Below are positions 1-48,358 of a stretch of 48,358 bases of DNA, one piece after another; within the stretch, counting starts at the first letter, position 1, and every line of letters begins with the position of its first letter. The DNA lies in contig CAMDED010000048.1 in NCBI GenBank assembly GCA_945893365.1, forward strand, positions 1 to 48,358, in the 5' to 3' direction. The notes under the pieces are model-generated. The model did not search any database. It was not told the origin of the DNA and was given only the letters and a program-made list of their open reading frames with translations. This stretch comes from Candidatus Sulfopaludibacter sp. SbA3. Lineage in GTDB: Bacteria > Acidobacteriota > Terriglobia > Bryobacterales > Bryobacteraceae. Made by a program: the position numbers and the translations under genes.

Positions 1-62
1 TCTCTCCTCCGCCAAAATCTCCCCCCAAAAAAAAACATCCACAACTGCTTGCCACGGTTTCA

Positions 63-269
63 TCACCATTCAACCAGCTTCTGATGTGTCGCCTGCCCCA
101 CCGAAGCCGCTTTGCGCACTTCCCGAATTTTGCGCCGGAAAGTAGCTAGCCGCCGCAAGGCCTGATTGACGTTGCTGCGCTTCGTCAGACCGAGCGGCAG
201 CAGACGGATGACCGGGAAAATACCGACGGGGAAGAACTCGAAAAGTAGCGCCAGGATGGACGGAGAAAG
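63..269 (-). other. Open frame without a normal start, downstream of nuoH
   Basis: On the minus strand a 68-codon frame stays open from just after an in-frame TGA (270-272) to a TGA at 63-65. It has coding-like composition, with most third positions G or C. It would encode a hydrophobic stretch (LLFEFFPVGIFPVIRLLPLG) followed by a basic helix-like tail rich in Arg, Lys and Ala. No ATG, GTG or TTG start is present, so it may be a gene remnant, a gene with a rare start, or chance. I do not recognise it. The rest of 1-338 holds nothing else I can name. Confidence 0.25.
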
Positions 270-338
270 TCATCGACTCCGAGGCTACGGCGAGTGCTGG
301 TGGGCGAAGCGCCCGATCCATGCGCCCGGAGGTTCACC

Positions 339-1520
339 TTACGACGCGCGCAACATGCCAAGCAGCGCGTTCACGACAACCGACGCCATGCCGATCGGGA
401 TCATGATCTTCCAGCCGATATTCATGAGCTGATCGTAGCGGAATCTTGGGAAAGTGCCGCGGAACCAGATCATGATATAGACGAACACCGCGACCTTGAA
501 CAGGAACCAGAACAGTCCGATGATCGCTGCATTGACCGCTGGAATCAAAAAAGGCACCGCGACGCCCATACAAAGGAAGGCCGCGCCAACCAGCGTTTTC
601 TGTTGCACCGGATCTTTGAGCTTCTTCACTAAAATGAGGCTGCTCGCTCCGGAACCGAGGAAAATCAGCACCGGAAGACCCACGTTCAAGGGCATCTCGA
701 GCCATGCGACGGCGGGGAACGGCCGCAGCCAGCCGCCCCAGAACAGGGTCACGGCGACGCTCGACACGACGAAAATGTTCGCGTACTCGGCGAGGAAGTA
801 CAAGGCCCAGCGAAAGCCGCTGTACTCGGTATGGAATCCGGCCACGAGTTCCGATTCCGCTTCCGGGAGATCGAAGGGGGCGCGATTGGTTTCGGCGGTG
901 GCCGAAATCAGGTACACCACGAAAGGCACGATCATGAAGCCGTAGTTCTCGAAAATGAACCAGATGTGCCGGTCCTGCTGAGCCTTCACGATGCCCTGCA
1001 TGCTGAGCGTCCCCGCCACCATCAGTCCGGAGATCAGGGCGAACGAGAGCGCGACTTCGTAACTGACAAGCTGCGCCGCGCTGCGGAGCGCGCCGAGCAG
1101 CGGATAGTGACTGTTTGAAGACCAGCCGCCGAGGATGATTCCCAGAATGCCCACGGCCGACATCGCCATGATGACCAGCACGCCGACGTTGACATCGGCG
1201 ACGGCGAGTTTCTCGCTGAACGGGATCACGGCGAACGCCGTCAGCGCCGTGAAAGTGGAGATGACCGGCGCGAACCAGAAGATGCCCTTGTCCGAATCGG
1301 CGGGTATGATGTCTTCTTTCAGCAGGAGCTTGAGGGCGTCGGCGATCGGCTGCAGGAGCCCGTGAGGCCCGACGCGCATGGGACCGAGACGCACCTGAAA
1401 GTCGGCGAGCACTTTCCGCTCGATGAGCACGATATAACCGGCCAGCAGCGGGAAGACCGCGATGATCACCACGATCATCGACACAGGCAGGAACAAGGGA
1501 TGATTGAAGACCGTTTCCAT
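339..1520 (-). CDS. nuoH: NADH-quinone oxidoreductase subunit H (complex I)
   Basis: This is the membrane subunit of proton-pumping complex I at the junction with the peripheral arm; it helps form the quinone chamber. The 393-residue product is a multi-helix membrane protein. It shows the conserved early signature ERKVLADFQVRLGPMRVGPHG (residues about 33-53), the KEDIIPADSD segment, and the acidic loop AETNRAPFDLPEAESELVAGFHTEYSG, all hallmarks of NuoH. It starts with ATG and stops with TAA. It is the last gene of the nuo operon, 10 bp after nuoN, whereas in most bacteria nuoH lies between nuoG and nuoI. Confidence 0.96.
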   Translation of the reverse strand: METVFNHPLFLPVSMIVVIIAVFPLLAGYIVLIERKVLADFQVRLGPMRVGPHGLLQPIADALKLLLKEDIIPADSDKGIFWFAPVISTFTALTAFAVIPFSEKLAVADVNVGVLVIMAMSAVGILGIILGGWSSNSHYPLLGALRSAAQLVSYEVALSFALISGLMVAGTLSMQGIVKAQQDRHIWFIFENYGFMIVPFVVYLISATAETNRAPFDLPEAESELVAGFHTEYSGFRWALYFLAEYANIFVVSSVAVTLFWGGWLRPFPAVAWLEMPLNVGLPVLIFLGSGASSLILVKKLKDPVQQKTLVGAAFLCMGVAVPFLIPAVNAAIIGLFWFLFKVAVFVYIMIWFRGTFPRFRYDQLMNIGWKIMIPIGMASVVVNALLGMLRAS

Positions 1521-1530
1521 ATGCGGTTTC

Positions 1531-3000
1531 TTATCTCATGAGCGATGTCTGGGCCATTCTCAGGAACGGCTCAGGGTAAATGCCGATGACGAGCGTGAGC
1601 GCGCCCGTGACGCCCAGCGCGAGGCGCAATCCAAGACTGGTCGAGAGCGGAGCCGGCTCGAACTGTTCCGGAATGAACATGCTCTTCACAATGCGGAAGT
1701 AGTAGTAAATGGCCACCGCAACATAAAGCGTTCCGATGACGGCGAGCGTGTAGTGCCCGGTTTCGATCAGAGAAAGGAAGATGTAATACTTCCCCAGAAA
1801 GCCCGCGGTCGGAGGAATGCCGGCGAGCGACAGCAGGAAGACCAGCATCAGCATGGCGTAGCCGGGGCTCTTGTGCATCAGGCCCGCGAGATCGTCCACG
1901 TCTTCGCCGGCGATGCCTTTTCGGCGCATCGCGACGACGACCAGAAACGCGCCCAGATTCATGAACGTATACACCATCACGTAGACGGCGACGCCGTTGA
2001 GACCCGTGCGATTTCCGGCAATCAGGCCAAGCAGCATGTAACCGGCATGTGAAATTGAACTGTAGGCGAGGAGGCGCTTGATGTTGTTCTGCGAGATCGC
2101 CGCAAGGTTTCCAAACGTCATAGTGGCGATAGCGACGGCTGCGAGCAACGGTTCCCACACGGGCCGCGAGGTGGAGAGCGGTCCCATGAAGATGCGCAGT
2201 AGAAACGCGAACGATGCGGCCTTCGAGGCGACCGAGAGATATGCGGTCACGGTGGTGGGCGCGCCTTCATAGGCGTCCGGGGCCCACATGTGAAACGGCG
2301 CGGCGGAAATTTTGAACAGCAGTCCGACGGACGTGGTGGCGACGGCCAGGAGAATCATCGGATCCCACGGGTCTCGGGCGGCGAAGGCGGCCGCCACGTC
2401 GCTCAGCTTGGTGGAGCCGGAGACTCCGTACATGATGGAGAATCCGTACGCCAGAAATCCGCTTGAAAACGCCCCTAACAGAAGATACTTCATGGCGGCT
2501 TCGTTCGAGCGCCGCTCGCCTCTGAGGAATCCCACCATGACGTAGAAGCAGAGCGCCATCAACTCGAGGCCGATGAAGAGAGTGACGAGGTCCGTGCCCG
2601 CGGCCAGAAAGAACATGCCGCACTGCGCGAAGAGGATGAGCGCATAGTATTCGCCGTGGTGCTCGCCCTCGATCTCCAGGTAATTGTAAGAGACGATGGC
2701 GACGACAACCGTCGCAATGAGGAAGATCCAGTTGAAGAACAGCGCGAAGCCGTCCATCGTGAGGGACCCTTGAAAGGCCGTAATTTCGCCGATGCCGTTC
2801 GAGATCAGAAACGAGTGCTGCCGCCAGAGTCCGTAACCGCAGAAGGCTTCTCCGGCGAGGAGAAACATGGTAAGCCACTTGCGGTCCTTGGGGTTCGGGA
2901 AAAGGAGGAAGTCGAACAGCAGAATGGCGCAGCCGAACAGAGCCAGCATCAGCGCCGGCGCCAGCACAAAGTGGTCGGTGGTCGTGTAGAACTGGCTCAT
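1531..3000 (-). CDS. nuoN: NADH-quinone oxidoreductase subunit N
   Basis: Antiporter-like membrane subunit of complex I, one of three Mrp-type proton-translocating subunits. The product has 489 residues with many transmembrane helices. It carries the family core with the helix-breaking lysines, seen in ISAAPFHMWAPDAYEGAPTTVTAYLSVASKAASF (around residues 230-265) and in QNNIKRLLAYSSISHAGYMLLG (around 305-325). The ATG overlaps the TGA of nuoM (ATGA), which implies translational coupling. It stops with TAA. Confidence 0.96.
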   Translation of the reverse strand: MSQFYTTTDHFVLAPALMLALFGCAILLFDFLLFPNPKDRKWLTMFLLAGEAFCGYGLWRQHSFLISNGIGEITAFQGSLTMDGFALFFNWIFLIATVVVAIVSYNYLEIEGEHHGEYYALILFAQCGMFFLAAGTDLVTLFIGLELMALCFYVMVGFLRGERRSNEAAMKYLLLGAFSSGFLAYGFSIMYGVSGSTKLSDVAAAFAARDPWDPMILLAVATTSVGLLFKISAAPFHMWAPDAYEGAPTTVTAYLSVASKAASFAFLLRIFMGPLSTSRPVWEPLLAAVAIATMTFGNLAAISQNNIKRLLAYSSISHAGYMLLGLIAGNRTGLNGVAVYVMVYTFMNLGAFLVVVAMRRKGIAGEDVDDLAGLMHKSPGYAMLMLVFLLSLAGIPPTAGFLGKYYIFLSLIETGHYTLAVIGTLYVAVAIYYYFRIVKSMFIPEQFEPAPLSTSLGLRLALGVTGALTLVIGIYPEPFLRMAQTSLMR

Positions 3001-4526
3001 CGGACACCTGCCTTCAGGGCGGCTTGGCCTTGATAGTATCCAGGTTTGACTCGCTCCACTAGCTGCTGCACCGGTTTCTCCAGAATGTCGAAGTAGGGTT
3101 TGGGGTAGACGCCAATCCAGAGCGCCCAGGCGATGAGCGGAAGGAATACGGCCATCTCACGCGCGCTCAGATCGGGCAGGCGCAGGTTCTTTCCGTTCGT
3201 AACTTGTCCGAGCATGACCCGCTGATAGAGCCACAACAGATAGGCCGCGCCGAGGATCACGCCCGAGACGGCGAAGGCCGCCCAGACTCTGTTCGCCTCG
3301 AACGCGCCCTGCAGAATCGTAAACTCGCCCACGAAGCCGTTCAACAGCGGCAGGCCCGCCGAGCTCAGCATGGCGATCGCGAATACGATGGCGTACTTCG
3401 GCATCACGTGCGCAATGCCGCCGTATTCGGAAATCTCGCGCGTGTGCCTGCGCTCGTACATTACGCCGATGACGAGGAAGAGCATTCCGGTCGATATGCC
3501 GTGGTTGATCTGCTGCAGGACGCTGCCGGCGATCCCGTTCGGGTTCAGGGCGAAGATTCCGAGCGTACAGAAGCCCAGGTGGCTTACCGAAGAGTACGCG
3601 ATCAACTTCTTCCAGTCCTTCTGCATCAGGCAGACGAGCGCGCCGTAAATGATGCCCACAATCGAGAGGATGGCGAGGATGCGGACGATCTCCACGTCGT
3701 TCGACGCCCTTGGCAGCAGCGGCAGGGAGAACCGCAGGAATCCGTAAGTCCCCATTTTCAACAGCACCGCGGCCAGAATGACGGAACCGGCGGTGGGAGC
3801 TTCGACGTGCGCATCCGGAAGCCAGGTGTGGAAGGGGAACATCGGCACTTTGATCGCGAAGCCGACGAAGAAGGCCCAGAAGACCCAGCGCTCCATGCCG
3901 GGTTCGAGCACGACCTTCATGAGATTCGCGATCTCGAACGTATAAGCGCCGAACTGGGCGTGATACTGGAAGTAGAGAGCCAGGATGCCGAGCAGCATCA
4001 GAACGCTGCCGGCCAGAGTGTAGAGGAAGAATTTGATGGCGGCGTAAAGCTTTCGCGGCCCGCCCCACACGCCGATGATGAAGTACATCGGCACGAGCAC
4101 CAGTTCCCAGAACACGTAGAAGAGGAAGAAATCGAGCGCCAGAAAAACGCCGATCATGCCGGTCTGAAGCAGCATGAACATGGCGTAGTATTCTTTGACT
4201 CGTTCCTCGACCGCATTCCAGGAGGAGAGCGCGGCTATGAAGCCGAATACCGTGGTCAGCATGATGAGCAGCATGCTGATGCCGTCGACGCCGATGAGAT
4301 ACTGCACGCCGAGACTGGGAATCCACTCGGCGCGCTCGACGAACTGAAAGCCGCTCGCGCCCTTATCGAAGCGGGTGGCGAGGGGGAGCGAAACCAGGAA
4401 GCCGGCAAAGGCCACCACGTTCGCCCAGATGCGAATTACGTTCTTGCTCGATCCGGGAATGAACAGCAGTACGGCGAGCCCGGCCAGCGGCGTGAATAAA
4501 ATGATGCTGAGTAAGTGCTGGTCCAA
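2997..4526 (-). CDS. nuoM: NADH-quinone oxidoreductase subunit M
   Basis: Antiporter-like membrane subunit of complex I, about 509 residues. Conserved segments include FWELVLVPMYFIIGVWGG, FAIKVPMFPFHTWLPDAHVEAPTAGSVILAA and QKDWKKLIAYSSVSHLGFCTLG. The start is taken as TTG at 4526, giving a protein that begins MDQHLLSIILFTPLAG, as is typical of NuoM. A purine-rich RBS (GGGAGACC) lies just upstream and the nuoL stop is 16 bp away. A longer frame reaches 4568 but overlaps nuoL and adds a polar, non-family N-terminus. The stop overlaps the nuoN start. Confidence 0.95.
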   Translation of the reverse strand: MDQHLLSIILFTPLAGLAVLLFIPGSSKNVIRIWANVVAFAGFLVSLPLATRFDKGASGFQFVERAEWIPSLGVQYLIGVDGISMLLIMLTTVFGFIAALSSWNAVEERVKEYYAMFMLLQTGMIGVFLALDFFLFYVFWELVLVPMYFIIGVWGGPRKLYAAIKFFLYTLAGSVLMLLGILALYFQYHAQFGAYTFEIANLMKVVLEPGMERWVFWAFFVGFAIKVPMFPFHTWLPDAHVEAPTAGSVILAAVLLKMGTYGFLRFSLPLLPRASNDVEIVRILAILSIVGIIYGALVCLMQKDWKKLIAYSSVSHLGFCTLGIFALNPNGIAGSVLQQINHGISTGMLFLVIGVMYERRHTREISEYGGIAHVMPKYAIVFAIAMLSSAGLPLLNGFVGEFTILQGAFEANRVWAAFAVSGVILGAAYLLWLYQRVMLGQVTNGKNLRLPDLSAREMAVFLPLIAWALWIGVYPKPYFDILEKPVQQLVERVKPGYYQGQAALKAGVR

Positions 4527-4542
4527 TTCCGGTCTCCCTCGC

Positions 4543-6822
4543 TTATTTGCCCGCCATGAAGTAACCAAAGAACAACGCCACGCCCACTACCACATAGAGC
4601 GCGTAAGACTGCACTTGCCCGGTCTGAATCAGGCGCACCGGATAGCTCAGCGCCTTGACGAGAAACGCGCTAAACCGTACCGCGCCGTCGACGATCCAGG
4701 TATCCCACCAAATGGAAGCGCTCGAGCTGAGGCGCGTCACCCAGCCCGCGCCGTTCACGGCTCCGTCCACCACGCCGCGATCGAAGGCTCCCATGAGCAG
4801 ACCGCCGCCTTTGGAGAGCCCGTTGACGAAGAGGAAGTCGTAGACTTCATCGACGTACCATTTGTTGAGCAACACCGTATGCAGCGGCTTCATCGAGGCT
4901 TCCATCGAATCGGAGAGCTCGGGACGGGTGTGGTACATGTACCGGGCAATCGAAATGCCGATGATGGCGATGGTTACCGAGACGCCCATGAGCAGCCACT
5001 CCGTTCCGGTATCGTGGTGTGCCTCGCCCGCGGCATGCACGGCTTCGGCCGCGGAGTGGCTGGTAAACACGGGCTCGAGCCAAGTCTCGAACAACCGGAA
5101 GCCGTCGCCAAACGCGCTCCAAAGTTTCGGTACGCCGATCCATCCGCCGAGCACACTGCCGAGCGCCAGCACCGAGAGCGGGATCGTCATGGTTGCCGGG
5201 GATTCATGGATGTGCTTTGCGGCTTCGGCTGAAACGCGCGATTTGCCGTAGAACGTCATGTTCATGAGCCGCCACATGTAGAAAGCGGTCATGCCGGCGG
5301 TCGCAAGGCCAACCGCGTAGAGCGCGTGCGATCCGAGCGGCGAGCTCCAGGTTTGCCAGAGAATTTCGTCCTTCGAGAAGAATCCGGCAAGGCCGGGGAT
5401 GCCGGCGATCGCGACCGAGCCGATGAACATGGTCCAGTGAGTGACCGGTATCTTGTCTTTCAGCGCGCCCATGTAACGCATATCCTGCTCGCCCGACATG
5501 GCGTGAATCACGCTGCCGGAACAGAGGAAGAGCAGGGCCTTGAAGAATGCGTGCGTAAACAAATGGAACACCGCGACCCAATAGGCGCCCACGCCCAGGG
5601 CGAGGAACATGTAGCCAAGCTGGCTCACGGTCGAGTAAGCGAGAACGCGTTTGATATCGTTCTGCACCAGGCCGATGGACGCGGCGAAGATTGCCGTGAA
5701 TGCGCCGACCACCGCCACAATGTGCGAAGTCGAAGGAGTCAATTGGAACAGCGCGTTCGACCGCGCCACCATGTAGACGCCCGCCGTCACCATGGTCGCC
5801 GCGTGGATCAGGGCCGATACGGGTGTGGGGCCTTCCATCGCGTCCGGCAGCCAGACATACAAGGGAAACTGCGCCGACTTGCCCGTGGCTCCGATGAACA
5901 AGAGGAGCGCCATCAAACTCAGGATTCCGAAGGCTTCCGTCTCGGCGTGGAAAGCCGGGCTCTGAAGAGCGGCGTTGACATCGAGGAAACGCACGCTGCC
6001 GGTCACCGCGAGCATCAGCAGAATACCGAGAATGAAGCCCGCGTCGCCGATCCGGTTCACGATGAAGGCCTTCTTGCCGGCGTCGCCCGCGGATTTCTTG
6101 TGGAAGTAGAATCCGATCAGCAGATAGCTGCAAAGACCGACGCCTTCCCATCCGACGAAGAGCAGTGCGTAGTTGTTGGCCAGCACCAGCATCAGCATGA
6201 AGAAGACGAACAGGTTCAGATAGCCGAAGAAGCGGTAGAAGCCCGCTTCATGTCCCATGTAGCCGACGGCGTAGACGTGAATCAGGAATCCGACGCCTGT
6301 GACCACTAGGATCATCACGGAGCTGAGCGGGTCGAGCAGGAATCCCCAGTCGGCGCCGAACGTGGCCATGCGGCCGTCGGCCATGTGGAACGGGAGACCG
6401 GCCAGCCAGGTGAACTGGATGACCTCGTGGACTCTCTCCGATTTCGCGGCGAGCTGGAGAACCGCGCCCACGGAAAAGATAAACGAAAGCAGAACCATGC
6501 CCGGGCAGAGGAGCGACACAAGGCTTCGGAGAGCGGAGTGGCCGTGGCCGTGCGCGCCATGGGCTTCATCGTGTTCGTGCGCGGAATCGTGCGTGTGGGC
6601 GTGATCGTGACCGTGATCGTGCGAGTGATCATGACCATGGTCATGCGAATGCGAATGGCCGTGCGAGTGGCCGTGATCGTCTTCGACGTAGGTCACGCCG
6701 GGCGCAACCGCCACCTCGGATTTCGGCTGCGGATCGAACTTCTTCCCGAACAGCAACATGACGGCGGCGCCGAACAAGGGGAACAGCGGGATGAGCCAGA
6801 TCGAATCGAGAAAGTTCACCAT
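4543..6822 (-). CDS. nuoL: NADH-quinone oxidoreductase subunit L with His-rich insert
   Basis: Largest antiporter-like subunit of complex I, including the long lateral helix. At 759 residues it is longer than the usual 610-700. Family motifs are clear: [63 protein letters not shown] and [22 protein letters not shown]. Between the first helix (about residues 8-26) and the next helix (about 98 onward) lies an insert at residues 50-96, nearly half histidine with Asp, Gly and Ser between. It ends in TAA. A second His-containing stretch ([14 protein letters not shown]) occurs near the C-terminal third. Confidence 0.96.
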
Positions 6823-7124
6823 TTCAGCAAATTCACCTCATCCGCGAGGACCGTTTCCTTATTGCGGAACAGCGCGATCAGGATGCCGAGTCCGACGGCG
6901 GCTTCCGCCACGGCGTCGGTGATCACAAAGATCGCGAAAATCTGGCCGTTGACGTTCTGCAACTGATGGGAGAAGGCGATCAAATTGATATTGACGGCGT
7001 TCAAAATGAGTTCGATCGACATTAGAATGATGACGATATTGCGGCGCGTCAGCACGCCGACGGTGCCGATCAGCAGCAGCGCAACGCTGAGCGCGAGGTA
7101 ATGGACGGTGGTAACGGGTTGCAC
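6816..7124 (-). CDS. nuoK: NADH-quinone oxidoreductase subunit K
   Basis: Small three-helix subunit of the complex I membrane arm, 102 residues, the normal family length. It contains the glutamates of the proton path in helices 2 and 3 ([20 protein letters not shown] and [21 protein letters not shown]). The start is GTG at 7124, two bases after the nuoJ stop, with an AGAGGA RBS inside the end of nuoJ. A longer frame upstream of 7124 is an out-of-frame reading of nuoJ. The 3' end overlaps the nuoL start by seven bases. Confidence 0.95.
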
Positions 7125-7126
7125 GG

Positions 7127-7648
7127 TCAAATCCTCTTTTTCGCCATCACGACGGAGCCGACCACGGCGACCAGCAGGAGCACGGAGGCAACTTCGAACG
7201 GCAATAGATATTCTGAAAACAGGACATCGGCGATCGCTTCCACGTTGCCCGGGCTCACGGGTGCGCCGGTTTGGGCGGCGGCCACGGGCACTTGTGCGAG
7301 TTTGAGCGCGCCCGCGCCCTTGGTCATGAACCAGGCGACCTGGAGTCCGACTACGGTCGCGCAGATGAGGGCGATGAGCCACTGTCCGTTGAACTGGCGC
7401 TCCTTGGCGGCTTCGTCGAGGTTCACGAGCATAATGACGAACAGGAACAGCACCATGATGCCGCCGATGTAGAGAACGATTTGCACGGCGAAGAGGAACT
7501 CAGCCTGCTGTAACAGGTAGAGTCCGGCGACGCCAACCAGCGAGACGATCAGCGAAATCGCGCTATGCACCGCGCTGCGCCGCGTAATCGTAAGGATCGC
7601 CCCGCCGAGCACCAAGACCGCGAATGCGTAAAAGGAAAACGTTTCCAT
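7127..7648 (-). CDS. nuoJ: NADH-quinone oxidoreductase subunit J
   Basis: Membrane subunit of complex I, 173 residues with about five transmembrane helices. It begins [32 protein letters not shown], and the helix [26 protein letters not shown] contains the Tyr-Ile-Gly-Gly pi-bulge segment typical of NuoJ. It lies between nuoI (20 bp away) and nuoK (2 bp gap), so it is part of the same transcript. Confidence 0.95.
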
Positions 7649-7668
7649 TCTGCTTCACCCAGAAAAAT

Positions 7669-8124
7669 CTATGAAAGGTACTTCGAAGGTTTCGGACCTT
7701 CTTCGAGCATCTGCCGGTCCCAGATCGCGCCGTCGCGTGTATAGCTGGCCAATTCAAAATCCTGCGTCAGCTCAAGCGCGTCCACCGGGCAGGCGTCCTC
7801 GCAGAGTCCGCAAAACATGCAGCGGGACGTATCGTAGGTGAAGTAGGACAGCTCCTTGCGGCGCGTTTCCTCGTTGCGGGCGCTGCCGACGACGATCAGA
7901 TTCTCAGGACACGCGAGGGCGCAGAGATTACAGGCGATGCACAAGGTCTCGCCGTTTTCCGGGTTGATATTGAGGCGCGGCGCGCCGCGGTACCGCTCGG
8001 CGACCTTCGGACGCTCGGACGGGTATTGCTCGGTGCAAATGTACTTCGGATTCTGATTGCGGAACGTCACCCACAGCCCTTGCAGCAGGTCCCACAGGAA
8101 TATCGTCTTCAGGAGTTTAACCAT
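7669..8124 (-). CDS. nuoI: NADH-quinone oxidoreductase subunit I (two 4Fe-4S)
   Basis: Peripheral-arm ferredoxin-like subunit that carries clusters N6a and N6b and passes electrons to NuoB. The product has 151 residues. An amphipathic N-terminus (MVKLLKTIFLWDLLQGLWVTF) is followed by two CxxCxxCxxxCP motifs, CIACNLCALACPE (about residues 62-74) and CMFCGLCEDACPV (about 101-113). It lies 18 bp downstream of nuoD and ends with TAG. Confidence 0.96.
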   Translation of the reverse strand: MVKLLKTIFLWDLLQGLWVTFRNQNPKYICTEQYPSERPKVAERYRGAPRLNINPENGETLCIACNLCALACPENLIVVGSARNEETRRKELSYFTYDTSRCMFCGLCEDACPVDALELTQDFELASYTRDGAIWDRQMLEEGPKPSKYLS

Positions 8125-8142
8125 TTCGTCTGTCAGCCTCGC

Positions 8143-9255
<1,113 letters not shown>

Positions 9256-9260
9256 AAGCC

Positions 9261-9890
9261 TCAGTGGCCGCTTTCGATGCCCAGATTCTCCTTTACCCAG
9301 CGGTCGTCCTGCTGAAGGATCGAGTATTCCTTGCGCAACGGAAAGCCGGTCCACTCTTCGGGAAGAAGAATGCGGCGCATGTCCGGGTGACCTTCGAATT
9401 CGACGCCGAACATGTCGAAGACCTCGCGCTCGAGCCAGTTTGCGCCCAGGTGAACGTGGACCACGGAGGGCGCCTTCACGCCGTCCGCGACGTGAATCTT
9501 GACGCGGACGCGCTCGTTTGAGGCGAAGCTGTAGAGGATGTAGACCAGCTCGAAGCGCTTCTCGAGTTTCGGGTAGTCGACGGCCGTGATGTCCACGAGG
9601 TAGTCGAAATCGGCTTCGAGTTTGAGGAAGTCGAGAATCGAGTCGAGCGCTTCGGCGTTCGCCACGATGAAATTCTGGCCGAGGTAGGTGGAGTACTGGG
9701 AAATCCGGTCGCCGAAAGCCTGTTTCAGGCTCTCGGTCAGAGCGCTCTCCCATGGGGTAGCCGCCATCGCCGGAGGGGGCTTGGGGGGGACATGCGCGCC
9801 TGCGGCAGCCGCGGCGGGCTTGGGCGCGGCCGCCTTCGGTGGTTCGCCCGCGGGCGGCGGACTGCTTGCCGGTTTTTCCTCGTCAGCCAT
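9261..9890 (-). CDS. nuoC: NADH-quinone oxidoreductase subunit C with Ala/Pro-rich N-terminus
   Basis: 30-kDa-type subunit of the peripheral arm, 209 residues. The core is recognised by [14 protein letters not shown]-like sequence ([27 protein letters not shown]) and the C-terminal signature [38 protein letters not shown]. The start is the ATG at 9890, which has a strong RBS (GGAGAG). The first 45 or so residues are a low-complexity extension of Ala, Pro, Lys and Glu that other NuoC proteins usually lack. It is the first gene of this nuo operon. Confidence 0.95.
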
Positions 9891-9915
9891 TCCACTCTCC
9901 TGGTGAAGAGAACTA

Positions 9916-9943
9916 CGATTAGCACAGGGGGGCTTGAGTGTCA
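9916..9943 (-). promoter_or_regulatory. Candidate promoter of the nuoC-H operon
   Basis: On the minus strand a perfect TTGACA (9938-9943) lies 16 bases upstream of a weak TAATCG (9916-9921), about 25 bases before the nuoC start. The -35 is good and the -10 poor. The AT-rich stretch further upstream (10,005-10,071) is an alternative location. Confidence 0.35.
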
Positions 9944-10039
9944 AATTTTCAGCGAAGAAAAGCGGTCCCCGAGGCTCTTTTTCCGAAGCGGAGAATTCCC
10001 GATTAAAATACTTTCATTTCCGTGTAATATATGAGAATC

Positions 10040-10045
10040 TATAAT
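10040..10045 (+). promoter_or_regulatory. Consensus -10 box upstream of the 126-aa gene
   Basis: A perfect TATAAT lies in an AT-rich stretch 26 bases before the ATG at 10,072. The matching -35 position (10,017-10,022, TTTCCG) is weak. No clear Shine-Dalgarno sequence precedes the ATG, so the transcript leader would be short. Confidence 0.45.
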
Positions 10046-10071
10046 TGTAGGTCAGGACGGCTAATATATAC

Positions 10072-10452
10072 ATGTTCCCGGGTTTCCTAGTACCAGAGAC
10101 GACCATCCGCGAAGCAGGTTCGGGGCCCGACACCCCAGTGGGCACGGAAGCTGGATTGACGCTGTTGATCACGCTTGGCCTCACGCGCGTGATAGAACAG
10201 GAAAGCCTGGACTTGGCTATTTGGGGATCCTCCGACGGCGTGGAGTGGGGAGCTAAGCCGCTTGCCGCATTTCCGCAGAAATTTTACTGTGGGACCTATC
10301 AGATAATGCTTGATCTCTCGCGGACGCCGGACGTCAAGTTCCTGCGGGTGAAGTGGCTGGTCAACCGGTGGGGAAAGGGTTCCCCGAAACCGCTCTTCGA
10401 TCTCTACGTTTTCGCACAGGACGCCGCGCGGGCCATGGCGCGATCCGCTTAG
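10072..10452 (+). CDS. Conserved-looking hypothetical protein, 126 aa
   Basis: I do not recognise this protein. It is 126 residues, apparently cytosolic, with no signal peptide or membrane helix. A hydrophobic beta-strand region (AGLTLLITLGLTRVIEQESLDLAIWGSSDGVEW) is followed by FYCGTYQIMLDLS and a Trp/Arg-rich strand (VKFLRVKWLVNRWG). The alternating strands and aromatic residues suggest a small beta-sandwich fold. It is divergent from nuoC and convergent with the transglutaminase-like gene. A TATAAT box sits at the right distance upstream. Coding potential is good and function unknown. Confidence 0.7.
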   Translation: MFPGFLVPETTIREAGSGPDTPVGTEAGLTLLITLGLTRVIEQESLDLAIWGSSDGVEWGAKPLAAFPQKFYCGTYQIMLDLSRTPDVKFLRVKWLVNRWGKGSPKPLFDLYVFAQDAARAMARSA

Positions 10453-10561
10453 CACGCGGTTTTGGAGGTTCCTCGCGTTTTTGGCGCCAGATTTGGGGCG
10501 GCTCTCCGATAGGTGAGTCCGGAGATCGCCTGCGAAGAGTTCAAGGCGCCGTCATCCATGA

Positions 10562-11431
10562 TCATTCGGCCACTTCGGTAACCGTCACGGCGACTTCCAT
10601 ATCTAGGAAGGCTTCCGGGGAACCCACGTAGGCGCCCCACAAGGGCAGCACTTGATCGGGAGCCCACGCGACCGCGACGCGAATCAGATTGCGGTTGCCG
10701 ATGATGCTGTTGGTAGGGTCGAAGTCGATCCAGCCGGCGCCGGGCAGATAAGCTTGCATCCATGCATGCGTCGCTCCGCCGCCGGCGAGGCCGGAACTGT
10801 TGGGCACGAAGATATAACCGCTGACAAACCGCGCCGCGATACCGAGCGACTTGGCGGCTTCCATCATCAGAACCGCGAAATCCCGGCAACTGCCCCGCCG
10901 GTTCCGCAACGTCTCCTCGGGGGTCTGAACGCCTTTCTCGACACGGCGGGTGTAGATGAACCGTTCGCGAATGCCCTTGGTCATGGCGCGAAGTATTTTC
11001 ATGGTACCGGTAGTATCCGACGGATCGAGAAACTGCAATGCCCATTCGGAAACGAGTCCGACCGGGTACTGATGAGCCAGGGCGCGCTCGAGATTGGGGA
11101 AGTCCTCGTCCGAATAGCGGAAGGGATACGTCCGCGCATACTCCTCAAGTGGATACTCCGGCATGGTGTTCTCGAAATGCTCGAGCGTCACCGTGCTTTC
11201 AAAACGTAGCTCGGCCGTGGTCCCCTCAAAGGTGGCGACCGCGACGGAGTTGTCGAACGGATCGTGAAGCCAGCGTAGATGAACCGGTTGCGGCGTGATC
11301 GCCAGGTTGGTCCGGATCAACCGCAGGTCGTGACTTTCACGGGGGCGGAACATCATGCGATGCTCGCCCAGGCCGACCGGCTCACGGTAACGGTAGACGG
11401 TCGAGTGGCGCACCGTGAGAAGAGACGTCAT
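10562..11431 (-). CDS. Transglutaminase-like cysteine protein (first of pair)
   Basis: A 289-residue member of the transglutaminase-like superfamily (bacterial type with an N-terminal beta domain). The N-terminus LTVRHSTVYRYREPVGLGEHRMMFRPRESHDLRL is the typical strand-rich lead-in. The core has the catalytic Cys in RRGSCRDFAVLMMEAAKSLGIAARFVSGY, the His in GGGATHAWMQAYLPGAGWIDFDPTN, and the following Asp. Members of this family are peptidases or amidases of unknown substrate. The start is ATG at 11,431, overlapping the stop of the upstream transglutaminase-like gene (ATGA). A longer frame to 11,476 is less likely. Confidence 0.88.
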   Translation of the reverse strand: MTSLLTVRHSTVYRYREPVGLGEHRMMFRPRESHDLRLIRTNLAITPQPVHLRWLHDPFDNSVAVATFEGTTAELRFESTVTLEHFENTMPEYPLEEYARTYPFRYSDEDFPNLERALAHQYPVGLVSEWALQFLDPSDTTGTMKILRAMTKGIRERFIYTRRVEKGVQTPEETLRNRRGSCRDFAVLMMEAAKSLGIAARFVSGYIFVPNSSGLAGGGATHAWMQAYLPGAGWIDFDPTNSIIGNRNLIRVAVAWAPDQVLPLWGAYVGSPEAFLDMEVAVTVTEVAE

Positions 11432-12270
11432 CCGGTTGCTCCGCGAACCTCGCCGCGCGGGATCTCGTCGGTCCACACTTTGAAGCTCTCGAGCGTGTTA
11501 GGTCCGAAGGTGGTGGCGATCGCGACATCGGAGGCGTCGCGGCCACGCGCCATCAGGATGCGGCCGATGCGCGGCACGTTGTTGCGCGGGTCGAACAACT
11601 GCCAGCGGCCGCCGATCCAGGCCTCGAACCACGCCGCGAAATCGCCCACGGCGAAAGGAGGCGGCGTTCCGAGATCGCTCAGGTAGCCGGTGCAGTATCG
11701 CGCTGGAATGTTCATCGAGCGGCAGAAGGCGATGGCGAGATGCGCGTAGTCGCGGCAGACGCCGGTCCGTTCATTGAAAGCCTCCGCGGCGCTACGGGTG
11801 GCGCGGGCGTTCTGGTAGTTGAAGGCAATATGGTTGTGGACGTAATCGCAGATCGCCTGCACGCGCGCGTGCCCCGGAGGCGTGGCGCCGAAGAGTTGCC
11901 AGGCGGTCTGAGACAGGAGATCGGTCTCACAATAGCGGCTGCCCAGCAGGAACCCGAGAGTTTCTTCGGGCAGATCCTGCACGGAGTCCTGACCTGCGCC
12001 GAACACAATCTCGTCCGGCCGGCCGTTATCTTCGATCACACCGTCGGCGGCGAGGCGAAGGCGGCCGGCGGGCGCGAGGACGCGGTTGCACCGGTTTCCG
12101 AAGAAGTCGCGGTAGCCGGTGATGGGAATCGACGGCTCGGTGTCGAGGCGATCGGGGACGATGATGTCGGATGCCCGTGAATCGTGGATATTCACCACGA
12201 GGATGATCGGCGTGGGTTGCGGAAAGCTATAGATGAGTTCGAAACCAATCCGGAGTTGCATGGCAAACAC
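11428..12270 (-). CDS. Transglutaminase-like cysteine protein (second of pair)
   Basis: A 280-residue transglutaminase-like protein. The catalytic Cys is in NERTGVCRDYAHLAIAFCRSMNIPARYCTGYL, and the downstream catalytic His position is replaced by FAAWFEAWIGGRWQLFDPRNN. Where the neighbour has THAWMQAYL this protein has DFAAWFEAWI, so the usual His may be lost and activity is uncertain. It is the upstream partner of the other transglutaminase-like gene, and the ATGA overlap implies co-translation. The alternative start at 12,261 (MQLRIGFELIY) fits the family equally well. Confidence 0.85.
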   Translation of the reverse strand: MFAMQLRIGFELIYSFPQPTPIILVVNIHDSRASDIIVPDRLDTEPSIPITGYRDFFGNRCNRVLAPAGRLRLAADGVIEDNGRPDEIVFGAGQDSVQDLPEETLGFLLGSRYCETDLLSQTAWQLFGATPPGHARVQAICDYVHNHIAFNYQNARATRSAAEAFNERTGVCRDYAHLAIAFCRSMNIPARYCTGYLSDLGTPPPFAVGDFAAWFEAWIGGRWQLFDPRNNVPRIGRILMARGRDASDVAIATTFGPNTLESFKVWTDEIPRGEVRGATG

Positions 12271-12660
12271 CTCAATTCGCGGCGTCGAAAAACCGCGGGC
12301 TGCGCGCTGTCGGGATTTAGGAGCAATGCGATGGCCATAGTCCTGGGGAGGTTTGGGAAGGTGTGCTATCGGAGAACGCTCTCCGGCTGCGGACGCGAAT
12401 TTTCGACCGCCCGGCTGGCCCTACGGGGGAATCGGGGACCGAAGGATTGTCGCTACCCGCGACTCCGGTATCTCTAATAGTATCAGGAATCCGGCGCGAT
12501 GGAAGTTCTCCGGTTCGCGGCCGTTCGGGGCCGGTCGGCTCCGGCTCCCGCTGGAATTCCCGTTGCTATCCGAGCGAGTCGCCTCCCGCGCAGGTCCCGG
12601 CCCCCCAACGCGCAGTTCCCGGCCCCTCCGCGCGGGTCCCGCCGCCCTTCCGCCAGAACT
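12271..12660. other. Gene-poor stretch between transglutaminase pair and blaI
   Basis: No convincing gene. It is the divergent upstream region of the transglutaminase-like pair and of blaI, very C-rich from about 12,530. It contains three tandem imperfect copies of a 20-22 bp unit, listed separately. Confidence 0.6.
12587..12650. repeat. Three tandem imperfect 20-22 bp GC-rich repeats
   Basis: Units begin at 12,587, 12,609 and 12,629. Each opens with CGCGC(A/G)G and continues with a (G/T)TCCCG(G/C)CCCC-like tail. They lie 80-160 bases upstream of blaI, just before the promoter. Function unknown; replication slippage is the simplest origin. Confidence 0.6.
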
Positions 12661-12661
12661 A

Positions 12662-12733
12662 TTAATTCTTTAATTGACAGGCTTCGAGATTCCTGGTAAA
12701 AAGACTAAAGACGGCAAACTGTTAATTCTTTAA
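12662..12733 (+). promoter_or_regulatory. blaI promoter with paired operator-like boxes
   Basis: A -35 TTGACA (12,674-12,679), a 17-base spacer and a -10-like TAAAAA (12,697-12,702) form a plausible promoter. Two identical 12-mers TTAATTCTTTAA lie at 12,662-12,673, abutting the -35, and at 12,722-12,733, just before the RBS. BlaI-type repressors usually bind repeated sites in their own promoter, so autoregulation through these two boxes is the likely reading. The RBS TGGAGG is at 12,738-12,743. Confidence 0.65.
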
Positions 12734-12747
12734 GATGTGGAGGACGC

Positions 12748-13125
12748 ATGGCGCGGAAGAGGTCGACGACGTTGACGGAAGCGGAAGCGAAGCTCATGGA
12801 CATCTTATGGGACAAGGGCCGCGCCACAGTTGGAGACGTGGTTGAGGCTCTGCCGGAAGGGCCTCCGCTCGCCTACAGCACGGTTCTGACGACCATGCGA
12901 ATTCTGGAACAGAAAGGATTTGTGCGACACGTAAAGGAAGGCCGCGCGTTCCATTACGAACCTGTCGTCGATCGCGGCGAAGCCGGCGGAAGCGCCATCG
13001 CGCAGATTCTGACGCGCTTTTTCCGGAACTCGCCCGAGCTGCTGGTCATGAACCTGCTCGCGCACGAGAGCGTCGACAAGAAAGAATTGATCCGGCTGAA
13101 GAAATTGATTGAGGAAGCGAAGTAG
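12748..13125 (+). CDS. blaI: BlaI/MecI/CopY-family transcriptional repressor
   Basis: A 125-residue winged-helix repressor of the BlaI family. The DNA-binding half reads LTEAEAKLMDILWDKGRATVGDVVEAL...AYSTVLTTMRILEQKGFVRHVKEGRAFHYEPVV. The C-terminal half has the helices used for dimerisation and the site of regulated cleavage. In the BlaR1/BlaI paradigm, a membrane sensor protease inactivates the repressor on a cell-wall or antibiotic signal. Here the M56 protease gene follows after 12 bp. Start is ATG with a strong RBS; stop is TAG. No beta-lactamase gene is nearby, so the target is probably this operon and unknown distant genes. Confidence 0.9.
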   Translation: MARKRSTTLTEAEAKLMDILWDKGRATVGDVVEALPEGPPLAYSTVLTTMRILEQKGFVRHVKEGRAFHYEPVVDRGEAGGSAIAQILTRFFRNSPELLVMNLLAHESVDKKELIRLKKLIEEAK

Positions 13126-13137
13126 GAGCGGACCGAA

Positions 13138-15591
13138 ATGAACACTGCCTTGCAGGTTATGCCATCGCTGATGAATTCCGTTCCGGCCGGCTTGCTGATC
13201 GCGGGCCTGTGCTGGCTGATGCTGCGGTTCCTGCGCGCGGCCAACGCCGCCACGCGGTACTCGATCTGGTTTGTTGCGTTGATGGCGGTCTCCGTGATGC
13301 CGCTCGCTATTGGACGCCGGGCGGTCCCGGTCCCATCCAGGCATGAGGTGATTTTCGCCGGGGAGCACGCGCCGGCGTTCCCCGAAGGCGTCAGGACGGA
13401 GATCGTGGTGGATCCGGCGATGGAGATCGCGGCGGATCGCGTGCCGGCCGAGGCGAGCCGCGATCCACTCAGGTTCAGCCCCTCCAGCCTCACCTTGGGC
13501 ATCGATCTGGGCGTGGCGCTGTTCTCCGGCTGGCTTGCGGGTGTCGCTTTCATGTTGGGCCGTCTCGCCCTGAGCGCCTTGCGCACCGTCACTCTTCGCC
13601 GGAGCTCGGTTCCCTTCGATTCGGAAGTAGAGGGACGTCTCCCGTCCGTTGCGCCGGCGCGTCTTGCGATCTCGCCAAACATCACATCGCCGATCACGAT
13701 CGGGTTTCGAAAGCCCGTCATCCTGATTCCGGCGGCGCTTGCCGGCCGCATCACGGAGCGCGATCTGGAGTTCATCGCACTGCACGAATCGGCGCATGTT
13801 CTTCGGGGAGACGCGTGGACCAATCTCGCGCAGCGGTTGGTAGAAGCGCTGCTGTTCTTCCATCCGGCGGTCTGGTTCATCGGGCGCAGGCTGAACCTGG
13901 AGCGCGAGATCGCGTGCGACGACTGGACGATCGCCCGGACGCGGCAACACAAACACTACGCCGAATGCCTGACACGGCTCATCGAGCTTGGCGGATGGAG
14001 CCCGCAACCCGCCCTTGCGACCGGTGTGCTCCATTTCCCGCGGCAGATTTCGAGGAGGATTGAGATGATATTGAACCAGAAGCGTAACCGCGTTCCCGTG
14101 ACCAATAAGTTTGCGGCGCTGTTCGCCGGCGCCCTCGCGATCGGCGGCGTCGCGCTATTCAGCCACGCCAGCCGTCTGGTTGCCGCCGAGGACCCCAAGG
14201 CGGTTCCCGTTCAAAAGCCCGCTTCAGGCCCACGGGTACTGCCCGAGCAGCGGTTTGAACGTGTTGCGCCGAGAAACGTCCGGGTCGTTCAAAGCGATCG
14301 CGGCGGCCGGCGCGAGATGGAGGTCAGCTGGTCGAGCGGCTGGGACCGGCTTTCGATCCGGACGAAAGGCGAAATCGATTTTACGGACGACGACCGCGAC
14401 ATCCGGAGTATCGAGCCTTACGGCTACTTCCGGGTGGAAGAGAGAAGCTGGTTCTTCTTGCAGCGCAGAATTGAAGTTGCGGCGGATCATTCGGGGATTC
14501 TGACACGAACGTATGAGGTTCAGGGCGACCAGAAGCCGTTTGACAGTCAAGCCAAAGGCTGGATGGGCGCGATGCTGTCCACCATGGTCCGCGATTTGGG
14601 CGCCGGCGCGGAGAGCCGGGTACGGCGAATCTTCGCGCAACGGGGGGTCGGCGGCGTTCTGGACGAAATTTCGCGTATCCGTCCCGATGGCGTGAAGTGC
14701 ACCTACTTCCGCCATTTGATCGACCTGACCGGTCCCGGGCACGCCGATCTCGATCGGATTCTCAGGCGCGTCGCGCGGGAGATCGGATCCGATGGCGACA
14801 AGTCCCGCCTGCTTCACGATGTCTCCGAGGATGCGCTTACGGCCGCCGCGCCGCGAGCCGCCTTTTTCGAAGCCGTCCAGACAATCGGCTCCGACGGCGA
14901 CCGCAGCCGCTTGCTTCATGAAGTCCTGACCGAAGGAGTGCGGCCACCTGAAACTTTGGCGCTGGTGCTGAAATCCGCGGCGCGAATCGGCTCGGATGGC
15001 GACAAATCGCGAGTGCTCACCGAGCTCACCACGCTTCACCCCATCGACGACACGCTTCGGCCGGCATTCTTCAGAGCGGTGGCGACGATTGGGTCGGACG
15101 GCGACCGGGCGCGCGTGCTTTCGGCCACGATGAAAGAATCGTCCAGCTACAAGGAAACGATGGTCGAAGTGTTGAAGGCGATCGGACGCATCGGGTCCGA
15201 CGGAGATAAGGCGCGGCTGCTCGTGCAGACGACCGAGCTGTATACGAAGGACGATGCGCTCCGCGTTCCCTTTTTCCTATCGGTCTCGACAATCGGCTCG
15301 GACGGCGATCGCCATCGCGTTCTTGCCGCGCTTCTGCATCGGGGAGGCATTTCCCGCGAGACCATGCTGGACTTGCTGCGCGCCGCGACTCGCCTCGGTT
15401 CGGACGGCGAAAAGTCCAGGCTCTTGGTCGAGTTCACCAGGGTCTGTCCCACTGACGAGGCGCTGCTGTCGGCGGTGCTCGACGCTGCCGCAAGCATTGG
15501 ATCGGACGGTGACTACCGGCGCGTGGTGTCGGCCCTCGCGGAGCGAAGCGGAGGCAAAAGCGCGATCGCAAAAAAGGCGAAAGCGGACTGA
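13138..15591 (+). CDS. BlaR1-like M56 membrane metallopeptidase with C-terminal 34-aa repeats
   Basis: An 817-residue sensor-protease partner of BlaI. The N-terminal half has membrane helices (near residues 13-33, 38-60 and 120-145) and the zinc motif HESAH at residues 216-220, followed by the M56 helix with RRLNLEREIACDDW. A further helix at about 325-345 (KFAALFAGALAIGGVALFSHAS) should place the C-terminus in the periplasm. That region is a beta-rich section followed by eight copies of a unit starting (I/L)GSDG(D/E)xxR(L/V)(L/V), each 34 residues apart, beginning at residue 549. Normal BlaR1 proteins instead carry a penicillin-binding domain, so the signal sensed here is not beta-lactam by that route. 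Confidence 0.85.
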   Translation: MNTALQVMPSLMNSVPAGLLIAGLCWLMLRFLRAANAATRYSIWFVALMAVSVMPLAIGRRAVPVPSRHEVIFAGEHAPAFPEGVRTEIVVDPAMEIAADRVPAEASRDPLRFSPSSLTLGIDLGVALFSGWLAGVAFMLGRLALSALRTVTLRRSSVPFDSEVEGRLPSVAPARLAISPNITSPITIGFRKPVILIPAALAGRITERDLEFIALHESAHVLRGDAWTNLAQRLVEALLFFHPAVWFIGRRLNLEREIACDDWTIARTRQHKHYAECLTRLIELGGWSPQPALATGVLHFPRQISRRIEMILNQKRNRVPVTNKFAALFAGALAIGGVALFSHASRLVAAEDPKAVPVQKPASGPRVLPEQRFERVAPRNVRVVQSDRGGRREMEVSWSSGWDRLSIRTKGEIDFTDDDRDIRSIEPYGYFRVEERSWFFLQRRIEVAADHSGILTRTYEVQGDQKPFDSQAKGWMGAMLSTMVRDLGAGAESRVRRIFAQRGVGGVLDEISRIRPDGVKCTYFRHLIDLTGPGHADLDRILRRVAREIGSDGDKSRLLHDVSEDALTAAAPRAAFFEAVQTIGSDGDRSRLLHEVLTEGVRPPETLALVLKSAARIGSDGDKSRVLTELTTLHPIDDTLRPAFFRAVATIGSDGDRARVLSATMKESSSYKETMVEVLKAIGRIGSDGDKARLLVQTTELYTKDDALRVPFFLSVSTIGSDGDRHRVLAALLHRGGISRETMLDLLRAATRLGSDGEKSRLLVEFTRVCPTDEALLSAVLDAAASIGSDGDYRRVVSALAERSGGKSAIAKKAKAD
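14782..15564 (+). repeat. Eight in-frame 102-bp repeats encoding GSDGD units
   Basis: The motif (I/L)GSDG(D/E) recurs at a constant 102-bp spacing, first at 14,782 and last at 15,496. Odd units tend to be preceded by Arg or Glu and even ones by Thr or Ser, suggesting paired units of about 68 residues. The 34-residue period and helix-like content resemble alpha-solenoid repeats. Confidence 0.85.
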
Positions 15592-15657
15592 TCGAGTGCG
15601 GCGGCCATTTGATTAGCGCTGCTCTCGGGGCACGGGGGTGATAGGTGGATGTTCGCG

Positions 15658-15692
15658 AGTAACGAAAGGCGGCCCCGTTCAAGGGACCGCCC
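15658..15692 (-). terminator. Rho-independent terminator of pnp
   Basis: On the minus strand a 9-bp stem GGCGGTCCC / GGGGCCGCC with one mismatch and a 6-base loop is followed by TTTCGTTACT. It lies 26 bases past the pnp stop. The hairpin could also act on the converging blaI-M56 transcript. Confidence 0.65.
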
Positions 15693-15717
15693 TGAAACGC
15701 ACCTCGGCGCGAATCCG

Positions 15718-17820
15718 CTATTGAGTTTTCAGCTTTTCGCGCTGTTCCCGCAGAATCGCTTTGCGGCTCAGTTTGATCTTGTTGCCTTCAAGGCCGAGAA
15801 CCTTGACCATGATCTGGTCGCCTTCCTTCAGCTCGTCGCGGACATCCTTCACGCGCGTCTCGGCGATCTCGCTGATGTGCAGCAAGCCGTCCGTTCCCGG
15901 GAAAATCTCGACAAACGCGCCGAAATCCACCAGCCGTACAACTTTGCCAAGATACGTCTTGCCGACTTCGGCCGTCGCCGTCAGGTCGCTGACGATCTGG
16001 ATCGCCTTCTTCGCCGAGGCTTCGTCGCTCGATGCGATATGGATCGTGCCATCGTCTTCGACGTCGATCTTCACGCCTGTCTGCTCGATGATGCCCCGAA
16101 TCACCTTTCCGCCGGTTCCGATCACGTCGCGGATCTTGTCGGTCGGAATGTGCATCGTGTAGATGCGCGGTGCGTAGGGCGACATGTTGGCGTTCACCGC
16201 TGGAAGAGCCGCGTCCATCTTGTCCAACAGGAACAGCCGCCCCCGCCGTGCCTGGCCGAGTGCTTCCTTCAAAATGGCCATGGTCACGTTCGGGACCTTG
16301 ATGTCCATCTGGAGACCTGTGATGCCCGCGCGCGTTCCGGCGACCTTGAAGTCCATATCGCCATAGTGGTCTTCGGCGCCGGCGATATCCGTCAGGATAG
16401 CGTAGTCGTCGCCCTCTTTCACCAGACCCATTGCCACACCCGCGACGGGAGCCAGAATGGGCACGCCCGCATCCATCAGCGACAACGAGGCGCCACAGAC
16501 CGAGGCCATCGAGCTCGAACCGTTCGATTCCAGAATATCGCTGACCACGCGCAGCGTGTACGGGAAGCCCGCTTCGTCGGGAACTACGGGCAGGAGCGAC
16601 CGTTCCGCGAGCGCCCCGTGCCCGATTTCCCGGCGTCCGGCTCCACGCATAAACCCAACTTCTCCAACGGAAAACGGAGGGAAATTATAGTGCAACATGA
16701 AGCGCTTCGTATTCTCGCCGACGGACTCGATCAGCTCGATGCGCTGGGCGTCGTCCTTCGTGCCCAGAGTCACCGTGACCAAAGCCTGGGTTTCACCACG
16801 GGTGAAAAGAGCGGAACCGTGCGTGCGCGGCAGTAGCCCGGTCTCGATGGTGATCTTGCGGATCTCGTCGAAAGCCCGGCCGTCCGGACGGCGGCGCTCT
16901 TTCAGCATTTCGTCGCGGAAGATCCGCTCCTTGAGCGTGTCGAAAACCGATTTTCCCTCGACCTTATCTTCTTCCTCCAGCGCGTCGAGAGCGGCGTACT
17001 TGATTTCAGCGATCCTGCTGTAGCTCTCAAGTTTGCCGTACTTCTCCGTATTGAGCGCATCGGCCAGGGAATCGCGGCTGCTCTCGGTGACCTTGTCGAG
17101 AAGGATCTGGTTCACGGCGGCGGGCGTATAGGTTCGCTTGGTCTTCCCGACGGCGGCAACCATCTGCTTGATGACCGCGCAAATCTTCTTGCAGCAATCG
17201 TGCCCGAACTCGATGGCGGCGAGGATTTCCTCCTCGGTGGCCTGCTTCGCGCCCGCCTCGACCATCACGATACCGCCCTCGGTGCCGGCGACGACGATGT
17301 TGAACTTCGATTCCTTGGATTCGGCGTAGGTGGGGTTGGCGATGAGCTTCCCGTTTATCTGCCCCACGCGGACCGCGCCGAGAAGGTGGTGGAACGGGAT
17401 ATCGGAAATGGCAAGCGCCGCTCCGGCGCCGACGATAGCCAGTTTGTCGGGATCGTGTTCGGTATCGGCCGAAAGCACCATCGCGATGATCTGGGTTTCG
17501 TTGGAATATCCTTCGGGGAAGAGGGGACGCACGGGCCTGTCGATTTGACGGCACGTAAGCACCTCCTTTTCCGAAGGGCGTCCCTCGCGTTTAATGAAAC
17601 CACCTGGAAATTTTCCGGCAGCGTAAGTGTATTCCCTGTAATCGACGGTGAGCGGAAAGAAGTTCGCTCCCGGTTTAGGTTGTTCGTTGGAACACGCGGT
17701 GACCAGCACCATGGTATCCCCGGAACGAACGACGACGGCCCCATTGGCCTGTTTGGCAAGCTTGCCTGTTTCCAGAGTGATTTTACGGCCACCCAGGTCT
17801 ACTTCGAAAATATGCGACAT
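15718..17820 (-). CDS. pnp: Polyribonucleotide nucleotidyltransferase (PNPase)
   Basis: 3'-5' phosphorolytic exoribonuclease and degradosome component, 700 residues. Domain order is RNase PH 1 (about 1-230), an all-helical linker, RNase PH 2 (about 320-545) with GGRYGLS-equivalent FTRGETQALVTVTLGTKDDAQ and GDMDFKVAGTRAGITGLQMDIK, then KH (TDKIRDVIGTGGKVIRGIIEQTG) and S1 (GKTYLGKVVRLVDFGAFVEIFPGTDGLLHISEIA). The start is ATG at 17,820 with RBS GGAGG, giving MSHIFEVDLGGRKITLETG. A longer frame to 17,934 runs through the leader hairpins and is unlikely. It lies 203 bp downstream of rpsO in the common rpsO-pnp arrangement. Confidence 0.97.
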   Translation of the reverse strand: MSHIFEVDLGGRKITLETGKLAKQANGAVVVRSGDTMVLVTACSNEQPKPGANFFPLTVDYREYTYAAGKFPGGFIKREGRPSEKEVLTCRQIDRPVRPLFPEGYSNETQIIAMVLSADTEHDPDKLAIVGAGAALAISDIPFHHLLGAVRVGQINGKLIANPTYAESKESKFNIVVAGTEGGIVMVEAGAKQATEEEILAAIEFGHDCCKKICAVIKQMVAAVGKTKRTYTPAAVNQILLDKVTESSRDSLADALNTEKYGKLESYSRIAEIKYAALDALEEEDKVEGKSVFDTLKERIFRDEMLKERRRPDGRAFDEIRKITIETGLLPRTHGSALFTRGETQALVTVTLGTKDDAQRIELIESVGENTKRFMLHYNFPPFSVGEVGFMRGAGRREIGHGALAERSLLPVVPDEAGFPYTLRVVSDILESNGSSSMASVCGASLSLMDAGVPILAPVAGVAMGLVKEGDDYAILTDIAGAEDHYGDMDFKVAGTRAGITGLQMDIKVPNVTMAILKEALGQARRGRLFLLDKMDAALPAVNANMSPYAPRIYTMHIPTDKIRDVIGTGGKVIRGIIEQTGVKIDVEDDGTIHIASSDEASAKKAIQIVSDLTATAEVGKTYLGKVVRLVDFGAFVEIFPGTDGLLHISEIAETRVKDVRDELKEGDQIMVKVLGLEGNKIKLSRKAILREQREKLKTQ

Positions 17821-17840
17821 TTTGGATTGTCCTCCAACCT

Positions 17841-17940
17841 CGGCCCGTTTTGACAGCGGGCCGGTCTTATATGGAGACTGGATCTGAAAGGAAGGCTGAA
17901 CACAGCCGGCATCCACCCAGGACCGTGTGTTCACACACGG
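17841..17940 (-). promoter_or_regulatory. Structured pnp leader with three hairpins
   Basis: Three perfect stems lie between rpsO and pnp: CCGTGTG/CACACGG with a 4-base loop (17,923-17,940), GGCTG/CAGCC (17,894-17,907), and CGGCCCG/CGGGCCG with a 9-base loop (17,841-17,863) immediately before the pnp RBS. In enterobacteria the pnp leader forms a stem-loop cut by RNase III, after which PNPase represses its own translation. The structures seen here fit such autoregulation by analogy only. Confidence 0.5.
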
Positions 17941-18023
17941 CGAGCGGGCATGGCGGAGGGAGTAGACGATAGCCGGAAAATCCGATGAGGCTCCGCGTTC
18001 ACTCCGCGCCAGCGAAGCGAACT

Positions 18024-18293
18024 CTAGCGGCGAATCCCTAATTTCAAGAGCACGGCCTTATAGCGTTCCGGGCTGGTATTCTTCAAATAGGTCAGAAGCC
18101 GGCGCCGCTTTGCGACCATTATCAGGAGTCCCCTTCGGGACGAATTGTCCTTCTTGTGGGCCCTGAAATGCTCCATGAGCTGCGTCAAGCGACCGCTCAA
18201 GAGCGCAATCTGAACTTCCGCCGAACCGGTGTCGGACTTGTGCGCCCGATTTCCGGAGATGATCTGCTGTTTCGCCTGAGCCGCCAGTGCCAT
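18024..18293 (-). CDS. rpsO: 30S ribosomal protein S15
   Basis: An 89-residue uS15 protein of normal length. It binds the central domain of 16S rRNA early in 30S assembly. Family segments are [55 protein letters not shown] and the terminal [15 protein letters not shown] start with RBS AAGGAG (18,307-18,312); TAG stop. pnp follows on the same strand. A mobile element has inserted just upstream of its promoter. Confidence 0.97.
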
Positions 18294-18345
18294 TCTAGAG
18301 TTACTACTCCTTAATCTTCTCTTGTCTCGCTTTTAATACCACTAC

Positions 18346-18354
18346 AGAATAGCA
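18346..18354 (-). promoter_or_regulatory. Extended -10 promoter of rpsO
   Basis: On the minus strand TGC followed by TATTCT (-10 at 18,346-18,351) lies 52 bases before the rpsO ATG. The -35 position (18,369-18,374) has a poor match, which is tolerable with an extended -10. The mobile element's target duplication begins at 18,375, directly beyond that -35. Confidence 0.45.
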
Positions 18355-18374
18355 CAGTTCTTGAGAGATCGAAG

Positions 18375-18380
18375 AAATCC
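18375..18380. repeat. Target-site duplication, left copy (AAATCC)
   Basis: AAATCC occurs immediately outside the left terminal inverted repeat and again at 21,356-21,361 immediately outside the right one. This is the footprint of a transposition event. Confidence 0.85.
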
Positions 18381-18406
18381 GGTAGTGGGTGATTGTTGCG
18401 TTGACG
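18381..18406. repeat. Left terminal inverted repeat of the element
   Basis: 26 bases identical to the reverse complement of 21,330-21,355. The outermost bases GG(T) agree with the ends of IS1-family elements. Confidence 0.92.
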
Positions 18407-18417
18407 GTGGTTTCTGA

Positions 18418-18780
18418 TCAGTCTTGTCCATATTCAAACAACAGTTGATCGGCTAGACCTTCCTTATCCTTCGTCACGACCCGACGAATCGCCTTGCTCT
18501 CAAAACTGATCTTCAAGATCTCCTCCTCGGTGAGCCCGAGGTGTCGTATCAGATGCGTGGAGGTGTGCTGCCCCTTTTTCTTTCCGTCCTTCCCCTCTTT
18601 CCACTCATCTCTCAGGTAGTCTTCTAGTGCTAGCCTTTTCTTGCGCCACTGGCATCGCGTCCGGAGGTACGCGTACACCCCCACGAGCGCGATGATGCCC
18701 GTGACGATTGAGAAAATGCTGTCGAGGGCAGAGAGTGCTGAGCAGGGCATACACGTGATGATACTCACGTGCGGAGCCAT
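18418..18780 (-). CDS. Passenger membrane-anchored protein coupled to transposase
   Basis: Not recognised. The 120-residue product starts at the ATG embedded in TGATG, where the transposase stop shares its A with this start; that implies translation of both from one message. The N-terminus has two Cys (TCMPCSAL) and one membrane helix (LDSIFSIVTGIIALVGVYAYL, about residues 16-36). A basic linker (TRCQWRKKRL) and a charged cytoplasmic domain follow, with an LGLTEEEILKIS helix and a DKEGLADQLLFEYGQD tail. Winged-helix or effector-like folds are possible. A longer frame to 18,921 only overlaps the transposase. Confidence 0.65.
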   Translation of the reverse strand: MAPHVSIITCMPCSALSALDSIFSIVTGIIALVGVYAYLRTRCQWRKKRLALEDYLRDEWKEGKDGKKKGQHTSTHLIRHLGLTEEEILKISFESKAIRRVVTKDKEGLADQLLFEYGQD

Positions 18781-19765
18781 CAGGCAAGCAGTTCCGACAA
18801 GTCCCAAACGTGATCCGTGGTCCCCGCTTCCATCGCGGGCGTAACGCGGATCGACTTGTGAATCCGGCAGAAGTTGTAATAGGCGAAGTGCAGGCAGTAG
18901 GCGGACCAGAGATTCTCCCACTTCTTTGAGAAGCCATTCGTCAAGCGCGTCAGTCTGCGTATCTGCATTCTGATCGTGAGGTTCTGACGCTCGACAATCG
19001 AAGTGCAGATGCGTTCGGGATCAGGATTTCCGAGGACTGGGACCACCTCCACGGAGGCGACTTCGGCGGGGCTATATCGTGCTTCGCCTTCTTGCGGCGC
19101 GCGGTACACCTTGATCAGTTGCGCGTAGCTCACGCGATCCGCCAGCGTGTCGGAAATCGCGTTCACGTACGGGGCGAAGCCATCCGTTGTGATTTGGAAG
19201 GGCTGGTGCGCGATAGCATGCCGCAGCCCCTCGATGAAAATGTCCGTGGTGGCTTTGCTGCGGCGACCGAGAGCGAAGTTCAGAACCAACTTGCTGTGCC
19301 GTTCGATGGCGACGAAGCAATACTGATCGCCAATGGTTTCGTCGTGTTGTTCCTCGGGCCGCTTGTGGCCTTCCTTCTTCTTGATGAATCCCCAAACTTC
19401 GTCAGCCTCGACATCACGAACCGGAACGTTCACTATCAGCTTGCCCATGACCTTCTCACAGCGCTCGCCAGCCAGAGCGAGGGCCTTGAAGATTGTGTGC
19501 TTGTCGATTCCGGTGATCCGTGAGGTCGACGCGATAGAGTTCCCCTCCAAGAGCATCTTGATGGCGAGGGTGATTCTCTCTTCGGAGACGTACATCTCGC
19601 CCAAAGTAGGCGGTGCGCTTCGGTGTACGTCTTTCTGCACTGCGGGCAGCGGAAGCGGCGTAGTCCGTTGCGGTGCTTGCCGAACCGCTGGCACATAACC
19701 TCGCAGGAGGCGCATTCCATCGCCGCCGATTTTGCTTGCCGATCCGCAATCAACATATAGTCCAT
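18780..19765 (-). pseudogene. IS1-family transposase with a -1 frameshift
   Basis: DDE transposase. The N-terminal zinc-ribbon part (CASCEVMCQRFGKHRNGLRRFRCPQCRKTYTEAH) is in one frame. The HTH and catalytic parts (MYVSEERITLAIKMLLEGNSIASTSRITGIDKHTI, then DEVWGF, TTDGFAPYVNAI and VERQNLTIRMQ, which supply the three acidic residues) are in the -1 frame. The switch falls near 19,610-19,625, after TEAHR. I see no XXXYYYZ slippery heptamer in the right register there, so a 1-base indel is more likely than programmed frameshifting. The exact start is uncertain (ATG at 19,765, 19,756 or 19,720). The C-terminal signature YYNFCRIHKSIRVTPAMEAG is intact. Confidence 0.85.
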
Positions 19766-19823
19766 TGTAATGCTTAGGCGGGCAAGCTGCAATAGATAAT
19801 TGCTAAATGTTTACAGATTTTGC

Positions 19824-19852
19824 TTGCCACATTCTCGAAGACGCGGTATATT
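19824..19852 (+). promoter_or_regulatory. Promoter of the winged-helix passenger gene
   Basis: TTGCCA (19,824-19,829), a 17-base spacer and TATATT (19,847-19,852) each match consensus at five of six bases. The start of transcription would fall near 19,859, right at the AGAGGT RBS, giving a very short leader. Confidence 0.6.
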
Positions 19853-19870
19853 CAACGCAGAGGTAAACAT

Positions 19871-20698
19871 ATGGCAAGCACTGAAACAGTGGACGACGTG
19901 ATCGACCTGGAAGAAGCGTTGGTCCAATCTGATACACCAGGAGAGGTTGAATCCAAGCGGGAGCAATCCACTATCAGCTTTCCTTACCATGACTTGACGG
20001 ATGCAATCACGGTCGCCAAGGGCATACATGCATTCGGCGGAACATGCGAAAACGCGCAACTCGCCGCACAGCTACAAAGCACAGTAACAAGCGGCGGCTT
20101 CAGGCTGCGGCTGTTGGCAGCCAAGATCTTCGGCCTGATCACCTACAAGGAAGGGCGCAACACCCTGACTAGGCTTGGCGAGCAAATTTGCGATTCGAAG
20201 CAGGAAAAGGCCGCCAGCGCGGAAGCCTTCCTGAACGTGACGCTCTACCGGCAAGTATACGAGCGCTTTAAGAACGGTGCGCTTCCGCCCAATCAAGGTC
20301 TTGAGGCGGCCATCGCCGCAATGGGCGTCATTGAGAAGCAGGCGGGGAAGGCACGGCAGGTGCTGCAACGCTCGGCTAGCCAAGCGGGGTTCTTTTGGTC
20401 TGGCCAGGACCGATTGGTAATGCCGCCCATCAACGGCAGAGCAGACCAAGCAGCCCGCGCAGAAAAGAATCCCCCCCCGGACGGAGAGAAACCGAAAGGC
20501 GGCGGCGATGGTGGCGGTGGAAATACTCTGCACCCCCTCATTGCTGGCCTGATAAAGACCCTGCCCGCAGACGAAAACTGGCCCATCGAAAGGCGCGTGA
20601 AATGGCTACGCGCGGCGGCGCAGAACTTCGATCTCATCTACCAGGACAGCGGAGACGACTTTATCGAAATAAAGATTCAAAGGGGTACGGCGCAGTGA
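19871..20698 (+). CDS. Passenger protein, DUF5343-like winged helix
   Basis: A 275-residue passenger of the element. The N-terminal acidic tail (MASTETVDDVIDLEEALVQ) precedes a helical region AITVAKGIHAFGGTCENAQLAAQL and then GGFRLRLLAAKIFGLITYKEGRNTLTRLGEQI, which looks like a winged helix. This resembles the DUF5343 family, though that assignment is from memory of the pattern. A Pro/Gly-rich linker (PPPDGEKPKGGGDGGGG, about residues 200-216) joins a C-terminal domain HPLIAGLIKTLPADENWPIERRVKWLRAAAQNFDLIYQD. The ATG at 19,871 is chosen because of the RBS and promoter just upstream. Role unknown; DNA binding or regulation of the element is possible. Confidence 0.75.
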   Translation: MASTETVDDVIDLEEALVQSDTPGEVESKREQSTISFPYHDLTDAITVAKGIHAFGGTCENAQLAAQLQSTVTSGGFRLRLLAAKIFGLITYKEGRNTLTRLGEQICDSKQEKAASAEAFLNVTLYRQVYERFKNGALPPNQGLEAAIAAMGVIEKQAGKARQVLQRSASQAGFFWSGQDRLVMPPINGRADQAARAEKNPPPDGEKPKGGGDGGGGNTLHPLIAGLIKTLPADENWPIERRVKWLRAAAQNFDLIYQDSGDDFIEIKIQRGTAQ

Positions 20699-20747
20699 AG
20701 AAATTCGCGACCGGCCTATAAGTCCACATTCGCGGACCACCAGAGCG

Positions 20748-20767
20748 TGGGAGCCGAAAGGCTCCCG
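20748..20767 (+). terminator. Hairpin between the passenger gene and the tRNA
   Basis: A perfect GGGAGCC-GAAA-GGCTCCC stem with a GNRA-type loop lies 50 bases after the passenger stop and about 20 bases before the tRNA. There is no U-tract, so it may be a weak terminator or an RNA-processing structure rather than a true terminator. Confidence 0.35.
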
Positions 20768-20786
20768 TTCACTCCGGCGTCAACGC

Positions 20787-20875
20787 GCGGGTGTGGTGGA
20801 ACTGGAATACACAGCGGTCTTTAAAACCGCCGTCCTGCCAGGGAATTGTGGGTTCAAATCCCACCACCCGCACCA
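20787..20875 (+). tRNA. Leucine-type tRNA with anticodon UUA (would read UAA stop)
   Basis: The 89-nt cloverleaf is complete: acceptor GCGGGTG/CACCCGC (7 bp, perfect), D-arm GTG/CAC with GG in the loop, anticodon stem GCGGT/ACCGC (perfect), T-arm GTGGG/CCCAC around TTCAAAT, discriminator A, and an encoded CCA. The 17-nt variable region with a short stem makes it a type II tRNA. The D-arm spelling and A73 resemble bacterial tRNA-Leu. The anticodon loop is CTTTAAA, so positions 34-36 (20,821-20,823) are UUA, complementary to the ochre codon UAA. A single change (position 35, A to U) would derive it from tRNA-Leu(UAA). It lies inside the mobile element. Charging and expression are unproven. Confidence 0.88.
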
Positions 20876-20890
20876 TTGAAAACATCGGCT

Positions 20891-21169
20891 TCATTCAGCC
20901 TTTCCCTTAGCCCAACGCGCCTTAGCGGCCTGTTGGGCTATTGCTTTTCTTGCCTCTGGCGAGAGCTTCTCGGCTCTAATCTTCCCGCCTTTCGAGCCAC
21001 CTAGTTTTCCGAGCGCAACAGCGGCTGGGTTCTTCACCTTGACCGGCACCGGAAACGATATCACATTGCCCACGGCTTCCGCAGGCTCAACGGTGGCCTT
21101 TGCTGCCGCGATGCTTGCGCGTCTAGGCACGCCTTTATTATGCGGACTGCTGAATGACATCGTCAACAA
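20891..21169 (-). CDS. Small passenger protein with GGKxRAEKLSPEARKAI motif
   Basis: A 92-residue basic protein. The C-terminal half (ALGKLGGSKGGKIRAEKLSPEARKAIAQQAAKARWAKGKAE) belongs to a very common class of small bacterial proteins with a KGG-type motif and two predicted helices. Their function is unknown to me. The N-terminal half is low complexity. The start may be 21,169 or the ATG at 21,160. It overlaps the 3' end of the 69-aa gene by 32 bases, which suggests co-transcription. Stop is TGA. Confidence 0.6.
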   Translation of the reverse strand: MLTMSFSSPHNKGVPRRASIAAAKATVEPAEAVGNVISFPVPVKVKNPAAVALGKLGGSKGGKIRAEKLSPEARKAIAQQAAKARWAKGKAE

Positions 21170-21347
21170 TCGCCAGCGCCGCCCGTAGATTCTCTCGTGC
21201 TGCCGCCGTTCGGTTCTCTGGAAGTGCTGGGGCCGTCTCCAAAATGAGGTCGGCTTGCTCGATCAGGTTGCGGAGTGCTTGTAGCGCGTCGCGGTCAACT
21301 GCACCGGAAGGCAACGGGTCAGAATTTTTCGTCAACGCAACAATCAC
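21138..21347 (-). CDS. Small passenger ORF starting inside the terminal repeat
   Basis: A 69-residue helical protein (DALQALRNLIEQADLILETAPALPENRTAAARENLRAALAIVDDVIQQ), not recognised. Its GTG start at 21,347 lies within the right inverted repeat, so the transposon end supplies the start codon; a TTG four codons later is also within the repeat. It ends with tandem TAA TAA. If the neighbouring UUA-anticodon tRNA suppressed both, only five residues would be added before a TAG. Confidence 0.5.
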   Translation of the reverse strand: MIVALTKNSDPLPSGAVDRDALQALRNLIEQADLILETAPALPENRTAAARENLRAALAIVDDVIQQSA

Positions 21348-21355
21348 CCACTACC
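21330..21355. repeat. Right terminal inverted repeat of the element
   Basis: 26 bases forming a perfect inverted copy of 18,381-18,406. AAATCC follows at 21,356-21,361, duplicating the left flank. Confidence 0.92.
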
Positions 21356-21361
21356 AAATCC
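21356..21361. repeat. Target-site duplication, right copy (AAATCC)
   Basis: Matches 18,375-18,380 on the other side of the element. Confidence 0.85.
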
Positions 21362-21566
21362 GGCGGGCCTGCAGCGCCTGCCCGCGTCCGCCCCCGCTCC
21401 CCGTGGGCTTGGCTGGGCGACGCACAAGGCGCCGGTCCGCGGGACCATTCATGAGGAATGGGACCGTCCTGCTGAAGCGGCGGTTCCGGAGACGCCAGGG
21501 CGCGCGAGATCGTTTTTCGCACCGGTCAACCGGTCCCCGCGCCTGTGTTACCCTTAGATATTCCAC

Positions 21567-22340
21567 GTGCCGGCTCGTGTCAGCGAAGCCTTTGTGTTAC
21601 GGACGTTCCCGCTGAAAGAGGCGGATCTCGTGGTGAGTTTCTTATCCCGGGATCAAGGAAAATTGCGCGGCGTCGCCAAGCGCGCACGGAAGCCGAAAAG
21701 CGCGTTCGGCTCCGGTTTGGAAAGGCTGTCCCATATCCGGATGTCGTATTTCCAGACCGAATCCAGGGAATTGGTTAACCTCGATTCCTGCGAGCTGATT
21801 CATTCCCAGTTTCGGCTGGCGTCGGATTACGCGGCCAGCGTATCGCTGGATTTTATCGCCGAGGTGACGGATCAGTTGCTTCCGTCGAACGAGCCGAGCG
21901 AGAGGTATTTCCGGCTTGTGGCGGCGGTCTTGGAACATCTGCGGGCTGAACCCGCCAATTTTTGGCGGGTCGTGACGTACTTCAGCCTGTGGGCGGTGCG
22001 GCTATCCGGGTTTCTCCCGGAACTGAACGTTTGTCTCGGCTGTGGAGCTTGGCTGAACGAGCAGGCCTTGCCCGCGATGGAAAGGGCTTGGTTTTCGCGG
22101 TCTCGCGCCGGTCTGGTTTGCGGTGAGTGCCGCCAGTCCCAAGGGCTTCGGGAGGGCGGGGAGTTGACGGGTTTTTCCAGGTTACTGGCGGAAAACATGC
22201 TAAGGAATCCTATTGCCGCGATTCTCCCGGAGGGCTGGCCCGCCGGGGCGGCGGTCGACCTGCGCCGTTTTCTGGTCCAACAGATTGAAACCCACATCGA
22301 ACGGAAACTCGTCACTGCGCCGCTTCTTGAAGCTCTATAA
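21567..22340 (+). CDS. recO: DNA repair protein RecO
   Basis: A 257-residue recombination mediator of the RecFOR pathway, which helps load RecA onto SSB-coated DNA. The N-terminal OB fold reads SEAFVLRTFPLKEADLVVSFLSRDQGKLRGVAKRARKPKS. The C-terminal domain has zinc-type cysteines in NVCLGCGAWL and LVCGECRQ. The GTG start at 21,567 fits the conserved beginning. TAA stop. glyQ follows 12 bp later, suggesting a recO-glyQ-glyS transcript. Confidence 0.93.
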   Translation: MPARVSEAFVLRTFPLKEADLVVSFLSRDQGKLRGVAKRARKPKSAFGSGLERLSHIRMSYFQTESRELVNLDSCELIHSQFRLASDYAASVSLDFIAEVTDQLLPSNEPSERYFRLVAAVLEHLRAEPANFWRVVTYFSLWAVRLSGFLPELNVCLGCGAWLNEQALPAMERAWFSRSRAGLVCGECRQSQGLREGGELTGFSRLLAENMLRNPIAAILPEGWPAGAAVDLRRFLVQQIETHIERKLVTAPLLEAL

Positions 22341-22352
22341 GCATTATCCAAA

Positions 22353-23243
22353 ATGGATTCTTTTCAACAAGTTATCTTCAAGCTCAAACAATACTGGGCC
22401 GACCGCGGTTGCGTCATCCAGGAACCGCACGATGTTGAGGTCGGCGCGGGCACGATGTGTCCGGAAACCTTTCTCCGCGTTCTCGGCCCCAAGCCCTATC
22501 GCGTGGCCTACGTCCAGCCCAGCCGCAGGCCCGCCGACGGCCGTTACGGCGAGAACCCCAACCGCCTCTACAAGCATTCGCAGCTACAGGTGATCTTGAA
22601 GCCGACGCCGGACGACGTGATCGAGCAGTATCTGGGCAGCCTCGAGGCCATAGGCATCGACTTGGCGAAGCACGACATCAAGTTCGAGGAAGACAACTGG
22701 GAAGCGCCCACGCTCGGAGCCTGGGGCATCGGCTGGCAGGTCATGCTCGACGGCCTTGAAATCACTCAGTTCACCTACTTCCAGCAGTGCGGCGGCATGG
22801 ATCTCGATCTTTGCCCCGCCGAGATCACTTACGGTCTTGAGCGTCTCACCGCCTTTCTACAAGTGAAGGACAGCGTCTACGATATCGAGTGGGCGCCCAG
22901 GTTCACCTATGGCGACGTCCGTTTCAACGACGAGCTGCAATATTCGGTCTACAACTTCGAGATGGCCGATGTGGGGACGCTGTGGCAACTGTTCGACCTC
23001 CACGAAAAGGAATGTACGCGGCTGCTCGGCTTGTATCCGGAATCGAAGGAAAAGCGCCGCTTCCCGCTTCTGCCGGCCTACGACCACGTCCTGAAGTGTT
23101 CCAACCTCTTTAACACCCTTGACGCCCGTGGCGCGATCAGCGTCACGGAACGCGTCGGCGTGATTCAGCGCGTCCGCAGGATCGCCGTCGGCGTGGCGCA
23201 GGCCTGGGTCAAACAGCAGTCCGGATTGGAGGCGGCACAATAA
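22353..23243 (+). CDS. glyQ: Glycyl-tRNA synthetase alpha subunit
   Basis: Catalytic alpha subunit of the bacterial alpha2beta2 glycyl-tRNA synthetase, 296 residues, normal length. Signature segments include [64 protein letters not shown] and the active-site [26 protein letters not shown] stop overlaps the glyS ATG by one base (TAATG). It charges tRNA-Gly in the cytosol. Confidence 0.97.
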
Positions 23244-25213
23244 TGAGCGCGCTTCCGTTCTTGCTTGAGATCGGCGTTGAGGAAATTCCGGACTGGATGA
23301 TCGCGGGCGCGCTTGAGAGCCTCCGCGCGCTGTTTCAGGAACTGCTCGCGGCGCGCAATCTGGCCGAAGGAGTGACGCTCGCGCTCGACGCAACGCCCCG
23401 CCGCCTGGTGTTGCGCGCCAAAGGTCTTTCGGACCGGCAGCGGGATTCCGAAGAGTTGCTGCTCGGCCCCGCGAAGTCAGCCGCGCCCGCCGCCATTGAA
23501 GGATTCGCGCGCAAGCTCGGTGTGAGCGCGGGCGATCTGGGCGTGGAGGCCGGTCCAAAAGGCGACCGCGTCAGTTTCCGGAAGAAAGTCGCCGGCCGCC
23601 CGGCAAGCGAAATCCTGGCCGAGGCGCTGCCTGGCCTCATTCTTAAGATCTACTTCCCGAAGACGATGTTCTGGACCGTGCCGACCGGCCCGCGCTTCAT
23701 CCGGCCCATACGCTGGATCGTCGCGTTACTCGGGGAGACCGTCGTGCCTTTTGAACTCGCGGGCGTGCATTCGGGCAACCGGACTTCCGGTCACCGGAAG
23801 CTGGGCAAAGCTGGCGTGCCGGTGACCTTCGAGAACTACGAACAGACGCTCCGGGACAACTTCGTCATTCTCTCCGCGGACGAGCGTCGAGACAAGATCC
23901 GCGCTGAAATCACAGCGCGCGTAAAACCCGATCCCGCGCTGCTTGAGACGCTGGTCTACATCACCGAATACCCCACGGTCATCAGCGGCAGCTTTGATCG
24001 GTCGTACCTGACGCTCCCCGCCGAGGTGCTCGTGACGGTGATGAAACAGCATCAGAAATACTTCTCGGTTGAGGACGAAGCGGGCGCGCTCGCGCCGCGA
24101 TTCCTCGCGGTGATGAACTCGAGCGGCGACCCCGACGGCTTGGTGCGGTCCGGCAACGAACGAGTCTTGCGGGCGCGATTCAACGATGCCCGCTTCTTCT
24201 GGGATGCCGACCAGAAGGCGACGCTCGCCGCCCGCGTGCCCTCCCTTGCAAACGTCACGTTTCAGGCGAAACTTGGCTCCTATCTTGATAAAACTAAACG
24301 TGTTGTTGAACTTGCCGGACAGCTTGGCGGGGATGCCGACGCCGTCCGCGCGGCGGAGCTTGCGAAGTGCGACCTCACGGCTGAGCTTGTCAAGGAATTT
24401 ACGGAATTGCAGGGCGTTGTAGGCGGGCTCTACGCGCGCGCTCAGGGCGAAAACGAGACTGTCGCGCGCGCGATTTACGACCAGTACAAACCCGCGAGCA
24501 TGGAGGATTCAATACCGCGCGACCGCGCAGGGCAGATTCTCTCTATCGCCGACAAGCTCGACACCTTGCGAGGCTGCTTTTCGATCGGGCTCATCCCCAC
24601 CGGATCGCGCGATCCTTTCGCGCTGCGCCGCGCCGCTCAGGGCATCGTCAAGATTCTGGTCGAGGCAAAGCTTTCGCTGCCCGTTGCCGCCATTCTAAAG
24701 GAGGACGCTCAGTTAGCGGAGTTCTTCGTCGATCGCGTGCGCTACTACTTTAAGGAAATCCGCGGATTCAAGTACGACGAAGTGAACGCCGTTCTGGCCT
24801 CGGGATGGGACGATCCGGTGAGCGTCGAAAGCCGTCTCGCCGCCGTGCAAGCGGTGCGGCCGACGGCGAACTTCGAACCGCTGGCGGCGAGCTTCAAACG
24901 GATTCAGAACATCCTTAAGCAGGCGGATTTCAAGGGCGGCGTCGCCATTGACCCGGCCCTCCTCGAACCGGGCGCGGAAGCCGATCTTTACGCGGAGTTT
25001 ACGAAAGTTCGCGTCACTGTGGCTAAACAGGCGCATGGACCGGCGCTCGAGACTATCGCATCGCTGCGGCCGGCGGTAGACCGCTTTTTCGACAAAGTGC
25101 TGGTCAACGCTGCCGACGCCGGCGTGCGGCGGAATCGCCTCTCGCTGCTCCACCAGTTGCTTTCGGAGTTTTCGACGATCGCGGATTTTTCAGAAATTGT
25201 AACCACTTCATAG
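23243..25213 (+). CDS. glyS: Glycyl-tRNA synthetase beta subunit
   Basis: Beta subunit needed for tRNA binding, 656 residues, near normal length. N-terminal LPFLLEIGVEEIPDWMIAGALESL and conserved PTGPRFIRPIRWIVALLG, FPTVISGSF-like YPTVISGSFDRSYLTLPAEVLVTVMKQHQKYFSV, and the HD-like C-terminal KLDTLRGCFSIGLIPTGSRDPFALRRAAQG identify it. It overlaps glyQ by one base and ends TAG 13 bp before ppdK. Confidence 0.97.
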   Translation: MSALPFLLEIGVEEIPDWMIAGALESLRALFQELLAARNLAEGVTLALDATPRRLVLRAKGLSDRQRDSEELLLGPAKSAAPAAIEGFARKLGVSAGDLGVEAGPKGDRVSFRKKVAGRPASEILAEALPGLILKIYFPKTMFWTVPTGPRFIRPIRWIVALLGETVVPFELAGVHSGNRTSGHRKLGKAGVPVTFENYEQTLRDNFVILSADERRDKIRAEITARVKPDPALLETLVYITEYPTVISGSFDRSYLTLPAEVLVTVMKQHQKYFSVEDEAGALAPRFLAVMNSSGDPDGLVRSGNERVLRARFNDARFFWDADQKATLAARVPSLANVTFQAKLGSYLDKTKRVVELAGQLGGDADAVRAAELAKCDLTAELVKEFTELQGVVGGLYARAQGENETVARAIYDQYKPASMEDSIPRDRAGQILSIADKLDTLRGCFSIGLIPTGSRDPFALRRAAQGIVKILVEAKLSLPVAAILKEDAQLAEFFVDRVRYYFKEIRGFKYDEVNAVLASGWDDPVSVESRLAAVQAVRPTANFEPLAASFKRIQNILKQADFKGGVAIDPALLEPGAEADLYAEFTKVRVTVAKQAHGPALETIASLRPAVDRFFDKVLVNAADAGVRRNRLSLLHQLLSEFSTIADFSEIVTTS

Positions 25214-25226
25214 GGAGAGAGAACGA

Positions 25227-27968
<2,742 letters not shown>

Positions 27969-28275
27969 AGCGCCGGCTCTGGAAAACAGCCATTCGCGGG
28001 AAAAAGTGGGAAGGGAAGCGGCGCCTTGGTGTCGATACCGTTGAACGCCACGGAGCCGCTATCCCCGCCCGACGCTTTGCGCATGCCATGTCCGGCCTCG
28101 TCCGGCTTGCGGAACATTGACATTCCGTTCCGTTACAAATACGATAAATACTATCGCGCTTGTGGTTAGGCGTAGTGTGCGCTCAGGCCGCCATCGCGAA
28201 AGCTCGCGAAGATCCGCACCGGAAAAGAAAAAAGAAATCGCATGGAATACAGCCGCTCCGGCGCCCGCCAGAACA
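27969..28275. other. Intergenic stretch between ppdK and prs
   Basis: No gene of normal size. It holds the prs promoter (28,117-28,145), an untranslated leader of about 125 bases, and a 14-codon upstream ORF that runs into the prs start. Confidence 0.6.
28117..28145 (+). promoter_or_regulatory. prs promoter
   Basis: A perfect TTGACA (28,117-28,122), 17-base spacer and TACGAT (28,140-28,145). It sits far inside the longest open frame, so translation must start downstream, which supports the 28,276 start of prs. Confidence 0.7.
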
Positions 28276-28286
28276 ATGCACTATGA
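28242..28286 (+). other. Upstream ORF of 14 codons overlapping the prs start
   Basis: An ATG at 28,242 opens a short frame (MEYSRSGARQNNAL) that stops at a TGA inside the first codons of prs. A purine-rich stretch (AAAAAAGAAA) precedes it. It could couple translation to prs, which itself lacks an obvious RBS, or it may be chance. Confidence 0.3.
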
Positions 28287-29220
28287 TCGCCTGAAAGTCT
28301 TCACCGGAAACGCGAACGCCGCGCTCGCCTCCGAGGTGTGCGAAAACCTCGGAATCGACGTGGCGAGCGCCATGGTGAAGATTTTCTCCGACGGCGAGAT
28401 CTACGTGCAGATCCAGGAAAACGTGCGCGGCGCCGACGTCTTCATCGTGCAGCCCACCTGCACGCCGGTCGAACGCCACATCATGGAGCTGCTGCTCATG
28501 ATGGACGCGCTCAAGCGCGCCTCGGCGCAACGCATCACGGCCGTGCTTCCGTATTATGGTTACGCGCGGCAGGATCGCAAAGACCGTCCGCGCATGCCGA
28601 TTTCGGCGAAACTGGTGGCCCGTCTCCTCGAGACCGCCGGCGCAAACCGCATTCTTGCGCTCGATCTGCACGCCGCCCAGATCCAGGGTTTTTTCGATAT
28701 CCCCGTGGATCACCTTTTCGCGCTCCCCGTGATGATCGATTACTTCAAGCCCCTCGACGTGCCGAATCTTACGGTGGTCTCGCCCGATGCGGGCGGCGTC
28801 GAGCGGGCGCGCGCCTTTGCGAAGCGGCTGAACGCTCCCCTTGCGATCATCGACAAGCGGCGCGAAGAAGTCAATGTGGCGGAAGTCATGAACGTCATCG
28901 GCTCCGTGGAGGATCGCAATTGCCTGATTGTGGACGATCTGATCGACACCGCCGGAACGCTCGTGAAGGCGGCCGAAGCGCTGCTTGAAAAGGGGGCCGG
29001 GAGCGTCTCCGCCTGCGCGACGCACGCCGTGCTCTCCGGACCGGCGCTGGAACGTATTGAAGAGTCGAACTTGAAGGAAGTTGTATTCACGAATTCCATT
29101 CCCATGTCCGAAGCCGCCCGCGCTTCGAAGCGCCTGCGCGCGCTTTCGGTTGCGCCGCTGCTTGCGAGCGCGATTCAGGCCATCCATGGGGAAACGTCGG
29201 TTAGCGGTTTGTTTATTTGA
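28276..29220 (+). CDS. prs: Ribose-phosphate pyrophosphokinase
   Basis: Makes PRPP from ribose 5-phosphate and ATP for nucleotide, His and Trp synthesis; 314 residues, family length. The start at 28,276 (MHYDRLKVFTGNANAALASEV) matches the conserved N-terminus. Motifs are FSDGEIYVQIQENVRGADVFIVQPT, YYGYARQDRKDRPRMPISAKLVARLLETAGANRILALDLHAAQIQGFF, VVSPDAGGVERARAFAKRL and the PRPP-binding loop NCLIVDDLIDTAGTLVKAAEAL. It lies upstream of rplY and pth, a common association. Confidence 0.96.
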   Translation: MHYDRLKVFTGNANAALASEVCENLGIDVASAMVKIFSDGEIYVQIQENVRGADVFIVQPTCTPVERHIMELLLMMDALKRASAQRITAVLPYYGYARQDRKDRPRMPISAKLVARLLETAGANRILALDLHAAQIQGFFDIPVDHLFALPVMIDYFKPLDVPNLTVVSPDAGGVERARAFAKRLNAPLAIIDKRREEVNVAEVMNVIGSVEDRNCLIVDDLIDTAGTLVKAAEALLEKGAGSVSACATHAVLSGPALERIEESNLKEVVFTNSIPMSEAARASKRLRALSVAPLLASAIQAIHGETSVSGLFI

Positions 29221-29318
29221 GGCTGTTTATTTTCAGGTTTGGAAATCGCCGGTCCCGGCAACCCACGTCAGCCCGCCATGCGGGTGAACGGACTTGACGC
29301 CCGGCAGGGAGAAGACGA

Positions 29319-30005
29319 ATGAGAAAAGACATCACGGTGGCCGCCGAGCCGCGCGCCACCAGAGGCAAGAACGAGGCGCGGCGAAGCCGCGTGCGCGGCG
29401 TGATTCCCGCGGTGCTTTACGGCGCGTTCAAAGACGCCGTTCCGGTAACGATCAGCCCGAAGGATCTGGGACGCATCCTCCACAGCAACACGGGCCACAA
29501 CACGATTTTCAACCTCGACGTGGCCGGAACGGAGAATACGCCGGTCATGATCGTCGACTGGCAGTACGATCCCGTGAAAGACAACCTCCTGCACGCGGAC
29601 CTGAAGCGGATCGACCTCACGAAGCGCATCCGGGTCGGCGTTCCCGTGGTTACCGAGGGCGAGGCGAAGGGTATCAAGCTGCAAGGCGGCCTGCTCGAGA
29701 TCATCACGCGCGAAGTTGAGATCGAGTGCCTGCCGGACGATATTCCGGAGCACTTTGTGGTGGACGTCACGGAGTTGATGATCGGGCAGAGCAAGCGGGC
29801 GGGGGAGATTCCACTGGTTGGAACGTCCAAGCTGATCAGCGCGCCGGATGCGGTGATCGCCCACGTCGTGGCTCTCCGCGTCGAAGTGGTTGCCACGCCC
29901 GACGTGGTTGAACCCGTCGCCGCCGCCGGAGCCGAGCCGGAAGTGATCAAGAAGGGCAAGAAGGAAGAAGAGCCCGCCGCGGACGCTAAGCCCAAGAAGA
30001 AGTAG
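29319..30005 (+). CDS. rplY: 50S ribosomal protein L25/general stress protein Ctc
   Basis: A 228-residue bL25 of the long TL5/CTC type. The N-terminal domain (KNEARRSRVRGVIPAVLYGAFKDAVPVTISPKDLGRIL) binds 5S rRNA. The C-terminal beta domain (RVGVPVVTEGEAKGIKLQGGLLEIITREVEIECLPDDIPEHFVVDVTEL) distinguishes CTC from the short form. A charged Lys/Glu/Ala tail (about 30 residues) ends the protein. RBS GGGAGAA precedes the ATG; pth follows after 6 bases. Confidence 0.95.
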   Translation: MRKDITVAAEPRATRGKNEARRSRVRGVIPAVLYGAFKDAVPVTISPKDLGRILHSNTGHNTIFNLDVAGTENTPVMIVDWQYDPVKDNLLHADLKRIDLTKRIRVGVPVVTEGEAKGIKLQGGLLEIITREVEIECLPDDIPEHFVVDVTELMIGQSKRAGEIPLVGTSKLISAPDAVIAHVVALRVEVVATPDVVEPVAAAGAEPEVIKKGKKEEEPAADAKPKKK

Positions 30006-30011
30006 AGCGGC

Positions 30012-30602
30012 ATGCATCTGGTGGTGGGGCTTGGCAACCCGGGCGAGGAGTACCGCCGGACTCCGCATAATATGGGTTTCATGGTGGTCGACCGGCTGGC
30101 GGAAAGAAACGGAATCCGGCTGGGCAGGAAAGACTCGAAAGCGCTCACGGGCGTGGGCGAGATTTCAGGCAAGCCCGTGATGCTGGCCAAGCCGCAAACG
30201 TTCATGAATTTGAGCGGTACGTCGGTCGGGCCGCTGATGGAAAAGCATCGGATCGGGATTCAGGATCTGATTGCCGTGTTCGACGAGTTGAACCTCCCCT
30301 GGGGGAGTTTACGGGTCCGGCCGGGCGGTTCGGCCGGCGGGCATAACGGCGTTATTTCGCTGATCGGCTCGCTTGGGACTCAGGAGTTTTGCCGCGTCAG
30401 GCTGGGAGTTCATCCCGGCCGCCCGGTGAATGATAGCGTGCAGTACTTGCTCGGGCCGGTAAAGCGCTCGCTTGACAAGGAATTGGACGAGATTGCCGGC
30501 CATGCGGCCGAAGCGGTCGAATCCATAATCGCCGAAGGCGTCGAAAAGTCCATGACGAAATATAATCGTCGCGCCCAAGGCTCAAATAAAGAGGATGAAT
30601 GA
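30012..30602 (+). CDS. pth: Peptidyl-tRNA hydrolase
   Basis: Releases tRNA from prematurely dropped peptidyl-tRNA; 196 residues. Signatures are [27 protein letters not shown], with the catalytic His in TPHNMGF, then [11 protein letters not shown], the catalytic Asp in [25 protein letters not shown], and RVRLGVHPG. The stop overlaps the rpsF ATG (ATGA), which couples it to the ribosomal protein genes. Confidence 0.96.
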
Positions 30603-31027
30603 GGATTTACGAAGAGTTGTTTATCGTGAAGCCGGACGCCACCGAAGAGGAGATCGACGCTCTCATCGAGCAGATGAAAGCGGTGATCGCCGCGGATGGC
30701 GGAACGGTTGACAAAGTCGACAAGTGGGGCAAGCGGAAGCTGGCCTACCGCGTGGACAAGCACAAGGAAGGGCACTATGTGCTGTTCCAGTTCACCTGCG
30801 AAGCCGCGGCGGTCAAGGAATTCGAGCGGCGGCTGCGCGTGGCGGACTCCGTGATCAAGTTCCTGACGGTGCGCATCGACCTGACGCTGAAGCGTTTGGA
30901 CAAGCGCAAGAAACAGCGCGACAAGCGTGCCGCGCGAAAGGCTACGGCTGCGCCGGCGGTCTCGCCCTCGCTGCCTTCGGTAGCGCAACAGATGCTGGGC
31001 GAACCTTTGCCCGAGAAGGAGAGCTAA
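30599..31027 (+). CDS. rpsF: 30S ribosomal protein S6
   Basis: A 142-residue bS6. The core ([68 protein letters not shown]) is followed by a longer Lys/Ala/Pro-rich C-terminal tail of about 40 residues. It forms a complex with S18 on the 30S platform. The start overlaps pth; TAA stop one base before rpsR. Confidence 0.96.
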
Positions 31028-31028
31028 G

Positions 31029-31328
31029 ATGGCGGAATCGAAAGGAAGACCGGGAAGCGCGGGGCAGCGTCCGACCGGCGGCGACAAGGCAGTCGCGACG
31101 AACAAGAAGCAGTATTTCCGGCGTAAGAAGGTGTGCCGCTTCTGCGTCGAGAAGATGGACGACATCAATTACAAGGACGTCAAGATGCTCAACGCGTTCA
31201 TCGCCGAGCGCGGAAAGATCGTCCCGCGCCGCATCTCGGGCGTATGCACGCCGCATCAGCGCAGACTGAGCGACGCGATCAAGAAGGCGCGCAATATTGC
31301 GCTTCTGCCGTTCGCGGCGCCGTTTTAG
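31029..31328 (+). CDS. rpsR: 30S ribosomal protein S18
   Basis: A 99-residue bS18 with a basic N-terminal extension (about 30 residues). The core [69 protein letters not shown] is diagnostic. The CxxC-type cysteines ([12 protein letters not shown]) are of the zinc-ribbon C+ form. TAG stop. Confidence 0.96.
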
Positions 31329-31358
31329 CGCATGAACCGGCCGGGCGGGGCGGGCCGA

Positions 31359-31389
31359 GGAGCGCGGGCTTTCGTCCGCATGGCGCTCC
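31359..31389 (+). promoter_or_regulatory. Stable hairpin between rpsR and rplI
   Basis: An outer 7-bp stem GGAGCGC/GCGCTCC encloses an inner 4-bp stem with a TTTC loop, in a 139-base gap that separates rpsR from rplI. No U-tract follows. It may be an RNA-processing or regulatory structure that adjusts L9 relative to S6 and S18. Confidence 0.35.
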
Positions 31390-31467
31390 GCGCAGGCAAG
31401 CGCCCGCCAGACAAGGGGCTTGGGCCGTGTTCGGCAGTGAAAAGTAAATGCCATCGAGGAAAAGAAA

Positions 31468-31914
31468 ATGGAAGTCATTCTCAAAGAAGATATCGCTAAC
31501 TTAGGGCAGCGCGGCGACATGGTGAAAGTCGCCGCCGGATACGCCCGCAATTTCCTGCTGCCGAAGCGGTTCGCCGTGGCGGCAAGCGAGTCCAACAAGA
31601 AGATCATCGAGCAGGAGCGTCAGGCCCACTTGCGGCGCGACGCGAAGCAGCAGAACGAGGCCGAGGATCTGTCGAAACTGCTGGGCGGCGTGACGGTCAC
31701 GATCTCGCAGAAAGCGGGCGAGAACGACCAGTTGTTCGGCTCGGTCACCTCCAAGGACATTGCCGAAGCGCTTGAAGCGAAAAGCTTCACCATCGACCGG
31801 CGTAAGATCGAACTCGACGAGCCGATCAAGTCGCTCGGCGAACACAAGGTAACCGTGAAACTGCACCGCGCCGTGAGCATCGAAATCACGGTCGTGGTGG
31901 CCAGGGACGTGTAG
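31468..31914 (+). CDS. rplI: 50S ribosomal protein L9
   Basis: A 148-residue bL9, normal length. The N-terminal domain (MEVILKEDIANLGQRGDMVKVAAGYARNFLLPKRFAVAAS) is followed by the long connecting helix (KKIIEQERQAHLRRDAKQQNEAEDLSKLL) and the C-terminal domain (LFGSVTSKDIAEALEAKSFTIDRRKIELDEPIKSLGEHKVTVKLH). The RBS region GAGGAAAAG lies upstream. TAG stop, 19 bases before the SDR gene. Confidence 0.96.
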   Translation: MEVILKEDIANLGQRGDMVKVAAGYARNFLLPKRFAVAASESNKKIIEQERQAHLRRDAKQQNEAEDLSKLLGGVTVTISQKAGENDQLFGSVTSKDIAEALEAKSFTIDRRKIELDEPIKSLGEHKVTVKLHRAVSIEITVVVARDV

Positions 31915-31933
31915 CGAGGAGACCGGCTCACTC

Positions 31934-32674
31934 ATGTTTCAACTCGAAGGACAGACGGCCATCGTCACGGGCGCGGCCACGGGTATCGGCGAGGCGATTG
32001 CACGCCGTCTGGCACGGGCCGGAGCCACGGTAGCAGTGGCCGATCTGGACCTGGATGGGGCATCGGAGGTGGCGCGCTCGATCGGCGGCGCCTCGTTCGG
32101 CCTAAAGCTCGACATCACAAGTTCCGCTTCGGCGAACCAAGCCGTCGCGGAAGCGATCGCGCGCACGGGGCGCGTGGATATTCTGGTGAACAACGCCGGA
32201 ATCGCGGGCAAGGCGGCCCCGCTCTGGGAGCAGACCGACGAGGACTGGCAGAAGGTGATCGCGGTCAATATGACGGGCGTATTCAACTGCTGCCGCGCCG
32301 TGATCCTGCACATGCGGGAGCGAAAGTACGGGCGCATTGTCAACATCGCGTCGATCGCGGGGAAAGAGGGCAACCCGAACATGACGGGTTACTCCGCCAC
32401 CAAGGCCGCGGTAATCGGCTTCACCAAGTCGATGGCGAAGGAGGTGGCCACCGAAGGCATCTGCGTGAACAGCGTGACGCCGGCGGTGATTCGCACAAAG
32501 ATACTCGAGCAGTTGACGGAGGCGCAGATCAGCTACATGACCGACAAGATTCCCATGCGGCGTACCGGGACGCCCGAGGAAATCGCGGCCATCGTGCATT
32601 TTCTCTCCAGCCCCGAATGCTCGTTCGTCACGGCGCAATGCTACGACGCCTCCGGCGGCCGGGCCACGTACTAA
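31934..32674 (+). CDS. Short-chain dehydrogenase/reductase (FabG-like)
   Basis: A 246-residue classical SDR. The NAD(P)-binding TGAATGIGEAIARRLA, the NNAG motif (VNNAGIAG), the catalytic Ser in NIASIAGKEG and YSATK (Tyr/Lys) are all present. Asp at the end of the second strand (VADLDLDG) favours NAD over NADP. The length and C-terminus (YDASGGRATY) fit sugar or keto-acid dehydrogenases as well as 3-oxoacyl reductases, so the substrate is open. It follows rplI closely and ends in TAA. Confidence 0.9.
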   Translation: MFQLEGQTAIVTGAATGIGEAIARRLARAGATVAVADLDLDGASEVARSIGGASFGLKLDITSSASANQAVAEAIARTGRVDILVNNAGIAGKAAPLWEQTDEDWQKVIAVNMTGVFNCCRAVILHMRERKYGRIVNIASIAGKEGNPNMTGYSATKAAVIGFTKSMAKEVATEGICVNSVTPAVIRTKILEQLTEAQISYMTDKIPMRRTGTPEEIAAIVHFLSSPECSFVTAQCYDASGGRATY

Positions 32675-32755
32675 GGGTCTGTCACCAAAACAACGGCTGC
32701 AATTGGAGAGGGAGCAGGCATCGTCTGTCGGTCCGCCTTTCGGGCTTTCGCGCGG

Positions 32756-32788
32756 GGCAGGCCACTAACGGCGATGGTCCGCCCCACC
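32756..32788 (+). repeat. Dispersed intergenic repeat, copy 1
   Basis: 33 bases that match 40,634-40,666 at 27 positions. They begin GGCAGGC and end CCGCCCCACC, in the convergent gap between the SDR and diguanylate cyclase genes. A GC-rich palindrome (GCCGGC-TTAC-GGCCGGC) follows at 32,798-32,814. Confidence 0.6.
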
Positions 32789-32851
32789 CTGAAGAGCGCC
32801 GGCTTACGGCCGGCCAGGTTTGGGCAGAGCTACGCCGGCCTTAGGCCAGCC

Positions 32852-33937
32852 TTAGGCCGTGCCCACCAACACATCCTCCGGCGATTCGACGATCCTTGCC
32901 ACGGGCGTCTCGCGCGCCGCTACAGCCAACATGCCTTTCTTCAGCCTCTTTTGCGCGTACATCGCGGCGTCGGCATCCCGCCACGCCTTTTCAAGGCTGA
33001 GAGGCGGCCTGCGCATCCCGACGCCGCACGAGGCGTCCACTTGAGCTTCCAACAGCGCCTCGCGCAGCCGTTCCACTAAACCGTCCGCCCCGGCCCGATC
33101 GCACTCGACGCCGAGCACGGCAAACTCATCGCCGCCCACGCGCGCCACAATATCCTGCTGCCGCGCACTGCCCCGGAGCGCGATCGCCGCCCGGCGTAAG
33201 AGCTCGTCCCCGCTGGAATGGCCTTCCTTGTCGTTGGTGAGCTTTAGAGTGTCGAGGTCGACCGCCACCACACATGCCGGATGCCCATACCGCAAGCAGC
33301 GCTTATCCTCAGCCGCCAGGAGCTGGTCCCAGCCGCGCCGGTTATACAACCCGGTCAGTGAGTCGCTGAGCGTTTCGAGATGTTCGCGTTCCACTTGGCT
33401 ATTCAGCTCTTTGGCGTGAAAATCGGCTTCGAGGAGCGAGCTCAGCAGCGCGGCCAGCATTTCGACGAGTGGGAGATCGGCCGTGATGACGTCGGGTTGA
33501 GGTACGGGATGAAACCCGCACAGCGTCCCAAACAACGTGCCGTCGCCACGCGTGAGCGGCACGCCAATATAGGCCCCCACGTGAAGGCGCCGGGCAAAGG
33601 GCGCCGAGAGATAGGCTGGGACCGCGGCGCACCGGGGGGCGATCCGCGGACCACGGCCGAGCACCATCTGCGAGCAGAGGGAGTCCGACCACGGAAGGAC
33701 CGTGGCTTCCTTCAACCCGTATCCGTGATCCTCCGCTTGGACTACGATCCAGTCATCACCCTTGGTGCGAATTACCATCCAGATATCGAACCCGAGCCGG
33801 GCGTAGAGGAATGCCAGCACGGAGGACGCCGCGCCACGAAAATCCGCGGGAGGAATGCCGAAGATCTTACTCGCTTCACGCACAACGCCCGTTTTGCCTT
33901 CGAGCAGTTGGTTCAATGCAGTGACACTAGCGGCCAT
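32852..33937 (-). CDS. Diguanylate cyclase, GAF-like plus GGDEF
   Basis: A 361-residue soluble cyclase that makes cyclic di-GMP from GTP. The N-terminal 170 or so residues look like a GAF sensor (VLAFLYARLGFDIWMVIRTKGDDW...LHVGAYIGVPLTRGDGTLFGTLCGF). The GGDEF domain follows (LSDSLTGLYNRRGWDQLL, VDLDTLKLTND, then RVGGDEFAVLG). An RxxD inhibitory site (RQQD) sits five residues before GGDEF, so product inhibition is likely. The start is taken as ATG at 33,937 (MAASVTALNQLL); the frame extends to 33,973. Confidence 0.92.
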   Translation of the reverse strand: MAASVTALNQLLEGKTGVVREASKIFGIPPADFRGAASSVLAFLYARLGFDIWMVIRTKGDDWIVVQAEDHGYGLKEATVLPWSDSLCSQMVLGRGPRIAPRCAAVPAYLSAPFARRLHVGAYIGVPLTRGDGTLFGTLCGFHPVPQPDVITADLPLVEMLAALLSSLLEADFHAKELNSQVEREHLETLSDSLTGLYNRRGWDQLLAAEDKRCLRYGHPACVVAVDLDTLKLTNDKEGHSSGDELLRRAAIALRGSARQQDIVARVGGDEFAVLGVECDRAGADGLVERLREALLEAQVDASCGVGMRRPPLSLEKAWRDADAAMYAQKRLKKGMLAVAARETPVARIVESPEDVLVGTA

Positions 33938-34306
33938 TATCGAAGCAACCCTTCGGCGAACGAAGCAAATCAACGAGCGGAAACAGAACTGTTCCTGCTA
34001 TCTCCAGCCCGATCCGCTTCTTGGTAGTCGCGGACTATTTTCGCCATCCTCGCTTACATCATCGGAGTTTTTCGGAAAAGACTTTATAGTGCGAGTCGAA
34101 ACTACTCCGTATTCACTAGCCCTCTGACTTCGAGGGTGGTATTTCCAAGGGGATTGCGGGCCTTGAGGCAGGAGCGGACCAAGAGCGGGAAGGGCGCGAA
34201 TCGAGCGGCGAGGAGGCGCGCCACCCGGGCAGGTCGATCAACTCGCCTGACCCTAATTTCGACGATGCCGGAAAGTAACGGAGCGAATTACCTGACGGAC
34301 CGTGCG
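33938..34306. other. Intergenic stretch upstream of the DUF1080 gene
   Basis: Divergent control region for the diguanylate cyclase (minus) and the DUF1080-like gene (plus). Open frames continue into it but lack family character. I see no convincing promoter, RNA gene or repeat. Confidence 0.4.
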
Positions 34307-34936
34307 ATGATATTACGCATGAGAATTTGGATCGCGTTTCTCGCCGCCATCACCATATGTTCGGCTGCCGGGCGCAAGCAGCTTTTCAACGGCAAGAACC
34401 TCGATGGGTGGTCGATGACCGGTCCCGGGCAGTTCGTCGTCGAGAGCGGGATGATGAAGACCGAGGGTGGAATGGGCCTGCTCTGGTACAAGGGTGAGCG
34501 GTTCGGCAACTGCACGATTCGCCTTGTTTTCAAGACCAGTGGGCCGCGAGACAACTCCGGTCTCTACATCCGGCTCGCGGAGGAGCCGCGCGACCCCTGG
34601 TATGCCGTCCACAACGGATACGAAGTGCAGATCGACGCCGCCGGCGACGAATGGCATTCGACCGGCGCGCTCTATTCGTTAAGCAAAGTGTCGAAGCGCG
34701 CGCAAAAACCCACTGGCGAGTGGAACACCATGGAGATCGCGTTACGCGGCCAAAAAACCATCGTTACGCTGAATGGCGAAATTGTGAACGAGTTCGTGGG
34801 CGATCGGGCCGTACCCGAGCGAAAGCAATGGTTTGAACCCGTGCGCGGGCCTCGGCCGGATGCGGGGTTCATCGGCCTTCAAAACCACGACCAACGCTCG
34901 ACCGTCTATTTCAGGGAAGTCAGCGTTAGCCGCTGA
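34307..34936 (+). CDS. Secreted DUF1080-like (3-keto-disaccharide hydrolase family) protein
   Basis: A 209-residue exported beta-jelly-roll protein. A signal peptide (MRIWIAFLAAITICSAAG) precedes FNGKNLDGWSMTGPGQFVVESGMMKTEGG, the typical DUF1080 opening. EVQI preceded by GLYIRLAEEPRDPWYAVHNGY, and GEWNTMEIALRGQKTIVTLNGEIVNEF, complete the pattern. Members are common in acidobacteria and planctomycetes, and some act on 3-keto-glycosides. The start may be 34,307 or 34,319. TGA stop. Confidence 0.88.
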   Translation: MILRMRIWIAFLAAITICSAAGRKQLFNGKNLDGWSMTGPGQFVVESGMMKTEGGMGLLWYKGERFGNCTIRLVFKTSGPRDNSGLYIRLAEEPRDPWYAVHNGYEVQIDAAGDEWHSTGALYSLSKVSKRAQKPTGEWNTMEIALRGQKTIVTLNGEIVNEFVGDRAVPERKQWFEPVRGPRPDAGFIGLQNHDQRSTVYFREVSVSR

Positions 34937-34996
34937 CTTCCCCGCACCACAGGGACCTGGCGGGCGATGGCTGCAAACGCTCCGGTAGTCGCGCGC

Positions 34997-35533
34997 TTAC
35001 TTGCCTTCAATTTCTCCGGCGGTTACTTCCGTCCGCGATCCGGTAGCCGCCCACCTCAGGAAACCGATCAGGTCGGCCAGTTCCTGGGCGTTGTACCCGG
35101 CTGAGGCCGGCGGGTGCTTCCAACTCCGGTTCGACGACACCGAGTACACCTGTTTCGACGCCATCTTGCGAAGCACGGGCGGCGCCTGTCCCAAGTCCCA
35201 GATCTCGATTTCGTCCCCTTGTTTCTGCTTCTGAATGCCGGGGAAGGCGCCGGCGGACGACTTGACCTCCTGGACGTACGCGGTCACCGTCATTTGAATC
35301 GCCATAAGCAGGCCGCGAGGCGCAACGAGCGACGCCATCCTGTTCAGGTCCGGTCCAACCGCGCTGCCCACTCCAGCCATCGTATGGCACGTCCCGCAGG
35401 CCGTTCCTTTCGATGACTTCAAGAACAACTCACGCCCGCGCTCCGCTTGCTTCGTGGGGGGCCGGTTGTCGGCGGCCGTGGCGATCGTCAAGCTCATCGC
35501 AAGACCGAGGGCAACTTTCAGAGTTCGGTGCAT
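34997..35533 (-). CDS. Secreted monoheme cytochrome c
   Basis: A 178-residue periplasmic c-type cytochrome. A signal peptide (MHRTLKVALGLAMSLTIATAA) is followed by GRELFLKSSKGTACGTCHTMAGVGSAVGPDLNRMA with a single CxxCH heme site, and by a C-terminal helix (ELADLIGFLRWAATG). Met in QVYSVSS-adjacent sequence (LRKMASKQ) is a candidate axial ligand. The start is ATG at 35,533; an open frame to 35,695 precedes it without a signal. Such proteins usually pass electrons from periplasmic dehydrogenases; the partner here is unknown. Confidence 0.88.
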   Translation of the reverse strand: MHRTLKVALGLAMSLTIATAADNRPPTKQAERGRELFLKSSKGTACGTCHTMAGVGSAVGPDLNRMASLVAPRGLLMAIQMTVTAYVQEVKSSAGAFPGIQKQKQGDEIEIWDLGQAPPVLRKMASKQVYSVSSNRSWKHPPASAGYNAQELADLIGFLRWAATGSRTEVTAGEIEGK

Positions 35534-35724
35534 ATATCGAAATCCTCCTTCGTAGGCCGCCAGCCTAAGCAAGCGGCTCTTTCTTCGCGAAACGGAAAAT
35601 GCAAGCGGCAGGCCAAACAGGCGCCGCTGACAACAAAGAACTTGGCGGGACTCAGCCGGTCCCTCCGCGTGTGAGAACGAACAGGGACGGGGCATATGCC
35701 GCAGGAACTCCTGGCGTAGTGCCT

Positions 35725-36732
35725 CTACTTGGCGGCGTCGGAAAGCGTGTAGCTTCCAAGCACCTTCATGTAGTTCGCGCGTTCGAATGCGCCCGGGTCG
35801 CTAACCTTTCCCGCGCTCATCGCGCCTTGCATCTGGCGGATGGACTCGTATTCGTGCTCGACGAGCCATTGGTTCAGGTCCACCAGGAGACTCCGGGCGT
35901 AGCCTATCCCATGGTGCAGCAGCGCGGAAGTCGTCATGGCGACTCGCGCGCCGGCCAGCATGCATTTCACGATGTCTTCCGCTGTGTGCACGCCGCCGGT
36001 GATGGCGATATCCGCGGAGATTCGCCCATGCAGCAGCGCCGTCCAGTGCAGACGCGGCAGCAACTCCTGTGAAGTCGACAATTGAAGAGACGGAACGAGG
36101 CTTAACGACTCCAGTTCGAAGTCCGGCTGGTAGAAACGGTTGAAAATCACAACCGCGTCCGCGCCGGCTTGAGCCAGCCTTCGAGCGATATTCGGAATCG
36201 AGGTGAAGTACGGCCCGATCTTGACCGCAAGCGGAATACGGAGTTGGGAGCGAACCTCGCTCACAATCGAGCAATAACGGTCTTCTATAGCCGCGCCGGA
36301 CTGTTCGGGATCGCCCGCAACCTCGTAGAGATTCAATTCGAGCGCATCCGCCCCAGCCTGCTCCATCAACTTGGCGTATCGCACCCAGCCGCCGAGCGAG
36401 ACTCCGTTCAGACTGGCGATTACGGGCAATCGGACGGCCCGCTTCAGCGCCTCGATGTGCTCGAGGTAGCCCTCGGGGCCGATGTTGTAGGACGTCATGT
36501 CCGGAAAGTAGCTCTGCGCTTCCTGCATCTCGACGCCGGAGGCAAGTATCCGGTCGAGGTCGGCGGCCTCCACCTCGATCTGCTCCTCGAACAAAGAATG
36601 GAGCACGACCGCGCCTATACCCGCGTCAGCCATTCGCTGCACGTTATCGACGCTCCTCGAGAGAGGACCGGCCGACGCCACGAGGGGCGACGGCAACTGG
36701 AAGCCGAGATAGCCGGTCGAAAGGTCGATCAC
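35725..36732 (-). CDS. Dihydroorotate dehydrogenase-like flavoprotein
   Basis: A 335-residue FMN-barrel protein of the DHOD-like family. Relevant segments are LGFQLPSPLVASAGPLSRSVDNVQRMADAGIGAVVLHSLFEEQ, VIASLNGVSLGGWVRYAKLMEQAGADALELNLY, VKIGPYFTSIPNIARRLAQAGADAVVIFNRFYQPD and ITGGVHTAEDIVKCMLAGARVAMTTSALL. It starts with GTG, overlapping the TGA of nifJ (GTGA), so the two are co-translated. DHOD-like proteins beside NifJ recur in bacteria; a role in pyrimidine synthesis is not implied. Confidence 0.9.
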   Translation of the reverse strand: MIDLSTGYLGFQLPSPLVASAGPLSRSVDNVQRMADAGIGAVVLHSLFEEQIEVEAADLDRILASGVEMQEAQSYFPDMTSYNIGPEGYLEHIEALKRAVRLPVIASLNGVSLGGWVRYAKLMEQAGADALELNLYEVAGDPEQSGAAIEDRYCSIVSEVRSQLRIPLAVKIGPYFTSIPNIARRLAQAGADAVVIFNRFYQPDFELESLSLVPSLQLSTSQELLPRLHWTALLHGRISADIAITGGVHTAEDIVKCMLAGARVAMTTSALLHHGIGYARSLLVDLNQWLVEHEYESIRQMQGAMSAGKVSDPGAFERANYMKVLGSYTLSDAAK

Positions 36733-39700
36733 TTGGACACCTCCGCGGCCGGGTCCGCCTTCGCCGGGCCGGGATTGGCCGGCGGCGCCTGGATTGGGCT
36801 CCGAGGCATCGCCGCCATGTACTCGTATCTCCGCCAGCGAGCCCGCACGTCTTCCTGCGCCTGTACAAGCAAAGCCGCCGCCTGCTTCGGATTGCTGCGC
36901 ACGAGCATCGTGTACCGCGCCTCGTTATAGATATACTTCTCAAGCGGTATGGCAGGCGCCTTGGAGTCGAGCTGGAACGGATTCCCGCCCGTCGCCGCGA
37001 GCGCCGGATCGTACCGGAAAAGCGGCCAGTATCCGCTCTGTACGGCGAGCTTGTGCTGTTCGAGGCCATGCTTCATGTCATACCCATGTGCAATACAGTG
37101 GCTGTAGGCGATGATGAGCGAGGGGCCGTCCCAGGCCTCGGCCTCACGGAAGGCTTTGACGGTCTGAGTGTCGCTTGCGCCCATGGCAATGCGCGCCACG
37201 TAGACGTTCCCGTACATCATCGCCATCATGGCGAGATCCTTCTTGCCCGATTGCTTGCCGGCGGATGCAAACTTCGCAACGGCGCCCCGCGGCGTGCTTT
37301 TCGACATCTGTCCACCGGTGTTCGAGTACACTTCCGTGTCCAGCACGAGCACGTTGACGTTGCGGCCGGACGCCAGGACATGATCGAGGCCGCCGAACCC
37401 GATGTCATACGCCCAGCCGTCGCCGCCCACGATCCAGACGCTCTTATCGACCAGCGATTCGGCGATACTCAGAAGATCCCGCGCAGGCAGGCTCTCGGGT
37501 CCTTGGCCGTCGCCTGAGAGGAGCGCGGCAATGCGCTCCTTAAGCAGCTTGACTCGAAGGCGCTGCTCTTGAATCCCGGCCTCGGTAGACTGATCGGCGC
37601 CGAGAATGGCCGCCGCCAGATCGCCGCCGAGTTGCGGCGTCAGGCGGTCGAGGACCTCGCGGGCGTATTCGGCATGCTTGTCGATGCTGAGCCGCATGCC
37701 GAGGCCGAACTCCGCATTGTCTTCGAACAAAGAGTTCGACCAGGCCGGACCGCGTCCGTCGGAGTTCACCGTATAGGGCGTGGTCGGCATGTTGCCGCCG
37801 TAGATCGAGGAGCAACCCGTTGCATTCGCAATCGTCGCGCGGTCGCCAAACAGCTGAGTCAACAATTTGATGTAGGGCGTTTCGCCGCAGCCGGCGCAAG
37901 CGCCGGAGAATTCGAACAGGGGCTGCAGAAGTTGGACGTCCTTCACCGTTCCGAGCGACAGTTCCGTCCTGTCGAACTCGGGCAGGTTCAGGAAAAAGTT
38001 CCAATTCGCCCGCTCCGTCTCTCTCAAGGGGAGCTGGTCCACCATGTTGATTGCCTTGTGGCTCGAGTCGCTCTTGGACTTCGCGGGACAAACTTCGACG
38101 CAGAGCTCGCATCCGGTGCAGTCCTCGACCGCCACCTGTAGCGTGTACTTCTTGTGGCCCATGTCCTTCCACCGGGCGGGGACCGCTTTGAAGGTAAATG
38201 GAGCGCCGTCGAGTTGCTCGGGATCGTAAACCTTCGAACGGATCACGGCGTGCGGGCAAACCAGTACGCACTTGCCGCATTGAATGCACAGATCCTCGTC
38301 CCAGGCCGGAACGCTGAGGGCGATGTTTCGCTTTTCCCACCGCGTCGTGCCTGTCGGGTAGGTGCCGTCCACGGGCAACGCACTCACCGGAAGCAGGTCG
38401 CCGTCTCCGGCAATGATTCTTCCGAGGACGCCCCGAACGAAGGCGGGCGCCTCGGCCGGCACCGGCGGACGCAACTCGATCGCGCTTCCCGCCCGCTCCG
38501 GGATGCGAACTTCATGCAGGTGGCTTAGCGCCGCGTCGACGGCGGCGTAGTTCTTCTTAACCACCGATTCCCCGCGCTTCCCGTATGTCTTCTTGATCGC
38601 ATGCTTAATCTGAGCGATCGCCTCTTCGCGCGGGAGCACCCCGCTGATCGCAAAGAAGCAAGTCTGCATGATGGTGTTGATTCGGCCGCCCATTCCGGCC
38701 TCTTTGGCGACCTTGTACCCATCGATCGAGTAGAATCTCAACTTCATCTCGATAATCCGCTCCTGAATCGTGCGGGGAAGGTTGCTCCACACCTCATCCG
38801 CCCCATCGGGGCTGTTCAGCAGAAATACCGCGCCCGGCTCCGCGTTCTTGAGGACGTCCAGCGTTTCGAGCAGCGAGGCCTGATGGCAGGCGATGAAGTT
38901 CGCACGGGTCACGAGGTATGTGGAGTGGATCGGCTTCGGACCGAAACGAAGGTGGGAGATCGTGCTCGATCCGGACTTCTTCGAGTCGTACACGAAATAG
39001 CCCTGCGCGTAGTTCGCCGTTTCTTCCCCGATGATCTTGATCGAGTTCTTGTTCGCGCCCACGGTGCCGTCCGAGCCGAGGCCGTAGAACAGGCATCGAA
39101 CCGTCCGCGGATCTTCCGTCGAAAACAGTGGGTCGTACTCAATGCTGCTATGAGTCACGTCGTCGATGATGCCGACCGTGAAGTGGCTCTTCGGCTTCGG
39201 CTTCGATAACTCGTCAAAAACGCCCTTGATCATGGCAGGCGTAAATTCCTTTGACGAAAGGCCGTACCGGCCTCCAAAGACGCGTGGGCGGAACTCGCCG
39301 CCCGACTCGCTAAAGGCGGTCACGACGTCCATGTAGAGCGGATCGCCGAGCGAGCCCGGCTCCTTCGTGCGGTCGAGCACGGCGAGCGTCTTAACGGTAT
39401 CCGGCAGGGTGGAGAGAAGAGCCTCGGCGGGGAAAGGCCGGTAGAGGTGAAGCTTGAGCACGCCCACTCTCTCGCCGCGGGACTGCAGGTAGTCGACGGT
39501 TTCTTCCACCGCTTCTCCGCCCGAGCCCATGATCACGATGACACGCTCGGCGTCGGGCGCGCCCGAATAGTCCGCCAGATGATACTGGCGGCCGGTGATA
39601 CCGGCGAATTTGTCCATCGCGTTCTGAACGATGGCGGGCGCGGCCAGGTAGAACGGGTTCACGGTTTCGCGACCCTGAAAATAGATGTCCGGATTCTGGG

Positions 39701-40355
39701 CGGTGCCGCGAAGCACCGGACGCTCGGGCGAGAGGGACCGGGCGCGATGGGCGCGAATCAACCCGTCGTCGAGCATCGCCCGCATGTCGTCTTCGGACAG
39801 CTGCTCGCACTTCGAAACCTCGTGCGAGCTTCGGAACCCGTCGAAGAAGTGGATAAACGGAATGCGAGATTCAAGCGTCGCCGCCTGCGCGATCAGCGCG
39901 AAGTCCATGATCTCCTGTATCGAGTTCGAACAAAGCATCGCCCAGCCGGTCTGCCGGACCGCCATCACATCCTGATGGTCCCCAAAGATGGAGAGGGCCT
40001 GCGCAGCAAGGGCGCGCGCCGCCACGTGGAACACGGTGGGCGTCAGTTCCCCGGCAATCTTGTACATATTGGGAATCATGAGAAGCAAGCCTTGCGACGA
40101 AGTGAAAGTCGTCGCCAGCGAGCCGGCTTGCAGCGCGCCATGAATCGCGCCGGCCGCGCCCCCTTCGCTCTGCATTTCCATGACGGACGGGACCGTCCCC
40201 CAAATGTTCGGCTTGCCCTCCGACGACCACTGGTCCGACCATTCCCCCATCGACGACGAAGGGGTAATGGGATAGATTGCGATGACTTCGTTGGTCTTCT
40301 GCGCGACGTACGCCGCCGCTTCATTACCATCGATCGTTACTTTTGGTCTGATCAT
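36729..40355 (-). CDS. nifJ: Pyruvate:ferredoxin (flavodoxin) oxidoreductase
   Basis: Converts pyruvate and CoA to acetyl-CoA and CO2 and reduces ferredoxin; a single 1,208-residue chain. Domains in order are the PYR domain (VTIDGNEAAAYVAQKTNEVIAIYPITPSSSMGE), domain II, the gamma domain (GLGSDGTVGANKNSIKIIGEE), the two-cluster ferredoxin (CIQCGKCVLVCPHAVI and CTGCELCVEVCPAKSK) and the TPP domain (CAGCGETPYIKLLTQLFGDRATIANATGCSSIYGG and GDGWAYDIGFGGLDHVLASG). The start at 40,355 gives MIRPKVTIDGNE. It overlaps the DHOD-like gene. With PPDK it suggests reversible pyruvate metabolism or low-oxygen growth. Confidence 0.95.
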   Translation of the reverse strand: MIRPKVTIDGNEAAAYVAQKTNEVIAIYPITPSSSMGEWSDQWSSEGKPNIWGTVPSVMEMQSEGGAAGAIHGALQAGSLATTFTSSQGLLLMIPNMYKIAGELTPTVFHVAARALAAQALSIFGDHQDVMAVRQTGWAMLCSNSIQEIMDFALIAQAATLESRIPFIHFFDGFRSSHEVSKCEQLSEDDMRAMLDDGLIRAHRARSLSPERPVLRGTAQNPDIYFQGRETVNPFYLAAPAIVQNAMDKFAGITGRQYHLADYSGAPDAERVIVIMGSGGEAVEETVDYLQSRGERVGVLKLHLYRPFPAEALLSTLPDTVKTLAVLDRTKEPGSLGDPLYMDVVTAFSESGGEFRPRVFGGRYGLSSKEFTPAMIKGVFDELSKPKPKSHFTVGIIDDVTHSSIEYDPLFSTEDPRTVRCLFYGLGSDGTVGANKNSIKIIGEETANYAQGYFVYDSKKSGSSTISHLRFGPKPIHSTYLVTRANFIACHQASLLETLDVLKNAEPGAVFLLNSPDGADEVWSNLPRTIQERIIEMKLRFYSIDGYKVAKEAGMGGRINTIMQTCFFAISGVLPREEAIAQIKHAIKKTYGKRGESVVKKNYAAVDAALSHLHEVRIPERAGSAIELRPPVPAEAPAFVRGVLGRIIAGDGDLLPVSALPVDGTYPTGTTRWEKRNIALSVPAWDEDLCIQCGKCVLVCPHAVIRSKVYDPEQLDGAPFTFKAVPARWKDMGHKKYTLQVAVEDCTGCELCVEVCPAKSKSDSSHKAINMVDQLPLRETERANWNFFLNLPEFDRTELSLGTVKDVQLLQPLFEFSGACAGCGETPYIKLLTQLFGDRATIANATGCSSIYGGNMPTTPYTVNSDGRGPAWSNSLFEDNAEFGLGMRLSIDKHAEYAREVLDRLTPQLGGDLAAAILGADQSTEAGIQEQRLRVKLLKERIAALLSGDGQGPESLPARDLLSIAESLVDKSVWIVGGDGWAYDIGFGGLDHVLASGRNVNVLVLDTEVYSNTGGQMSKSTPRGAVAKFASAGKQSGKKDLAMMAMMYGNVYVARIAMGASDTQTVKAFREAEAWDGPSLIIAYSHCIAHGYDMKHGLEQHKLAVQSGYWPLFRYDPALAATGGNPFQLDSKAPAIPLEKYIYNEARYTMLVRSNPKQAAALLVQAQEDVRARWRRYEYMAAMPRSPIQAPPANPGPAKADPAAEVSK

Positions 40356-40868
40356 TGACACCGATCCTTCAGGGGCATTGTGCACGTTTCGCTCCGTTCC
40401 CAATTTGCGGACGTTTGCGCAACGAATATCAAGCAAACACAGGGCCGGAAGGTGAGACTTCCCGGCACGGGCGCGGCAAGTGTTGGGCGAAATCCCCCAA
40501 GGGAGGCGTCGGATTCGGCGTTCTGCCGCCAGTGGCGGTCAGGAAATGGCGTTTCCAAATTTGTTGGAATGGCTTGGAGCAACCCGGTGGAGCAGGTCAT
40601 CGTCGTTTGTAGGCTGCTACGTCCGCGGTAGATGGCAGGCGACGAAAGACGATCGCCCGCCCCACCAGCTGCCAATTAGGTGGGCGAAGTTCGCAGCTTC
40701 GCGCCTTGATCCACGTTCCGTACTATGGCAATTATTTATGACGCCATGTTTAGTTGAATTGGGCGCGGTGACGAGCGGTTCGAATTTCCGTCCAGACGGA
40801 TGAGTGAGTTGGTCCCGGCGTTCGCGGGGGAAGTGGCGAAGGCGAGGGAGCGGGAAAAAGCGCTCCGG
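40356..40868. other. Intergenic stretch between PQQ-type gene and nifJ
   Basis: No gene recognised in about 510 bases. It contains the second copy of a dispersed repeat (40,634-40,666) and must hold the nifJ promoter, which I cannot locate with confidence. Confidence 0.5.
40634..40666 (+). repeat. Dispersed intergenic repeat, copy 2
   Basis: Matches 32,756-32,788 at 27 of 33 positions, starting GGCAGGC and ending CCGCCCCACC. Both copies are intergenic. Confidence 0.6.
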
Positions 40869-42632
40869 TTAGCGGCCAGCCGTGGGAAGGCGGAAGGCGG
40901 CCATTTCCCGGTCGTTGCGGACGAGGAGGAGGCCGGAGGCGAGGACGGGGTGGTTCCAGGTTTTGCCTTCGATGGCCTGGATCTTGGCAAGTTCCGTGAA
41001 CCCTGAAGGCGATGCCTGGACGAGGGCGAGTTCGCCGTCTTCGGAGAGGATGACGAGAAGATCCCGATCGGGGAGCAGGAGCATCTGGCCGTTGCCGTAG
41101 CGGCCGCCCTTCCAAATGCGCTTGCCGTCGTTGAGGTCGATGCAAGCGAGAATGCGGGCGTCGAAGCCGTAGGCGTGGCCCCGATGAACGACGGTGTCGT
41201 TAAAGTAGGGCTTGAGGGCGAGGGAAGTCCATCGGGTACCGACGATCCAGCCGTTGGGTCCGTGGACCGGGTCGATGCGGCGAGTGCCTTGGGACTGGGA
41301 GGCGGAGATGAGGATGCCGCCACCGGGGATGAGAGTGGGTTGGATGATGGGGAGCCCTTTCCATTCGTGGGACCAGAATGGGGCGCCGGTTGCGGGATCG
41401 AGGCCGGCGGCGCCCTGGGGGGTGAGGATGAGGAGTTGTTCAACGCCGCCGATGGTGGCGAGGTGGGGAGAACTGTAGCTGCCGCCTGCCGCTTCTCCGA
41501 GCCACTTGAGATTGCCGGTGGTGGCTTCATAGGCCGCGAGGCGCCCGGCGTAGACGATGACGAGGCCTTCGGTGACGATGGGGGAGGCGGAAAAGCCCCA
41601 ATCGGGAATGCGGCTCTTGGTGTCGCCGGTGGTGTTGCGGGACCAGATGCGTTGACCCGTGGCGGCGTCGAGCGCATTGAGGATGCCGGTGGCGCCGAGG
41701 GTGTGGACGCGGCCTTCGGCCAAAGTCGGGGTCGCGCGGGGGCCGGCGCCGGCGTTGGATTCGAAGAAGCGCACGGGGTCGGCGTGGCGCCAGACCAGGT
41801 CGCCGTTGGCGGCTTTATAGGCGGTGACGAGTTCCTCCGCGCCGCGTTGTTCCTGGGTGTAGATGAGGCCGCCCTGCACGGCGAAGGAGGACCAGCCGGG
41901 GCCGACCGGTTTGCGCCAGATTTCGACGGGCGGGGATTGGGACCAGCCGGTGGCGATAGCGACGCCGGGGACTACGCCGTCCCGGTTGGGCCCGCGGAAG
42001 CCGGGCCATTCGGAAGCGACCGTGGGGAGGACCGCGGGCCTGGGTACCTTGGCTGTGACGGCGGGTTGGGAGGGGGCGGGTTCGACCGCGGGCGCGGAGG
42101 GGGTGGGGATCGGTGCGGCGAGCAACTGCTGCTCGGTGGTGGCGGACCAGCGCCAGGCGAACGTCGAATTGTGGTCGCCATCGATGCCTTCCGTGCGCAA
42201 GAGCGTCCAGCCGAGCGAACTGGAGAGGATGGTCGCTGCGATGAGTAGGCGGCGGCGGGAATCGGGGAGTTTTCTTCCGGCGAACGCCGCGGCGACGAAG
42301 GCGATCAAGACGAACGGCGCCGCGTAGGCAATCATCCAGGCCGGGCCCATGGACATGTGCTTGAAGAACCAGGCCGAGCCGAGGGCGGCTGCGATGAGGA
42401 CGATGGCGCCGATTCGGTCGAGCCAGGGGGCGCGGCTGAAGAAAAGCCACCAGAGAATGACGGCAACCGCACAGCCGAGCGAGCCTTCGATGGCCCACAT
42501 GAAGCCTTTAAAGCCGGGGACGAAGGCTTTGACGGCGAAGCGGGAGAGGATCAGGAGGACGATGGCGACGACTCCGGGCCACAGGCGGAGGGGTTTGCGG
42601 GGCACGATTGCAAGGGACGGAGGACGGTCCAT
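40869..42632 (-). CDS. Membrane-anchored PQQ-type beta-propeller protein
   Basis: A 587-residue protein with about four or five N-terminal helices (WPGVVAIVLLILSRFAVKAF to LLIAATILSSSLGWTLL), a Pro/Ala-rich linker (APAVEPAPSQPAVTAKVPRPA) and a C-terminal propeller. Repeats of the PQQ/YVTN type are visible: LVTAYKAANGDLVWRH, ILNALDAATGQRIWSRN, RLAAYEATTGNLKWLG and ILACIDLNDGKRIWKGG. It starts WPGFRGPNRDGV as in outer-sphere PQQ-like proteins of soil bacteria. No catalytic dehydrogenase signature is evident, so it may be a scaffold or enzyme assembly factor. The start is ATG at 42,632; a TTG at 42,674 is possible. Confidence 0.82.
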   Translation of the reverse strand: MDRPPSLAIVPRKPLRLWPGVVAIVLLILSRFAVKAFVPGFKGFMWAIEGSLGCAVAVILWWLFFSRAPWLDRIGAIVLIAAALGSAWFFKHMSMGPAWMIAYAAPFVLIAFVAAAFAGRKLPDSRRRLLIAATILSSSLGWTLLRTEGIDGDHNSTFAWRWSATTEQQLLAAPIPTPSAPAVEPAPSQPAVTAKVPRPAVLPTVASEWPGFRGPNRDGVVPGVAIATGWSQSPPVEIWRKPVGPGWSSFAVQGGLIYTQEQRGAEELVTAYKAANGDLVWRHADPVRFFESNAGAGPRATPTLAEGRVHTLGATGILNALDAATGQRIWSRNTTGDTKSRIPDWGFSASPIVTEGLVIVYAGRLAAYEATTGNLKWLGEAAGGSYSSPHLATIGGVEQLLILTPQGAAGLDPATGAPFWSHEWKGLPIIQPTLIPGGGILISASQSQGTRRIDPVHGPNGWIVGTRWTSLALKPYFNDTVVHRGHAYGFDARILACIDLNDGKRIWKGGRYGNGQMLLLPDRDLLVILSEDGELALVQASPSGFTELAKIQAIEGKTWNHPVLASGLLLVRNDREMAAFRLPTAGR

Positions 42633-42680
42633 GCGGAATATACGAGTAATGGGTGAGAAATGTTCCGGTTGCAAGCAGCC

Positions 42681-43844
42681 TTACGGGTCGCGGCGCACTC
42701 CGTCTTGCGCGAGACCCGAGAAGAACAGCCGGTCGGCGGGGATGGCGACTTCGCGCGCGCTGCCCCGTTCGCGGATGACCAGTTGGCTGCCGCGATGCGT
42801 CACGCGGTCGACGCCCCTGAAATCGGGCGGCACCTTCGCGAGAAACGCGTCGTAAGATCGCGTGGCGCTTTCCCCGGCGTCGAGGTAGGTGAACGTGGGC
42901 CGGCCGAATACGTGCGGCTTCTTTGTCAGGACTGAAAACGGCTGGTGCAGCCCGGTGGTCCCGAACTCCAGCCCTCGCGCGAGCGGCTTGCCGTTCTCCA
43001 CGTGACGCCAGATGTTCAGCCACGGATATTCGGCGGTTTTCCAGATGTAGCCGAGCAGTAGTTCCTTTGACGCGTTAACCGCGGTAACCCATCCGAGTTC
43101 TTCGTCGACGACAAAGGAGACCACGTTCGGATCGGGATCGTTCGTGAGGCGACGCAGGTCGACCGGCTTCCCCTTGTTGAGCGCGGCCGGCCAACGGAGC
43201 TCCGGCTTTTCGGGATTCGGCATCGGGCTCGACTGCGTCAAGCCGCGTTGCGCGTTCGAGTCCACCACGGTCGTTTCGTCGAGGAAGGGAGGCCCAATAG
43301 AGGGATGCTGCACCATGTTGTACACGCGGCCGAGCTTATTGCGGTTGGTGACCGTTTCGGAAACGCTGAACAGGGCTGACGCTACCGAGAGACGGACCGT
43401 GCGGTGCACGTCGAGGCCGGCCATGGGGAGCGAAGCGTCCATCCCGGCGGTCACTCCCCCGTCGCGGCGTTCGGCGGCCCCGGACTGCTTCCAGCGGACG
43501 CGAGTGGCCTCGCCGTGATACGGCATGCCATTGCGCAGCTCCGCTTCGGAGGGCTGTCCCCAGCGGTCGAGGCAGAGGAAGTGCGCCATGGGACGCAGCT
43601 CTTTCTCCGCGTCCGCCGGACCGATCCAGCGCAACGGATTCAAACCGCCGGCGGCGAGATGGAAGTCGACGATGGAGCCGCCGCCGAGATCGATTACCAT
43701 CTTCGCGGCCGGGCTTTCGAGCACGACGGCCGGCCGGCCATTCACCGTCTCTTCGGCATTCGCACTCGTTGTGGCAAGGATCGGCAGGCACATCCCCAGG
43801 GGAGCGAGGAAACGGAAACTCGCATTTCGCATGAAGCGTATCAT
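42681..43844 (-). CDS. Secreted galactose-mutarotase-like protein
   Basis: A 387-residue exported beta-sandwich protein. A signal peptide (FRFLAPLGMCLPILATTSANAEE) precedes a mutarotase-type fold (VVLESPAAKMVIDLGGGSIVDFHLAAGGLNPLRW, VHRTVRLSVASALFSVSETVTNRNKL, MVQHPSIGPPFLDETTVVDS, TGLHQPFSVL). The pattern of His and Glu near the middle fits carbohydrate binding or epimerase-like folds. The exact family is not certain. It lies just upstream of the PQQ-type gene with a gap of about 50 bases, so a shared transcript is likely. The start could also be 43,832. Confidence 0.72.
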   Translation of the reverse strand: MIRFMRNASFRFLAPLGMCLPILATTSANAEETVNGRPAVVLESPAAKMVIDLGGGSIVDFHLAAGGLNPLRWIGPADAEKELRPMAHFLCLDRWGQPSEAELRNGMPYHGEATRVRWKQSGAAERRDGGVTAGMDASLPMAGLDVHRTVRLSVASALFSVSETVTNRNKLGRVYNMVQHPSIGPPFLDETTVVDSNAQRGLTQSSPMPNPEKPELRWPAALNKGKPVDLRRLTNDPDPNVVSFVVDEELGWVTAVNASKELLLGYIWKTAEYPWLNIWRHVENGKPLARGLEFGTTGLHQPFSVLTKKPHVFGRPTFTYLDAGESATRSYDAFLAKVPPDFRGVDRVTHRGSQLVIRERGSAREVAIPADRLFFSGLAQDGVRRDP

Positions 43845-44048
43845 ACCGCAGAGGCGGGCAGGACGGATGCGGAACTTCTTCCAACCCGCGATGAAGCTGA
43901 AAGAGAAGGTGCGGGTGGGCGGCAGGATCCACCGAAAATAGGAGGAAGCCTAGACACCTTATCAACGGCTGCCGGCATCGGAGCGGATCTCGAAGGCAGC
44001 CTGCAGGCGTCTTCTCAAGCAGTACGAGTCGTTGAACGCAGCCCGCCT

Positions 44049-45590
44049 TCAGTGGCGGAAATGCCTGACGGCGGTGAAGACCATCGCGAGATCGAGCCGG
44101 TCCGCGGCTGCAATTACGTCTTCATCGCGGATCGACCCGCCCGGCTGGATCGCAGCCGTAATTCCATGCTTCGCCGCTTCCTCAAGCCCGTCGGGAAAGG
44201 GAAAAAAGGCGTCCGAGCCAATCACTGAACCCGCCAGCGGCAGCACGGCTTTCGACGCCCCGATCCGCACCGAGTCCACGCGGCTCATCTGGCCGGCGCC
44301 CACTCCGATGGTTTGCCCGTCGCGCGCGTAAACGATGGCATTGGACTTCACGTGTTTCGCCACTTTCCAGGCGAACTCGAGCGCCGCCCACTCCGCTTCC
44401 GACGGGGCCCGCCTTGTTTTCACCATGCACAGCCCGCGGTCGAGCCGGTGAACGTCGGCCGTCTGCGCAAGGAAACCGCCCGCGATCGACTTCACAACCA
44501 GGCCGGGCTCGCTTGCGGGAACTCGAAGCAGTCGCAGATTTTTCTTCGAAGCGAGCGCGGCAAGCGCTTCGGGCGTGTAGCCGGGAGCGGCGATAGCCTC
44601 GATAAACGTCTTCGAGATCTCCATCGCCGTCTCGCCGTCGAGCGGACGATTGAATGCGAGCACGCCGCCGAACGCCGAGACCGGATCGCACGCGAACGCC
44701 CTCCGGTAGCTCGCGCACAGCGTGCCGCCCGGATCTTCCGCGCAGCCGCACGGGTTCGTGTGCTTGACGATGGCCGACGCGGGCTCGTCGAATTCATTCA
44801 CGAGTTGCCAGGCGGCGTCCAGGTCGACGAGATTGTTGTAGGAGAGTTCCTTGCCCTGAAGCTGCTTGGCTCCCGCGATCCCCTCGCCTGCCGTGCCGTA
44901 AAGCGCGGCGGACTGATGCGGATTTTCACCGTAACGCAAGGCAGCGAGCCTGGGAGCCCGCAGATCGAGCAGCGGCGGCAGCGGGGACGCCTCCGTTTCA
45001 CCCACGCGGGCGAGCCTCGCGCTGATGGCGCGGTCGTAGTCCGCCGTAGTCCGGAACGCCTTATTCGCGAGCTCCCAGCAGGTATCGCGCGAAAGCTCAC
45101 CGGCGTTTGCGCGCATCTCATCAAGCACGCGCGTGTAGTCCGCCGGCGACACCACGACGGCGACGTCCTGGAAATTCTTCGCTGCCGAACGGATCATCGT
45201 GGGCCCGCCAATGTCGATGTTCTCGATCAGCTCGTCGATTTCGGCGCCGGCCTTCGCCGCGGCTTTCTCGAAAGCGTAGAGGTTCACCACCACCATGTCG
45301 ATGGTCGAGATCCCGTGCGCGGCGAGCGCCGCCATGTGCGATTCGTTACTCCGCACGGCGAGAATCCCGCCGGTAATCTTCGGGTGCATGGTCTTGACGC
45401 GGCCATCGAGCATCTCGGGGAAACCCGTCACTTCGGAGACGTCGCGTACCTCGATTCCCGAGTCGCGAAGCAGCTTCGAAGTCCCTCCGGTCGAGAGCAG
45501 CCGGGCTCCCAGATCGCGCAACCCGCGCGCGAAATCAACCACGCCCGTCTTGTCGGTGACGCTCAACAAGACCCGTTCAATTTTCGGCAT
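44049..45590 (-). CDS. purH: Bifunctional AICAR transformylase / IMP cyclohydrolase
   Basis: Last two steps of purine synthesis: formylation of AICAR, then ring closure to IMP; 513 residues, normal length. The N-terminal MGS-like cyclohydrolase domain (about 1-195) reads RVLLSVTDKTGVVDFARGLRDLGARLLSTGGTSKLL and GFPEMLDGRVKTMHPKITGGILA. The C-terminal AICARFT domain has the catalytic Lys-His in VKHTNPCGCA and CDPVSAFGGVLAFNR. It begins 18 bases after the sulfite/nitrite reductase stop. Confidence 0.96.
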   Translation of the reverse strand: MPKIERVLLSVTDKTGVVDFARGLRDLGARLLSTGGTSKLLRDSGIEVRDVSEVTGFPEMLDGRVKTMHPKITGGILAVRSNESHMAALAAHGISTIDMVVVNLYAFEKAAAKAGAEIDELIENIDIGGPTMIRSAAKNFQDVAVVVSPADYTRVLDEMRANAGELSRDTCWELANKAFRTTADYDRAISARLARVGETEASPLPPLLDLRAPRLAALRYGENPHQSAALYGTAGEGIAGAKQLQGKELSYNNLVDLDAAWQLVNEFDEPASAIVKHTNPCGCAEDPGGTLCASYRRAFACDPVSAFGGVLAFNRPLDGETAMEISKTFIEAIAAPGYTPEALAALASKKNLRLLRVPASEPGLVVKSIAGGFLAQTADVHRLDRGLCMVKTRRAPSEAEWAALEFAWKVAKHVKSNAIVYARDGQTIGVGAGQMSRVDSVRIGASKAVLPLAGSVIGSDAFFPFPDGLEEAAKHGITAAIQPGGSIRDEDVIAAADRLDLAMVFTAVRHFRH

Positions 45591-45608
45591 CCTTCGAAGT
45601 ATAGCGGC

Positions 45609-47390
45609 TCAGGCGGCGCACTCGCCGCGCCCAAGCTGCAGCGAGAAAGCGGTGTCGTCGCCCCAGTCCTGGTAGATCTCCGGGAACAACTCCGGCGGCT
45701 TCGCGAGGTCGCTCGTCAGATTGCGGAAGAACTCCACCTTGTGGCGCAACACGTAGTCGCGGAATTTCTCTCCCACTTGCCTGTTCTGCATGTAGTGATC
45801 CACCACGCGCTTCACGGCTTCGGGCGCAAGGCGCGCGGGAATACTCTGGACCGCGAGTCCGAAGCGCATGATTCCCGTCTCGTCGTGCGCGCCGCCGAGC
45901 AGCATCTGGTAATAGGGAATATCGCGCCCATCAATCTTGCGGGCGTTTCCGTAGAAGCCGAAATCGGCGGTCCAGTGCTGGCCGCAGGAATTCGGGCACC
46001 CGCTGACCTTGATCGAAAGCTTGCGCACGTGCGGATCGTCGAAATGCCTCACCGCGTTGTAGAGCGCCGCGCCCAGGTTCATCGACTTCGTCAGCGCCAG
46101 ATTGCAGGAATAGGCGCCGGGGCAGGTGACGACGTCGGAAATCTCCCTCGCTCCGCCTTCGCCCAATCCGAGATCGGCGAGCGCCGCGTGAAACGCTTTG
46201 AGGCGGCCGAGAGGCAGAAAGGAGACGATGAGGTTCTGGTCGATATTGATCCTCACCAGGCCGTCCCCGGCATCCTCGGCGAGACGCGCAAGACCGCGCA
46301 GTTGCTCGCTCGTGAGGTTCCCTTGCTCAACCCGCACCACGGCGGACGCGTAACCGGTCTGGCGTTGTTCGAACACGTTCGTCTCAAGCCAGCGGTCGTA
46401 TTCGGTGTGGTTCGGAGAGTGCGCGTCGAGCACCGGCAACAGCGCGCCCTGGCCGAGCGGGTGCGGCTTCGACTGGTAACCGCCAAAGCCCTCCGGCACC
46501 TGGTCCGGCGTTGGGATTCCGCCATTCTCCAGAATATCGGCGTACTCTTTGTCGATGGCCTCCCGAACCCATGCAAAGCCGCGCTCTTTCACCACGAACT
46601 TAAAGCGCGCTTTGTTGCGGTTCGCGCGGTTGCCGTGTTTATTGAATACGCGAATGACGGCTTCAATGCGGCTAACAAGGTTCTCGACAGGCAGGAATTC
46701 GTCAAGCACTTGCGCTTCGACCGGCAGGGGTCCGAGCCCCCCGCCGACGAGCATCCGGAAACCCTGGCGTCCGTCGTCGATCACAGCGCGCAGGCCTATA
46801 TCGTGGATGGTTCCGAGCATGCTGTCCTCCGGGTCGCCGGAGAAAGCGATTTTGAATTTGCGAGGCAGGTTGTCGGTCAGCGCCTTGCGCAGGAACGCAT
46901 AGGCCACCTTCTGCGTGTAGGGGCGGACGTCGAACGCTTCGTTGCGGCGCAGCCCCGCAAGCGGATCGCCGGTGACGTTCCGCACCGTATTGAAGCAGGC
47001 TTCGCGCGTGGTCATGCCTTCGTCCGCGAGCAGATGCATAACGTCGGCGCACTGGGCGAGCGGCACAAAGTGAAACTGAATATTCTGACGCGTCGTAAGG
47101 TGAGCCCGGCCCCCGCCGTACTCATCGGCGACGCGCGCCAGTTGCGCGATCTGCCTGCCGGTCAGGACACCGCCGGGAAACTTGCAGCGAATCATTTGGA
47201 CGCCAGGCTGCCTCTGGCCGTAGATGCCGTAACGCAGGCGGAAACCGCGGAATTCGTCCTCCGTGATCGTGCCCTCGAGAAAGGAAGAGGCGTAGGTGCG
47301 GAACTTTTCAATTTCCGCGCGAACGGTATGGTCGTGTTCGCGCTCAAAAGAGTCCCGCGCGGCCAAAGCGTCGTCAACGATAGTAGCCAT
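45609..47390 (-). CDS. sir: Siroheme sulfite/nitrite reductase (ferredoxin-type)
   Basis: A 593-residue reductase that takes sulfite to sulfide or nitrite to ammonia with six electrons. The two symmetrical halves show RYGIYGQRQPGVQMIRCKFPGG and HLTTRQNIQFHFV, and later RINIDQNLIVSFL. The coupled siroheme/4Fe-4S cysteines are in CPGAYSCNLA (Cx5C) and CPNSCGQH (Cx3C). I cannot choose between sulfite and nitrite as the main substrate from sequence. It is upstream of purH with an 18-base gap. ATG start, TGA stop. Confidence 0.92.
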   Translation of the reverse strand: MATIVDDALAARDSFEREHDHTVRAEIEKFRTYASSFLEGTITEDEFRGFRLRYGIYGQRQPGVQMIRCKFPGGVLTGRQIAQLARVADEYGGGRAHLTTRQNIQFHFVPLAQCADVMHLLADEGMTTREACFNTVRNVTGDPLAGLRRNEAFDVRPYTQKVAYAFLRKALTDNLPRKFKIAFSGDPEDSMLGTIHDIGLRAVIDDGRQGFRMLVGGGLGPLPVEAQVLDEFLPVENLVSRIEAVIRVFNKHGNRANRNKARFKFVVKERGFAWVREAIDKEYADILENGGIPTPDQVPEGFGGYQSKPHPLGQGALLPVLDAHSPNHTEYDRWLETNVFEQRQTGYASAVVRVEQGNLTSEQLRGLARLAEDAGDGLVRINIDQNLIVSFLPLGRLKAFHAALADLGLGEGGAREISDVVTCPGAYSCNLALTKSMNLGAALYNAVRHFDDPHVRKLSIKVSGCPNSCGQHWTADFGFYGNARKIDGRDIPYYQMLLGGAHDETGIMRFGLAVQSIPARLAPEAVKRVVDHYMQNRQVGEKFRDYVLRHKVEFFRNLTSDLAKPPELFPEIYQDWGDDTAFSLQLGRGECAA

Positions 47391-47409
47391 AGGTGCTCAA
47401 CCCCACTTA

Positions 47410-47419
47410 CTCTATAGAG
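47410..47419. promoter_or_regulatory. 10-bp palindrome upstream of the reductase gene
   Basis: CTCTATAGAG is a perfect palindrome centred about 24 bases upstream of the sulfite/nitrite reductase start, within its likely promoter. A TTGCAC (minus strand) lies farther upstream. It could be an operator, but a 10-bp palindrome can occur by chance. Confidence 0.3.
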
Positions 47420-47462
47420 ATTACCATCATTGGACTTGCGGTGCAAGGGTGCGAGCGCCTGT

Positions 47463-48022
47463 TCACTCTCCGGCAATCTTTGATGGCGTATCCCTGCTAC
47501 GGCTCGAATCCGGCGAACGCGTAGTCGCGTTCGGCAACGGCATCGTAAGCCTATTGCCGATATCGACTATGATGCACGGCCGCTTGTCCGGCCGGCACTC
47601 GGCGGAACGCTCACGCACAAGGCGCCGGCGCAGGTCTTCGCGAACCCGGACGGACCAGGCTGCTTTGGATTGCCGGCCTTCTTCCGAATGAAGCTGCCGG
47701 TCATTATTTTCAACGGAATTCTGGACATTCCCAACCATCGCGAGGGCAGCAATCGCAACGAGACGTTCGATCAAATACGCAGGTTCGTGGCCGCTGGACC
47801 GTAGCGCCTGGCGACAAAAAGGCGCTGGATCAGCAGAACGCGGGGCGCAAGAAGTGGAAGATGGAATGGGGGGACGTGATCCGGGACCTGAACAACCTCA
47901 TTGAGATGGAAGTCGCGATCGGCGGCGAAGGTTACATTTTTCGCGGCCAGGCGACCGGCGTGGCGGGGAAGGTCTTTCAAGCCTGCGGTGTCGCCCTGCC
48001 GCCCGCGCTGCGCTCATGCTGA
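47463..48022 (+). pseudogene. Decayed gene with at least two frameshifts
   Basis: Three coding-like segments follow one another in different frames: SPAIFDGVSLLRLESGERVVAFGNGIVSL, then PIADIDYDARPLVRPALGGTLTHKAPAQVFANPDGPGCFGLPAFFRMKLPVIIFNGILDIPNHREG...FDQIRRFVAAG, then WTVAPGDKKALDQQNAGRKKWKMEWGDVIRDLNNLIEMEVAIGGEGYIFRGQATG. The switches fall near 47,545-47,565 and 47,790-47,803. The joined product would be about 185 residues, lacking a clear start. I do not recognise the family; the style is of phage or plasmid proteins. Confidence 0.55.
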
Positions 48023-48358
48023 AACCATCTCCAGTTCGGCTCAGAGGGAGGGAAAGCGTGTCACTAGGCCGCTTTCAAAACCGTAACTCTTTGGAAAAGG
48101 ATGACTTCCGCCGGGGCGGTGTAGAAGATAAGTTTGACGATCACACCCCTGGATGCGGCAACTCCCCTTCAGGCCCATCCTGTATGAGACAATATGAGAC
48201 AAGACTCCCACAGTATATTCCAATCGAAGAATGAGCCTGAAGGAGGAAGGGAGCGAACAGCCGCGGGGCCTCCTTTCTTGAGTTGAGAATGACCAAAAAC
48301 TGCCCATACGCCGTACAATCTCCGGGGCCGACCAACGGGAGGTGGGACACCGCCCCCG
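48023..48358. other. Unassigned right edge of the window
   Basis: No gene, RNA or repeat that I can support. Short open frames on both strands are unconvincing. The region may be an intergenic space or the beginning of something that continues beyond the window. Confidence 0.4.

What the first reader, a model, noticed from the sequence alone, without database searches (positions are those of the whole stretch)
20787..20875. Leucine-type tRNA with a UUA anticodon carried inside a transposon
The cloverleaf is intact (all four stems, T-loop TTCAAAT, A73, encoded CCA, type II variable arm), yet the anticodon loop is CTTTAAA, so bases 34-36 are UUA and the cognate codon is the stop UAA. One substitution (A35 to U) would convert an ordinary tRNA-Leu(UAA), with loop CTTAAAA, into this. 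Natural bacterial ochre suppressors are unusual, and one riding on an IS1-like element would be a mobile recoding factor. Against a strong activity, seven genes in this window (nuoH, nuoN, nuoL, recO, glyQ, rpsF, SDR) end in UAA. So it may be weak, conditional, poorly charged, or serve the element or a phage.
Basis: partly seen in the sequence, partly recalled or inferred. Interest (0 to 1): 0.88.

Follow-up and report, generated by a model that had tools for sequence, protein, structure and literature searches.

The report
Stop-codon-reading tRNA inside a transposon
A small bacterial transposon carries an intact transfer-RNA gene whose anticodon matches the stop codon UAA, and related transposons in unrelated bacteria carry the same kind of tRNA, so jumping genes may be spreading genes that can change how stop signals are read.

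Summary
Confirmed and widened. A canonical 7/5 type II tRNA with anticodon UUA lies at 20787-20875, inside a 2,975-bp IS1-like element (18381-21355; 42-nt inverted ends, 83%; 6-bp flanking direct repeat). Pattern scans and follow-ups gave 46 loci with 42 distinct UUA tRNAs, window included. In the main scans 23 of 42 UUA loci, but 0 of the 49 other pattern loci, hold an IS1-like or IS1595 transposase (Fisher 2e-10). In eleven checked elements terminal inverted repeats enclose tRNA and transposase. Leu-like and Ser-like bodies carry UUA in both transposase groups, which speaks for selection on stop decoding. Surveys led by transposases found 11 of 152 loci with a tRNA that looks non-matching: UUA three times, and UAU, GUA, UGC, GGA, AGG, GCU, ACU. 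Most likely host LeuRS charges it and it reads UAA, and UAG by wobble, as a weak mobile suppressor. Expression, charging and readthrough are untested. No intact conserved gene with an in-frame UAA was found, so what the element gains is unresolved.

The parts
18381..21355 (.). IS1-like element with passengers, 2,975 bp, G+C 56.5% against 61.0% for the window
18381..18422 (+). left terminal inverted repeat GGTAGTGGG...
   Evidence: GGTAGTG ends also in L005, L056, L264, L027, L061, L266, L276, L287, L215
21314..21355 (-). right terminal inverted repeat
18375..18380 (.). direct repeat AAATCC, left flank (possible target duplication)
   Evidence: sequence
21356..21361 (.). direct repeat AAATCC, right flank
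   Evidence: sequence
18780..19715 (-). IS1-like DDE transposase, catalytic part (stop TGA)
   Evidence: PF03400 25.9 bits, cut-off 24.1; NF033558 54.6 bits, cut-off 100 not reached
19436..19792 (-). overlapping ORF in another frame; by eye its start resembles the N-terminal zinc-ribbon-like segment of related transposases
   Evidence: ORF listed; alignment of relatives
18418..18921 (-). ORF of unknown function downstream of the transposase (stop TGA)
   Evidence: (no Pfam)
19871..20698 (+). passenger protein of 275 aa, no Pfam or NCBIfam family, stop TGA; homologues in L060, L061, L339, L340 (44-53% identical)
20787..20875 (+). type II tRNA, Leu-like body, anticodon UUA, encoded CCA
20819..20825 (+). 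anticodon loop CTTTAAA; 20821-20823 = TTA anticodon
20891..21169 (-). small passenger with GKLGGSKGGK...ARW motif (stop TGA); homologues in L027, L036, L060, L061, L068, L089, L092
   Evidence: phmmer

Best explanation
It is a decoding-competent ochre suppressor tRNA carried as a passenger gene by an IS1-like transposon. Inferred mechanism: the tRNA is transcribed from the element, possibly with the 275-aa passenger gene that ends 88 bp upstream; RNases trim it (CCA is encoded); host LeuRS, which does not need the anticodon, charges it with leucine (A73, A14-A15); U34-U35-A36 then pairs with UAA, and with UAG by wobble, in competition with release factors, giving low-level readthrough in the recipient cell. 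Shown: structure, anticodon, place inside the element, recurrence with two transposase groups, Leu-like and Ser-like bodies both with UUA. Inferred: transcription, charging, readthrough. Because no intact target gene of its own was found, I think the element carries it as a trans-acting informational suppressor that alters decoding in the recipient (rescue of nonsense mutations, or a cost to competing phages or elements); this last step is the weakest.
For: Canonical cloverleaf with U33 and A37-A38. 42 distinct UUA tRNAs, 25 beside an IS1-like (12) or IS1595 (13) transposase; among the 25, 16 Leu-like, 8 Ser-like, 1 other. 23 of 42 against 0 of 49 loci of the same scans; 0 of 30 tRNA loci taken from the host genome have such a transposase. 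Amber/opal scans of viral contigs: 0 of 35 loci, 29 of them with an amber tRNA, none with an opal tRNA called. Stems kept through compensatory change: 97.9% of cells paired, 18 of 20 pairs changed on both sides, slid controls 36-57% (21 tRNAs, 18 of them UUA). tRNA 86.5% and 86.8% identical to L061 and L264, 100-bp flanks 42-69%.
Against: No expression, charging or readthrough data. No intact conserved gene with in-frame UAA. Strong suppression would hit many host genes. Several other IS-borne tRNAs have, by hand reading, C33 or mismatched anticodon stems, so part of the class may not decode. In viral contigs alone the contrast is not significant (1 of 5 UUA tRNAs against 0 of 29 amber; p 0.15). 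15 of 42 distinct UUA tRNAs have no such transposase or shared passenger in view. Most surveyed elements of these groups carry no tRNA.
Confidence: 0.55

Rival explanations
1. The suppressor serves a gene of its own element: readthrough of the transposase stop codon gives an extended transposase and so controls transposition.
For: IS1595 transposases linked to a UUA tRNA and with an intact C-terminus end in TAG or TAA in 11 of 11, TGA in 0, against TGA in 10 of 33 unlinked ones (Fisher 0.046; 35 unlinked loci, 2 without a stop in view). The stop falls 0-2 codons after GKRLTY in 8 of them, and L054, L055 and L090 share a stretch after it. The decayed IS1595 transposase of L046 has one in-frame UAA where relatives have K or R.
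Against: The window's transposase and the 3 other listed element ORFs end in TGA, which UUA cannot read. IS1-like transposases linked to UUA end in TGA in 8 of 12 (7 of 11 without L032, whose match stops early), unlinked ones in 25 of 62 (p 0.12 and 0.19; L220, which carries a truncated UUA tRNA, is among the 62). In-frame UAAs near IS1-like transposases lie upstream of the start. Sequences are related, so p-values are optimistic.
Confidence: 0.12
2. It is a tRNA-like RNA with a non-decoding job, for example a regulator of the element or a decoy for tRNA-cleaving enzymes.
For: Other elements carry tRNAs whose anticodon does not fit the body, by hand reading some with C33 (L276, L287) or mismatched anticodon stems (L105 second tRNA, L215, L259, L352). 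Some allo-tRNAs could not be used for translation in E. [quoted passage not shown]
Against: The window's tRNA keeps the usual decoding features, and the same anticodon recurs on two bodies.
Confidence: 0.2
3. Neutral hitchhiker: an ordinary Leu or Ser tRNA was caught by a transposon and its anticodon drifted.
For: Suppressor tRNAs occur sporadically in standard-code bacteria (0.3% of genomes in PMC13092985, passage read). Near one surveyed IS1-like transposase, L253, lies a 5' fragment that reads as ordinary tRNA-Leu(UAA) (22.9 bits).
Against: Recurrence with two transposase groups on two bodies; tRNA conserved far above its flanks; compensatory changes. Of the type II tRNAs inside or beside the surveyed elements whose anticodon could be read (L105, L220, L264, L266, L276, L287, L351, L352), none fits its body by my rule.
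Confidence: 0.1
4. Sequencing or assembly error in an ordinary tRNA-Leu.
For: Single contig of a draft genome; raw reads not available.
Against: The same loop occurs in other assemblies with similar tRNAs (L061, L264) and in 39 further distinct tRNAs, most of which, however, were found by a pattern that demanded it; the host has its own tRNA-Leu(UAA).
Confidence: 0.03

Closest known systems
allo-tRNAs (Mukai et al. 2017, not held; known here through the review PMC7609411, section 7 read)
   Same: Bacterial, including acidobacterial, tRNAs whose anticodon does not fit the body, among them some for UAA; one pseudogene overlapped a transposon-related ORF.
   Different: Defined by 8/4 or 9/3 acceptor branches and mostly serine identity; the window's tRNA is 7/5 and Leu-like.
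laboratory ochre suppressors (recalled) and sporadic bacterial suppressor tRNAs (PMC13092985, passages read)
   Same: An anticodon change lets a tRNA read a stop codon.
   Different: Here carried by transposons, and found repeatedly.
phage suppressor tRNAs (zeta crAss-like phages, PMC12386605, passages read)
   Same: Mobile element with a stop-reading tRNA, sometimes without recoded genes.
   Different: Those are amber (CTA) or opal (TCA) in phage genomes; here ochre in IS elements, and none of 35 amber/opal loci of my scans had these transposases.
IS1 and IS1595 transposons with passenger genes (Siguier et al. 2009, recalled, not read)
   Same: Related transposases, terminal inverted repeats, passenger genes.
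   Different: tRNA passengers of this kind were not in the (capped) listings of my ten literature searches.

Membership tests
nonsense (ochre) suppressor tRNA | intact tRNA with anticodon complementary to UAA | tested here: met
nonsense (ochre) suppressor tRNA | charged and reads UAA in vivo | not testable with these tools
   needs reporter and charging assays
tRNA-Leu body | A73, A14-A15, type II variable arm (identity elements recalled; rule of my own) | tested here: met
   no isotype model was run
IS1 family | IS1 transposase domain | tested here: inconclusive
   PF03400 25.9 over cut-off 24.1; NF033558 54.6 under cut-off 100
IS1 family | terminal inverted repeats and target duplication of 8-9 bp (length recalled) | tested here: inconclusive
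   42-nt TIR, 83%; only 6 bp adjacent direct repeat in the window; 8 bp in relatives L264 and L060 (read)
IS1595 family | NF033547 / PF12762 | tested here: not met
   not among the families hit by the window's transposase; met by the second group (L054: 198.9 over 75)
allo-tRNA | 8/4 or 9/3 acceptor branch | tested here: not met
   7/5
tRNA-Sec | anticodon UCA | tested here: not met
   anticodon UUA
stop-codon recoded mobile element | conserved genes with in-frame UAA | tested here: not met
   over the first 40 UUA loci; only exception a decayed transposase in L046

The most novel reading that the evidence does not exclude
IS1-like and IS1595 transposons form a spreading class of decoding-changing elements: some of them carry tRNAs, mostly on Leu- and Ser-type bodies (whose synthetases ignore the anticodon), with stop or wrong sense anticodons, UUA being a common one, and thereby change the fidelity of the genetic code in each recipient.
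Probability: 0.35. Interest if true: 0.92.

Novelty: new variant of a known kind. Interest (0 to 1): 0.78.

Why it matters
Stop-codon suppressors are usually thought of as laboratory mutations, rare host variants or phage recoding tools. A transposon-borne class that reached UUA on two tRNA bodies would be a horizontal route for changing termination and fidelity, would offer natural ochre suppressors for genetic-code engineering, and would make the open question of why mobile elements keep suppressor tRNAs without recoded genes testable.

Tried and rejected
In-frame UAA in a conserved gene: six-frame ORFs with one stop read through, all against all over 40 loci, gave 21 alignments spanning a stop for TAA, 75 for TAG, 83 for TGA. 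I looked at all 21 TAA ones; the TAG and TGA ones only as a list. Three kinds bear on the question: stops upstream of the IS1-like transposase start, near a promoter-like region (by eye); six alignments of one decayed IS1595 transposase in L046 with an internal UAA; and a shared frame downstream of the transposase in L054, L055 and L090, in which substitutions pile up at codon position 1, so the real gene there is on the other strand. The rest are short or antisense-looking frames, not followed further. Empty site in two same-genus genomes: the left flank did not match beside recO, so none was shown. Passenger fold: AlphaFold mean pLDDT 47.7, not used. Plasmid searches: no passenger homologue; 3 weak tRNA matches, not followed. 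F2 homologues in viral contigs: none confirmed. Solved-structure search with the transposase: none. IS1595 elements of the window's phylum: no non-matching tRNA called, weak model hits in L381 and L386 not followed.

Rows set aside before counts: L150 repeats the window and L151 is L264; L095, L063, L068, L074 repeat identical tRNAs. L087 (match stops early) and L046 (decayed) were left out of the count of intact IS1595 C-termini. Archaeal, candidate-phylum and other pattern loci with model scores of about 26-36 bits at the pattern (L044, L048, L059, L070, L076, L099) were not counted as UUA tRNAs. L004 is a 75-nt type I tRNA that my rule labelled Ser-like. ARAGORN reads L043 with a four-base anticodon and L087 as aaa; I count both as UUA from the model's alignment.

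Full report
ARAGORN places a tRNA at 20787-20875 (+) with anticodon tta, the only tRNA in the window; Rfam's tRNA model gives 58 bits, twice its cut-off. Its parts: acceptor GCGGGTG/CACCCGC, D-stem GTG/CAC, anticodon stem GCGGT/ACCGC around CTTTAAA, T-arm GTGGG-TTCAAAT-CCCAC, A73, CCA encoded. The branch is 7/5, so this is no allo-tRNA by structure. A14-A15 and A73 are Leu-like. The host has ordinary Leu and Ser tRNAs, including Leu(UAA); its Ser(UGA) anticodon arm is one base from the arm here, so the arm may stem from Ser(UGA) as well as from Leu(UAA).

The tRNA lies inside a transposon. Inverted repeats of 42 nt (83%) at 18381-18422 and 21314-21355 begin GGTAGTGGG and are bordered by the direct repeat AAATCC on both sides. 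Inside lie an IS1-like DDE transposase (18780-19715, minus; PF03400 25.9 bits over 24.1; below NCBIfam's IS1 cut-off), a 275-aa passenger without a known family (19871-20698), the tRNA, and a small KGG-motif protein (20891-21169, minus). A zinc-ribbon-like stretch that begins relatives of this transposase seems to lie in another frame here (ORF 19436-19792; by eye), so this copy may be damaged or may shift frame. No empty site could be shown in two same-genus genomes.

It is not a single case. The pattern TCTTTAAAAN{15,45}GGTTCRAAYCCC was scanned in viral contigs (13 loci) and in the genome collection of 84,980 species (78 loci). ARAGORN found UUA tRNAs in 39 of these 91 loci and a covariance model added 3, L032, L043 and L087. 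A second viral pattern, a transposase search and a pattern search of the window's phylum added L140, L105 and L264 (= L151). With the window this makes 46 loci and 42 distinct sequences. The anticodon was part of the patterns, so its constancy there proves nothing; the context does.

Context: two transposase groups recur, the window's IS1-like group (F1) and IS1595 (F0; NF033547 198.9 bits over 75). Of the 91 scan loci, 23 of the 42 with a UUA tRNA hold F0 or F1 (tblastn E 1e-5), 0 of the other 49 do (Fisher 2e-10; loci are not all independent). Of the 42 distinct tRNAs, 12 are F1-linked, 13 F0-linked, 2 only beside a shared passenger gene, 15 neither. 0 of 30 tRNA loci taken from the host genome have such a transposase. 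The same pattern with amber or opal loops in viral contigs gave 33 and 2 loci, of varied length; 29 held an amber tRNA, none an opal tRNA by ARAGORN, and none F0 or F1. In viral contigs alone, however, only 1 of the 5 UUA tRNAs has one (L005; p 0.15), so that contrast is weak. Terminal inverted repeats enclose tRNA and transposase in the window, L005, L054, L055, L056, L060, L094, L096, L264, L027 and L061; in L005, L027 and L060 the end of the transposase gene runs into a repeat arm. For L089 and L092 the repeat search showed no convincing ends. L264 and L060 have 8-bp flanking repeats (read).

Two bodies share one anticodon. F1-linked UUA tRNAs are Leu-like 6, Ser-like 6; F0-linked Leu-like 10, Ser-like 2, other 1 (rule: positions 14-15 and 73). 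LeuRS and SerRS are textbook cases of synthetases that do not need the anticodon (recalled), so such bodies should keep their charging when the anticodon changes. Stem pairs are kept by compensatory changes (21 sequences, 18 of them UUA; 52 distinct rows, not all UUA, whose alignment was fitted to the structure). Against L061 and L264 the window's tRNA is 86.5% and 86.8% identical while 100-bp flanks are 42-69%.

Surveys without an anticodon filter. F1 transposases in 396 genomes of the window's phylum (unnamed, Acidobacteriota by inference from named relatives): 77 places listed, the best 41 besides the window's fetched as 40 stretches, about 4 kb of flank where the contig allowed. tRNAs found: L264 UUA/Leu-like; L266 UAU on a Ser-like body; L287 GUA on a G73 body with C33; L276 UGC on a type II body with C33; L259 GCU on a type I body; L269 aberrant, no anticodon read; L279 and L280 look like host tRNAs; a 5' fragment of an ordinary Leu(UAA) in L253; weaker hits in L264, L269, L272 and L281 not resolved. 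F1 in viral contigs, 23 loci: L215 ACU on a type I body, L220 a truncated UUA Ser-like tRNA. F0 in viral contigs, 36 and 16 loci (one contig in both): L105 UUA plus a type I GCU tRNA, L351 GGA and L352 AGG on Leu-like bodies, besides ordinary-looking tRNAs in some others (for example L124, L127, L348) and an interrupted Leu-like tRNA in L103. F0 in the phylum, 39 places in 37 stretches and L340: none non-matching. The passenger search added L341, a UUC tRNA on a body that looks Gly-like, about 100 nt upstream of an F1 transposase. L266, L287, L276, L215, L351 and L352 lie between terminal repeats. So 11 of 152 surveyed loci carry a tRNA that looks non-matching, and UUA is 3 of these 11. Most elements have none.

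What it does. I looked for a gene that needs it. Read-through ORFs compared all against all (the 21 TAA alignments inspected) showed no intact conserved gene with an internal UAA. Those next to F1 transposases lie upstream of the start, where a promoter-like TTGACA...TATAAT with an overlapping palindrome sits in several elements (by eye). The one internal UAA in a recognisable transposase is in a decayed copy, L046. A shared frame downstream of the transposase in L054, L055 and L090, with UAA in two of them, is antisense to the real gene by its substitution pattern. F0 transposases linked to UUA end in TAG/TAA in 11 of 11 intact cases (TGA in 10 of 33 unlinked; p 0.046), but F1 ones end in TGA in 8 of 12 (25 of 62 unlinked), and the window's four listed element ORFs end in TGA. 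A common cis role is therefore not supported, though one within the IS1595 group is not excluded. The likeliest role is in trans, as a weak suppressor in the recipient.

Literature. Found by search and read in part: allo-tRNAs (review PMC7609411, section 7), suppressor tRNAs in 0.3% of genomes with the standard code (PMC13092985, passages), phage suppressors (PMC12386605, passages), in-frame stops most frequent in the mobilome category (PMC7918605, passages). The listings of ten searches of the open-access library (several capped) showed no paper on suppressor tRNAs in IS1 or IS1595 elements. The original allo-tRNA paper is not held (one search tried a remembered id); the IS1595 family paper is recalled and was not looked up.

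Verdict: a real, intact ochre-type tRNA and a member of a recurrent transposon-borne class; function at the bench untested.

Noticed in passing
L060 2311-2388, L105 1602-1676, L259 1301-1378, L215 2814-2889: Type I tRNAs with GCU or ACU (Ser) anticodon near the same kinds of transposase, two of them beside a UUA tRNA; by hand reading L105, L215 and L259 have mismatched anticodon stems.
   Followed up: partly
L351 4287-4372, L352 4038-4124: IS1595 elements with Leu-like tRNA bodies carrying Ser (GGA) or Pro (AGG) anticodons.
   Followed up: partly
window 19436-19792 and 18780-19715 (-): The zinc-ribbon-like N-terminal segment and the catalytic part of the transposase seem to lie in different frames; frameshift expression or decay.
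   Followed up: no
L054, L055, L090, downstream of the IS1595 transposase stop: A shared stretch (CVSK.F) follows the UAG/UAA stop in frame; coding or DNA signal unknown. Further on, a shared small gene on the opposite strand.
   Followed up: partly
L046 188-893 (relative to its tRNA): Decayed IS1595 transposase with one in-frame UAA beside a UUA tRNA.
   Followed up: partly
L340 (G109:C3): The window's passenger protein and the KGG protein also occur beside an IS1595 transposase, so passengers are shared across transposase groups.
   Followed up: partly
L103 5149-5331: Leu-like tRNA interrupted by about 95 nt on a contig with an IS1595 transposase; intron or insertion.
   Followed up: no
L041 and L077 (Marinomonas): Long tandem arrays of tRNA-Glu and tRNA-Gly genes.
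   Followed up: no
L036, L266, L287 (and partly L005, L060) upstream of the transposase: Palindrome of the kind ATGCTTGAGCG.TCAAGCAT between promoter-like hexamers, a likely transposase operator.
   Followed up: no
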